Assembly: GCA_013822345.1 (NCBI GenBank)
Contig: PNKH01000070.1
Location: forward strand, 1-43,018
Direction: 5' to 3'
Origin: Isosphaera sp.
GTDB taxonomy: Bacteria; Planctomycetota; Planctomycetia; Gemmatales; Gemmataceae
DNA: 43,018 bases
Position numbers and translations under genes: made by a program. Under the pieces are notes generated by a model. It searched no databases, was not told the origin of the DNA, and saw nothing but the letters and a program-made list of their open reading frames with translations. This document shows, piece by piece, positions 1 to 43,018 of the stretch (position 1 is its first letter; each line of letters starts with the position of its first letter).

Positions 1-7
1 CCCCGGG

Positions 8-3000
8 TCACTCGATCAGGACGACCGACACCCCGGACTGGAAGATCCGCTCCATGCAGCTCTTCAGCCCGTCGATCCGCTCCTGGAAGCTGCCGGTGAT
101 GATCTGCTGCGGCGGCAGGGTGGTGGCCCCGGACGGCCCGGTCCCGCCGGCGAACGCCACGTCCGCCAGGAACTTCAGGGCGTCGTCCTGGAACGCCGGC
201 TGGGTGGTGTAGATGGCGGTGTCGAACAGGTCCCCGAAGGCGACCGGGTACACCTTGGCCGGGGCGTTCGGCAGGCTCAGCCCGCTGTCCCCGGACGTCC
301 CGTCGGACATCGTCTTGGTGATCTGGGTCGCCACCTTGACCGCCTCGGAGGTGCTCGACGGGTGCCCGTTCCCCTGGTTCCCGCTCGACCACCCCGAGGT
401 CACGTAGTAGCTGTTGTACCCGAGCGGCTCCGGCTCCATCGTCTGGACCGTCGCGCTCTTGCCCCGCCAGGTGTTCGGCACCCCGTCCGTCTCCAGGATC
501 ACCGTCTTGGCCGCCCCGCGCCGCCCCTGCACCCGCTTCGGCGGGGTGCCGACGAACGTGATGTACTGGCCCGGCAGGTTGGCCGACGGGGACAGCAGGT
601 TGTATGCGTACGCCAGCCCGGTGTTCGGGTCGGTGCTCCCGTTCGCGTTCGGGATGATGTCGCCGGACACCGAGGAGAAGCTGGAGTTGTACGGCCGGAT
701 CTCGGACGTGGTGTCCCCGGCGTTGATCGCGCCGAGCAGCGTCTTCGGGTAGAACAGGGCGTTCTTCAGGGCGGTGTAGTCCTGCCCGAGGGGGACGCGG
801 ATGTCGTTGTAGTGGTTCCCGGCGAACATCACCATCCCGACGTAGTCGTTCGGGTGGTTGTTCCGCACGTCGTCGATGACCGACGACAGCCCGGCCTTGA
901 GCTGCCAGCACTGGGCCTCGTAGCACGTCCCCGGGAGCCAGTTCGACGCCGCCCCGAGGAAGTCCATCATCGACAGCGGGCCGAACCAGAAGTGGAGCCG
1001 CGGCCGGTTCGGGCTGTCGGTGTACACCATGTACGGCCGCCGCCCGGTCGTCTCCCACGGGAACATGAACGACCCGAGGTCGTTCTGGAACAGGGACCGG
1101 CCGACCCCGCCGGAGGACGCGTCCCCGCTGCCGTACAGGAAGGCGCTGTTGTTGTACGTCCCGATCCCGAACACGAAGTCGATGTACCGCTTCCAGAACA
1201 CCCGGTCGAGCAGGGCCTGGCCGGTCACCCCGGCCGTCGTCACGTCGTCCGGGATCGAGCTGTAGTACAGCACCCGCCCGGCCCGCAGGTTCGGCGGCAG
1301 GGTCTGCGGCCCGGTCTTCAGCCACCTCAGCACCGCCGGGTAGTTGACCTGGTAGTTCTCCGTCGTCTGGTTGGTGATCGTGTCGGTGGTGGTGCTCGCC
1401 GGGCTCAGCGTCACGCTGTTCCTCTGGATCGACCGGCCGCCGCTCGTCCCGTCGGCCAGGGTCATCCCGCTGGCGTTCCGGAACAGGGCCTCGTTCACCC
1501 CGTCGGACGAGTTGGTCCCGCTGTTCCACGGGCCGTTGTCCGCCTGCGGGTCGAACGCCCCGCCGGTGGACGAGGTGATGGTCGTCGACCCGTAGCCCGA
1601 GGTCGGGGTGCTGCGGGTGCGGGTGGCGGTCGCCCCGGTCACCCGGACGAAGAACCGCCGCCGCCAGTCGCACATCGGCCGGCCGGAGGTGTCGAACGAC
1701 GGCCGGGTCGCGCTCGGGCTGGTGACGTCGGCGGCCGGGTCGAACCGCGGGTCCGGCGGCCAGGCGTAGAACGTCTTCCCCCAGTACCCCGGCCCCATCG
1801 AGTACGACTGGTACAGGTCGGCCAGGGGGACGAAGATGTTGCCGACGTTGGTCGCGAAGTACACGGTCGGGTCCAGCGGCCCGCCGGTCCCGCGCTGGGT
1901 GCGGTACTTGCCGATGTCCAGGTCGTACCCGAACGTCTCCCACACCGGGTCGCGGAAGTTCCCCCAGTCGGCCGCGAACCCGCTCGGCGGGGTGGTGTAC
2001 CCGAGCAGGTCGGCGGCGTGGAACGCGGCCCGGGTGCCGGCGGTCGCGGTCGCCCAGCTGGTCTGCGTCTTGTTGATCGTCCCGTCCCCGCGCCGCCACC
2101 GGTCCCCGACGTAGTTCGTCCCGGTCATCGTCCCGAACGTGTCCGGGGCCGGGGTCGGGCCGTTGGTCCGGGTCGTGTCGAACGCGTTGTACGACCCGAA
2201 GTTGTACGTCGGGGGCACGTAGTTGGCCGAGTCCCCCGGGGTCTCGGCCGACGCCGGGATGTTGTGGAACGCGTTCCTCAGGACGGACGGGCTGGGGAGC
2301 GGGAAGGCGACGGCGGCCGGGTTCGAGACGTTCACCGGGTCGTAGAAGAAGTTGCGGACGATGGGCGGGCCGTTCCGGGTGGCGATGGTGTAGTTGTTCC
2401 GGGCGATCGCCTCCCCGCTGCCGTTGGTCCCGTTCGCGGTGGACCGCAGGTTGGCCTGGGTGTTGGCGTAGTGCCCGAACGCCGGGACCAGGTTGTCCGG
2501 GTTCTGGGACCGGTTGTTGAAGTTGAACGTGCTCCCGAACGCCATGCTCCCGGTCATGTCGATGGCGAACGCCACGTCCCGGGGGCGGTACACGGCGGTC
2601 GCCACCGCCCCGGTCGGCATGGCGGTCACCCCGAACACCTTCATGAAGTACGTCGGCTGGGTGACCGCCAGGGTCACCCGCATGGCGGTCCACGACCCGG
2701 TCTCCGGGGTCGCGGCGGTGTTGCTCGTGACGTCCGTCCAGGTGGCGACCCGGAACTGCTCGGTGTCGGGGTCGTACAGGTACTGCCCGACCTCGATCTT
2801 CTGCACCTGGGCCTCGGTGAACGGCCCGCTCAGGTGGGTGTTCGCCTGGGCCGCGGTGGACGCCGCCGGGACGGCCATCGCCAGGTTCGAGTTGGCCACC
2901 CCCGGCTTGTTGTTCAGCGTCCGGCACCCGACCAGGGCGGCCACGTCCGCCCCGTTCTGGCACTCGGTCCGGGACACCGCGAGCATCCCCAGGTCGACCG

Positions 3001-3097
3001 CCAGGGCGACGAACCCGAACAGCCCGATCAGGCACAGGGCCAGGATCGGCAGGACGGTGCCCGGCCGGGCCGGGGGGCCGAGACGTGCGGTCCGCAT
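8..3097 (-). CDS. TadG-like pilus-assembly protein with von Willebrand A domain
   Basis: The 1029-residue product has one N-terminal membrane segment (about residues 15-38), followed by the Cys/Ala-rich stretch typical of TadE/TadG proteins, where a helix of this kind anchors Flp pilus-associated proteins facing outward. A von Willebrand A core begins near residue 174, with D180, T182 and S184 as a DxTxS variant of the metal-binding MIDAS motif. A later ETDGVPN segment fits a second MIDAS loop. Between the two lies a long Asn/Ser/Thr/Tyr-rich insertion, which makes it much longer than usual TadG proteins. No tad cluster genes are next to it. The next gene downstream would lie off the left edge. 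Planctomycetes carry many orphan proteins of this type. Family assignment is fairly sure; a role in pilus assembly is not shown. Confidence 0.8.
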   Translation of the reverse strand: MRTARLGPPARPGTVLPILALCLIGLFGFVALAVDLGMLAVSRTECQNGADVAALVGCRTLNNKPGVANSNLAMAVPAASTAAQANTHLSGPFTEAQVQKIEVGQYLYDPDTEQFRVATWTDVTSNTAATPETGSWTAMRVTLAVTQPTYFMKVFGVTAMPTGAVATAVYRPRDVAFAIDMTGSMAFGSTFNFNNRSQNPDNLVPAFGHYANTQANLRSTANGTNGSGEAIARNNYTIATRNGPPIVRNFFYDPVNVSNPAAVAFPLPSPSVLRNAFHNIPASAETPGDSANYVPPTYNFGSYNAFDTTRTNGPTPAPDTFGTMTGTNYVGDRWRRGDGTINKTQTSWATATAGTRAAFHAADLLGYTTPPSGFAADWGNFRDPVWETFGYDLDIGKYRTQRGTGGPLDPTVYFATNVGNIFVPLADLYQSYSMGPGYWGKTFYAWPPDPRFDPAADVTSPSATRPSFDTSGRPMCDWRRRFFVRVTGATATRTRSTPTSGYGSTTITSSTGGAFDPQADNGPWNSGTNSSDGVNEALFRNASGMTLADGTSGGRSIQRNSVTLSPASTTTDTITNQTTENYQVNYPAVLRWLKTGPQTLPPNLRAGRVLYYSSIPDDVTTAGVTGQALLDRVFWKRYIDFVFGIGTYNNSAFLYGSGDASSGGVGRSLFQNDLGSFMFPWETTGRRPYMVYTDSPNRPRLHFWFGPLSMMDFLGAASNWLPGTCYEAQCWQLKAGLSSVIDDVRNNHPNDYVGMVMFAGNHYNDIRVPLGQDYTALKNALFYPKTLLGAINAGDTTSEIRPYNSSFSSVSGDIIPNANGSTDPNTGLAYAYNLLSPSANLPGQYITFVGTPPKRVQGRRGAAKTVILETDGVPNTWRGKSATVQTMEPEPLGYNSYYVTSGWSSGNQGNGHPSSTSEAVKVATQITKTMSDGTSGDSGLSLPNAPAKVYPVAFGDLFDTAIYTTQPAFQDDALKFLADVAFAGGTGPSGATTLPPQQIITGSFQERIDGLKSCMERIFQSGVSVVLIE

Positions 3098-3288
3098 GGG
3101 GGTGCTCCCGGCCGGCGCGGAAGGGCGTGCCGGCCCGCAGACGGGGTTACGGGTCTACGGGAGCGTAGGTCACGGACGGGGGAACGGGGGGCGGGGGGCC
3201 GGGGATTGGGCGGAAGAAGTCGGGGCGTGTTGCCGGGCGGAAGCGCGGCGGTGTGGGGTCGGCGGCCGGGTGGTCCGTGCAGGTGGTG

Positions 3289-3461
3289 CCCCTCACCCGG
3301 CTCCGGCGAAGCGCCGGAGCCGACCTCTCCCCAGCGGGGAGAGGTGGGGCTGGTGCGGCTCCTCGAAACGTTGCCGACTCGGCTAGCTTTGGAGGAGGCC
3401 GGAGGCCCCCACCTCTCCCCGCTGGGGAGAGGTCGCCGGCGCCTCGCCGGCGGGTGAGGGG
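3289..3461. repeat. MITE-like nested inverted repeat, copy 1
   Basis: A 173-bp element has ends CCCCTCACCC and GGGTGAGGGG. Inside each end is a short GC hairpin (the left one is GGCTCCGGC / GCCGGAGCC around GAAG). Further in is a 28-nt arm that starts GACCTCTCCCC and reappears as its exact reverse complement before the right end. It lies in the gap between the TadG-like and Clp-N genes, where no gene is supported (3098-3502). A second copy with the same layout is at 6281-6480. Confidence 0.85.
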
Positions 3462-3502
3462 AAACCACCTGCCGAGACCACCGGCAAGCCCAACGCGCCC
3501 GG

Positions 3503-3997
3503 TCACTTCGCCGGGGCGTCCCGCTCGGCGAGGACGGCCAGCTCGGTCAGCTTGGCGGCCGTCACCCCGATCCGCTCGAAGCACTCGGCGACGATGCTGT
3601 TCGGGGTGGTGAACAGGGTGATCAGCAGGTCCATCGGGGTGACCCCGGCCCGGCCGCAGTCCCCGGACCGGCCGTGGGCGTCGCGCAGCAGCCGGATCAC
3701 GTTGTCGGACAGGAACTCGCGGTTCAACAGCAGCGGCGGGACGGGCTCGGCGTTCGGCTGGTGGAAGAGTTCTCGGAACTGGTCGAGCAGGCCGGGCAGG
3801 TCGGCCCCGAGCCGGGACGCCCACTTGAACACCCCGGAGTCGGGGGCGGCGAGCAGGCCCATGAACAGGTGCGGGGTGCGGACGCTGTCCCAGTTGGTGG
3901 CCCGGGTGTGGGCGAGGGCCTCGCGCAACACCCGCGCCGTCGCCTCGTCCAGGATGTCCGGACGGAGTCGGCCGCTGGGCAGGAAGATGTCGTCCAC
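3503..3997 (-). CDS. Clp N-terminal (double Clp-N repeat) domain protein
   Basis: The 164-residue protein consists of an N-terminal domain like those of ClpA/ClpC. It has two Clp-N type helical repeats at about residues 10-75 and 80-155, including the TPHLFMGLL and TPMDLLITLF segments that correspond to the conserved 'T..hLL.aLL' core. No AAA+ ATPase domain follows. Stand-alone Clp-N proteins of this kind are known in actinobacteria and planctomycetes and may act as adaptors or substrate-binding modules for ClpC. The start is a GTG at 3995-3997 without a clear Shine-Dalgarno sequence. Function is inferred from the fold only. Confidence 0.7.
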   Translation of the reverse strand: MDDIFLPSGRLRPDILDEATARVLREALAHTRATNWDSVRTPHLFMGLLAAPDSGVFKWASRLGADLPGLLDQFRELFHQPNAEPVPPLLLNREFLSDNVIRLLRDAHGRSGDCGRAGVTPMDLLITLFTTPNSIVAECFERIGVTAAKLTELAVLAERDAPAK

Positions 3998-4245
3998 GTT
4001 TCGACCCGTTCCCGTCTTACGGAGTCAGGAAAGTCGGAGTCAGAGGCAGCCGTGCACGGTCGTGGGACGGTCCGCGGTTTCCGGGACTGAGGGTGATTAT
4101 GTCGCGCCCCGGTCCGACCCGCAAGCCGGCCCGCGGGCGGTCCCGGCACTTTTTCCTTGCCCGCGTTTCGGTTCCGGCCGAACATGAAGCCGGACCCAGT
4201 TGGCGCAGACCGCGGGACCGTGTGGCGGGTTAGATGGGTTGACGC

Positions 4246-4308
4246 CGGGCCGCCACGGAGGGCGGCCCCTACCAGCCGTTGGTAGGGGCCGCCCTCCGTG
4301 GCGGCCCG
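4246..4308. repeat. Perfect 29-bp inverted repeat with 5-nt loop
   Basis: Arms 4246-4274 and 4280-4308 are exact reverse complements separated by GCCGT. The element lies about 70 nt before the start of the secreted protein gene at 4381. The rest of the gap 3998-4380 shows no gene. As RNA it would form a very stable hairpin. It could be a mobile palindromic repeat or affect expression of the next gene. Confidence 0.9.
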
Positions 4309-4380
4309 CGACGCGCGGCGGGCCGCGGCACGGAAACCGAAACCGCTCGAACTGGGACGGCACCGAACCGGGGGGCTGCG

Positions 4381-5271
4381 ATGCGGCGGGCGTGGTGCGG
4401 GGTGCTGGCGGCGGCCATCCTGGCGTCGGCCGCCGGCCTGGCTGCCGACGAGGTGGTGGTCGTCGACGTGGACGGGAAGGAGACGAAGCTGACCGGGGCC
4501 AAGTTCGGGGCCGGGACCCGCCGGCTGGCGTGGCTCGCCGACCCGAAGGGGGCCACCCCGGACGCCAAGCTCGGGCCGCTGGCGGTCGAGGTCCGGGAGC
4601 CGAACTCGACCACCTTCGCCAAGGGGGTGGTCACCCTCGTCCCGGTCGCCCACCTGGAGGCCGTCCGGTACGACTACGAGAAGCTGTCGGCCGCGTTCAC
4701 CGTCAAGGGGGTGAAGGACCCGCTGTCCGGCACCCTGCAGTACAAGGGGATTAACACCATCGGGGTGTCCGGCACGGCCGACGGGAAGGCGGCGGCGTTC
4801 ACCGCCGGCGCCCTCCAGGCGAAGGGGGCGGTGAAGACCGTCACCTTCCCGGACGCGGTCCCGGTCACCGGCCCGAAGGCCGGCGGGACGAACTGGGCGG
4901 TGCAGATCGTCCAGCCGAAGGCGGAGAACCCGACGGTCGCGGCCCGGAACCTGAAGGTCCTCTACCAGTTCAAGGACGGGACCCAGCACCTGGCCGACGC
5001 CGTCCCGGCCCGGAAGGGGGCGGCCGTCCCGTTCGACGGCAAGCTGACCCGGTTCGAGATGCTGGCGAACGACGAGAACACGAACATCGCGGTCGCCGAG
5101 GTGGAGACCGGGGCCGGGACGGAGAAGGTGGTCGCCATCCCCTTGGCGGTGGAGCACGACGGCAAGGCGGGGGTGGTGGTCGGGCTCGTCGGCGAGGTGG
5201 AGGCCGGGTACAAGCTGTTCCCGCTCCACGCCGTCAAGGTGATCGTCCCGTTCAGCAAGAAGGCGGACTGA
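4381..5271 (+). CDS. Secreted protein of unknown function
   Basis: The 296-residue product starts with a signal peptide (MRR, then an Ala/Leu-rich core ending near AGLAADE), so it is probably exported. The mature part is rich in beta-type segments and Lys/Asp, with no motif I can assign. Fragments such as VVVVDVDGKETKLTGAKF and VAARNLKVLYQFKDG suggest repeated beta-sandwich-like modules. I chose the ATG at 4381 because it gives the signal peptide and follows a G-rich stretch. The frame stays open upstream only through the palindrome at 4246-4308. The gene stands alone, followed by another palindrome and a second secreted-type gene on the same strand. Confidence 0.65.
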   Translation: MRRAWCGVLAAAILASAAGLAADEVVVVDVDGKETKLTGAKFGAGTRRLAWLADPKGATPDAKLGPLAVEVREPNSTTFAKGVVTLVPVAHLEAVRYDYEKLSAAFTVKGVKDPLSGTLQYKGINTIGVSGTADGKAAAFTAGALQAKGAVKTVTFPDAVPVTGPKAGGTNWAVQIVQPKAENPTVAARNLKVLYQFKDGTQHLADAVPARKGAAVPFDGKLTRFEMLANDENTNIAVAEVETGAGTEKVVAIPLAVEHDGKAGVVVGLVGEVEAGYKLFPLHAVKVIVPFSKKAD

Positions 5272-5282
5272 CGGCCTGGAGC

Positions 5283-5325
5283 GCGGCCGTCCCGGCCGCT
5301 CTGAGGCAGCGGCCGGGACGGCCGC
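5283..5325. repeat. Inverted repeat of the GCGGCCGTCCCGGCCGC family, copy 1
   Basis: The 18-nt arms 5283-5300 and 5308-5325 are exact reverse complements with a 7-nt loop. They begin 11 nt after the stop of the preceding gene, so the element could also act as a terminator, although no U-tract follows. A second copy with a longer spacer is at 12209-12305. Flanking bases are shared too (GGAGC before, GGTCC after). Confidence 0.85.
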
Positions 5326-5347
5326 GGTCCCGGGCACGGAGGGCGTC

Positions 5348-5905
5348 ATGCGCGAGGTGTTGGCGGGGTGGGTGGCGGTCGTCGCCGTCGCGCCCGGGTC
5401 GGGACGGGAGCCCGAGCCGGCCCCCCCGCCGCGGGCCGTCGCCCCGGACGCGACCGCCGCCCAGCGGCTGCGGTGGGTGCTGCGGTTCCAGGTCACGTCC
5501 GGCAAGGAGTACGTCGAGCAGCTGGCCGCGGTCGGCGGGCAGGTCCTCGTCCCGGTCCCGCCGAAGGGCGAAAAGCTCATCCTGGTGGAAGACCTGAAGA
5601 AGCCCGGCGGCCGGCGGGAGGCGACCGACAAGGATCTGGAGCGGTTGCGGGGGCACATGCGGTTCACCGACGCCCGGCGGGAGGTGGCCGAGTCCGTGGC
5701 CGAGGCGCTCGGCCTCGACTTCAAGCCGGCCGCGTTCCAAGCCTGCTTCCCGAAGGCGTTCGAGGACGAGTTGGCGAGGAAGGAGCAGGCGTACCGGAAC
5801 CGCCGGGTGGAGGACATCGAGCGGACGGTGTTCCGTGTCGCCTTCGAGGACGGGAAGTGCGTGATCACGGTGGTCGAGCAGACGGTGCAGGACGGTCGGC
5901 CGTGA
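5348..5905 (+). CDS. Hypothetical protein with N-terminal hydrophobic leader
   Basis: The 185-residue product begins with a short hydrophobic stretch (residues 3-16) that may be a signal peptide, then a Pro-rich linker. The remainder is soluble, with charged helices near the C-terminus (RKEQAYRNRRVEDIERTVF). I do not recognise the family. Sequence such as TAAQRLRWVLRFQVTSGKEY and GEKLILVEDLKKPGGRRE resembles uncharacterised planctomycete proteins of the SLA1/SHD1-poor type, without a decisive motif. It is on the same strand as the secreted gene before it but separated by a palindrome, so co-transcription is uncertain. Confidence 0.55.
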   Translation: MREVLAGWVAVVAVAPGSGREPEPAPPPRAVAPDATAAQRLRWVLRFQVTSGKEYVEQLAAVGGQVLVPVPPKGEKLILVEDLKKPGGRREATDKDLERLRGHMRFTDARREVAESVAEALGLDFKPAAFQACFPKAFEDELARKEQAYRNRRVEDIERTVFRVAFEDGKCVITVVEQTVQDGRP

Positions 5906-6052
5906 CCCCTTGCCCTCGGCCCACCGGCCGGTTACCCTTTCCCTCGTTCCCGCGGGTCGGTCTAGCTCGCTGTCCTGCAGCAGGACGATGTTGCGTCGTC
6001 CGAGAGCACTCCGTCCGACACCGCCCGGGGAGGGCTGTTCCAGCACCGCTGT

Positions 6053-6137
6053 CGGCAAGTTCTTGGCCAACGGCGACACGTGCTGGACCGACCCCGCCGG
6101 TCGTGGTCACGTGTCGCCGTTGGCCAAGAACTTGCCG
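6053..6137. repeat. Perfect 30-bp inverted repeat with 25-nt loop
   Basis: Arms 6053-6082 and 6108-6137 are exact reverse complements. The element belongs to a 624-nt gene-free stretch (5906-6529), which also holds the 200-bp repeat at 6281-6480 and a small GTCCTGC/GCAGGAC palindrome near 5972. Each arm contains TTGGCCAA, itself a palindrome. Confidence 0.9.
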
Positions 6138-6280
6138 GCGGTGCCGCGAGCCCTCCGCGGCCACAGGTCGAGAAGTAGACGCCGCAGGAACGCGAGCGGG
6201 CCGGGGTTTCCCCCGGCCCGCGTCGTTGGCGTGGCGACGGACCCGGGTGCGACAGGCCGCCGGCCGACTCCGGAGCTTTC

Positions 6281-6480
6281 CCCCTCACCCGCCGGCCGGG
6301 GCGAAGCGCCCCGGCCGGCGACCTCTCCCCCAAGTCTGGGGGAGAGGTGGGGTGGTGCGGCCCCCTCCCCACGCACCCGACCCGGTCGGCAACCGAGGAG
6401 ACCGGGGTCCCCACCTCTCCCCCGTACTCGGGGGAGAGGTCGGCCCGCCACGCGCCCCGCGGGGCGGGCCGGGTGAGGGG
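6281..6480. repeat. MITE-like nested inverted repeat, copy 2
   Basis: The element has the same layout as 3289-3461: CCCCTCACCC / GGGTGAGGGG ends, an inner GC hairpin around GAAGC, then ACCTCTCCCCC arms facing each other around a central spacer of about 60 nt. The hairpin and spacer sequences differ from copy 1 while the CTCTCCC and CTCACCC blocks are kept. This argues that the blocks are what is conserved. Confidence 0.85.
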
Positions 6481-6529
6481 GCGGCCTGACGTGACCCGGG
6501 GCGGGCTCGGCGGCACCGCTCGCCCGCAC

Positions 6530-8200
6530 CTACTCGATCACGATTACCCGGGTGGCGGCCGGGTCGTCCGGGTCGACGATCACCAGGCGGCCGCGGAACT
6601 TCCCGGCCAGCCACTTCCGCAGGTCGGCGTCGGGCACCGGCAGCCCGGTCCACGGGTAGTCCCCGGCCGGGGTCCGGCCGGAGTACCCGTTCACCACCGG
6701 GACGTTCGCCCGCAGCCCGGCCCACATCCCCAGCACCTCCCCGTACACCGTCTCCATTTTCGTCCCGGTCGTGTCGGTGTATCGCGGGACGACGTACCCG
6801 ATGTCGCCCTTCCGCAGCTCCGCCGCCGCCCGGTCGACCACCGTGTAGAAGTCCGCCTTGTCGAAGCTCGGCGGGTCGTACCCGACCTGCTCCGCGACGC
6901 ACCACGCCGCGACCGCCCCGAGCGCCGCCGCCCGCACCCCCGGCCGCAGCCGCCCGGTGACCCGGGCGAGCCAGACGACCGCCCCGAGGGTGCCGAACAG
7001 GTACACGGTGACGTACACCCGGGAGACGCACCGGATCGCGTGGCCGCCCGGGGCGTGCCGGACCACCGCCCACGGGGACGTGTCCCCGACCCGGAGGGTG
7101 ACGACCACCCACAGCCCGGCCGCCAGGAGGGCGGCGAGGATCACCCCGTGCTCGGGCGGCCGGCCGCGGCGGGCGGCGGTGGCGAGGAGGTGGGCGGTCG
7201 CGGCCAGCATCAGGGCGTACAGCCCGAACCCGCAGAACAACCAGTTCTCGTTCACCACCCGGGCCCGGCCCGGGGAGACGACCGGCTCCCAGACCGTCCC
7301 GGGCACCCCGGTCAGCCACGCCTCGGTGGTCGGCAGGAACGGCAGGCACTCCTCGTACCCGCGCATCAGCCCCCAGTTGACGACGAAGTACGGGACGTAG
7401 GCGAGGATCATGGCGGCCGCCCACCCGCCGAGGATCAGGGCCACCCGCCCGGTCCGGGCCCACGCCAGCCGCAGCGCCGCGGCCCACCCGCCCGGACGCA
7501 GGGCAAGGGCCAGGACGAGGAACGTCAGGAGCCCGGAGACCAGGAACCACCCGGAGTTGACGCACGTCACCGCCTGGCCGAACTCCGCCGCCGCCATCCG
7601 GTTCAGGTGCCGGAGCGGGTCGCCGGGGCCGTCCGAGCCGGAAGTGGGCGAGCCGGGAGCGTCAGCGACCGGAGTTCGGACGGTCAGGACGAACATCCAG
7701 GCGTGGTACGCGGCGAGCGGCATGAGGAACCGCGGGATCATCTGCTGGTGCTTGACCTGGTCGATCTGGATCAGCGAGAACGCCCACAGGTACCCGCCGA
7801 GGGCGGCCAGCAGGTGCGGCCCGCGGAGCCACCGGACGGCGAGGGCGAAGGCGGCGAAGTTCAGCCCGGTGAGGACGATCTGCCACCACTGGTAGGCGTG
7901 GTCGTACGGGACGCCGGCGAGGCGGAGGGCCCAGTACACGGGGGCGGCGCCGAACAGGTGCTCGGAGTACCAGAGGGTGTTCGGCTCGGGGTGGAAGCAC
8001 GGCGGGGTGGACACGGTGCCGCGGTAGTCGCGGCCGGCGACGACCTTCCAGGAATGCTCGAGGATGTAGTGGTTGAGCATCCCGTCGCCGCGCTCGGTCT
8101 GGGCGCGGGCGAACCCGGACTCCCACGTCGGGCGGAAGGTGAGGAACAGCCCGCCGGCGAGGGCGGCGGCGTAGAGGAGCAGGGGGGCAGTGGTGCGCAT
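6530..8200 (-). CDS. Polytopic membrane protein, GT-C/YfhO-like
   Basis: The 556-residue integral membrane protein has roughly ten or more hydrophobic segments (for example residues 5-20, about 105-125, 205-225, 240-262, 300-320, 330-352, 375-410). The C-terminal soluble part, about 110 residues, contains IGYVVPRYTDTTGTKMETVY and PVVNGYSGRTP. The layout, with an early extracytoplasmic loop rich in aromatic and acidic residues and a C-terminal soluble tail, fits the GT-C superfamily of lipid-linked-sugar glycosyltransferases or YfhO-like proteins common in planctomycetes. I see no diagnostic DxD that settles the donor or acceptor. It is transcribed alone and leftward. Its start at 8198-8200 is an ATG followed by a typical positive-then-hydrophobic N-terminus. 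Confidence 0.65.
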   Translation of the reverse strand: MRTTAPLLLYAAALAGGLFLTFRPTWESGFARAQTERGDGMLNHYILEHSWKVVAGRDYRGTVSTPPCFHPEPNTLWYSEHLFGAAPVYWALRLAGVPYDHAYQWWQIVLTGLNFAAFALAVRWLRGPHLLAALGGYLWAFSLIQIDQVKHQQMIPRFLMPLAAYHAWMFVLTVRTPVADAPGSPTSGSDGPGDPLRHLNRMAAAEFGQAVTCVNSGWFLVSGLLTFLVLALALRPGGWAAALRLAWARTGRVALILGGWAAAMILAYVPYFVVNWGLMRGYEECLPFLPTTEAWLTGVPGTVWEPVVSPGRARVVNENWLFCGFGLYALMLAATAHLLATAARRGRPPEHGVILAALLAAGLWVVVTLRVGDTSPWAVVRHAPGGHAIRCVSRVYVTVYLFGTLGAVVWLARVTGRLRPGVRAAALGAVAAWCVAEQVGYDPPSFDKADFYTVVDRAAAELRKGDIGYVVPRYTDTTGTKMETVYGEVLGMWAGLRANVPVVNGYSGRTPAGDYPWTGLPVPDADLRKWLAGKFRGRLVIVDPDDPAATRVIVIE

Positions 8201-8245
8201 GGGGACGGGTGTACGGACCGGCCCCCCCGGCGGACACGCGGCCGG

Positions 8246-8452
8246 TCAGGCGGCCCCGGCGCCGGGCCGGGTCGGCATCGTCTGGAGCAGCGCCCGGAGG
8301 ACCGCGTTCACCGCGTCCGACTGCTGGAACGCGGCCGCCACCTCCGGGTCGAGCACGACCAGCCGGCCGCCCTTCTTGAGGGCGGCGGCGAACCGGTTCG
8401 GCTTGGCCTGGCGGTAGTCGAACTGGTACTCGTCCCGCAACTCGTCGCTCAC
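8246..8452 (-). CDS. BrnA-like antitoxin
   Basis: A 68-residue protein begins with GTG at 8450-8452. It reads VSDELRDEYQFDYRQAKPNR at its N-terminus, the 'DELR.EYDf..akpNRFA' signature of small antitoxins partnered with BrnT-type toxins. The second part (GGRLVVLDPEVAAAFQQSDAVNAVL) would carry the DNA-binding or dimerisation helix. The start codon overlaps the toxin stop (GTGA), so translation is probably coupled. Family knowledge: BrnA neutralises BrnT and represses the operon. The exact antitoxin subfamily is less certain than the pairing. Confidence 0.75.
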   Translation of the reverse strand: MSDELRDEYQFDYRQAKPNRFAAALKKGGRLVVLDPEVAAAFQQSDAVNAVLRALLQTMPTRPGAGAA

Positions 8453-8739
8453 GGCCGCCCTCCCATCGGGTTCTCTTCGTGGTTCCGGCGCTCGCCCGGG
8501 CTCGCCACCCGGGCGCTGATGACCCGGAGGTTCGGGGGCCGCTCGGTGAAGCTGACGACCAGCAGCCGGCTCCGCTCCGAGTACCCGATCAGGATCTCGC
8601 GGGCCTCGCCGTCGGAGTGGTCGGGGTCGGGGAAGATGGCCGCGAGCGGGTCGGCGAACGCCGTCGCCGCCTCCGGGAACGACACCCCCTGCTTGCGGAG
8701 GTTCGACTCGGCCTTCGCCTCGTCCCACTCGAACTCCAT
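8449..8739 (-). CDS. brnT: BrnT family toxin (DUF497)
   Basis: The 96-residue protein has the DUF497 pattern: MEFEWDEAKAESNLRKQGVS at the N-terminus, FPEAATAFADPLA, then DGEAREILIGYSERSRLLVV and NLRVISARVASPGERR. These match the ribonuclease fold of BrnT, a RelE-like mRNA-cleaving toxin of type II systems. The start at 8739 places the protein at the conserved MEFEWD. An ATG 18 nt further upstream is possible. It is first in the pair, with the antitoxin gene overlapping its stop, which is the usual brnT-brnA order. Confidence 0.85.
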   Translation of the reverse strand: MEFEWDEAKAESNLRKQGVSFPEAATAFADPLAAIFPDPDHSDGEAREILIGYSERSRLLVVSFTERPPNLRVISARVASPGERRNHEENPMGGRP

Positions 8740-8854
8740 GGCGGCCTCCACCGGCATTCTACCAGACCCGGGCCGGGCCGCCCGGCCCCGCTACCCGGTT
8801 GGACATTCGTTCCCCGTCGGGTAACGTGGACACCAGCCCCGCCCGGAGCCGCCG

Positions 8855-11101
8855 ATGGCCGAGCAACTCACCGGCGTGATCGAGCGGGTCACGTTCCACA
8901 ACCTGGACAACGGGTACTGCGTCCTCCGCGTCCTGGCCCGCGGCCACCGCGACCTCGTCACCGTCGTCGGCCACCTCCAGCAGGTCGTCGCCGGCGAGTA
9001 CGTCACCGCCGCCGGCGACTGGGTCACCGACCGCACCCACGGCGTCCAGTTCAAGGCCGACGACCTCAAGACCACCCCCCCGCACACCGCCGAGGGGATC
9101 GCCCGCTACCTCGGCAGCGGCCTCGTCAAGGGCATCGGTGCCAAGTTCGCCCGCCGCATCGTCGACGTGTTCGGCGACAACACCCTCGACGTGATCGACA
9201 AGTCGCCCACCTTCCTGTCGCAGGTGAAGGGGATCGGGCCGAAGCTGATCGAGAAGATCCGCCACAGCTGGGCCGAGCAGAAGGCGGTCCGGTCGATCAT
9301 GGTGTTCCTCCACTCCTACGGCATCGGCACCGCCCGCGCCGTCCGCATCTACAAGCAGTACGGCGACGCCGCGATCGAGCTGGTGAAGGCCAACCCGTAC
9401 CGGCTGAGTACCGACATCTGGGGCGTCGGGTTCGCCACCGCCGACGCCCTGGCCCTGAAGCTCGGGCTGCCGCGCGACTCCCCGCACCGGGCGCAGGCGG
9501 CGGTCCGGCACGTCCTGTCCGAGGCGACCGGGGACGGGCACGTCGGGTTCCCCGAGGAGATGCTGCGCGACCGGGCCGCCGAGCTGACCCAGATCCCGGC
9601 GGCCGACATCGCCGCCGCGGTCGAGCACCTGCGGGTGACCGACGAGGTGGTGCGCGACAGCGTGCAGGCGGCGAGTGGCGACCCGGCGAACCGCGACCGT
9701 CAGGGAGCGGGTGTCGACGGGGAACACCCGCTCCCTGACGGTCGCGGTTCGCCCGAGGCACTCATCTTCCTCAAGCCGCTGTTCCTCGCCGAACTCGGCG
9801 TCGCCCGGGCGGTGAAGGCCCTCGCCAAGGGGCCGCACCCGCTCCCGTCGCTCGACGCGGACGCCGCCGTCGGGTGGGTCGAGACGAAGATGGGGATCGC
9901 GTTCGCCGGCAGCCAGCGGGCGGCCGTCCGGGCGGCGGTCACGAACAAGGTGATGGTGGTGACCGGCGGGCCGGGGACCGGGAAGACGACGATCGTCCGG
10001 GCGGTCCTCGAGGTGTTCCTGGCGAAGGCCCTGCGGGTGCTGCTCTGCGCCCCCACCGGGCGGGCCGCGAAGCGGCTCGCCGAGAGCACCGGGCGGGAGG
10101 CGAAGACGATCCACCGGCTGCTCGAGTTCGACCCCGGGATCGGCACCTTCCGCCGCGGCCGGGAGAACCCGCTCGACGCCGACCTGGTGGTGGTGGACGA
10201 GACGTCGATGGTCGACGTGGTGCTGATGAACCGGCTGTTGCAGGCGGTCCCGCCGTGGGCGTGCGTCGTGTTCGTCGGGGACGCGGACCAGTTGCCGTCG
10301 GTCGGGGCCGGGGCGGTGCTCACCGACCTGATCGGGTCCGGGGCGGTGCCGGTCGCCCGGCTGACCGAGGTGCACCGGCAGGCCGGCGGGAGCTGGATCG
10401 TCCGGGCGGCGCACGCGGTCAACCGCGGGGAGATCCCGGAGTCGGCGCCCGCCGGCGGGGGCGACTTCTACTTCGTGGAGGCGAACGACCCGGACGCGGT
10501 GGTCGCCCTGGTCCGGCAGATGGTGACGGAACGCATCCCGAAGAAGTTCGGGCTGGACCCGTTCCGGGACGTGCAGGTGCTGAGCCCGCAGGTGAAGACG
10601 GTCCTCGGGGTGGCGAACCTGAACCGGGAGCTGCAGGCGGCGCTGAACCCGGGCGGGCCGGGGGTGGCGGAGGTGAAGCGGTTCGACACCCCGTTCCGGG
10701 TCGGGGACAAGGTGATGCAGCTGAAGAACAACTACGACCGGGAGGTGTACAACGGGGACATCGGGCGGGTGGCCGGGATCGACGCCGACGACCAGGCGGT
10801 GGTGGTCGAGTTCGACGGCCGGCCGGTCGAGTACGACTTCGGCGACCTGGACGAGTTACAACTCGCATACTGTACGTCGGTTCACAAAAGCCAGGGGTCG
10901 GAGTACCCGGCGGTGGTGATCCCGGTCCACACCCAGCACTACACGATGCTGCAGCGGAACCTGCTGTACACCGGGATCACCCGCGGGCGGAAGCTGGTCG
11001 CCCTGGTGGGGAGCCGGAAGGCGCTGTGGGTGGCGGTGAACGCGGCCGAGACGCGGCAGCGGTACACGCTGCTGAGGTGGCGGCTCGGGGCGGACTCGTA
11101 G
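8855..11101 (+). CDS. recD2: RecD2-type ATP-dependent DNA helicase
   Basis: The 748-residue superfamily 1B helicase has the RecD2 layout. The N-terminal part (about 1-95) opens MAEQLTGVIERVTFHN and is followed by helix-hairpin-helix motifs (about 95-250). Two RecA-like domains follow: Walker A GGPGTGKTT at 371-379, Walker B VVVDETS near 445-451, motif III GDADQLPSVGAGA, and the C-terminal SVHKSQGSEYPAV near 675 and LLYTGITRGR. RecD2 unwinds DNA 5'-3' and acts in repair outside RecBCD. No recB or recC is nearby. Between the HhH region and helicase core an in-frame palindromic insertion encodes ANRDRQGAGVDGEHPLPDGR (see 9686-9752). A stretch at about 10854-10895 uses unusually AT-rich codons. 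Confidence 0.93.
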   Translation: MAEQLTGVIERVTFHNLDNGYCVLRVLARGHRDLVTVVGHLQQVVAGEYVTAAGDWVTDRTHGVQFKADDLKTTPPHTAEGIARYLGSGLVKGIGAKFARRIVDVFGDNTLDVIDKSPTFLSQVKGIGPKLIEKIRHSWAEQKAVRSIMVFLHSYGIGTARAVRIYKQYGDAAIELVKANPYRLSTDIWGVGFATADALALKLGLPRDSPHRAQAAVRHVLSEATGDGHVGFPEEMLRDRAAELTQIPAADIAAAVEHLRVTDEVVRDSVQAASGDPANRDRQGAGVDGEHPLPDGRGSPEALIFLKPLFLAELGVARAVKALAKGPHPLPSLDADAAVGWVETKMGIAFAGSQRAAVRAAVTNKVMVVTGGPGTGKTTIVRAVLEVFLAKALRVLLCAPTGRAAKRLAESTGREAKTIHRLLEFDPGIGTFRRGRENPLDADLVVVDETSMVDVVLMNRLLQAVPPWACVVFVGDADQLPSVGAGAVLTDLIGSGAVPVARLTEVHRQAGGSWIVRAAHAVNRGEIPESAPAGGGDFYFVEANDPDAVVALVRQMVTERIPKKFGLDPFRDVQVLSPQVKTVLGVANLNRELQAALNPGGPGVAEVKRFDTPFRVGDKVMQLKNNYDREVYNGDIGRVAGIDADDQAVVVEFDGRPVEYDFGDLDELQLAYCTSVHKSQGSEYPAVVIPVHTQHYTMLQRNLLYTGITRGRKLVALVGSRKALWVAVNAAETRQRYTLLRWRLGADS
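9686..9752. repeat. Palindromic element inserted in frame in recD2
   Basis: The 29-nt arms 9686-9714 and 9724-9752 are exact reverse complements around a 9-nt loop. The element lies wholly in the recD2 reading frame and adds about 22 residues at the linker between the HhH region and the helicase core. The arms encode NRDRQGAGV and PLPDGRGS type peptides. The reverse strand would encode nearly the same peptides, as expected of a palindrome. Confidence 0.9.
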
Positions 11102-11185
11102 GGTGCCGTCGAGCGAGTCTTCGAGCGACGACGCACCGGCGGCGGGTGGTGCGTCGTCGGCCCGAAGCGGGCCTCGACGGCACCC
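11101..11185. terminator. Two-part hairpin between convergent recD2 and HDOD genes
   Basis: Outer arms GGGTGCCGTCGAG (11101-11113) and CTCGACGGCACCC (11173-11185) enclose inner arms CGACGACGCACC (11126-11137) and GGTGCGTCGTCG (11148-11159). The position just after the recD2 stop and 12 nt before the HDOD stop suggests a bidirectional terminator. There is no T-tract, so it may equally be another mobile palindrome. Confidence 0.55.
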
Positions 11186-11196
11186 TGCATCCGGCG

Positions 11197-12123
11197 TCAG
11201 TCCGCGGTCAGCCGGAGCATGGCCCGGGTCTCGCGGAGGGCCTGCACCACCGCCGGGTTGATGGCCGCCCGGAGGTCGGCCGCCGTCTCCCTCCCGAACG
11301 CCGCCCCGAGCAGCACGAACTCCGGCCGCTGCTCCGGCACGTACCCGGCCAGCTTCCGCTCGCGCTGGACGTGGTTGGCCAGGCCGTCGGCCAGGGCGAC
11401 CAGGGCGACCAGCCCGCGGTGCTCCGGCTCGGCCTTCGGGAAGTGGTGGTTCAGGATCGCCCCGGCGACGGACGCCGGCAGGGCGTTCGCCTTGGCGAAC
11501 CGCGCCCCGACCTCGCAGTGGTCGATGTGCAGCACCTCCCGCTCCCGGCCCAGCACCCCGCCGTCCTCGTCGAACGTCATCGGGTCGGCCCGGAAGAACG
11601 CGTCGGGGGCGCGGACGCAGACGATCACCCGGCCGATGTCGTGCAGGAGCCCGGCGGTGAACTCCTCCCCGCGGAACCCGAGGCCGGCGGCCGCGTTCAG
11701 CTTGGTCGCCAGGGTGGCGGTGAACAGGGCGTGGCGGAACAGCCCGTCGCACGCCCCCTTGGCGGCCGGGTTCCGGTGCCGGAACAGCCCGCGGGTGCCG
11801 ACCGCCGCGAGCACCCGGTGGCAGCCCCACAGCCCGAGCCGGACGGTCGCGTCCCGCACGTCCTCGACGTCCCGCCGGCCACGGTACAGGACCGAGTTGG
11901 CGGCCTTCAGCAGGGAGACGGAGACGACCGCGTCCCGGCGGATGAGGGCGGCGAGGGCGGCGAGGTCGGCGTCCGGGTCGTGGACCAGGGCGAGCGCCCG
12001 GACGGTGGTGTCGGACAGGGTCGGGAACGTCTCGATCCGGGCGAGGTCGCGGAGGACCTCCGGCGGGACCGGGTCCGACGGGGCGGCGCCCCGGACCAGC
12101 CGGGTGAAGGCTTTGAAGAACAT
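11197..12123 (-). CDS. HDOD domain protein
   Basis: The 308-residue protein has an HDOD domain (about residues 28-240). It opens with FPTLSDTTVRALALVHDPDA, then DAVVSVSLLKAANSVLYRG, and FTAGLLHDIGRVIVC, where the family keeps an HD-like pair in many members. HDOD proteins are degenerate relatives of HD-GYP phosphodiesterases and act in signalling, often chemotaxis or cell-cycle control. Here H-D is retained but the rest of the HD metal site is not evident. There is no attached receiver or GGDEF domain. Transcribed leftward alone. Confidence 0.85.
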   Translation of the reverse strand: MFFKAFTRLVRGAAPSDPVPPEVLRDLARIETFPTLSDTTVRALALVHDPDADLAALAALIRRDAVVSVSLLKAANSVLYRGRRDVEDVRDATVRLGLWGCHRVLAAVGTRGLFRHRNPAAKGACDGLFRHALFTATLATKLNAAAGLGFRGEEFTAGLLHDIGRVIVCVRAPDAFFRADPMTFDEDGGVLGREREVLHIDHCEVGARFAKANALPASVAGAILNHHFPKAEPEHRGLVALVALADGLANHVQRERKLAGYVPEQRPEFVLLGAAFGRETAADLRAAINPAVVQALRETRAMLRLTAD

Positions 12124-12208
12124 GCGGCGGCCCGGGGGGTGCCCGAGGGGCGTGCGGGTGGTTACTGTTCAGTATCGGGTGGCCGACGCCGTTTTTGCTT
12201 CCCGGAGC

Positions 12209-12305
12209 GCGGCCGTCCCGGCCGCACCACGTACCCCGACCGGAGACGCACCGGGGCGAACGGGCCGGTCGACTGACCCCCAAGCTCAGCGGCCGGGACG
12301 GCCGC
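12209..12305. repeat. Inverted repeat of the GCGGCCGTCCCGGCCGC family, copy 2
   Basis: The 17-nt arms 12209-12225 and 12289-12305 are exact reverse complements and match the arms at 5283-5325, including the neighbouring GGAGC and GGTCC. The spacer is 63 nt instead of 7. It lies in the gap between the divergent HDOD and mobA genes and ends 15 nt before the mobA start. Confidence 0.85.
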
Positions 12306-12320
12306 GGTCCAGGATCAGAC

Positions 12321-12929
12321 ATGACCCCCCGAGTCGCCGGGATCGTGCTGTGCGGCGGGCGGTCGTCGCGGATGGGCCGGCCGAAGGCCTGGTTGCCGTT
12401 CGGCGACGAACTCCTGCTGCGACGGGTGGTGCGGGTGGTGCGCGAGGCCGTCGGCCCGGTGGTGGTGGTCGCCGCCCCGGGCCAGGACGTGCCGCCGCTG
12501 CCGGCGGACGTCGAGGTGGTTCGCGACGAGGCGGAGGGGCTGGGTCCGCTCGGCGGGCTGGCGGCGGGGTTGGCGGCGCTGGCCGGTCGGGCCGACGCCG
12601 CCCACCTGTCGTCGTGCGACGTGCCGTTCCTGACGGCGGCGTTCGTCCGGCGGGTGGTGTCGTTCCTGTCGGAGGCCGACCGACCTGCCGTCGCCGTCCC
12701 GGTCGCGAACGGTTATCATCACCCGCTGGCCGCGGCGTACGCGGTGTCCGTGTTGCCGCAGGTGCGGGCGCTGTTGGCCGCCGGCCGGCTGCGGATGACG
12801 GGGCTGTTCGACGCCGTCCCGACGCGCGTCCTGACGCCGGACGATCTGGCCGACACGGACTCGCTGCGGAACGTGAACACGCCGGACGAGTACGCCGCCG
12901 CCCTGGCCCGAATGACCGATGACCGATGA
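12321..12929 (+). CDS. mobA: Molybdenum cofactor guanylyltransferase MobA
   Basis: The 202-residue nucleotidyltransferase starts with VAGIVLCGGRSSRMGRPKAW, the GTP-binding signature of MobA (LaGGrSsRMGrdKa). Later comes SSCDVPFLTAAFV, equivalent to the metal-binding 'D.PFl' loop. It transfers GMP from GTP to molybdopterin to make the bis-MGD cofactor of oxidoreductases. The ATG at 12321 fits the family start. The upstream frame runs only through a palindromic repeat. The stop falls inside a run of seven heptamer repeats (12912-12960) that joins it to the next gene. Confidence 0.9.
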   Translation: MTPRVAGIVLCGGRSSRMGRPKAWLPFGDELLLRRVVRVVREAVGPVVVVAAPGQDVPPLPADVEVVRDEAEGLGPLGGLAAGLAALAGRADAAHLSSCDVPFLTAAFVRRVVSFLSEADRPAVAVPVANGYHHPLAAAYAVSVLPQVRALLAAGRLRMTGLFDAVPTRVLTPDDLADTDSLRNVNTPDEYAAALARMTDDR

Positions 12930-12960
12930 CCGATGACCAATGACCAGTGACTGGTGACCG
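12912..12960. repeat. Seven tandem heptamers with overlapping start and stop codons
   Basis: The run reads ATGACCG three times, ATGACCA twice, then GTGACTG and GTGACCG. Every unit contains ATGA or GTGA, a start overlapping a TGA stop. Because seven is not a multiple of three, the units pass through all three frames. The mobA stop lies in the third unit; a possible GTG start of the next gene lies in the seventh. Confidence 0.9.
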
Positions 12961-12962
12961 CC

Positions 12963-14117
12963 ATGCACCCCCACAAGCCGCACCTCGACCGCCACGCCGG
13001 GACCGCGAAGAACAAGGAGTTCCTGAAGTCGATCGGGCGGGTGCGGATCGCCCCGGACCCGGTCGCCGCGGGGGTGACCGCGGCCGACCTCATCGACGGG
13101 GCGTTCCTGTCGTACAACGGCGGCCGGTTGCGCGAGGGGTGCCAGCTGTTCGTGCGGAAGATGCTGGCGGGGGGCGGGACGGTCGGGCTGGCGCTGAGCG
13201 GGGCGCTGACGCCGGCCGGGCTGGGGATGTCGTGCCTGGTGCCGCTGGTCGAGGCCGGGTTCGTGGACTGGGTCGTGTCGACCGGGGCGAACCTGTACCA
13301 CGACACGCACTACGCGCTGGGGATGGACCTGTACCAGGCCGGGCCGAACCTGCCGGACCTGGAGCTGCGGGAGAACCAGGTCATCCGCATCTACGACATC
13401 GTGTTCGACTACGAGAACCTGCTCGGGACGGACGCGTTCTTCCGCCGGCTGTGCCGCGGTGAGGCGTTCCAGCGGACGATGGGGACGGCCGAATTCCACG
13501 ACCTCGTCGGCAAGTACCTGTCGGAGGGGGAGCAGCAGGCGGGGCGGGTGGGGAAGAGCTTCCTGGCGGCGTGCCACCGGAACGGGGTGCCGGTGTTCAC
13601 GAGCTCGCCGGCCGACAGCAGCATCGGGATGAACCTGGCGGCGCTGATGCTGGAGGGCGGGCGGTTGCGGATCGACACGCTCCGGGACGTGAACCAGAGC
13701 GCGGCGGTGGTGTGGGACGCGAAGGCGGGCGGCGGGACGAGTTCGGTGCTGATCCTGGGCGGCGGGAGCCCGAAGAACTTCATGCTGCAGACGGAGCCGC
13801 AGATCCAGGAGGTGCTGGGGCTGGCGGAGGCCGGGCACGACTACTTCCTGCAGTTCACGGACGCCCGGCCGGACACGGGGGGGCTGAGCGGGGCGACGCC
13901 GGCCGAGGCGATGACGTGGGGGAAGGTGGACCCGGACAAGCTGCCGGACTCGGTGACGTGCTACATCGACGCGACCGCCGCCCTGCCGCTGTTGACGGCG
14001 TACGCGCTGACGCGGTGCGAGAAGCGTCCGCCGAAGCGGCTGTTCGACCGGTTCCCGGAACTGGCGCGGCGACTGGAGGCCGGGTACGCCGAGACACGGG
14101 CGAAGCGGGCGGAGTAG
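12963..14117 (+). CDS. Deoxyhypusine synthase-like protein (possible homospermidine synthase)
   Basis: The protein of about 384 residues belongs to the deoxyhypusine synthase family, with [15 protein letters not shown] near the N-terminus, [15 protein letters not shown] in the NAD/spermidine region, [15 protein letters not shown], and [11 protein letters not shown], where K321 corresponds to the catalytic lysine of the family. Bacteria have no eIF5A to modify. Some bacterial homologues make homospermidine from spermidine and putrescine, so a polyamine role is the likeliest. I took the ATG at 12963; a GTG nine bases upstream is in frame and overlaps the heptamer repeat. It probably shares a transcript with mobA, with no evident functional link. 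Confidence 0.85.
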
Positions 14118-14161
14118 ACAACGGGCCGGCGGGCGGGGGATAATCTCCGTGGGAGGGAGTT

Positions 14162-15001
14162 ATGCCGGAGCCGGGCCTGGGGTGGCAGATCCTGAACTGG
14201 GTCTGGGACCGGAAGGACGAAATCGCTGGCGGCCTGGCGAGGATCTACGCTTGGTTCCGCGGCTGGGCGGACGCGCCCCGTGGGATCCTGATCATCGGAC
14301 CCGGCGGAACGGGAAAGACGACCCTCGCCCGGCTGTTGACCGGTCCCGTCGACTGGGTTCGGGACACGTTGTGGGAGTACAGCGAGAGCATCGGGATCGA
14401 ACGGTATCCGTTACCCGGCGACCCGAGAACCCGGATCGTCGTTCCGCCGGGCCAAGCACACCGGCGCGCGGGCGCTTGGTCCGAACTGCAGGCCGACATC
14501 GCCGCCGGGAGGTACCGCGGCGTCATCCTCCTCGCCGCCTACGGGTATCATGACCTCGCGGAGGGGAGCTACAAGAACCACCCCGGGTACCGCGGCAACA
14601 AGGCCGAGTTCGTCGAGGCGCATCTCGCCTCCTGCCGGGCGGACGAGGTGCGGATCCTGCGGTCCGTGACGGAGTACGTCCGCGTCTGCCCGGAGAAGAT
14701 GTGGCTGCTGACCCTGGTCACCAAGCAGGACCTCTGGGCCGGGGGCGAGAAGGCGGTTGCCGACCACTACCGCGGCGGGGACTGGGGCGCCGCCGTCGGC
14801 GAACTCGTCGCCGCGAAAGACCCCCGCCGGTTCCGGCACGAGCACGCGGCGGCGAGCCTGCTCATCCGTGCGTTCGAGACGGCGGCGGGGGAGTCGCTGG
14901 CTAAGAACGCCGAGGGGTACGACCACAAAGCCCAGGTCACTTCGGTCCGGCGGGTGATCGAAGTCCTGGACGGGCTCAGGTTGTGGGAGGCCGAGACGTG
15001 A
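14162..15001 (+). CDS. P-loop GTPase-like protein
   Basis: The 279-residue protein has an amphipathic N-terminal helix region (residues 1-40) and a P-loop GPGGTGKTT at 46-53. RIVVPPGQAHRR (91-102) is placed like the switch II 'DxPGQ' of small GTPases but with the aspartate replaced. TLVTKQD (184-190) matches the guanine-specific [NT]KxD motif. The fold is thus a Ras-like GTPase divergent in switch II. A good ribosome site (GGGAGGGAG) precedes the ATG. The stop overlaps the start of the next gene (GTGA), so the two products probably act together. Role unknown; membrane-linked signalling is one option. Confidence 0.7.
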   Translation: MPEPGLGWQILNWVWDRKDEIAGGLARIYAWFRGWADAPRGILIIGPGGTGKTTLARLLTGPVDWVRDTLWEYSESIGIERYPLPGDPRTRIVVPPGQAHRRAGAWSELQADIAAGRYRGVILLAAYGYHDLAEGSYKNHPGYRGNKAEFVEAHLASCRADEVRILRSVTEYVRVCPEKMWLLTLVTKQDLWAGGEKAVADHYRGGDWGAAVGELVAAKDPRRFRHEHAAASLLIRAFETAAGESLAKNAEGYDHKAQVTSVRRVIEVLDGLRLWEAET

Positions 15002-15429
15002 GCCAAGCCGTTCAACTTTCCGGGACCGAACACGCCGAGCGCCTGCTCCCGCTGCTCAAGGAGTACGCGGGGAAGTTGCAGCACCTGACCGAGCGATCGA
15101 CGGAGGTCCACATCCAGATGTCACCCTCGTGGGCCGCCAGCGAGAAGTGGGAGGTCGAGGCCGCAAGACTGCTCTGCCTGTTCGACACCCTGGTGAAGCC
15201 CGTCACCGACCTGTGCCGGACCGCTTCGGGACTGCTCGAGCATGCCGACCTGGAGTCGTCGCTGTGGGCCGAGCTTAAACTCCGCCTGGACGAGACGGAG
15301 GAGTACGTCCGCTTCTCGGCCGCGGTCGTCGATCAACTGAAGGGCCACGTCACCAGTGACCGCACGCGGCTCGAACGGTTGCGGCGGGTCGTCGAGGACA
15401 AGACGCAGCGCTACAAGGCCCCGTTCTGA
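14998..15429 (+). CDS. Small helical partner of the GTPase
   Basis: The 143-residue, mostly helical protein is read from the GTG at 14998, which overlaps the GTPase stop as GTGA. It has heptad-like stretches (LKEYAGKLQHLTERST, LRLDETEEYVRFSAAVVDQL and the charged tail RTRLERLRRVVEDKTQRY) that suggest a coiled-coil or four-helix bundle. There is no signal peptide or membrane segment. I do not recognise the family. Translational coupling suggests it binds or regulates the preceding GTPase. Confidence 0.65.
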   Translation: MSQAVQLSGTEHAERLLPLLKEYAGKLQHLTERSTEVHIQMSPSWAASEKWEVEAARLLCLFDTLVKPVTDLCRTASGLLEHADLESSLWAELKLRLDETEEYVRFSAAVVDQLKGHVTSDRTRLERLRRVVEDKTQRYKAPF

Positions 15430-15450
15430 CCCGTCCCTGCCGAGTACCCC

Positions 15451-16428
15451 ATGCCGCGGACCCGCCTCGCACTCCTCCTCGTGCTCGCCGCCACGCCCGC
15501 CACGCCCGCCGCGGCCCAGCCGCCGAAGGCGGCCGCGCCGCCGGCGAAGCCGTGGTTCGTCGACGACGAGAAGCTGTTCGACGACTTCATGGACAAACTC
15601 ACCGCCCTCGCCAAGGACGGCAAGTGCCTCACCCAGGACAGGATCGCCGACCGGATGAAGAAGCCCGGCCGGGCCGGGGTCGAAGCCGCCAGGCCCGGTG
15701 ACAAGCCGCTGTCACCCGAGGACGTGTACCGCGCCACCCTGCCGTCCGTGTTCGTACTCGGCAGCGTCTACCAGGACGCCGACGGAGAGTGGGTCGACGG
15801 GGTGTACGCCACCGCCTGGGTCGCCGCCGCCGACGGCGTCCTGGTCACCAACTGGCACGTGTTCGAGGACCTCGAATCCGGCGAGGCGTTCGGGGCCGTC
15901 GACCACAAGGGGAACGTCTACCCGGTGACCGAGTTCCTCGGCGGGGACAAGGTCGCGGACGTGGCCGTCGTCCGGGTCGCGGCGAAGGGCCTGGCCCCGC
16001 TCCCGGTGTCCCCGGACTTCCCCGCCGTCGGGGCGTGGGTCGGGGTGCTCGGCCACCCGGGGGACAACTTCTACGTGTACACCACCGGGGCGGTGACGCG
16101 GTACAGCACGAACAAGAACGACGACGGGAAGCGGGAGCGGTGGATGGGGGTGACGGCGGAGTACGCCGGCGGGTCGAGCGGGAGCCCGGTGCTGGACCGG
16201 TTCGGGGCGGTGGTCGGGATGGCCGCCCTGACGGTGACCATCGACGACGGGTCCGGGACCCCCGCCCCGGGTCGCCGCAAACCGTGGCGGCGGGCGCTGC
16301 GGCAGCCGCCGCACGTCGCCCCGCCGCCGCGGGAGAAGCCGGGCCAAGCCGCCCCGGCCCCGGTGGTGCAGATGGTGCTGAAGATGGCCGTCCCCGGCCC
16401 GACGATCCTCAAGTCGCTCGGGAAGTGA
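15451..16428 (+). CDS. Secreted trypsin-like serine protease
   Basis: The 325-residue product has a signal peptide (residues 1-22, ending near AAAQ) and a chymotrypsin-fold domain (about 95-265). The catalytic triad is visible: H136 in VTNWHVFED, D170 in KVADVAVVRV, and S245 in GGSSGSPVLD. The Pro/Arg-rich tail after residue 268 carries no PDZ domain, unlike DegP/HtrA. A Lys-rich segment before the protease domain may be a propeptide. The role is probably extracytoplasmic proteolysis. It begins 21 nt after the GTPase-partner gene and could be co-transcribed, though a functional link is not evident. Confidence 0.85.
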   Translation: MPRTRLALLLVLAATPATPAAAQPPKAAAPPAKPWFVDDEKLFDDFMDKLTALAKDGKCLTQDRIADRMKKPGRAGVEAARPGDKPLSPEDVYRATLPSVFVLGSVYQDADGEWVDGVYATAWVAAADGVLVTNWHVFEDLESGEAFGAVDHKGNVYPVTEFLGGDKVADVAVVRVAAKGLAPLPVSPDFPAVGAWVGVLGHPGDNFYVYTTGAVTRYSTNKNDDGKRERWMGVTAEYAGGSSGSPVLDRFGAVVGMAALTVTIDDGSGTPAPGRRKPWRRALRQPPHVAPPPREKPGQAAPAPVVQMVLKMAVPGPTILKSLGK

Positions 16429-16434
16429 AGGCCG

Positions 16435-16680
16435 TCACCCCGCCTGCTGGAGCCGGGCCGCGAACTCCGGCGGGTCGGCGATCCCGAACGCGTCCAGAGT
16501 CATCCGCGTTCCGACCATGTGGTGCGGCCGCACCGCCGTGTCGGCCGGCAGGATCGGGAACGCGAGCAGCGCCCCGGTGGCGGGGTGCTTGTAGACGCGC
16601 GTGTCCTTCTGGTACACGGAGACGGAAAAGCCGTACTCGCGGAGGATCGTGTCGAGTTGGTGGTAGGTGACTTCGGGCAT
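16435..16680 (-). CDS. HicA-like small protein
   Basis: The 81-residue protein has the size and layout of HicA-type double-stranded-RNA-binding-fold toxins: TYHQLDTILREYGFSVSVY, then RVYKHPATGALLAFP. The 'GSH' histidine of HicA is not present in its usual place. HHMVGTRMTLDAFGI follows, with two histidines. It could be a divergent HicA-like toxin or simply a small planctomycete protein. It lies 10 nt downstream of the DUF4365 gene on the same strand. There is no HicB partner next to it, which weakens the toxin reading. Confidence 0.5.
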   Translation of the reverse strand: MPEVTYHQLDTILREYGFSVSVYQKDTRVYKHPATGALLAFPILPADTAVRPHHMVGTRMTLDAFGIADPPEFAARLQQAG

Positions 16681-16690
16681 CTGTCGTCCC

Positions 16691-17188
16691 TCACACGAGT
16701 CGAACCGCGACGCCCGCCTTGGACCGGCGCCACGCCGCCACCGCCCGCCGGCCCACCACCTGCCCTCGGGGCACCCGGACGCGGACCGTCTTCGCCCCCT
16801 TCTTCGGCCGGCGGAACCGGCCCCCGGCGAAGTAGTCCTGAACGTGTACCCAGTAGGCCCTCCGCGCCGCGGCGTCGAACAGGACGAGGATCACCGGGAA
16901 GGGTTCGACCTTCCACAGATTATAGTCCCGGACGTCCAGGTCGAAGGCGAAGTCGTTCCCGGACCGCGCCAGCGCTTCCGACGCCTTGAGTTGGAAGTAG
17001 ATCAGTCCGGGCTCGGTGTACCCGTCCGGGTCGTACGTCTGCATCACGAGGTCGTACCCGTAGTCGGCCCCGAGTCGTTGCGCGGTGTGGCCCGCGTCGA
17101 TCACGTACCGCTCGACGTGGTTCACGCTCTGGTCGGCGATCACGTGCTGGCGGGTCCGCTGCTTCCGCGGGCCGGGCGGGGGCTGCAT
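16691..17188 (-). CDS. DUF4365 domain protein
   Basis: The protein of about 165 residues shows the DUF4365 pattern. VNHVERYVIDAGHTAQRLGA is followed by DYGYDLVMQTY, GLIYFQLKASEAL and WKVEPFPVILVLFDA. The D...(f)Q(l)K arrangement resembles the PD-(D/E)XK nuclease-like core proposed for this family. DUF4365 proteins are often found near mobile elements and restriction-type genes. The start is taken as the ATG at 17186-17188; a GTG two codons upstream is possible. It lies just downstream of the broken SDR gene and upstream of the HicA-like gene. All three are on the minus strand and once formed a small operon. Confidence 0.7.
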   Translation of the reverse strand: MQPPPGPRKQRTRQHVIADQSVNHVERYVIDAGHTAQRLGADYGYDLVMQTYDPDGYTEPGLIYFQLKASEALARSGNDFAFDLDVRDYNLWKVEPFPVILVLFDAAARRAYWVHVQDYFAGGRFRRPKKGAKTVRVRVPRGQVVGRRAVAAWRRSKAGVAVRLV

Positions 17189-17197
17189 CCCCACGGT

Positions 17198-17703
17198 CTA
17201 GCGCATCACGTACCCGCCGTCCACGTTCACCGCCTGCCCGGTCACGTTCCCGGCCCGCCCACTCGCCAGGAACACCGCCACCGCCGCCACGTCCTCCGCC
17301 GTCTGCCACCGGTTCAGCGGGACGAGCTTCGCGATCTTCTCCGCCGCCCACGCCTCGTACTCCTGCCGCCCCTCCGCCGGCTGGCGGTCCGCCCACGCCT
17401 GCCACACCGCCCGGTTCAGCGGCGTCCGCACCATCCCCGGGCAGACGCAGTTCACCCGCACCCCGAACGGGGCCAGGTCCTTCGCGGCGCACTGCCCGAA
17501 GTTCAGCAGCCCGGCCTTCGACGCGCTGTACGGCGGGTCCGTCTGCGACCCGTTCTGCCCGGCCACCGACGCCACGAACAGCAGCGTCCCGGACCGCTGC
17601 GCCGCCAGCCCCGGGGCGAACGCGTGGGCCACCACCACCGCCCCGACGAGGTTCACCCGCAACACCCGGTCCCAGTCCGCCGGGTCCAGGTTCCAGAACG
17701 GGA
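17198..17703 (-). pseudogene. 5'-truncated SDR family oxidoreductase
   Basis: The reading frame gives the C-terminal two thirds of a short-chain dehydrogenase/reductase: FWNLDPADWDRVLRVN, SVAGQNGS, the catalytic YSASK, VNCVCPGMVRTPL, and the usual ending GQAVNVDGGYVMR. The N-terminal NAD-binding part with TGxxxGIG, about 90 residues, is missing. Just upstream of FPFWNLDP an in-frame TAG appears where GC-rich coding sequence turns abruptly into AT-rich DNA (17704-17730). The break coincides with the start of an integrase region, so insertion of a mobile element is the simplest cause. The missing half should lie beyond the right edge of the window. Confidence 0.85.
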
Positions 17704-17781
17704 ACTAAGATATATTGAAAAAGAGCCTAGGAAGCAGTGCGTTTCCGGCCACCTGTCACGGAATCACCACGGAATCCCGTC

Positions 17782-18777
17782 ATGGCACGGCACTCGGGGC
17801 TATGGCTCCGCTCCCGCGACCAGTTCTGGATGACGACCCTCAACGGCAAGCAGGTCAAGCTCTCCAGGGACAAGGGCGAGGCCCGCCGCCTGCTCCACAA
17901 GCTCCTCGCCGCCGACGCCCCCCCCAAGGGCCCCGGCGTCTCCGTCCGGCGACTGCTGGACACCTACCTGGCCCGGACGGCGGAGGGGAAGTCGCCGGGC
18001 CGGGTGCAGACCATGACCCGCTACTTCAAGCGGTTCTGCGAGGCGTTCGGGCACCGGCGGGCGGACGCGCTGAAGCCCTACGAGGTGACGGAGTGGCTGG
18101 AGGGGCAGGCGCTCTCCGCCTCCACCAAGGCGCTGGTCGTCTCCGTGCTGCGGGCCGGGTTCAATTTCGCCGCCCGGCAGGGCTACGTCCCGGCCAGCCC
18201 GATGAAGGGCGTGGCCAAGGGCCGGTTCGCCCGCCGGGAGCGGATGCTAACCGCCGCCGAGCTGGACGCTGTGCTGGCCGAAACCTGCCACACGGACTTC
18301 CTGACCGTGCTCCGGCTGACGGGGATGCGACCCTTCAGCGAGGCGGCGGTGCTGACGGCTGCCCACCTGGACCACGGGAAGAAGCGGGCGGTTTTGTTCA
18401 AGCACAAGACGGCGGAGAAGACCGGCAAGCCGCGCGTGATCTACTTCCCCCCGGCGGCGTGGGAGGTCGTCGCCCGCCTGGCAGAGAGGCACCCCGCCGG
18501 GCTTTTGTTCCGCAACCGCGTCGGGGACCCGCTCACCTGCGACGCGGTGAACAAGCACCTGAGGGAGGTGTGCGGGCGGGCGGGGGTGAAGCCGTTCACG
18601 GCCTACGCGCTGCGCCACTTCCACGCCAGCACCGCGCTGGGGAAGGGGGTGCCGGTGGACGTGCTGGCCGCGATGATCGGCAATTCGCCCGCCGTGCTCA
18701 GGCAACATTACGCGCACCTCGAAGCCGACGCGATGGCCGACGTGATTGCCAGGGCTGCGGAGGCGGCGGCGGGTTAA
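17782..18777 (+). CDS. Tyrosine recombinase/integrase at the element's left end
   Basis: The 331-residue integrase has an N-terminal arm-binding segment, a core-binding SAM-like domain (about 50-145) and a catalytic domain (about 155-325). Catalytic residues: R183 in LTGMRPFSEA, lysine in KHKTAEKTG (about 208-215), Y275 and R278 in TAYALRHFHAS, N301 replacing the usual histidine in AMIGNSPAV, and the nucleophile Y310 in RQHYAHL. The fourth-position H-to-N change is tolerated in some family members. I chose the ATG at 17782 because MARHSGLWLRS resembles typical starts; a GTG at 17737 with AGGA before it is possible. It lies next to the broken SDR gene, so it probably integrated the element. 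Confidence 0.88.
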   Translation: MARHSGLWLRSRDQFWMTTLNGKQVKLSRDKGEARRLLHKLLAADAPPKGPGVSVRRLLDTYLARTAEGKSPGRVQTMTRYFKRFCEAFGHRRADALKPYEVTEWLEGQALSASTKALVVSVLRAGFNFAARQGYVPASPMKGVAKGRFARRERMLTAAELDAVLAETCHTDFLTVLRLTGMRPFSEAAVLTAAHLDHGKKRAVLFKHKTAEKTGKPRVIYFPPAAWEVVARLAERHPAGLLFRNRVGDPLTCDAVNKHLREVCGRAGVKPFTAYALRHFHASTALGKGVPVDVLAAMIGNSPAVLRQHYAHLEADAMADVIARAAEAAAG

Positions 18778-18785
18778 CGAAGAAG

Positions 18786-18805
18786 CCCGGTCGTCCGTGA
18801 CCGGG
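18786..18805. terminator. Hairpin between convergent integrase and excisionase genes
   Basis: CCCGGTC (18786-18792) pairs with GACCGGG (18799-18805) around GTCCGT, in the 33-nt gap between two converging genes. It probably serves both directions. It is short and lacks a clear T-run. Confidence 0.45.
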
Positions 18806-18810
18806 GCGGG

Positions 18811-19032
18811 CTACTTCAGGAAATGGAAAGGCTGGGTATCCGGCTCGGGCAGGTCGCCGAGCTTGCAGGTGGCGATGAAGGCGTCGTAGTCGGCCGGGTC
18901 CACCAGCCACTTGCCCCGGCCCCGGCACCCGATGCGCATGCCCTTGAGCTTGCCCGAGTGCAGCAGGGCGTACACGAGCGAGAGGGAGACGTTCGCCCGC
19001 TCCGCCACCTCCTTCGGGGTCATCGGCTTCAC
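18811..19032 (-). CDS. Excisionase-like helix-turn-helix protein
   Basis: The 73-residue protein opens MKPMTPKEVAERANVSLSLV and continues YALLHSGKLKGMRIG..GKWLVDPADYDAF. This is the MerR/AlpA-type winged helix of excisionases and small DNA-binding proteins: HTH first, then the wing that ends in a 'W.v...d...fi' strand. Family members direct integrase towards excision or regulate element genes. It lies beside the integrase but on the opposite strand, heading a leftward block whose other genes are further right. Confidence 0.8.
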   Translation of the reverse strand: MKPMTPKEVAERANVSLSLVYALLHSGKLKGMRIGCRGRGKWLVDPADYDAFIATCKLGDLPEPDTQPFHFLK

Positions 19033-19036
19033 GGCG

Positions 19037-19261
19037 TCACGCCCCCTTCCGCGCCTGCGCGTCGTCCGGCGCGTCGCCCGCGCCGAGGCGGTAGGCGTGC
19101 TCCAGCCTGTGCCGCCGGTGGCCGGACAGCCCCTCGCAGAACCGGGGGAGGTGATCCGGCGGGATCGGGGACGCGAGCTCCAGCACCAGGTCGGCCAGGA
19201 GGGTGACGGCCATGGTGGTGATGGCGGGCTCGCGGTCCTCGGCCAGCTCTCCGGCGGTCAT
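19037..19261 (-). CDS. Small hypothetical protein
   Basis: The 74-residue protein starts MTAGELAEDREPAITTMAVT, then a helical stretch LLADLVLELASPIPPDHLPR and a basic, His/Arg-rich tail. No family recognised. It ends 5 nt before the excisionase-like gene and is separated by 11 nt from the gene upstream, so it belongs to the leftward operon of the element. Function unknown. Short spacing and high coding-type third-position GC support it being real. Confidence 0.5.
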   Translation of the reverse strand: MTAGELAEDREPAITTMAVTLLADLVLELASPIPPDHLPRFCEGLSGHRRHRLEHAYRLGAGDAPDDAQARKGA

Positions 19262-19272
19262 GGCGTCGCTCC

Positions 19273-19458
19273 TCAATTCGGGCTCGGCCCCGGCACCTTC
19301 CACGGCCTCTCGGCGTGGACGCGCAGGGCGGTGAACACCAGGTCGTAGAGCAACTCCCGCAGCTCCGCGTGGAGGTTCGCGGGCACCCAATTGGCGATCA
19401 TCTGCATGCCGCACTCGGCGCTCGCTGCGGCGACGGTGTCGGCGGTCGTGTCGTCCAC
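19273..19458 (-). CDS. Small hypothetical protein
   Basis: The 61-residue protein starts MDDTTADTVAAASAECGMQM, then LHAELRELLYDLVFTALRVH, which could form one amphipathic helix. No membrane segment or known motif. It is part of the tight leftward run of small genes between 20.4 and 18.8 kb, 3 nt downstream of the next gene. Confidence 0.5.
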   Translation of the reverse strand: MDDTTADTVAAASAECGMQMIANWVPANLHAELRELLYDLVFTALRVHAERPWKVPGPSPN

Positions 19459-19461
19459 GGC

Positions 19462-19683
19462 TCAGAACCCCCGCTCGTCGTTGCGGATCAGCTGGCGGAG
19501 CCGCCGGTTCTCCAGCCGGAGGTTCTCCAGCCCGGCCTCCTCCAGCGCCCGGGCTCGGCGCTGGTCCGGCGTCTCCGGCCCCGGCCTGCGGGCGCGGCGC
19601 TCCTTCACCCAGTCGATGGCGGCGAACAGGGCCGTCCCGGCGAGCGCGCCCGCGGCGAACACGGCCTCGGCGGAGAGGGTCAC
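19462..19683 (-). CDS. Small single-pass membrane protein with coiled coil
   Basis: The 73-residue protein has one N-terminal hydrophobic segment (about residues 6-24, AVFAAGALAGTALFAAIDWV). A charged helix follows, with Arg/Glu/Leu heptads (RRARALEEAGLENLRLENRR) that look like a short coiled coil in the cytoplasm. It is in a row with other small membrane proteins of the element, 3 nt from each neighbour. Such sets are common in phage-like and conjugative modules, but no specific role can be assigned. Confidence 0.55.
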   Translation of the reverse strand: MTLSAEAVFAAGALAGTALFAAIDWVKERRARRPGPETPDQRRARALEEAGLENLRLENRRLRQLIRNDERGF

Positions 19684-19686
19684 GGG

Positions 19687-19887
19687 TCAACGCCTCCGGA
19701 ACAGCCAGGCCCGGATCTGGCCGACGGCCAGGCCGAGGAACAGGGCGAGGACGGTGAACAGCACCCCGGCCAGCATGGACCGGGGGTCGTAGGCCGGTCC
19801 GCCGATCCGGTCGAGCCGGACGACGACGAAGCCGAGGAACGCCATCGCCGCGGCGACGAACAGCCAGTCGGTGAGCGTCTTGAGCAC
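19687..19887 (-). CDS. Small two-pass membrane protein
   Basis: The 66-residue protein has two hydrophobic segments (about residues 7-24 and 38-60) joined by a short charged loop (RLDRIGGPAYDPRS) and a basic C-terminus (RAWLFRRR). A hairpin membrane protein in the element's leftward operon. Its size and topology resemble holin-like or pilus-accessory proteins, without any motif to choose between them. Confidence 0.55.
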   Translation of the reverse strand: MLKTLTDWLFVAAAMAFLGFVVVRLDRIGGPAYDPRSMLAGVLFTVLALFLGLAVGQIRAWLFRRR

Positions 19888-19889
19888 GG

Positions 19890-20027
19890 TCAGTCCTCCC
19901 TCTTCGGGCGGATGCGCTCGATCAGGGCGTCGATCAGGGCGCGGGCGCGCTCCCCCGCCGGGGTGTCGGAGTTCACCACGATGTAGGCGAGCGCGCCGAT
20001 GAGCAGGGTCAGCAGCAGGAGGGTCAT
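19890..20027 (-). CDS. 45-residue single-pass membrane protein
   Basis: A very short gene reads MTLLLLTLLIGALAYIVVNS at the N-terminus, one membrane segment, then ERARALIDALIERIRPKRED. It lies between the two-pass protein gene (2 nt gap) and the 111-residue gene (16 nt gap) on the same strand, fills the gap in the gene row exactly, and has a good coding pattern. Function unknown. Confidence 0.5.
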   Translation of the reverse strand: MTLLLLTLLIGALAYIVVNSDTPAGERARALIDALIERIRPKRED

Positions 20028-20043
20028 GGGTTGCCTTCCGGGG

Positions 20044-20379
20044 TCACTTGACGACGACGAGGAAGATGGCGCAGTCGCGGAACCGCCTGTCCAGCTCGCA
20101 CAGGAAGTCGTCGATCACGTCCAGCCCGGCCCGCAGGTCCGGACGCTCCCGGGCGAGGCGGCGGTGGTCGGCGAGGGCCTGGTCCAGGGTCCGGATGGAC
20201 GGCCCGAGGGGGACCCGGCGGGCGTGGGACAGCGGCACCGCCGCCCACTTGAGCATGTCCCCGCCGGGCACGTAGCCGTCGGCCACCACCGGAATGTCGT
20301 CCCGCGTCTGCGGGGCCGCCGTGGTCCCGCCGAGCTTTTCCGCCAACCACCGCGCCGCCCACATCATGGCCCAGTTCAT
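20044..20379 (-). CDS. Hypothetical protein of the element's operon
   Basis: The 111-residue protein starts MNWAMMWAARWLAEKLGG. Its central part is neutral, and a charged helical C-terminus (DHRRLARERPDLRAGLDVID) ends in the hydrophobic DCAIFLVVVK. No known domain seen. It is part of the leftward row of the element. The amphipathic N-terminus could attach to a membrane. Confidence 0.55.
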   Translation of the reverse strand: MNWAMMWAARWLAEKLGGTTAAPQTRDDIPVVADGYVPGGDMLKWAAVPLSHARRVPLGPSIRTLDQALADHRRLARERPDLRAGLDVIDDFLCELDRRFRDCAIFLVVVK

Positions 20380-20430
20380 ACGTCACCGTGAGTAAGGGCG
20401 GGGCCGGGTGGCCTCGCCGGGGTTAAGGAC

Positions 20431-20769
20431 TCAGCCCATCTCGGGCTCGTGCTGCTTCTGCCTGGCGGGCTCCGCCGCCTTCACCGTCGCCTTCGTCTGC
20501 GGCGCGGCCTCCGCCTCGCCGGTCTTCTGCCGGTAGACCTCCTGCGGGGTGGGGTTCTGCCCCCAGATCGCCCCCATCTCCTCCACCGGCTGGACGCCGT
20601 GGGAGGGGAACGCCGGGAGCACCTGGGCCAGCTCCTTGGCCCCCTGGCGCAGGAACGCCGCCCCCGCCCCCGCCCCCGCCCCGATCTTCGGGGCCGCCTC
20701 CGCCTGCGGCGGCTCCGCCGCCTGCTGCTGGACCGGCTGCTGCTGCATCCGCTCTCTGCCCTTGCCCAT
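20431..20769 (-). CDS. Gln/Ala-rich hypothetical protein
   Basis: The 112-residue low-complexity protein has a Gln-rich start (MQQQPVQQQAAEPPQAEAAP), a Gly/Ala run (GAGAGAGAAF), a middle that may fold (KELAQVLPAFPSHGVQPVEE) and a disordered Lys/Glu tail. No family recognised. It is upstream of the small-protein row and downstream of the 199-residue membrane protein, all leftward. Probably structural or accessory to the transfer apparatus, by position only. Confidence 0.5.
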   Translation of the reverse strand: MGKGRERMQQQPVQQQAAEPPQAEAAPKIGAGAGAGAAFLRQGAKELAQVLPAFPSHGVQPVEEMGAIWGQNPTPQEVYRQKTGEAEAAPQTKATVKAAEPARQKQHEPEMG

Positions 20770-20797
20770 GACAGACCCTCACGGCGGCTGGGATCCC

Positions 20798-21397
20798 TCA
20801 GCGGGTGCGCCGCCGCCTGCGCACCTCGCCCGCCACCCACTCGGCGTCCTCCGCGGCGTCGAGCGCGGCCTCGATGCGCGCGTCGTCGTGGGCCTCCTGC
20901 CAGGCGCGGGTGACCATGAACCCGAACATCGCCACCACCCCGTAGACCGCGAGCGCCGGGCACCGGAACAGCCACCCGACCCCGAGCGTCCACGCGACGC
21001 CGAACAGCACGTTCTGCTCGTACTTGCCCGGCCACCGCAGCGGCAGCAGGGGCAGCCCCTCGTAGAACGTGTGGATGTGCCCGTACCGCCTGCGGTAGGC
21101 CCCCGCCCGCACCAGGTGGACCAGCCGGGCGAAGATCAGGAGGAGCCAGAAGTAGAGCACCCCGCCGAACCCGTCCTTCATCCGCGCCGCGTCGGCCATG
21201 AAGGCGCACACGAACGGGAATCCGAGCAGGCCGAGGCCCATCGTCAGCGAGCCCAGGTAGCGCTTGCCCATCGACCCGGGGCGGGTGGTGAGCAGCTCCA
21301 GGGGCCGCAGCAGGCACTGGAAGGCAAAGACGAAGAGGCCGAGCCCCATCCGCCCGGTCTCCAGGATGCCGGGGGTCTTCTCGTTCGGGTTTTGCAT
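20798..21397 (-). CDS. Polytopic membrane protein linked to the TraG-like ATPase
   Basis: The 199-residue protein has about four hydrophobic segments (residues 15-33, 47-66, 78-97, 125-158) and a charged C-terminal tail with Asp/Glu then Arg-rich ends (EWVAGEVRRRRRTR). Its start (21395-21397) touches the stop of the TraG-like gene, so the two are probably translated together. A membrane partner for a coupling-protein-type ATPase is a reasonable guess, since this ATPase lacks an obvious N-terminal transmembrane domain of its own. No family recognised. Confidence 0.6.
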   Translation of the reverse strand: MQNPNEKTPGILETGRMGLGLFVFAFQCLLRPLELLTTRPGSMGKRYLGSLTMGLGLLGFPFVCAFMADAARMKDGFGGVLYFWLLLIFARLVHLVRAGAYRRRYGHIHTFYEGLPLLPLRWPGKYEQNVLFGVAWTLGVGWLFRCPALAVYGVVAMFGFMVTRAWQEAHDDARIEAALDAAEDAEWVAGEVRRRRRTR

Positions 21398-22818
21398 CAG
21401 AGCACCTGCCTGAGGGTGACACGCTTGATGGACCGGCCGTCCGCGAAGGTGCGGTTGGCGGCGAACACGACGGCATCACACAGGAACTTGTTCCCCGGGC
21501 CGCCGGTCCGGAGCCCGAGGAACTCCTGCGGCTTGAGCACCGGGAGCATCTGCTGGGAGAAGCTGGCCGTGGCCCGGGGCGTCCATGTGCCGAGCATGTA
21601 GCCCACCGCGTCGAACGGCTCGTTGCCGTCGGACGAGCCGCCGTAGGTCGTCTGCATCTCGTGCCCGGCGAGCCCGGCGAAGTGCTCGTTCGTCTCTTTG
21701 CAGGCGTTGGCGAAGGCCACGACGTGGCCCATGCACCCCAGGAGCGCCATCGCCTCCTGCCTGCCCTTGTCGCCGCCGCCCAGCGAGGCGGCTAACTGGG
21801 GAAGGTTCTGGGCGATGCGGACGCCCGCGAGCCTGGCCGACCGACCGGTGGCCGCGATCCGGGCGTCCTCCCCCTCCAGGGCGGTCTGGGGGTATTCGTC
21901 CGATATGACGACGATCGGTCTTCCGCCCTCGGGCCGGGAGAGGGCGTAGCGGTTGACCGCCATCGTCCAGGTGGCGAGCGCCAGCTTGTACGGCTCGAAC
22001 CCCTGCAGGACCGGGAAGTCCAGGTAGAGGACGCAGCCGCTCTCCAGGTCCTCGGGGGCGAAGGTGGTCTCCGGCCCGCCCATCGTCTCGCCCACCGGCC
22101 CGCTGAGCATCTGCCGCACCGGCTGCAGGGCGGTCGCCTGGATCGCGGCGGCGGTCTTCTCGCTGCGGCAGGTGCTGGGCCACTCCACCGTCCAGTAGTC
22201 CAGGCAGCGGTCGGCCTCGGCCCCCGGTACGGCGGCGAGGCGCTTGAGGGTCTGCGTGGCGAAGCGGGTGTCGTCGTCCAGGTCGGCGTCGGTGGCCGGG
22301 GCGCTGGCCAGGAAGGCGTGGACGTCCCGCACGCACACGCGCTTATTCCCGAGCCAGCAGGCGCGGGTCGCCTCGGCGAGCTGCATCGTGCCCTGCGGCA
22401 GGAAGAAGGCGTCCCCGCCCAGCGCCTGGCCGCGCGTCAGCAGCCGCTGCACGGCCTCCAGCATCGGCACCGCCGCGCCGACCCCGCCCCGGCCCGCGAC
22501 CGCGTGCCCCAGCCAGTTGAACGCCTGGGCGGTCTGCTCGCCGAACACGAAGAACGGCAGCCTCGACCGCGACGCCTTGTGCCAGCGCAGGTGCTGCTCC
22601 AAGTCGCCGCCCTTGGCCGGGCAGATGAACGCGGACGGCTCCTGCGGGTGGGCGTAGATGCCCGCCATCAGTTGCCCGAGCCCCGCCGAGGTCTTGCCCG
22701 AGCCGGGTGCGCCCAGAAGCAGCACGCCCGCGAAGGCGTCGTGCAGGGTGAGGCGGTCGCCGCCGCCCCAGTTGAAGAGCGTGTCGTCGCGCGCGGGGGC
22801 GCGCCTCCGCCGGAACAT
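21397..22818 (-). CDS. TraG/VirD4-like conjugative ATPase (coupling protein type)
   Basis: The 473-residue P-loop ATPase has Walker A LLGAPGSGKTS (about 35-44), then PSAFICPAKGGDLEQHL, as in VirD4/TraD proteins. Walker B is at IVVISDEYP with D307 and E308, followed by AATGRSARLAGVRIAQNLPQL, the 'gR..g..~~~~~Qs~~Ql' segment of coupling proteins. The N-terminus is short and lacks transmembrane helices. The membrane protein encoded directly downstream may provide them. Coupling proteins bring the relaxase-DNA complex to the secretion channel. Together with the MobF relaxase at 40256-42919 it argues for conjugative transfer. Confidence 0.82.
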   Translation of the reverse strand: MFRRRRAPARDDTLFNWGGGDRLTLHDAFAGVLLLGAPGSGKTSAGLGQLMAGIYAHPQEPSAFICPAKGGDLEQHLRWHKASRSRLPFFVFGEQTAQAFNWLGHAVAGRGGVGAAVPMLEAVQRLLTRGQALGGDAFFLPQGTMQLAEATRACWLGNKRVCVRDVHAFLASAPATDADLDDDTRFATQTLKRLAAVPGAEADRCLDYWTVEWPSTCRSEKTAAAIQATALQPVRQMLSGPVGETMGGPETTFAPEDLESGCVLYLDFPVLQGFEPYKLALATWTMAVNRYALSRPEGGRPIVVISDEYPQTALEGEDARIAATGRSARLAGVRIAQNLPQLAASLGGGDKGRQEAMALLGCMGHVVAFANACKETNEHFAGLAGHEMQTTYGGSSDGNEPFDAVGYMLGTWTPRATASFSQQMLPVLKPQEFLGLRTGGPGNKFLCDAVVFAANRTFADGRSIKRVTLRQVL

Positions 22819-22856
22819 GGCAGCACCTCGAAGGGGGTTAAGGCTAAGGGGCTAGA

Positions 22857-23627
22857 TCACGCGCCCTTGCGGAGCTTCTTCAGGATGTCGGCGACCTTGG
22901 CCTGGATCTGCTCGGGGGCCAGGTCGGCGGGGAACTCGACGCTGACGCCGCCGTCGTTCAGCCTCCGGCGGCGGGCCTTGCGGGGCTTCTCGCCGCGGGC
23001 CGCGGCCAGGAACCGGGCGGCCTTCTCCTCGGCGTCCTCGACGCTGATCCGCTCGGCCCGGAAGTCGTCGGCGTACTGGTGCATGACCTCGGGGTGCCCG
23101 ACGAGCTTGACCAGCACGTCGCCGCCGCGGGAGGGGATCTTCCCGCCGACGTCCTTCATGACCTCGGGCGGGAGGGCCTTGTACTTGCTGAGGGTGCGGC
23201 TGACCTCGCACTTGTCGAGGTTCAGCTCCCGGCAGAGTTGGGCCTGGGTCCAACCCCTGGCGGCCAGCGTCTCGGTGTAGAACCGCGCCCGCTCGGCCAC
23301 GGTCATGTCGAGCCGCTTGGCGTTGGCCTGCCAGGAGGCGATCTTGGCGTCGTCGTCGGAGAGGGGGGCCGGGTAGACGATGGCCGGGACCTCGTCCAGG
23401 CCGACCATGAGGGCGGCGAGGATGCCGGTCCAGCCGTCGATGGTGCGGAGCCGGTCGCCCTCGCGGTGGGCGAGGCGGGGGACCACGATGCCGCGCTTCT
23501 TCACGTCCGGGCACAGCACGTTGTGGAAGTAGTCGAGGTACTCCGGCGACGTGCGGTTGCGGATGTCGTGCTTCGGCGGCAGGAACAGGGGCGGCGGGAA
23601 ATACCCGGACTGGCCTTGAGCGGGCAT
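22857..23627 (-). CDS. ParB-like DNA-binding protein
   Basis: The 256-residue protein has an N-terminal ParB/sulfiredoxin-like segment (KKRGIVVPRLAHREGD, then RTIDGWTGILAALMVGLDEV) and a helix-turn-helix (WTQAQLCRELNLDKCEVSRT, about 140-165). The usual GERR is replaced by GWTG. The C-terminus is basic. No ParA is adjacent, so it may regulate the element or act in maintenance or replication rather than true partition. The start at 23627 follows a GGAG ribosome site 8 nt upstream; the frame is open further upstream without support. It heads a leftward unit. Confidence 0.75.
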   Translation of the reverse strand: MPAQGQSGYFPPPLFLPPKHDIRNRTSPEYLDYFHNVLCPDVKKRGIVVPRLAHREGDRLRTIDGWTGILAALMVGLDEVPAIVYPAPLSDDDAKIASWQANAKRLDMTVAERARFYTETLAARGWTQAQLCRELNLDKCEVSRTLSKYKALPPEVMKDVGGKIPSRGGDVLVKLVGHPEVMHQYADDFRAERISVEDAEEKAARFLAAARGEKPRKARRRRLNDGGVSVEFPADLAPEQIQAKVADILKKLRKGA

Positions 23628-24012
23628 GGAAAAGGCTCCACGGGTCTGGAGATACGGACCCAGCACCCTCATTGTGGCCGTGTGCGTGACGGGCGAGATG
23701 CGTGGGAAGGGTGCGTAGCCGTGCAACGCGGAGAGCCCGGAATTCTCATGGATTTTTCATTTCAATCGATCTGGCAGCATCGCGTTATCCCGAGACCAAA
23801 AGAGGGGTTAACGTCGTTCTCGCCGGTGTCATCGCGCTTCGGGGCGCAGGAATCGTCTGTTATAATTAGCCGCTCGCCAGAATGACGCAGTGCGGGCATG
23901 AATTACGCTGGGGCATGAATTCTCTGTCCCATAATCCATGTGTCCACTCGCAAATTGACTTGACTGTTGTTTTCCCTTACTCCTTGTCATGCAGCCAGTT
24001 AGGGAGGACCGC
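23628..24012. promoter_or_regulatory. AT-richer divergent control region with direct repeats
   Basis: This 385-nt region between the leftward ParB-like gene and the rightward gene at 24013 is clearly richer in A+T than its surroundings. It holds a consensus -10 box TATAAT (23861-23866), though without a good -35, a TTGACTTGACT stretch (23955-23965) and two exact 11-nt direct repeats GGGCATGAATT (23894-23904 and 23911-23921), 17 nt apart. The repeats could be an operator for the ParB-like protein or the excisionase. A GGGAGG ribosome site at 24004-24009 precedes the next gene. Confidence 0.5.
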
Positions 24013-24507
24013 ATGCCGAGGAAACGCTCGAAACCCGTCGCCGAGGCCGTGGAAGCGGCTGAAGTGCAGGCCGCCGCCGTGGCGGAGACCCCGCCGCCCG
24101 TTGAGGCCACACCTGCGGAGCCGGAGAAGAGGAACCCGCTGGACCGGTTCACGCTCAAGTCGCGCCCCGGGTACGGCGGCGAGCTGCACGTGCTGCCGGA
24201 CGGGAGCATGGCCCGGAAGGAAGACCACGGCAACGACGTGGGGATGTTCGCGCAGTTCATCCCGCCGGAGGGGAAGGACCGCCCCGAGCCGGACGTGACG
24301 GAGCCGCTCAAGGAGCACCGCGGCGGGCACACCAACTTCGGGTACGCCCAGAAGGACGCGCCGCCGAAGGCGTGGAAGAAGCGGCTGACGGGGCCGGGGC
24401 TGATCCCGGCGGAGGAGCGGGTGGACGGCGACGACCGCTTCGGCAAGGGGGTGGAGGCCCGCAAGCGGCACGCCGGGGGCCAGTCCGAGGACGGGCACGC
24501 CCGCTAA
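24013..24507 (+). CDS. Hypothetical acidic/basic low-complexity protein
   Basis: The 164-residue protein starts MPRKRSKPVAEAVEAAEVQA with a mixed Pro/Glu/Ala N-terminus. The more ordered middle reads KSRPGYGGELHVLPDGSMAR and QFIPPEGKDRPEPD, and the tail is His/Lys-rich. No family recognised. It is the only rightward gene in this part of the element, transcribed from the AT-rich control region with a good ribosome site, and it converges on the GP88-like gene. Often such genes next to partition genes are DNA-binding or recombination accessories, but nothing here proves that. Confidence 0.5.
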   Translation: MPRKRSKPVAEAVEAAEVQAAAVAETPPPVEATPAEPEKRNPLDRFTLKSRPGYGGELHVLPDGSMARKEDHGNDVGMFAQFIPPEGKDRPEPDVTEPLKEHRGGHTNFGYAQKDAPPKAWKKRLTGPGLIPAEERVDGDDRFGKGVEARKRHAGGQSEDGHAR

Positions 24508-24514
24508 CGAATGC

Positions 24515-24530
24515 GGGGGCCGAAGCCCCC
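24515..24530. terminator. Hairpin between convergent genes
   Basis: GGGGGC (24515-24520) pairs with GCCCCC (24525-24530) around CGAA, a stable tetraloop, between the stops of two converging genes 30 nt apart. It is probably a bidirectional terminator. Confidence 0.5.
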
Positions 24531-24537
24531 ACACCCG

Positions 24538-25188
24538 TCACTTGATGCAGCGCTGGCAGGACCCGCAGACGACCTCCCGCTTGCCGGGGGAATCGCTCGG
24601 GCACACCACGGTGAGCGGCAGCCGCTGCCTGCGGTAGCGCTTCACCCGGAACACCAGGTCGGCCTTCGGGATCGCCTCCTGCTCCTCCGTCTGGAGGTAG
24701 CAGACGCGCACGCCCTCGGGCACGGTCTCGGGCACCGGGATGTCCCTGTCGCACGAGAACCACAGCCGCACGTTCTTCAGCCCCGCCAGCCCGCACAGCG
24801 CCGGGAGGATCTCCGGGACGGCGTGCGAGCGGGTGTAGCCGTAGAACCTGGCGGCCGGGCACGCGGAGGCGATGCGGACCCAGGCGTTCACGTAGTCGGC
24901 GCTGTAGAGGTCACCGGCCCCGTGAATGCGAACGGCCAGGCACCCCTTCTTCCGGATCTCGCGGATCATCCTCGCGGCGAACGCGGGGTCCAGGGTCTGG
25001 TCGTAGTTCCACCGCAAGCGCTCGACCACCGCCGGGAGCAGGTACCGCGACTTGCGGGCGTAACAGGCCTCGGTGCAGCTCGGGGAGCGACCGGGGCAGG
25101 ACAGCAGGGCCGGGAGGGAGAACAGGTGGATCGACTGACCGACCTTCCCGTTCCCCAGCGTGAGCAGCCCACGAACAACCTTCGCCAT
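24538..25188 (-). CDS. GP88-like cysteine-rich protein
   Basis: The 216-residue protein starts MAKVVRGLLTLGNGKVGQSI, then HLFSLPALLSCPGRSPSCTE and ACYA. This matches the phage/plasmid 'GP88-like' family, in which this early cysteine cluster (here C31, C38, C42) is the signature. Downstream are IHGAGDLYSADYVNAWVRIA and FYGYTRSH. The C-terminal C196, C208, C211 and C214 (VVCGSCQRC) could bind zinc or an iron-sulfur centre. The molecular role of the family is unknown. A radical-SAM-like TIM barrel has been suggested by similarity of the fold pattern, which I cannot confirm. The start at 25188 puts the conserved N-terminus first. Its presence supports phage or plasmid ancestry of the region. Confidence 0.65.
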   Translation of the reverse strand: MAKVVRGLLTLGNGKVGQSIHLFSLPALLSCPGRSPSCTEACYARKSRYLLPAVVERLRWNYDQTLDPAFAARMIREIRKKGCLAVRIHGAGDLYSADYVNAWVRIASACPAARFYGYTRSHAVPEILPALCGLAGLKNVRLWFSCDRDIPVPETVPEGVRVCYLQTEEQEAIPKADLVFRVKRYRRQRLPLTVVCPSDSPGKREVVCGSCQRCIK

Positions 25189-25339
25189 GACGACACCCGC
25201 CACGGACCAGCCCGCCTGGTGCGCTCGAAGTGAGCGCAGCAGGGGATGGGCAAGAACGTGGCGAGGAAAGCGCACGTCAGGGGGAGGCGCAAGTGGCAGT
25301 TCGGCCACAGGCCGGGGGGCGCGGGGGGAGCGGGTCGTG

Positions 25340-25531
25340 CTACGCGGCGTCGGCCGCCGGGTCGGCGGCCGAGGGGCGGCGGACGAGCAGGCTGTCCCCG
25401 TCCGACTCCACCACGAGGGCGTCGCCGGCCGCCCACCCGAGGGCCGCGAGCGCGTCCGGCGGCACGGCGACCGACCCGTCCGCGGCGAGGGAGGCGGCGA
25501 AGGCCCGGATGTCCGAGAGGGCCCGGGTCAC
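25340..25531 (-). CDS. AbrB/MazE-like small protein in the toxin-antitoxin unit
   Basis: The 63-residue protein is read from the GTG at 25529-25531, which overlaps the PIN gene stop (GTGA). The core SLAADGSVAVPPDALAALGW and AGDALVVESDGDSLLVRR follows the swapped-hairpin AbrB pattern ('..G~i.iP..~~~~lG~~~Gd~l.v~~~~~~l~l~~'). AbrB-fold proteins are usual VapB-type antitoxins and DNA-binding repressors. Here a FitA-type antitoxin is already upstream of the PIN toxin, so this looks like a second antitoxin or a repressor. Confidence 0.65.
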   Translation of the reverse strand: MTRALSDIRAFAASLAADGSVAVPPDALAALGWAAGDALVVESDGDSLLVRRPSAADPAADAA

Positions 25532-25950
25532 GGGCCGGCCGCGTCGAGGTGGCGGACGGACGGGAACCGCCCGGCGAGGGCGTCGACGAACGGCCGGTCG
25601 GCGGTCACCAGCGGCACCCGGTGCCGCTCGGCCGCGGCCAGGTACAGGCAGTCGGCGAGCGGGTGGCGGAGGTCGAGCGAGAGCCGCTCCGCGGCCGGGA
25701 GCAGGTCCCCGTCGTCGTCCAGGCGGAGGTGGCTGAGCCGGCGGAACTCGGCCCACAGGGCGAGGGAGGCTTCGGCCTGCCCCGCCGTCAGCTCCCCGCG
25801 GCGGACCTTGCGGGTGATGGCCGACGACACCTCGACCCGCACGAGGGCGGGGGCGTGGAACCGGGAGTGGGCCCGGACCAGGGCGTGGGCGTGCTCGGAA
25901 AGCGGCTCGCGGACGAACAGCTTGGCGAGGACGGACGCGTCCAGCACCAT
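25528..25950 (-). CDS. PIN domain toxin (VapC/FitB type)
   Basis: The 140-residue PIN ribonuclease starts MVLDASVLAKLFVREP with the first catalytic aspartate. A glutamate in VRVEVSSAITRKVR and an aspartate in HPLADCLYLAAAERH and PLVTADRPFVDAL complete the acidic site. Toxins of this fold cleave tRNA or rRNA when released from the antitoxin. The start overlaps the FitA-like stop (TGATG) and the stop overlaps the AbrB-like start, so all three are translated as one unit. Confidence 0.9.
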   Translation of the reverse strand: MVLDASVLAKLFVREPLSEHAHALVRAHSRFHAPALVRVEVSSAITRKVRRGELTAGQAEASLALWAEFRRLSHLRLDDDGDLLPAAERLSLDLRHPLADCLYLAAAERHRVPLVTADRPFVDALAGRFPSVRHLDAAGP

Positions 25951-26180
25951 CACCACCGGGCGTCCCGCTCGGCCCGGATGCCGGGGGCGCTGTCGGGCGA
26001 TACGCCCTGGCCGCCCCGCTCGCGGGCGATGCGGTCGAGGAGGGCGTCCTTGCGGGCGCTCGCGAGCCGGGCCAGGGCGTCCTTGATCTCCGCCTCCAGG
26101 GTCCGGCGGTTCTCCCGCGCGATGGCGCGGATGGCGTCCACCACCCCCGGGTCCACGTTCCGCAACCTCACCTCCGTCAT
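25950..26180 (-). CDS. FitA-like ribbon-helix-helix antitoxin
   Basis: The 76-residue protein starts MTEVRLRNVDPGVVDAIRAI followed by ARENRRTLEAEIKDALARL. This is the ribbon-helix-helix (Arc/MetJ) pattern of FitA/VapB antitoxins, which bind operator DNA and block the PIN toxin. The Arg/Asp-rich C-terminus would be the toxin-binding tail. The ATG at 26180 follows a GAGGGA ribosome site; an upstream ATG would add 13 residues unlike the family. First gene of the three-gene unit. Confidence 0.85.
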   Translation of the reverse strand: MTEVRLRNVDPGVVDAIRAIARENRRTLEAEIKDALARLASARKDALLDRIARERGGQGVSPDSAPGIRAERDARW

Positions 26181-26233
26181 GTCGAACTCCCTCGTCGTGC
26201 CACACGCCGAGGATGACACATATCGGACACGTC

Positions 26234-26253
26234 TGTCAACAATCGAACATTGT
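26234..26253. promoter_or_regulatory. Possible promoter/operator of the toxin-antitoxin unit
   Basis: On the minus strand TTGACA (26239-26234) is a perfect -35 match. It abuts a small palindrome ACAAT-N5-ATTGT (26239-26253) that could bind the FitA-like repressor. The -10 box is not clear. Most of 26181-26563 is otherwise without a gene and also holds the hairpin at 26261-26302. Confidence 0.35.
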
Positions 26254-26260
26254 GACGCCG

Positions 26261-26302
26261 CCGGATCGTGAAAGGTAAAGGACGTTACCTTTCACGATCC
26301 GG
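26261..26302. repeat. Perfect 18-bp inverted repeat with 6-nt loop
   Basis: CCGGATCGTGAAAGGTAA (26261-26278) pairs exactly with 26285-26302 around AGGACG. The loop-proximal half is AT-richer than usual here. It is followed by two GACATGTC-type palindromes (near 26307 and 26342) in a cluster of short repeats containing GCCGAC, GCCTGCCG. It could be a terminator, but the cluster next to an integrase also resembles an attachment or recombination site. Confidence 0.8.
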
Positions 26303-26563
26303 GGAGACATGTCCGGCCGACTTGCCGACCTGCCAGCCTGCCGACATGTCGGCTGTCCGTCCGGTAAGCCTGCCGTGTGACCTGGCTGCCGGCTGTCCCG
26401 GATAGATCGCCCCGCGATCCGAGGGAGGCCGCACCGCGGCCGAGCGACGGCGTGACCTGTCCGGGAAGGCCCGGGCCGCAAGCGGCCCACGTTGCACGAC
26501 CGCGCAACCGGAACCGCTCGACGTCGCCCGCCGCCCGTGGTAGGCTCCGGGTGGAGGTTCCGC

Positions 26564-26785
26564 ATGTCAGATCAGATCGACGTCGTGTACGAGCACGGCC
26601 CGCTCGGCCCGCTCCCGGAGGGCATCCGCGAGCACCTGCGGCTGACGGTGACCATCGAAGACGCCGCCCCGGCGGTGCCCGGCCCGGACGCCGGGGATGA
26701 CACCATCTCCCTGGACGCGGTGCGGCAGGCCCTCTCCAAGGTGCCCGGGTCGCTGGCCGCGGCCGTGATCGCCGACCGCTCGTGA
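26564..26785 (+). CDS. AF2212-like (DUF104) small protein
   Basis: The 73-residue protein starts MSDQIDVVYEHGPLGPLPEG followed by REHLRLTVTIEDA. This is the 'i.ayYe~Gvl.PLe.l.l.EG..v.vti' pattern of AF2212-type antitoxins, which usually pair with PIN toxins. No PIN gene is adjacent on this strand. A GGAGG ribosome site precedes the ATG. The stop overlaps the integrase start (GTGA), so it is co-translated with it. It might regulate the integrase or be a leftover antitoxin. Confidence 0.6.
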   Translation: MSDQIDVVYEHGPLGPLPEGIREHLRLTVTIEDAAPAVPGPDAGDDTISLDAVRQALSKVPGSLAAAVIADRS

Positions 26786-27771
26786 CCGACGCACCGACGA
26801 CATTACTCCCCGCCCTCCGGCCGCACCGGCTGCCCGCCGGGCGGTCGCCCACGGCACCGCCACTCGTGACCGCCGCCGGCCCGGCCGCGGCGTACGCCTG
26901 GGAGGAGTTTCTGACCAGGCACGCCCGGAACCCCGAGACCCGCCGGTCATACACCCGGGCCGTCCGCCGGTTCCTCGCCTGGTGCGGGGACCGCGACATC
27001 CCGCTGGCCGAGGTCCGCCCCCTGCACGTGTCCGACTACCTGGACTCGCTGCCCGTTGCCCCGCCGAGCAAGAAGCTCCACCTCGCCGCCCTCCGCGCTC
27101 TGTTCGACGCCCTCGTCACCCGCCACGCCGTGCCGGTCAACCCGGCGGCCAGCGTCCGGGGCGAGCGGCATTCCGCCCTGGAAGGGAAGACGCCGGAGAT
27201 CACCATCGAACAGGCGAAGCGGTTGCTCGCCTCGGTCGATACGAGGACGGTGGTCGGGTTGCGGGACAAGTGCGTGATCGCGGTGCTCGTCTACACCGCC
27301 GCCCGGGCCGGAGCGGTCGCCCGGCTGCGGGTCAGGGACGTGGTGGACGACGGCAGCCAGCGACTGTTGCGGTTTGCCGAGAAGGGCGGCAAGGAGCGGC
27401 TGATCCCGGTCCGGCACGACCTTGAGGAACTGCTCGTCGCCTACCGGGCGGCGGCGGGGCTGACCGACGCCGCCGGCGAGTCGCCGCTGTTCCGCACCGC
27501 CACCGGGAAAGTCGGTCGGCTGACCGAGAACCCTCTGACCGGTCTGGACGTGTGGCGCATCGTGAAGCGGCGGCTGAAAGCAGCGGGGTTGCCGGGGCGG
27601 CTCCGGCCCCACAGCTTCCGGGTGCTCGCGGTGACCGACCTGCTCTCGCAGAACGTGCCCCTCGAAGACGTGCAGATGCTCGCCGGCCACGCCGACCCGC
27701 GCACCACCCGGCTCTACGACCGGCGGCAGCGCAAGGTGACGCGGAACATCGTCGAGCGGATCTCGGTGTAG
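26782..27771 (+). CDS. Second tyrosine recombinase/integrase
   Basis: The 329-residue XerC/D-like recombinase has an N-terminal SAM-like core-binding domain (about 38-128) and a catalytic domain. Catalytic residues: R175 in YTAARAGAVARL, lysine in KGGKERLIPV (201-204), H277 and R280 in PHSFRVLAVT, H303 in LAGHADPRTT, and nucleophile Y312 in RLYDRRQ. All are intact, so it should be active. The start is a GTG that overlaps the stop of the AF2212-like gene. It is a different type from the left-end integrase and marks a separate recombination unit inside the element. The sequence after it is decayed recombinase DNA. Confidence 0.88.
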   Translation: MTDAPTTLLPALRPHRLPAGRSPTAPPLVTAAGPAAAYAWEEFLTRHARNPETRRSYTRAVRRFLAWCGDRDIPLAEVRPLHVSDYLDSLPVAPPSKKLHLAALRALFDALVTRHAVPVNPAASVRGERHSALEGKTPEITIEQAKRLLASVDTRTVVGLRDKCVIAVLVYTAARAGAVARLRVRDVVDDGSQRLLRFAEKGGKERLIPVRHDLEELLVAYRAAAGLTDAAGESPLFRTATGKVGRLTENPLTGLDVWRIVKRRLKAAGLPGRLRPHSFRVLAVTDLLSQNVPLEDVQMLAGHADPRTTRLYDRRQRKVTRNIVERISV

Positions 27772-27957
27772 GTGGGTACAACCCGGTAGGCTCTGGACCG
27801 TTTATTCGCAGGAAGTGTGTTTCGCGCCCACCCGGCCCCGCCGCCCGGGATGTCAACCGCCCCGGTCACGGGTTCGGTTGTCGCGGCTCGTTTCCCGGTT
27901 GGGTGTCACCCGGTTGTCACAGTTATCGGGCCGGCATCCGACAGGGGCGGGCCTGGG

Positions 27958-28229
27958 GCACGTACAACCTGGTCCGCCGCGCCCTCCACTTCTCATACCG
28001 GGTCACTCTCGGCCAGGACTGGCCGCTGGAACAACTCCTCTGTGCCAGGTTCCCAAGCGGCTGCCGGTGATCCTCAGCCGCGACGAGGTCCGGCAGCTCT
28101 TCGCCGCCCGGAGGGCCAGAGGGCGGACCATGCTCTTGACCGCCCACGCCGCCGGGCTGCAGGCGTCCGAGGTGTGCCAGTTGCGGGTCGAGGGCACCCA
28201 CAGTCGGCGGATGCTCGTCCGGCTTCCGG
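27958..28229 (+). pseudogene. Frameshifted, truncated XerD-like recombinase fragment
   Basis: Two frames together give LGQDWPLEQLLCAR, then after a one-base shift near 28045 VPKRLPVILSRDEVRQLFAA and TMLLTAHAAGLQASEVCQLR. This corresponds to the end of the core-binding domain and the first catalytic box (AGLRxSEvcxL, with the key arginine replaced by Gln) of an XerD-type recombinase often linked to IS91-like elements. Nothing after the first box is left. The sequence then runs directly into a fragment of another gene. Confidence 0.65.
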
Positions 28230-28470
28230 TTCCGCGACGGCAATTCCCGAGCGTTCCCCTATAGCTGGCTTCGGCCGGTGCAGTTCAACCCGTCGGTCGG
28301 CCCGCTGCTCCGCTTCACCGGCAACGTGGTGGCGGTCGGCCTGGCCCGGGGGAGCAACCTCGACGCGCCAGTGAACCCCGGGGCCGTCAACCTGATCGAC
28401 CGCGGGATCGAGCGGCACCGCGTCACCTGGGTGTGCGAACTGGAGGGCGAGCAACTCCGTTCGATCGGGG
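28221..28470 (+). pseudogene. Relic of the relaxase-associated protein gene
   Basis: An open frame beginning mid-gene reads FRFRDGNSRAFPYSWLRPVQ, then FNPSVGPLLRFTGN and GIERHRVTWVCELEGEQL. It aligns along about 80 residues with the gene at 39826-40263 (EFRLKDGTTKAFPYAWLGPA; LLRHRVTWVRELDAG), including the unusual RHRVTWV. It has no start and fuses to recombinase debris, so it is a relic. It shows that a second copy of this relaxase-linked gene once existed in the element. Confidence 0.7.
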
Positions 28471-28540
28471 CGGCCCGACCCTCGTCCGGATCGAGGTCGC
28501 GGGGTTCGAGACGCACGCGGACCTGCGTTCATAGCAGGAG

Positions 28541-28557
28541 AAGACCGCGCCGGTCTT
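28541..28557. terminator. Short hairpin followed by T-rich bases
   Basis: AAGACCG (28541-28547) pairs with CGGTCTT (28551-28557) around CGC, with TTCT after it on the plus strand. It lies just beyond the stop of the leftward LRR gene and at the end of the plus-strand relic, so it may terminate in both directions. Confidence 0.4.
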
Positions 28558-28578
28558 TCTGCACCGGTAGAAACGCTG

Positions 28579-29601
28579 TCACCTTGGGCGGCCGGGTCGC
28601 CTCTCCTCCATCGTCCGCTCGATCTCATGTCGCACGGCATTGCCGATGGGATTGTCGCTGAGGTCCAGTTGCGTCAGGTTCGTCAAGCGGGACGTGGGAG
28701 CCACCAGCGCCCGTACCCCGACGGCGCCGATGTCGTTACCGCCGAGGTCGAGCGACCTGAGGTTGGTTAGGTAAGGAGAAGTGGCCAACGCCTGCACGCC
28801 TTCGTCGCCGATGCGGTTCCAACGTAGGTCGAGATGCGTCAGATTGGCCAGATGCGGAGACTCGGCCAACGCCCGCGCGCCGGGCAGGCCGATGTCGTTG
28901 CCGGAGAGGTTGAGGGAGGTGAGATTCCGAAGGCCCCGGGCCAACGCCTGCACGCCTTCGTCGCCGATGCGGTTGTGGGGGAGGTGCAAGCACGTCAGGC
29001 CGACCAGGTTCGGTGATTGGGCCAGCGCCCGCGCGCCGTTCGGGGCAATGTGGTTGCCAGAGAGGTCCAGCCCGGTGAGATTCCGAAGGTTCGGTGAGCG
29101 GGCCAGTGCCCGCGCGCCTGCGTTACCCAGGCCTTTGCAGGAGAGGTTCAGGTACTCCAGCTTGGAGAGGTTCGGTGAGCGGGCCAGTGCCCGTGCGTCG
29201 TCCGGGGCGATGAAGGAGTTGCCGGAGAAGCTGAGGGAGGTGATCGGGGCCAACTCGAAGAGGTGTGCGTGGTTCGCCAGGAAATCGTCGAGGGACACGC
29301 ACACCGCGGCGGGCAACCCTCGGCGGAATTCGACACGTGCTACCCCAAGCGCCCGCAGCGGCGCTTCCCACTCATCCCTGTCGGCCCGGAGCAACGCCCG
29401 TTCGCGCGCTTCCATCGCTTCCTTGCCGGTTGGGATTCCGGGAAAGTGGTAGTTCCCCCGCTCCAGGGCGATTTGCAGGCGGATGAACTCGGCTCGCTCC
29501 ACCAGGCCGTTCTCCTGGAGCCAGTCCGCGTAGACCAGACGCGGTGTGTCGTCCTTCGAGTTGGCGCAAATCGCGGCCCGCAGGGCTCGCTCCTCATCCA
29601 T
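28579..29601 (-). CDS. Repeat-companion domain plus leucine-rich repeat protein
   Basis: The 340-residue protein starts MDEERALRAAICANSKDDTP then RLVYADWLQENGLVERAEFI. This is the TIGR02996-type 'repeat-companion' domain that is abundant in Gemmata and precedes repeat proteins. From about residue 130 there are about seven leucine-rich repeats of ribonuclease-inhibitor type, each 24-28 residues (LTGLDLSGNHIAPNGARAL, LTSLNLSGNDIGLPGARALA and so on). Such proteins mediate protein-protein contacts; the partner is unknown. No signal peptide. The neighbouring DNA upstream is AT-rich (29660-29720) and probably holds its promoter. The repeats include a 36-nt exact DNA duplicate, suggesting recent repeat shuffling. 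Confidence 0.85.
   Translation of the reverse strand: MDEERALRAAICANSKDDTPRLVYADWLQENGLVERAEFIRLQIALERGNYHFPGIPTGKEAMEARERALLRADRDEWEAPLRALGVARVEFRRGLPAAVCVSLDDFLANHAHLFELAPITSLSFSGNSFIAPDDARALARSPNLSKLEYLNLSCKGLGNAGARALARSPNLRNLTGLDLSGNHIAPNGARALAQSPNLVGLTCLHLPHNRIGDEGVQALARGLRNLTSLNLSGNDIGLPGARALAESPHLANLTHLDLRWNRIGDEGVQALATSPYLTNLRSLDLGGNDIGAVGVRALVAPTSRLTNLTQLDLSDNPIGNAVRHEIERTMEERRPGRPR
28783..28974. repeat. Duplicated DNA segment inside the LRR gene
   Basis: A 36-nt sequence at 28783-28818 recurs exactly at 28939-28974, 156 nt apart, which equals 52 codons or two repeat units. A further near-identical pair (GGTTCGGTGAGCGGGCCAGT) occurs near 29086 and 29168. Exact identity over more than the conserved codons points to recent duplication or gene conversion. 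Confidence 0.85.
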
Positions 29602-30532
29602 GTGTCCTCACGCGTCCCATCCGCTCCTACCGGCTCAATCGCGGGGCCAGAATAGCAGAGCATCATTCAAATACATACTAATATTTTGTGATACATATCA
29701 ATTCGATTCTTTCCGGCGACAATCAACCGATTGCATCTGTGGGGCAGCCTGGTAGCTGAAAGCCTTGGCTCGAAGGGACCACGGGGGGTCTCGACCAACC
29801 CGGTCAGGTGTCCCGGGGCGGCGCGGCCGTGCCGCCCGGAACCCGAACCCCCGCCGCGACTTCCCCACTCCCACAACCCACAGATGCCATCGGGGCCCGC
29901 TCGCCTGCCCCGGCGGACGCTCGACCCCGACTTCCATTCGGGGTTGGCGGGGATGATGAGGACGCCCGGGCGGCCGTCACCCGATGGCTCCAGGGCCGCA
30001 CGCGCGCAGCTTGGCGTCCCGAGTCACGAAGAGTATGTAGTAGTGCCATGGGGTCGCCGTGATGACGCGGCCCGGCCGAGTGAGGACGAACTGGTGGACT
30101 GCCCGTCGCCTGCCCCTGGGACAGGGAGTCTCGTCGGCCGAGCCACGCGGACAAGCGGCGGGCTTGGTGGCGGGTGCAGCTGGGCGATGAATCCGGGCGG
30201 CCCCACGCGCCGGGGCACCGAGCGGGAAATCCACGCGGCCGCCGAACGACTGCGGAACCTGGCCGCACGACATGCCGGATGTCGCGGAACGACCCACAGA
30301 GAGCAGAACTGCTCCTTTTCTACCTCTGTCCGCTCGGGTATGATTGGATAGTTCCGTAGTGTAACGCCCCCAATTTGGCGCTTTGAGAATTATGGTATCA
30401 CATACACGAGTTTATATGAAGAAAGTGAAAAATCTATTGTCTGTTATTTAACTTTAATGATTATGATTTTATTCAATCGCGTGTACGTCTCGCCTCGGTC
30501 AAAACAGGACTAGAACTCGAAGGTTCGCCCGT
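29602..30532. other. Gene-poor gap with two AT-rich tracts
   Basis: I see no gene I can support here. AT-rich tracts lie at about 29655-29740 (upstream of the leftward LRR gene) and 30355-30480 (upstream of the rightward SLOG gene), with GC-rich DNA between them. On the minus strand near 30000-30080 a short frame reads RPGRVITATPWHYYILFVTR, which looks protein-like but is not part of a convincing gene and may be a relic. Confidence 0.5.
30456..30468 (+). promoter_or_regulatory. AT-rich motif upstream of the SLOG gene
   Basis: AATGATTATGATT lies about 65 nt upstream of the SLOG start within the AT-rich tract. A 12-of-13 match, ATTGATTATGATT, lies on the opposite strand at 39424-39412, upstream of the leftward operon. 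Both point into the cargo island. Shared regulator binding is possible, though AT-rich sequence can match by chance. Confidence 0.35.
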
Positions 30533-32209
30533 ATGCCTGCTTTGAAAACCACTCTCCCCTGCGTCGTGCATCTCGGTTTCGCGGGTAACCGACGGCTCTT
30601 CGCCTCGGAAGCCGAAGAGGCCAGGTTCAAGTCCGAGCTCGAGTGCGAGTTCGCCATCCGGCTCAAGAAGCTGGAGGGCGAGTTGAGGCTCGGCGGCGAC
30701 CGCTTCCTCTGTGGCATCTCCCAGATCGCCGTCGGGGCGGACACGCTGTTCAGTAAGGCGTGCGAGAAGAATGAGTACCCGCACCGCGTCTTCCTTCCCC
30801 AGCACGTCAACGAGTTTCTGGCGGCGACCGGGTCCGATGGACAACCGGACTTTACCCCCGAGCAGGCCGAGGAGGCGCGGACGCTGCTCGCGGGCGACCA
30901 CGTGATCCAGGTCCGCATGGTCGCTCATTCGGCGGATCGCGGCGTCCGGTTCCAGGAAACCAACTTCGAGATCGCCCGCCTGAGCGACGTGGTTGTCTGC
31001 TTGCTCCGCGCCGACGCCGAGGGGGGAAAGCCCGGGGGGGCGTACGAGCTACTCGACCAGGCGAAGACGCAAGGCATCCCTGCCCTCGAGCTTCATGTCC
31101 GGGTGGCGGGGGACAAGCTGGAAATGACTGAGCATTGGCACAACAACACCGAGGACCGCCTCGGGAAACTACCCCGAGTTCCCGAGGTGCTCGCCGGCAT
31201 CCGGGTCGAACGCGAGGCCGAGCAGCGGCTGCCCACCGGGGGGCAATACCTCGACGCCCTGAAGGGGTTCGGGAGCGACAACGCCCGGGGGTGGAAGCGG
31301 TGGTTCCGGTTCGCGGCGTTCGTCATCGTCTCCGCCCACGTCCTCGCCACGGTGCTCGCGACGGCGGCGCTGGTCGGGCACCGGCACGGCACCGACGCGG
31401 AGGGCTGGCTGGTCGGGCTGCTGGGCCTCGAGTTCGTCCTCCTCGGCGTCGGGTTCGTGGTCCATCACCGCCTGCGGAAGTCGGAGGCTGCCCGGGTGTG
31501 GGCGGTCGCCCGGCTGCTGGCCGAGGTGGCTCGTTCGGTCAAGTCCCTCGGCAACCGGCACCTGCAACTAGAGTACCTCTTCCACCTTCCCATGCCCGCC
31601 CGGTTCCGCCCGGTGTTCCGGACGCTGAGTACCCTGCGCCTCCGCTCGACGCGGCCGCCGGGAACCGAGCGGACGACGGCCGGCGCCGACCACGACGCCT
31701 GGAAGGCGGCCCGCGACCACTACCTTAACGACCGGGTGCGGAAGCAGATCAGGTACTACACCGACCAGCTTAAAGGAACGGGCCGGCGGCGGTGGGGGGT
31801 GAAGCAGTGGCTCGGGGTCGCCAAGTGGGCGTTCCTCGCCTGCGCCAGCGCGGCGATCCTCGCGACGGCCACCAAGCTCGCGGGTCTGGCCGGCCTCTGG
31901 CCGTCTGTCTTGGGGCCGACGGGCGAGCACTCCCACGAGCGGGAGTTGGCCCTGGGCATTCTCGGAGGTCTGGCCATCGTCCTCCCGGTGCTCGCCGTCG
32001 GTGCGCTCTCCCTGGCCGGGGCGATGGACTGTTACGCCCGCGTCCACACATACTCCGAGATGCTCCCGTTCCTGGAGCAGCAGGTGACTCTACTAACGGC
32101 CGCGAAATCCCCCCACGAGTTCGAAAGGCTCGCGTTCCTGACCGAGTCGCAGCTGCTCGGGGAGGTCGTGAACTGGTTCTACCGGCGCTCGTTCACCGAG
32201 GTCACGTAA
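30533..32209 (+). CDS. SLOG-SLATT-like membrane effector protein
   Basis: The 558-residue protein's N-terminal domain (about 8-190) has the SLOG/TIR-like Rossmann layout. HLGFAGNRRL resembles 'GhR', then GISQIAVGADTLFSKACEKN matches 'vsGgA.GaD.l..~~a~~', with RVFLPQHVNEFL, ARLSDVVVCLL and ELLDQAKTQGIPALEL. Four membrane segments follow in two hairpins (about 258-282, 292-312, 430-455, 475-498). The C-terminus, VHTYSEMLPFLEQQ to ESQLLGEVVNWFYRR, matches the 'E..l..E...W' end of SLATT (DUF4231-type) domains. Family knowledge: SLOG domains are predicted nucleotide sensors and SLATT domains predicted pore-forming effectors. It probably forms an operon with the B3/B4 gene 59 nt downstream. Confidence 0.7.
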   Translation: MPALKTTLPCVVHLGFAGNRRLFASEAEEARFKSELECEFAIRLKKLEGELRLGGDRFLCGISQIAVGADTLFSKACEKNEYPHRVFLPQHVNEFLAATGSDGQPDFTPEQAEEARTLLAGDHVIQVRMVAHSADRGVRFQETNFEIARLSDVVVCLLRADAEGGKPGGAYELLDQAKTQGIPALELHVRVAGDKLEMTEHWHNNTEDRLGKLPRVPEVLAGIRVEREAEQRLPTGGQYLDALKGFGSDNARGWKRWFRFAAFVIVSAHVLATVLATAALVGHRHGTDAEGWLVGLLGLEFVLLGVGFVVHHRLRKSEAARVWAVARLLAEVARSVKSLGNRHLQLEYLFHLPMPARFRPVFRTLSTLRLRSTRPPGTERTTAGADHDAWKAARDHYLNDRVRKQIRYYTDQLKGTGRRRWGVKQWLGVAKWAFLACASAAILATATKLAGLAGLWPSVLGPTGEHSHERELALGILGGLAIVLPVLAVGALSLAGAMDCYARVHTYSEMLPFLEQQVTLLTAAKSPHEFERLAFLTESQLLGEVVNWFYRRSFTEVT

Positions 32210-32268
32210 CGTCGGGCGGCTGACGGCTGCCCACGCAACCCCTGTCCCGAACCCGGGTGGAGGCCCCT

Positions 32269-32952
32269 GTGATCCCGATCCTGTTGTCCGACCGCCTGCG
32301 GGAGGCGTGCCCCGGGTTCGTCGTGGCCGCCTGCCAGGTGACGGGCGTGGCCAACGACCGCCCGAGCCCGGCCGCGGCCGCGGTCCTCGCCGCCGTGCCG
32401 GAGGCGGTCCGCGCCGGCGGGCCGGCGCTCCTGGCCCGGACGGAGCCTATGGCCCGGTTCTACAAGCGGTTGAAGGCCGACAACCGCTACCACATCCAGT
32501 CGCTGATGAAGTCGGTGGCCAACGGCCGCCGGCAACCGTCCATCAGCCCGGTGGTCGACCTCTTCTTCGCGGTCGAGCTAGAGTGCGGGGTGCTGATGAG
32601 CCTGCACGACGCCGGGCGCGTCCGCGGGGAAGTGGTCATCGAGCCGAACGCGGACGGCCGGTCCATGCGGCCGGCGAACGGCGGCCCGGAGGCCCCGGTG
32701 AAGCGGGAAGACATCGTCATCCGCGACGGGGACGTTGTGATGGCGGCGGTGACCGCCGGCCTCGGGTTCGACCACCGGGTGACGCCGGAGAGCACAGCCG
32801 TACTCGCCCTGGCGTACGGGTGCCCGGAGGAGGCGGAGACCGACATCGTTCGGGCGGCAGAGCTGTTCGCCGAGCGGATCACCCAGGCGTGCGGCGGGAC
32901 CGCCGAGGGGCCGCTGGTGCTCCGGACCGCGCCGGCCACCGGGGCCGGTTAA
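32269..32952 (+). CDS. Stand-alone B3/B4 tRNA-synthetase-type domain protein
   Basis: The 227-residue protein is read from the GTG at 32269, which has a GGAGG site 5 nt upstream. CPGFVVAACQVTGVANDRPS, then MARFYKRLKADNRYHIQSLM and VANGRRQPSISPVVDLFFAV, match the B3/4 domain found in the beta chain of phenylalanyl-tRNA synthetase and in stand-alone proteins. The rest (GEVVIEPNADGRSMRP, DIVIRDGDVVMAAV, TAVLALAYGCPEEAETDIV) is the continuation of this family. B3/4 domains edit or bind tRNA-linked amino acids. It follows the SLOG gene and converges with the NACHT gene with a 4-nt overlap. Whether it belongs to the cargo system is inference. Confidence 0.75.
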   Translation: MIPILLSDRLREACPGFVVAACQVTGVANDRPSPAAAAVLAAVPEAVRAGGPALLARTEPMARFYKRLKADNRYHIQSLMKSVANGRRQPSISPVVDLFFAVELECGVLMSLHDAGRVRGEVVIEPNADGRSMRPANGGPEAPVKREDIVIRDGDVVMAAVTAGLGFDHRVTPESTAVLALAYGCPEEAETDIVRAAELFAERITQACGGTAEGPLVLRTAPATGAG

Positions 32953-35048
32953 AAGGCGTCGCGGACGTCGAAGATCTCGCGGATGTCGCGGAGGACGCGG
33001 CTCAGCCGGCCGTGGGACTTTGGTTCCCACTCGGCGTCGAACCACTCCCGGGGTGGGTGCTCCTTGAGCCACCCGGGCACCCATCTCAGTCGCAGCCACG
33101 CGGCTGCAAAGAGGATCCGCTCGATAAGGTGCTGCCACTGCCACGCCTCGCCGGTCTTCGGGGTACACCGCTGGGCCAGTGCCCGGTCCAGGGACACCCG
33201 GAGGTGGTTGTCGAACAACCATCGGTCGTCTACCCAGATGCCGGACAGCCACCGCGGCTTGAGGTAGGTGGCGACAGCGTGGTAGCAGTACACCAGGTAG
33301 AGTGGGTGAAACGTCCCGTGGTCCTGGCCCAAGAACCAGCGGACCTGCTCGGCGATGTCATCCGTCTGGGCAAGTGAGGGGTCACGGCCGCTGCTACTCT
33401 CGTCCTGGGGGTCAGGGGCGGTCATCCCGTCCACCAGGCATTCCTGGCAACGCTCCAACTGCGGCCTGAGCGCCACGAAGGCTGCCCGCCCCATCGGCCA
33501 CCCGGCCGGTTCCTCGAACCCGCACGACTTCTTGGTAAGCTGGTGGAAGCTGGCCTGATTGGCCCGCTTCAAGGTCTCGCTGGTCTCGACCAGGCGACGC
33601 AGGAACTTCCGCATGTCCGAGTTGAGGACGTACTGGTTGAACGCCTCGGAGTCGTCCGCCCGCTCGCCCCGGTCGACCAATTCCTCCATCTCGTCCACCA
33701 CCCCGCGGGCGACGAAGTACTCGAAGAAGACACGGTGGGCGAACCGCACGGTGTCCAGATCGTGGACCAGGAACGAGCACTTGTGGACCAGCATCTGGAC
33801 CGAGTCGACGTGGGCCGATTCGGTGTCCGCCGCCCCGACCACCTCGGCGATTGCGTCCCGATCCAGGGCCGACTCCCCGCGGCTGTAGAGCGACATACAG
33901 GCTCGGGCAAGCTTCCGGAAGTCCCACAGCCGGCCAGTCGCCTTGGCCAGGTGGGCGGCCTGGTTCAACAGGGTTTGCCGCTGGTGGGCGTCGCGGTCGA
34001 TCGACTCGATGTACGCGCCGATCAGGTCGGCCGGGTGGCCGGCCGGACTGCTCAAGCTAGCCAGGGCCTCAGGATGGTCCCGGATCAGGTCGGCGAACAC
34101 CCGCAGCAGGAGAGGGCGGTGGAGGGAGGAGAACAGCACGAAGTGGAGTTTCACTTCTTCGAACACCTCCTCGCCCCGCTGCCGGCCCAGGCTCAGCCGC
34201 AGGTAGTCCTTGATCTGCTCGTCGGTGAAGTAGTCCACCTCGATCAGGGCCACCGGCAGCGGCCCGTGGCCTTCGGGCGGGTTGAGCCGGTCGAGCACCA
34301 GGTAGCAGTGCTCGTCGGGCGCGCGATCAATCAGGCGGTGGGAGTGTTGCTCGACCGCGTGGAAGTACTCCTCCCGCATGGTGACCAGCACCCGGCACGG
34401 CCCTGGCTTGCCCTTCTCGAACAGGAAGGCCCGCAGGCCGGCGAAGAAGCTGGCGTGTTCGACCGGGTCATCGATCACCTCGTCGAGCGCGTCGAGGAGC
34501 AGGAACGCTCGACCGTCCCGGACCGCGTCGGCGACCGCGCAGACCGTCTTCTTGTCACCGAACAGCGGGCCGAGGACCAGTTGGGCGAACCCGGCCGGTG
34601 TGCGCTTCTCGTTCTCGCTCAGCCGCTTGGCCGCCGACCGGCAGAGGGCCAGGTTGATCGGCACCGGGGTCGGCCGGGAGGTCTCGCCGGCCGGGAACTT
34701 GCGGAGGAAGTCACAGATCCGCAGCACGAACTCGCTCTTGCCGGTCCCGAACGAGCCGATCAACAGCGCGATGAACGGCGTGCGGAAGCGGATCTGCTCC
34801 TCGTAGTGGTTGGCCGTAAACTCGCTCTGGAGGGCGGTCAGCAGGATGAAGGGGTCGAGTTGCTTGGCCGCGCGATTGAACCGGCTACCGGCGCAGTCCG
34901 GCCCGGACGCGGTCAACAGGTGCGAGGGACGATGAACGTACCGCCGGGCGTCGTCATCCTGATCCTTCCGACTGTGCCGGAGGAACTCCTCGTACGCCCG
35001 GGCGGCGAATGCCTCGATCCCGTTAGCCCGTGCCTTCGCCTTGCCCAT
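32949..35048 (-). CDS. NACHT-type STAND NTPase
   Basis: The 699-residue protein has an N-terminal helical region (1-60) and a NACHT NTPase. Walker A is LLIGSFGTGKSEF at about 95-107 (K104, S105). Walker B is AFLLLDALDEV with D186, D189 and E190, where the double acidic DxxDE is typical of NACHT. Sensor 1 is RVLVTMREEYF. A long helical C-terminus (about 350-690) looks like winged-helix plus target-sensing helices (VRFAHRVFFEYFVARGVVDE is the 'F.H..f.EyfaA' motif of this class). The start at 35048 replaces a longer open frame upstream that has no family support. It follows the phosphoesterase-like gene by 59 nt and is the last gene of the leftward operon. NACHT proteins in bacteria are antiphage sensors. 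No effector domain is recognisable, so it may act through a partner. Confidence 0.85.
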   Translation of the reverse strand: MGKAKARANGIEAFAARAYEEFLRHSRKDQDDDARRYVHRPSHLLTASGPDCAGSRFNRAAKQLDPFILLTALQSEFTANHYEEQIRFRTPFIALLIGSFGTGKSEFVLRICDFLRKFPAGETSRPTPVPINLALCRSAAKRLSENEKRTPAGFAQLVLGPLFGDKKTVCAVADAVRDGRAFLLLDALDEVIDDPVEHASFFAGLRAFLFEKGKPGPCRVLVTMREEYFHAVEQHSHRLIDRAPDEHCYLVLDRLNPPEGHGPLPVALIEVDYFTDEQIKDYLRLSLGRQRGEEVFEEVKLHFVLFSSLHRPLLLRVFADLIRDHPEALASLSSPAGHPADLIGAYIESIDRDAHQRQTLLNQAAHLAKATGRLWDFRKLARACMSLYSRGESALDRDAIAEVVGAADTESAHVDSVQMLVHKCSFLVHDLDTVRFAHRVFFEYFVARGVVDEMEELVDRGERADDSEAFNQYVLNSDMRKFLRRLVETSETLKRANQASFHQLTKKSCGFEEPAGWPMGRAAFVALRPQLERCQECLVDGMTAPDPQDESSSGRDPSLAQTDDIAEQVRWFLGQDHGTFHPLYLVYCYHAVATYLKPRWLSGIWVDDRWLFDNHLRVSLDRALAQRCTPKTGEAWQWQHLIERILFAAAWLRLRWVPGWLKEHPPREWFDAEWEPKSHGRLSRVLRDIREIFDVRDAF

Positions 35049-35107
35049 GGCTGTGCCCCGCGGGCGACCCGCTCCGGGAGGGGATACCACTCGCCGTGGC
35101 CATGCTT

Positions 35108-37747
35108 TCACCGGTCCACGTCCGGCCTCAACCGTTCGATTATCGACTGTGCGACCTGGGGGACTCGAGTCTCCTCCGGTCCCGCTTGAAGGCGAACCCG
35201 GCCGTGGGAATACACCTGAAGCAAGCTCGGACCAGTTCCGACCTGGATGTGACTGAATGATGCCACACCGGCGGCCACCGACGGCTCCCAGACCCTCCAC
35301 CACTCGCGGACCTCGTCCTGACAGCCGTGAGCATGATGCTGAAACTGTTTCAGATTATCGAACAGTACCATCAGGTTATTCCGCAGGCCCAGCTCATTCT
35401 GCCAGATTTGATGGACGTGGTCGGTACTCCCGGACTGCTCGTTGACGTACGTCCACAGGTCGAGGAACCCCTCGGCCTGATGGGTAGAGTTCCCCCACGC
35501 GTCCTGCAGTTGCGGCAGGAGCAGGTTCAACCACCGATCGTGCCCGGCCGACTTACTGAACGACACGAACACGGGAAAGCGTTGGCGGGCGTGGACGAAC
35601 GGGGCCAGCATGACCACCCGGTAACGGCAGGACGCATCTCCGAGCGGGCGGATGATGTCGAAGTCCATCAGGCGTTGCAGCAGGTCGCCCAGCTCCCCGG
35701 CGGCCATGTAGGACGGAAGGATCGGCCGGAGTTCGTCGGGGTGGAACTCGACCCGCGGCCAGTCGGCCCCGCTGACCGGGTTGGGGCCGAGGAGCCGGTT
35801 CAGTCGCCGCCGGACGAACGCCATAAAGTACGTCATCGCCCCCGGCCGCCGCCAGCGGTAGACCTCCGCCGGATCGTCCGGCGGGGTGACGGGTGGCGTC
35901 AGTGCCTCTAGGATACCGCGGAACTCGTGCCACTCGTCCCGGAGTGCCTCGGTCGGGTGGTGGAGCATGGCCTGCGCCACGCCGGTGATCGGGCGGGAGC
36001 CGGGGCTTTCCGCGAGCGCCCGCTGGGCTTGACGGATGAACCCGGTCGCCAGCCCGATGTAGCCACCCGCGACGGCCCCGAGCGACGGCCAGTCGATCGG
36101 GGCGGTGGCCAGGAATTGAGCCAGGTCGGCCGGGGGTGGCACGGCGTCCCCGGCCAACGGCTGGTAAGGCACCATGTTGATCGGGCAGATCCTCACCCCC
36201 TCCGGAAGCGGCAGCGGAGCGGCCCGGCCCGGACTGGCCCGGCGGAGGTACAGAAACACCCGGGGGGGGCGTCCGGGGTCATTCGGGTCGGTGTCGATGA
36301 ACTCGGCGATATCCTGCCGCAATTGCTCCGTCCACTGCCGGCTGCGGGGCAGGTCCTCCTCCGGCCCTTCGTCCCACATGACTAGCAACACCACGTCCGC
36401 CGGGGCGTTGTTGGCTACGAACCGGCGATCCGCCTCCCGCAGCTCACGTCGCGCCCGTGCGAGGCCGGGGAGTTGGTCCAACTCCGGGTTGACGACGCGG
36501 CCCTCGCCCAGAAGGTCCCGTTCCCGTTCAACCCCTGTCAAGGCGGTGTTGAGTTCGACGGCGGTGTACGCCACGAACACCCGCCAGTCGCCCAACAGCT
36601 GATGGACCGTGCCCCGCGCGGCCAGTTGCCGGAGTGCGTGCCGGATGCCGGTCCCCGGCAGGCACTCCATCCGCAGAATCCGGCACCCATGGTCGATGTG
36701 CCGGCGGAACTCCGCGTACAGGTCGGTGTGGGTGATGACTGTGTCGGGCGTGGTGGTCGGCGGGCCGCAGTGCCGCTCCGGCGGGAACCGCGTGTCCCAA
36801 TCCCCATCCGTCAGCTGATCGTGCTGCCACTGCCCGTTCCGCTCATACCGGCTGATCCGCAGGTACACCTGGCGCGGCCGGTCGGCCGACGGGGGCGGCC
36901 AGAACTCCACCAAGTTCGCCCGGTCCGGCCAGTCGCTCTGCATCGTCCCGCACACCGGCCCCGTGGACAGCGCGGTGTGCGGGAACACGAACGGCTCGGC
37001 CGGCAGGCACACCACCGGCGACTGGCCGAACAGGTGGAGGTCGGGGGCCAGCCGCTGGACCTGCTCCCCGATCTCGTTCCGGGCCATCCGGCCGCGGCCG
37101 AACGGGCAGAACAGCGGGGAGGCCGCGCTGATCAGCAGCGACGGGGTGTACCGCGAGTACTCCGCCCGCACCAGCCGGTCGCACGCCTCCATCAGGGCGT
37201 CCCGGAAACGGTCGGCTCGGTCCTGGCGGCCCGCCGGGTCGTTCGGGTCGACCGACCACCACGCCGGGATGCCCACCGCCGTGAGGTCCCGTAGGTCCCG
37301 CACCCACGCCCGGGGGTTGGCCGGGTCGTCCCCCCACTCCGCCGACCGGTCGTCCGTCACTCCCATCACATCCTGGTACAGGTCCCGGTAGAACGCCCGG
37401 AACGCGGTCCAATCGTTGTCCAAAATGTCGATCCGGCCGGGCACGACGAGCAACCGGTTGGCCCGGTCGGGTGCGTCCTCGGACCGTCGGTTGGGCAGGT
37501 ATTTGGCAACCAGGTGTCGAATCACCTCGCGGGCGGCGGCGAAGGCGGCCGCCGACCTGTCGCTCGTTACATTGCCGCACACCGCGATGTAATCCAGCGG
37601 GCCGGGGATCCGACCCTTCAACCTGCTCACCGCGTCGGCGGCTAGTCTCTTGGTGTGCGCGGCCCCCACCCCCAGGTCGCTGATCTGGAGGATACGAATG
37701 GTTCGCCGGGGGGCGGGGCGGGGGCCCGGGTCACGGAGTTGGCTCAT
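35108..37747 (-). CDS. Degenerate metallophosphoesterase/STAND-like protein
   Basis: The 879-residue protein starts TIRILQISDLGVGAAHTKRL, LDYIAVCGNVTSDRSAAAFA and LLVVPGRID, then LHLFGQSPVV. The order matches calcineurin-like phosphoesterases (SDxH, GDxxxD, GNHD, GHxH), but metal ligands are replaced: D24-L-G, G58-N59, G104-R-I-D107, G241-Q-S-P. At 356-371 CRILRMECLPGTGIRHAL looks like a STAND P-loop with the lysine lost, and VVLLVMWDEGPEED like a Walker B. The rest (about 500-879) is helical, including YRWRRPGAMTYFMAFVRRRL. It is likely a non-enzymatic sensor or adaptor. The start overlaps the TrpB-like stop (ATGA). Alternative: a divergent active enzyme with unrecognised ligands. Confidence 0.6.
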   Translation of the reverse strand: MSQLRDPGPRPAPRRTIRILQISDLGVGAAHTKRLAADAVSRLKGRIPGPLDYIAVCGNVTSDRSAAAFAAAREVIRHLVAKYLPNRRSEDAPDRANRLLVVPGRIDILDNDWTAFRAFYRDLYQDVMGVTDDRSAEWGDDPANPRAWVRDLRDLTAVGIPAWWSVDPNDPAGRQDRADRFRDALMEACDRLVRAEYSRYTPSLLISAASPLFCPFGRGRMARNEIGEQVQRLAPDLHLFGQSPVVCLPAEPFVFPHTALSTGPVCGTMQSDWPDRANLVEFWPPPSADRPRQVYLRISRYERNGQWQHDQLTDGDWDTRFPPERHCGPPTTTPDTVITHTDLYAEFRRHIDHGCRILRMECLPGTGIRHALRQLAARGTVHQLLGDWRVFVAYTAVELNTALTGVERERDLLGEGRVVNPELDQLPGLARARRELREADRRFVANNAPADVVLLVMWDEGPEEDLPRSRQWTEQLRQDIAEFIDTDPNDPGRPPRVFLYLRRASPGRAAPLPLPEGVRICPINMVPYQPLAGDAVPPPADLAQFLATAPIDWPSLGAVAGGYIGLATGFIRQAQRALAESPGSRPITGVAQAMLHHPTEALRDEWHEFRGILEALTPPVTPPDDPAEVYRWRRPGAMTYFMAFVRRRLNRLLGPNPVSGADWPRVEFHPDELRPILPSYMAAGELGDLLQRLMDFDIIRPLGDASCRYRVVMLAPFVHARQRFPVFVSFSKSAGHDRWLNLLLPQLQDAWGNSTHQAEGFLDLWTYVNEQSGSTDHVHQIWQNELGLRNNLMVLFDNLKQFQHHAHGCQDEVREWWRVWEPSVAAGVASFSHIQVGTGPSLLQVYSHGRVRLQAGPEETRVPQVAQSIIERLRPDVDR

Positions 37748-39069
37748 GAGGAGGACGAGGGGGTAGAAAGGTCGGGGAGGCGGCCGGCGAGGAAGTCGCC
37801 GTACGCCGATAGGTCAAACAGGCCGTGGCCGGAAATGTTCGTGACGATCACCCGCCGGGTACCCTCCTGCCGGCACCGCGCCGCCTCCCGCAAAGTGACG
37901 GCCACCGCGTGGGCACTTTCCGGGGCCGGGACGATGCCCTCCGTCCGGGCGAACTGGGTGGCGGCCGTGAACACCTCCAACTGGGGGACCGGCACCGCCT
38001 CGATCAACCCGGCCGCGTACAGCGCGCTGACCTGGGGGGCCATCCCGTGGTATCGCAATCCTCCGGCGTGGATGGGCGGCGGGACGAAGTCCCGACCCAG
38101 GGTGTACATCTTGAGCAGCGGCGTCAGCCCCGCGCTGTCGGCCGTGTCGTACTCGTACCGCCCGCCGGTCAGCGACGGGCAGGCCGCGGGCTCGGCCGCT
38201 ATCACCCGCGGCCCACCGCCCCACCGCCCTCGCATGAACGGGAGCACGAATCCGCCCCAGTTGCTTCCCCCGCCTACACACCCGACGAGGACATCCGGTT
38301 CATCCCCGGTCAGTTCCATTTGCTTCATCGCCTCAAGCCCAATCACCGACTGGTGGGTCAGAACGACGGGGAGGACCGACCCGAGGCCGAAGGACCACGG
38401 GCCCCCGGACTCGACCGCTTCCTCGACCGCTTCGGCCACGGCCACGCCCAAACTGCCGGGGTGGTCGGGGTCACCCCGCAGCAGCGCCTGACCGACCGCC
38501 GTCTTTCCGCTCGGGCTGGGGTCCACCGTGGCCCCGTAGGCGTCCATCAGCACCCGGCGGTATGGCTTCTGGTTGTAGGACACGCGGACCATGTACACGT
38601 GGCACTCCAGGCCGAACCACCTGCAGGCCAGCGCCAGCGCGCTGCCCCACTGGCCTGCCCCGGTCTCGGTTGTCATCCCCCGGCAACCCTGGTTGCGGGC
38701 ATGGAACGCTTGGACGACGGCCGTGTTCAGCTTGTGCGACCCGGTCGGACTGACCCCCTCGTACTTGAAGTACAGCCGGGCTGGGGTGTCGAGCGCCTGC
38801 TCCAGCCGGTGTGCGCGAAACAGCGGCGTCGGCCGCCACCGCCGGTACAGCCGTCGGATCGGCTCGGGGATGTCGATCCACCGCTGGAGGGCAGCCATCT
38901 CCTCGACCACGCCGCGGGGGAAGATGGTCTCCAAGTCGGCGCGCTTGACCGCCTCGCGGGTTATGGGATCGAGCAGGTGGGGCACCGGGACCGGCAAGTC
39001 GTCCACCGCGTTGTACCAAGCCGAGGGAACATCCGTGTACTGAAGTGTGAAAGGGATCTCATCGCGCAT
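37744..39069 (-). CDS. TrpB2-like PLP-dependent enzyme
   Basis: The 441-residue protein is of tryptophan synthase beta 2 type. The PLP lysine K113 is in SPTGSHKLNTA, the catalytic glutamate E135 in TTETGAGQWGSAL, the phosphate loop GCVGGGSNWGG (266-270), and the C-terminal SGHGLFDLSAY is also typical. The ATG at 39069 gives the family start MRDEIPFTLQYTDVPSAWYN. All catalytic residues look intact. TrpB2 makes tryptophan from indole and serine and is usually not with trpA. Here no trp gene is near. It lies in one operon with the phosphoesterase-like and NACHT genes (ATGA overlap), an unusual setting. Its substrate here may differ. Confidence 0.88.
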   Translation of the reverse strand: MRDEIPFTLQYTDVPSAWYNAVDDLPVPVPHLLDPITREAVKRADLETIFPRGVVEEMAALQRWIDIPEPIRRLYRRWRPTPLFRAHRLEQALDTPARLYFKYEGVSPTGSHKLNTAVVQAFHARNQGCRGMTTETGAGQWGSALALACRWFGLECHVYMVRVSYNQKPYRRVLMDAYGATVDPSPSGKTAVGQALLRGDPDHPGSLGVAVAEAVEEAVESGGPWSFGLGSVLPVVLTHQSVIGLEAMKQMELTGDEPDVLVGCVGGGSNWGGFVLPFMRGRWGGGPRVIAAEPAACPSLTGGRYEYDTADSAGLTPLLKMYTLGRDFVPPPIHAGGLRYHGMAPQVSALYAAGLIEAVPVPQLEVFTAATQFARTEGIVPAPESAHAVAVTLREAARCRQEGTRRVIVTNISGHGLFDLSAYGDFLAGRLPDLSTPSSSS

Positions 39070-39361
39070 TAGCAAACACCTCGCAGTAACAGGAGGGTGG
39101 CTGTCCGTCGCGCACAGGCTCCACGAGAAGTTCCCCCGTCCGTCGTGGTTGGATAAGCACTTGATGCAGGCATCGGGCTTCGCTTTCGGTGCCTTGTCCG
39201 AGCGGTCGGCCAAGCTTGACGTACACTGTGTTGACGAGTCGGAAGGGGTTGCCTGACCCAACTGCTAGGGCCTGATTCCTTGCTCGGGGTGTTGACCACT
39301 CGCGCATCGGGACGACGGATTCGATCACCGAAGTGCGCAGATGGGGATCGTGGGGAACCAC
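39059..39361 (-). CDS. Small ORF leading the TrpB2 operon
   Basis: The 100-residue protein is read from a GTG at 39361. Its stop (TGA at 39061-39059) overlaps the TrpB2 start by 11 nt, a typical coupling arrangement, and the AT-rich promoter tract lies just upstream. The sequence (SVIESVVPMREWSTPRARNQ, then VNTVYVKLGRPLGQGTESEA and RCLHQVLIQPRRTGELLVEP) has no family I recognise. A weak ribosome site and absence of homology keep the confidence moderate. It could be a small sensor or leader protein. Confidence 0.45.
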   Translation of the reverse strand: MVPHDPHLRTSVIESVVPMREWSTPRARNQALAVGSGNPFRLVNTVYVKLGRPLGQGTESEARCLHQVLIQPRRTGELLVEPVRDGQPPSCYCEVFANAR

Positions 39362-39478
39362 CAGGATCTGGTGGCCGCTGTATTATCTATTGTATTTTAG
39401 AATTTAATTGCAATCATAATCAATAATGTTTTTGTGTTCCTGTCGGTTGTACACGCTCTTCTATCAAATTAAGGGATG
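39362..39478 (-). promoter_or_regulatory. AT-rich promoter region of the leftward operon
   Basis: About 100 nt of strongly AT-rich DNA (39378-39475) lies directly upstream of the small ORF and TrpB2 genes, in sharp contrast to GC-rich surroundings. It contains the motif ATTGATTATGATT on the minus strand (39424-39412). It is the most likely place for the promoter. Confidence 0.45.
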
Positions 39479-39825
39479 CAATGCACGGACGATCTGGAAA
39501 AACGTCGGCGGCTGAACGGCTCGCCCGATTCCTACCACAGGTTGAGCAGGCACGCAGGGGGTAACGACCCATCGCGGAGCGGGAGTCGGGAATCGTCGCA
39601 AAGACCTCAACAAGGGACGGGGCGTAGCCGTGACGGCCGCCGGAGAGGGACCGGCGGCTAACTTAGACACACCTACCCGACAGCCCGCCCGGGCGTAAGT
39701 GGAACGTAACCGGAGGGAAGAGAGGCCGCTCGCAGCACTTGATGCCATGGAGATGACCGGAGGACGGCCAACGGGGTGGTCCTCGGGCTGGGTTTCCTGA
39801 ACCGACGGCGCGCCCGCGCCGCGGC
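39479..39825 (-). pseudogene. Gene-free stretch with a possible transposase relic
   Basis: No intact gene here. On the minus strand one frame at about 39645-39550 reads PSLVEVFATIPDSRSAMGRY then PLRACSTCG. This resembles the N-terminal 'l...a.vPDpR...g.rhPL..~L' stretch of ISAs1-type transposases (DDE_Tnp_1-associated domain), but it quickly loses sense. It may be a decayed insertion sequence at the edge of the cargo island. The match is short. Confidence 0.3.
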
Positions 39826-40263
39826 TCAGTCGTCCTCGCCCGGCACGAGCTTGCGGACGGTGATCTTCTCGACCGCCGTCGCCGGCTCCGGGAGCCGCCG
39901 GGACTCGCCGGCGTCCAGCTCCCGGACCCACGTCACCCGGTGCCGCAGGAGGCCGCGGGTGAACAGGTCCGGCCCGTCCTCGCCCACGCGGCGGTCCAGG
40001 TTCCGCCCCTCGAGGACGACGCGGTAGGTGCGGTCACCCACGAACTCGAGCACGATCCCGAGCGACGGGTCGAACTCGGCCGGCCCGAGCCAGGCGTACG
40101 GGAAGGCCTTCGTCGTCCCGTCCTTCAGGCGGAACTCGACGTGCTCGGCCCGCTCCCGGGTGCCCCGCAGGTACCCGAACGCCGGCCCGGCGACCTCGTC
40201 AGCGGCCTCGCCCGGGGGCTTCCCCTGGCCGAGCCGCCGGAGCAGCTCCCGGCTCTCACTCAT
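39826..40263 (-). CDS. Relaxase-associated hypothetical protein
   Basis: The 145-residue protein starts MSESRELLRRLGQGKPPGEA. Its middle is beta-rich (HVEFRLKDGTTKAFPYAWLG, GIVLEFVGDRTYRVVLEGRN) and its C-terminal part includes LLRHRVTWVRELDAGESR. No family known to me. The start overlaps the relaxase stop by 8 nt, so it is translated after the relaxase and probably helps it. A decayed second copy is at 28221-28470, which shows this gene recurs with mobile modules. Confidence 0.7.
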   Translation of the reverse strand: MSESRELLRRLGQGKPPGEAADEVAGPAFGYLRGTRERAEHVEFRLKDGTTKAFPYAWLGPAEFDPSLGIVLEFVGDRTYRVVLEGRNLDRRVGEDGPDLFTRGLLRHRVTWVRELDAGESRRLPEPATAVEKITVRKLVPGEDD

Positions 40264-42919
40264 ACACCACCCCCGGCCGGTGGGGCCCGGCGGCCATCTC
40301 CTGCACGCGGTCGATCAACCGGCCCCGCTCGGCCGCGTACCGCCGCACCCGCGTCAGGTGCCCCCGCACCCGGGCGGCGAGCACCGCCCGCCGACCCGGC
40401 ACCAGTTCGGTCGCGCCGAGCCGCGGGTCGGACCGGGCGACCGCCCGGGCCAGCTCCCACTTGTCCGAGGTGTAGACGGTCGCCGCCTGCTTCCCGCGGC
40501 TGACCGACACGTAGAACTGCTCCCGCGACGCCGCCGCGAACGAGGCCGCCGACTCGGCGACCAACACCCGGTCCACCGTGGACCCCTGGCTGGCGTGCGA
40601 GGTGACGCAGTACCCGTGGGCCAGGTGCCCGAACCCGCGGCCGATCACCCACCCGCGGTGGTCCACCAGGTCGCCGCCCGACGTGAAGCCGGCCACGGTG
40701 AGCAGCGTGCCGCTCTCCAGCCGGTGCCGGCCGTCCTTCGTCTTGCCGTTGGCCGTCACCCGCAGCCGGTCGCCCACGGCCACCGGCAGGTCGGCCGGGC
40801 GGTAGACCTGGAACCGGGCCGCCGCCACGACCGGCACGGCCGCGCCCTCCCCGACCACCAGCCGCGACCCGCGGGCGAACCCGGGGGCGTTCTGGTGGAA
40901 CTGCAGCATCTCGCCGGGGCGGTAGCCCGCCGCGTCCGCCCGTTCCGCCTCCGTGCGGTGCGTCGGCACCCAGACCGGCAGCGTCCGCTCGTCCGTCAGT
41001 TGCCCGACCGACGCCCGGGCGGCGCGGATGTCGGCGGTGACTTGCGCCGCCTCCCGGTGGGTCGGGGACACCACCAGGCACGTCGCCTTCGGGTCGGCGG
41101 TGGCGGCCAGGTAGTCGGCCGCGAGCCGCTTGTACCGCTCCGCGTCGGGCACCTCCTTCACCCACCCCAGCGCGTCGAGCGCGGCCAGCCCAGGGCCGGC
41201 CCTCCCGCCGCTCAGGAGTTCGACGCCGTGCCGGTAGGCCCCCGACTGGCGGCGGACCTCGGTCAGCTCGGCGGGCTTGAGCCCGGCCCGCGTTTCGAGC
41301 AGCCGGAGGGCCGCGCCCCGCTCGACGCTGCCGTGCTGGTGCCGGTCGCCGGCCAGGACCACCCGGGCGTCGAGCCGCTCGGCCAGGCGGAAGACCTGGG
41401 CCATCGTGGGCACCCCGACCAGCCCGGCCTCGTCGATCAGGATCACGTCCCCGGGCCGCACCTTCTGCCGCATCCGCTCGTCCAGCAGGAACCGGGCGAC
41501 CGTGTCGGCGTCGGCGAACCCCTCCCCCCGGAGCACCTCCCGGCTGGCCTTCGCCGACGGGGCCAGGACGACGACCTTCCGGCCCGCGGCCTCGATCCCC
41601 TCGACGGCCTCGCGCATCATCGCGGTCTTGCCCGTCCCGGCCGCCCCGCGGATTAGCACCACCCGGTCGCGCGACCCGAGCACCCGCCTGACCGCCTTCC
41701 GCTGCCCGGCCGACAGCCAGTCCCGTGCGACCGCCCGGTCCGGGTCGCCGAGGGTCCGGCACCGGCCCCGCCCGGTGCGGGCGTAGGCGATCATCCGCGC
41801 TTCTTCCGACAGGACTTCCGGGGTGGTGGCGAGCGGCCGCCCGTCCCGCTCCCCGTGGAGTAGGGGGCGGGCGGCCAGTTCGCGGCGGACGGCGTCCACC
41901 GACACCGCGCCCACCCCGTACTTGAATGCCTCCGCGGCCAGGGCCCGGACCGGCACCACCGAGGCCCGCTCGAAGCCGTGGCGGATGGCGTGGTCCACCG
42001 CCATCGCCGGGGTGACCGACGGCACCCGCCCCGCCCCCCGGCGGGCGTGGGCGGAAGCCACCTTCTCGCGTTCGGCCGGGGTGAGCCGGGAATCCCACTC
42101 GGCCCGCAGTTCCCGGGGGGTGAGGTGCGTCGCCTTCCCCTCGCGGGTCGTTGCCGCCAGCTTCGCCTTCTCGTCCGCACTCGTGATCCCCCGCCGCTCC
42201 GCCTCCGCCTCGATCTGCTCGGTCCGGCGGGAGAACTTCGCCAGCAGCGCGCGGTCGTGGAGGCCGGCCACCTCCCACCCGTCGGCGTCCCGGTGGATGC
42301 CGTAGCCCAGGCCGGACAGCCGGGAGGCCAGGCGGGCGTGGAACGCGGCCTGGTGGTACGGCAGGTCCCGCATGACCTCGCGGAACTGCCCGGCCCGCCA
42401 CCGGCCGGCGTCGTCGACGGTGGCGTTGAACGCGAAGCAGTGGGCGTGGAGCTGGGGGTCGGGGACGCCGTCGACCGGGCGGGCGGTGAAGTGGACGAAC
42501 TCGGCCCAGGCCAGCGCCCCCGTCTCCGCCTCGGCGTTGAGCCCCTTGCCCCGGATGCGGACCCTCACGTCCGCCTCGATCTCCTCCATCGTCTCCCGCA
42601 CACTGTCCCGGAAGGCCGTCAGGATCGCGCGGTCTTGCGTCAGGGCGTACAGAACGGTGACGCTCTTCGGGCCGTCGAAGGTGAAGTCGTACCCGACGGT
42701 GCGGCCGTCCTTCGTGCGCGGGGTGAGCCGGCCGCCGGTGGCCGGGTTCCGGTTGTCGCACAGCCGGTCGAAGGCCCGCTTGTCCACCTTCCCGGAGAGC
42801 CCGAGGGCTTCCGCCGCCTTCCCGCCCCAGTCGCCGACCAGCTCCTGGCCGAGGTAATCGGACTTGGCGTAATAGCTTTTCGCGCCGGCGGCGGAGGTCT
42901 GCTGGTGCATCCGGATCAT
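40256..42919 (-). CDS. MobF family conjugative relaxase (TrwC/TraI type)
   Basis: The 887-residue protein joins an N-terminal relaxase (about 1-300) and a RecD-like helicase (about 400-860). Tyrosines Y16, Y17 and Y22 lie in AKSYYAKSDY; metal-binding H143, H158 and H160 in FVHFTARP and PDPQLHAHCFAFN match the three-histidine site of MobF relaxases. The helicase has GAAGTGKTAMM (P-loop near 425-432), ILIDEAGLVGV, VVLAGDRHQHGSVERG and SHASQGSTVDRVLV. Such proteins nick oriT and unwind the transferred strand. It is the clearest sign that the element moves by conjugation. oriT should be in the DNA just upstream (beyond 42919). Confidence 0.92.
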   Translation of the reverse strand: MIRMHQQTSAAGAKSYYAKSDYLGQELVGDWGGKAAEALGLSGKVDKRAFDRLCDNRNPATGGRLTPRTKDGRTVGYDFTFDGPKSVTVLYALTQDRAILTAFRDSVRETMEEIEADVRVRIRGKGLNAEAETGALAWAEFVHFTARPVDGVPDPQLHAHCFAFNATVDDAGRWRAGQFREVMRDLPYHQAAFHARLASRLSGLGYGIHRDADGWEVAGLHDRALLAKFSRRTEQIEAEAERRGITSADEKAKLAATTREGKATHLTPRELRAEWDSRLTPAEREKVASAHARRGAGRVPSVTPAMAVDHAIRHGFERASVVPVRALAAEAFKYGVGAVSVDAVRRELAARPLLHGERDGRPLATTPEVLSEEARMIAYARTGRGRCRTLGDPDRAVARDWLSAGQRKAVRRVLGSRDRVVLIRGAAGTGKTAMMREAVEGIEAAGRKVVVLAPSAKASREVLRGEGFADADTVARFLLDERMRQKVRPGDVILIDEAGLVGVPTMAQVFRLAERLDARVVLAGDRHQHGSVERGAALRLLETRAGLKPAELTEVRRQSGAYRHGVELLSGGRAGPGLAALDALGWVKEVPDAERYKRLAADYLAATADPKATCLVVSPTHREAAQVTADIRAARASVGQLTDERTLPVWVPTHRTEAERADAAGYRPGEMLQFHQNAPGFARGSRLVVGEGAAVPVVAAARFQVYRPADLPVAVGDRLRVTANGKTKDGRHRLESGTLLTVAGFTSGGDLVDHRGWVIGRGFGHLAHGYCVTSHASQGSTVDRVLVAESAASFAAASREQFYVSVSRGKQAATVYTSDKWELARAVARSDPRLGATELVPGRRAVLAARVRGHLTRVRRYAAERGRLIDRVQEMAAGPHRPGVVYE

Positions 42920-43018
42920 GCGGGATTCTAGGCCGATCTGCCTCCCTTCGTTCTGCCCTCCTCGGGCAACGCGGTTGCACGGCGGACGCTACCACCGGCC
43001 GGTAAACGAGCGGTTAAC
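42920..43018. other. Short region upstream of the relaxase, possible oriT vicinity
   Basis: This 99-nt stretch has no gene. oriT often lies next to the relaxase gene. I cannot find a strong inverted repeat with a nick site in this short piece, so this is only a location hint. Confidence 0.3.

Follow-up and report, generated by a model that had tools for sequence, protein, structure and literature searches.

A probable REPIN-like palindromic doublet in frame within recD2 of an Isosphaera genome, and palindromes, mostly of other families, in the same enzyme linkers of related species

The stretch of Isosphaera sp. DNA analysed here, hereafter the window, comprises 43,018 nucleotides and forms contig C70 of a 7.47 Mb genome in 226 contigs (designated G000 below). 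Within it lies a gene encoding the SF1B helicase RecD2 (8855 to 11101, forward strand; 748 aa), recognised by TIGR01448 (E 7e-257) and by its HHH_RecD2, OB_YrrC, SH3_13 and AAA domains, and the coding sequence of this gene is traversed by a palindrome. The locus raises the question of what kind of element the palindrome is, how it came to be translated as part of a conserved enzyme, and whether other proteins have been entered in the same manner.

The palindrome within recD2

An earlier note on this DNA had described a palindrome of 67 nt that keeps the recD2 frame at an inter-domain linker. The palindrome is real, in frame and so located, but it measures 69 nt (9685 to 9753): two arms of 30 nt each (9685-9714 and 9724-9753), 100% complementary to one another, enclose a 9-nt central loop (9715-9723). 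The reading frame continues through the element as ..PANRDRQGAGVDGEHPLPDGRGSP.., residues 277-300, between HHH_RecD2 (141-230) and the helicase domain (AAA_30 from 352). In an AlphaFold model based on a 31-sequence alignment (mean pLDDT 85.0), the sole stretch of at least three residues under pLDDT 50 is 278-298, that is, the insert; such low predicted confidence may reflect disorder or the absence of homologues of the peptide in the alignment. Relatives of RecD2 were found in Gemmata, Fimbriiglobus and other Gemmataceae. The likeness of the peptides read from both strands, also remarked upon in that note, is a consequence of the palindromic nature of the element, which is identical in either orientation save for the loop.

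Each arm carries one half-site. The left half-site (9685-9713, forward strand) consists of a GGCGAA tag, a hairpin (9691-9710) and GTG, and the right half-site (9725-9753, reverse strand) repeats it in inverted orientation, such that the right hairpin (9728-9747) has the sequence of the left hairpin on the opposite strand. The half-site folds as CCGC-GA-CC-GTCA-GG-GA-GCGG, in which two short stems are separated by a GA/GA mismatch and closed by a GNNA tetraloop. Because the foot of the element is GCGAA or GCGAG, not GTAG/GTGG, it was not filed as a GTAG (or CGTC) REP. Chance does not account for the palindrome, since none of 60 shuffled versions of the linker reached its arm length and since the 20-nt half-site core, at up to two mismatches, occurs 180 times forward and 180 times in reverse in the same genome, against 0 occurrences of a reversed control pattern. 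If nearly all of these half-sites pair as doublets, the genome holds about 180 elements.

A dispersed family and the genes it enters

The family was characterized in a sample of 60 fetched stretches plus the window (446,562 bases, about 1.1 kb of which is counted twice). Among the 97 clusters found there, 26 were single half-sites, and 24 of these, with two to three mismatches, were dropped as probable chance matches. The remaining 73 elements comprise 60 of type A (the order of the recD2 copy), 11 of type B (the opposite order) and 2 that are single at the threshold used, so that 71 of 73 are arranged as inverted doublets. Stretches picked by exact half-site matches supplied 45 of the type A copies, that of the window among them, and these form a less biased set; the other 15 come from stretches picked by searches with the RecD2 copy and are biased toward its length. 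Lengths in the sample range from 61 to 78 nt. Half-site columns hardly vary across 29 positions (CACCCGCTCCCTGACGGTCGCGGTTCGCC), beyond which a CGG is more weakly conserved. Conversely to this constancy, the 45 compared copies carry 45 different spacers beside left arms that are 97% identical, a pattern that copying of whole doublets does not explain; spacers of equal length share 45% identity, as compared to 29% expected from composition. The spacers (L039-L083; window 9715-9723) often differ in length too, with 3-20 nt within CACCCG ends. Most type B copies (near L041, L052, L062, L072 and L079) are embedded in a longer, imperfect palindrome that has ends of the kind CAGGGCCGTTCGG..CCGAACGGCCCTG, a G-rich left flank and a C-rich right flank, and that is perhaps a larger composite element.

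Gene context was assigned with a codon model trained on 165 ORFs, rather than from annotation. By this model, 13 of the 60 type A copies are intragenic and in frame (10/45 in the less biased set, or 9/44 without the window). This count leaves out L053, whose two sides had open frames in one analysis and not in another, as well as L088 and L089, which lie at gene ends. The other 47 lie between codirectional genes (24), convergent genes (11) or divergent genes (1), or in ambiguous context (11). A stop codon precedes 41 of these 47 extragenic copies, and 49 measured distances span 2-40 nt with a median of 11 nt.

The search for DGRGS/DRQGAG-like peptides in other proteins, proposed in the earlier note, was productive: complete in-frame copies are present in 13 genes across the 446 kb sampled. 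Besides RecD2, the hosts are threonine synthase, a RarA-like AAA ATPase, a protein with ketoacyl synthase and acyltransferase domains, a carboxyltransferase beta-like protein, the large subunit of glutamate synthase (GltB), an ABC ATPase, a DUF2344/TIGR03936 protein, malto-oligosyltrehalose synthase, PurL, a class III aminotransferase, and two proteins (L069 and L073) without a profile match; names rest on profile matches, some below the curated cut-off, and on PDB relatives. Alignments to PDB relatives break or weaken at the inserts, though not base-exactly. Read from the sequence, a copy whose length is a multiple of three meets TGA in one of three phases and is open in the other two. Among in-gene copies of such length, 10 of 11 read ANRDRQGAG..HPLPDGRGSP and one reads RTATVRERV..TRSLTVAVR, such that one hydrophilic frame predominates (one-sided binomial p 0.006, calculated by hand). 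In the less biased set, with the window left aside, length is divisible by three for 8 of 9 in-gene copies and for 15 of the 35 others (p 0.016, one-sided Fisher test).

Had all close RecD2 proteins carried the peptide, the reading of the earlier note would have been refuted; it occurs, however, in 0 of the 16 other congeneric linkers read (those of G002 and G018 were not readable). The inserts are likewise absent from GltB in 14/14, the carboxylase in 18/18, PurL in 17/17 and RarA in 9/10 aligned relatives. Absence is incomplete for RarA because the RarA linker of G003 contains a doublet whose core is the same (exact in one arm, one mismatch in the other) but whose tag and spacer are different. 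This doublet may be a shared or an independent insertion, and the explanation favoured below does not depend on complete absence from RarA of relatives. At least one half-site (up to two mismatches) was found in 16 of 18 other genomes of the genus, with a maximum of 308/290 in G003; low counts such as 0/1 in G012 and 2/3 in G011 (where the control gives 1) may be due to chance. Across 392 genomes of the phylum, our own included, 23 have a half-site at no more than one mismatch, with large counts in scattered families, a patchy distribution that fits lateral spread or repeated loss.

Hairpin units, Y1 genes and competing explanations

Two sibling units in the same genome, CCGG-GA-GC-GNNA-GC-GA-CCGG and CCC-GA-GC-GNNA-GC-GA-GGG, have a similar 5' tag. 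Their stems are altered in compensated fashion (CCGG-GA-GC..GC-GA-CCGG; CCCC-GA-GC..GC-GA-GGGG) with the GA/GA mismatch and GNNA loop kept, and a unit of G014 also preserves this plan with changed stems and a similar 5' tag. In G010, 57 of 61 matches depart from the query solely at the two middle bases of the tetraloop (counted by eye, with up to two mismatches allowed). Half-sites were compared in an alignment of 23 rows (A1), from which own_L094B was left out. One single sibling-family unit lies in the window itself (7647-7675, forward strand), within the ORF 6530-8200 of the reverse strand, and is translated TPVADAPGSP; a near-match to this peptide, PVADAPGSP, also occurs in the GltB linker of G001.

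Tetraloop variants of the element's hairpin are found on both sides of Y1 genes in three relatives (G003, L304, and G013, L307, loop GCAA; G031, L311, loop GTAA), where flanking of L307 and L311 assumes a start codon downstream of the upstream hairpins. In our own genome, a Y1-like gene on contig C35 (L301/L320), which has a weak Y1_Tnp match (E 3e-4) and no Pfam match as a protein, has the sibling CCC-GA-GC-GNNA-GC-GA-GGG on both sides. For L302, another Y1 gene of G003, the palindromes on either side contain a GNNA hairpin that is similar but lacks the exact GA/GA pattern. Pfam Y1_Tnp is matched by L302, L304, L307, L311 and L317, and the Y....Q motif is present in L301, L302, L304, L307 and L311 and absent from L317. 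Hairpin feet are CGGA or CCGA at L301, L302 and L311, ACGA at L304 and L307, and GCGA in the recD2-element family. These positive cases derive from 20 stretches hand-picked among weaker Y1_Tnp matches, where GA/GA hairpins were observed in 4 of the 5 stretches that carry a Y....Q gene and in none of the 15 others (in L305, L313 and L319 no ORF was seen). A first set of 30 Y1_Tnp loci from 59 genomes yielded a half-site (up to two mismatches) at G003 L108 only, and GA/GA hairpins were present at 2 of 34 Y1 loci versus 8 of 77 control loci, some of the controls having been chosen for carrying such inserts. The exact family, at up to three mismatches, was found within about 1.5 kb of 0 of the 5 Y1_Tnp genes found in our own genome (three of them searched with wider flanks also). 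The genes on C75, C14 and C28 have other repeats nearby, and C49 has no repeat of at least 12 nt in the stretch scanned. The strongest Y1_Tnp gene, on C75 (L129 / L121), has GCCAGGGGT-type palindromes on both sides, and the gene on C14 (L131 / L299) has its own repeat, GGCAGGCAGGAATGCCTGCC, on both sides.

The recD2 palindrome looks mobile. Since its arms are REP-like hairpins, and since Y1 genes are flanked by such hairpins in three relatives and by sibling hairpins in our own genome, the most likely identity is that of a REPIN-type doublet of class 3 REPs; the class 3 assignment derives from motif and context, rather than from the profile of the authors who defined the class. We consider it very probable that the element is a REPIN-like doublet, presumably of REPs linked to class 3 TnpA(Y1), that would be mobilised by a HUH enzyme and filtered by reading frame and linker tolerance. 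Each element consists of two REP-like units (imperfect 20-nt hairpins that have a GNNA tetraloop, an internal GA/GA mismatch and, on the 5' side, a tag of GCGAR type) inverted around a variable spacer. Under this model, a HUH enzyme of the TnpA(Y1)/RAYT type, of the class 3 kind of planctomycetes, would recognise the single-stranded hairpins and paste doublets elsewhere. Most surviving copies lie just behind stop codons, and selection would act as a filter within genes, leaving those copies that do not interrupt the reading frame and that are located in flexible linkers. That of RecD2 would be one such survivor, with a near-neutral effect on the enzyme.

Three other explanations were weighed against this model. 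Were the peptide a lineage-specific functional part of RecD2, encoded by DNA that is palindromic by coincidence, both the preservation of the frame and the prevalence of one hydrophilic frame in 10 of the 11 copies of suitable length would be accounted for. The same DNA, however, recurs in a further 12 unrelated genes of the sample, most of its copies are extragenic, and the peptide is missing from all 16 of the other congeneric RecD2 linkers read, which makes this explanation highly improbable. An origin as RNA 3'-end elements, terminators or mRNA stabilisers behind stop codons with only accidental copies in genes, is somewhat less improbable, though still quite unlikely: short distances from stop codons, the position of 11 of the 60 copies between convergent genes and a stem of -70.8 kcal/mol predicted when the RecD2 copy is folded as RNA all accord with it, whereas the 12 nt beyond each arm contain no run of four T at any of the 120 sides of the 60 type A copies, 13 of the 60 lie inside genes, and Y1 genes are flanked by the hairpins. 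A role at RNA 3' ends could nonetheless be a secondary use of copies.

Least probable of all, and only barely credible, is the idea that the palindrome forms the body of a classical MITE and that a DDE-type transposase moves it. The longer common flanks of most of the 11 type B copies, described above, would suit such an element, but the 60 type A copies, that of recD2 included, share nothing beyond GGCGAA..TTCGCC and the weak CGG. Moreover, no target duplication was seen by eye in the flanks of sampled copies, relatives being too distant for base-exact empty sites, and the hairpins beside Y1 genes again count against a DDE-type enzyme. The REPIN-like doublet remains our preferred reading, and it extends the identity given in the earlier note with the support of the data above: the element belongs to a REP-like family, probably linked to Y1 transposases, that is one among several families in the same linkers.

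Known systems and the linkers of related species

Comparison is made here with the available portions of the literature on each system. Like REPINs and their RAYT genes (PMC3116915, PMC8266576), the family presents a short imperfect hairpin with a stem mismatch, hundreds of dispersed copies, inverted doublets and, for tetraloop variants in relatives, an association with Y1 HUH genes, and, as is the case for REPs and REPINs, copies are mainly extragenic and near gene 3' ends (47/60 extragenic, 41/47 behind a stop codon). Unlike RAYT REPs, the tag is GCGAR-like in place of GTAG, and the in-gene share is high, at 13 of 60 sampled copies, as compared to Pseudomonas fluorescens SBW25, in which 14 of 1,067 16-mers overlap genes (PMC3116915/PMC8266576). 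Class 3 TnpA(Y1) proteins are characterized by a Y----Q motif, Planctomycetes among their hosts, CnGA-footed flanking structures and high hairpin copy number (PMC6006769). The planctomycete host, the motif, the hairpins beside the gene and the high copy number are shared here, whereas the foot, CGGA or CCGA at L301, L302 and L311, is GCGA in the recD2-element family and ACGA at L304/L307, not exactly CnGA; neither a GA/GA-GNNA hairpin nor insertion into host proteins is described for class 3 in the part of PMC6006769 available.

In-frame REPs are already known, from Rickettsia RPEs and from Di Nocera 2013. According to the accessible part of PMC3733652, REPs are translated inside ORFs in several species, many in repair genes, with doublets encoding 20-30 aa, and REPs in recB occupy about the same site in two Xanthomonas species. 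The present family resembles these GTAG/CGTC REPs in being translated within ORFs and in having a repair gene among its hosts, and differs from them in its tag and in the sharing of linkers by palindromes of several families across the genus. The Rickettsia palindromic elements, an older case, are in-frame palindromes of about 150 bp within unrelated conserved proteins (PMC10969869, as far as available); insertion into unrelated ORFs is common to both, and the length here is 61-78 nt, the comparison being one of descriptions. The earlier note's statement that tolerance of translation is seldom described is accordingly only partly right, as translated REPs within genes are already in print. Among the papers listed in searches of the planctomycete literature, we recognised no description of the GA/GA-GNNA family or of linker colonisation by palindromes. 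As far as searched, what is new is the GCGAR-tagged GA/GA-GNNA family with its Y1 genes, together with the repeated colonisation of the same linkers by several palindrome families.

The latter was observed in linkers of RecD2, RarA, GltB, the carboxylase and PurL, which were chosen because G000 has a copy there, in species that are not independent. Eighty linkers were extracted, excluding seven rows that failed the anchors (RecD2 of G002 and G018; RarA of G010, G006 and G018; carboxylase of G004; PurL of G016). An inverted repeat with arms of at least 12 nt is present in 34 of the 80 (29 of 75 without G000), compared with 1 of 480 random control windows of the same loci. In both G009 and G015 the RecD2 and RarA linkers carry arms of GGCGAGCGGGGGRCRTRAGYCCCC, as does the carboxylase linker of G015. 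The RecD2 and RarA linkers of G001 have CCTCCCCTAAGAAGGGAGGGG-type arms. RecD2 of G003 has arms of the CGGCGTGAGCCGGC type, and a similar peptide is present in RarA of G005. The carboxylase linker of G014 holds a GA/GA-GNNA doublet, and further linkers hold other palindromes, some of them short. The GGCGAGCGGGGGRCRTRAGYCCCC family is itself dispersed, with 124/124 matches in G015, 59/59 in G009, 21/18 in our own genome and 0 in G006, G012 and G017.

Among linkers at least six residues longer than that of the shortest species, 28 of 37 contain an inverted repeat of at least 12 nt (23 of 32 without G000), compared with 2 of 24 other length-variable blocks of the same ORFs, one of the two being a terminal block of 436 residues. 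The shortest RecD2 linkers read belong to G012 and G017, genomes that each have at most one copy of the recD2-element family or of the GGCGAGCGGGGGRCRTRAGYCCCC family. Palindromic repeats thus seem to be a main route of linker growth in these enzymes. A stronger proposal is that doublets of several unrelated families are the main source of linker lengthening in the genus and, in addition, re-enter the same linkers beyond what tolerance would produce, either through an insertion preference or because a hairpin in the mRNA brings some benefit where two domains meet, for example by pausing translation; we regard this as conceivable but rather doubtful.

These data turn a known curiosity, REPs within genes, into a process that can be measured as to which linkers are entered, how often and by which families, and they chart where insertions are naturally tolerated in enzymes such as RecD2, RarA, GltB and PurL. 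They also provide a candidate REP architecture, in which a GA/GA mismatch is combined with a GNNA loop and a GCGAR-like tag, for comparison with class 3 TnpA(Y1) proteins, and a route whereby selfish DNA may shape protein linkers. Caution is warranted in the annotation of planctomycete proteins, as such peptides can derive from repeats rather than be features of domains. Elsewhere in the window, outside recD2, three more long perfect inverted repeats with arms of 29-30 nt (3321-3435, 4246-4308 and 6053-6137) do not belong to the family of the recD2 element.
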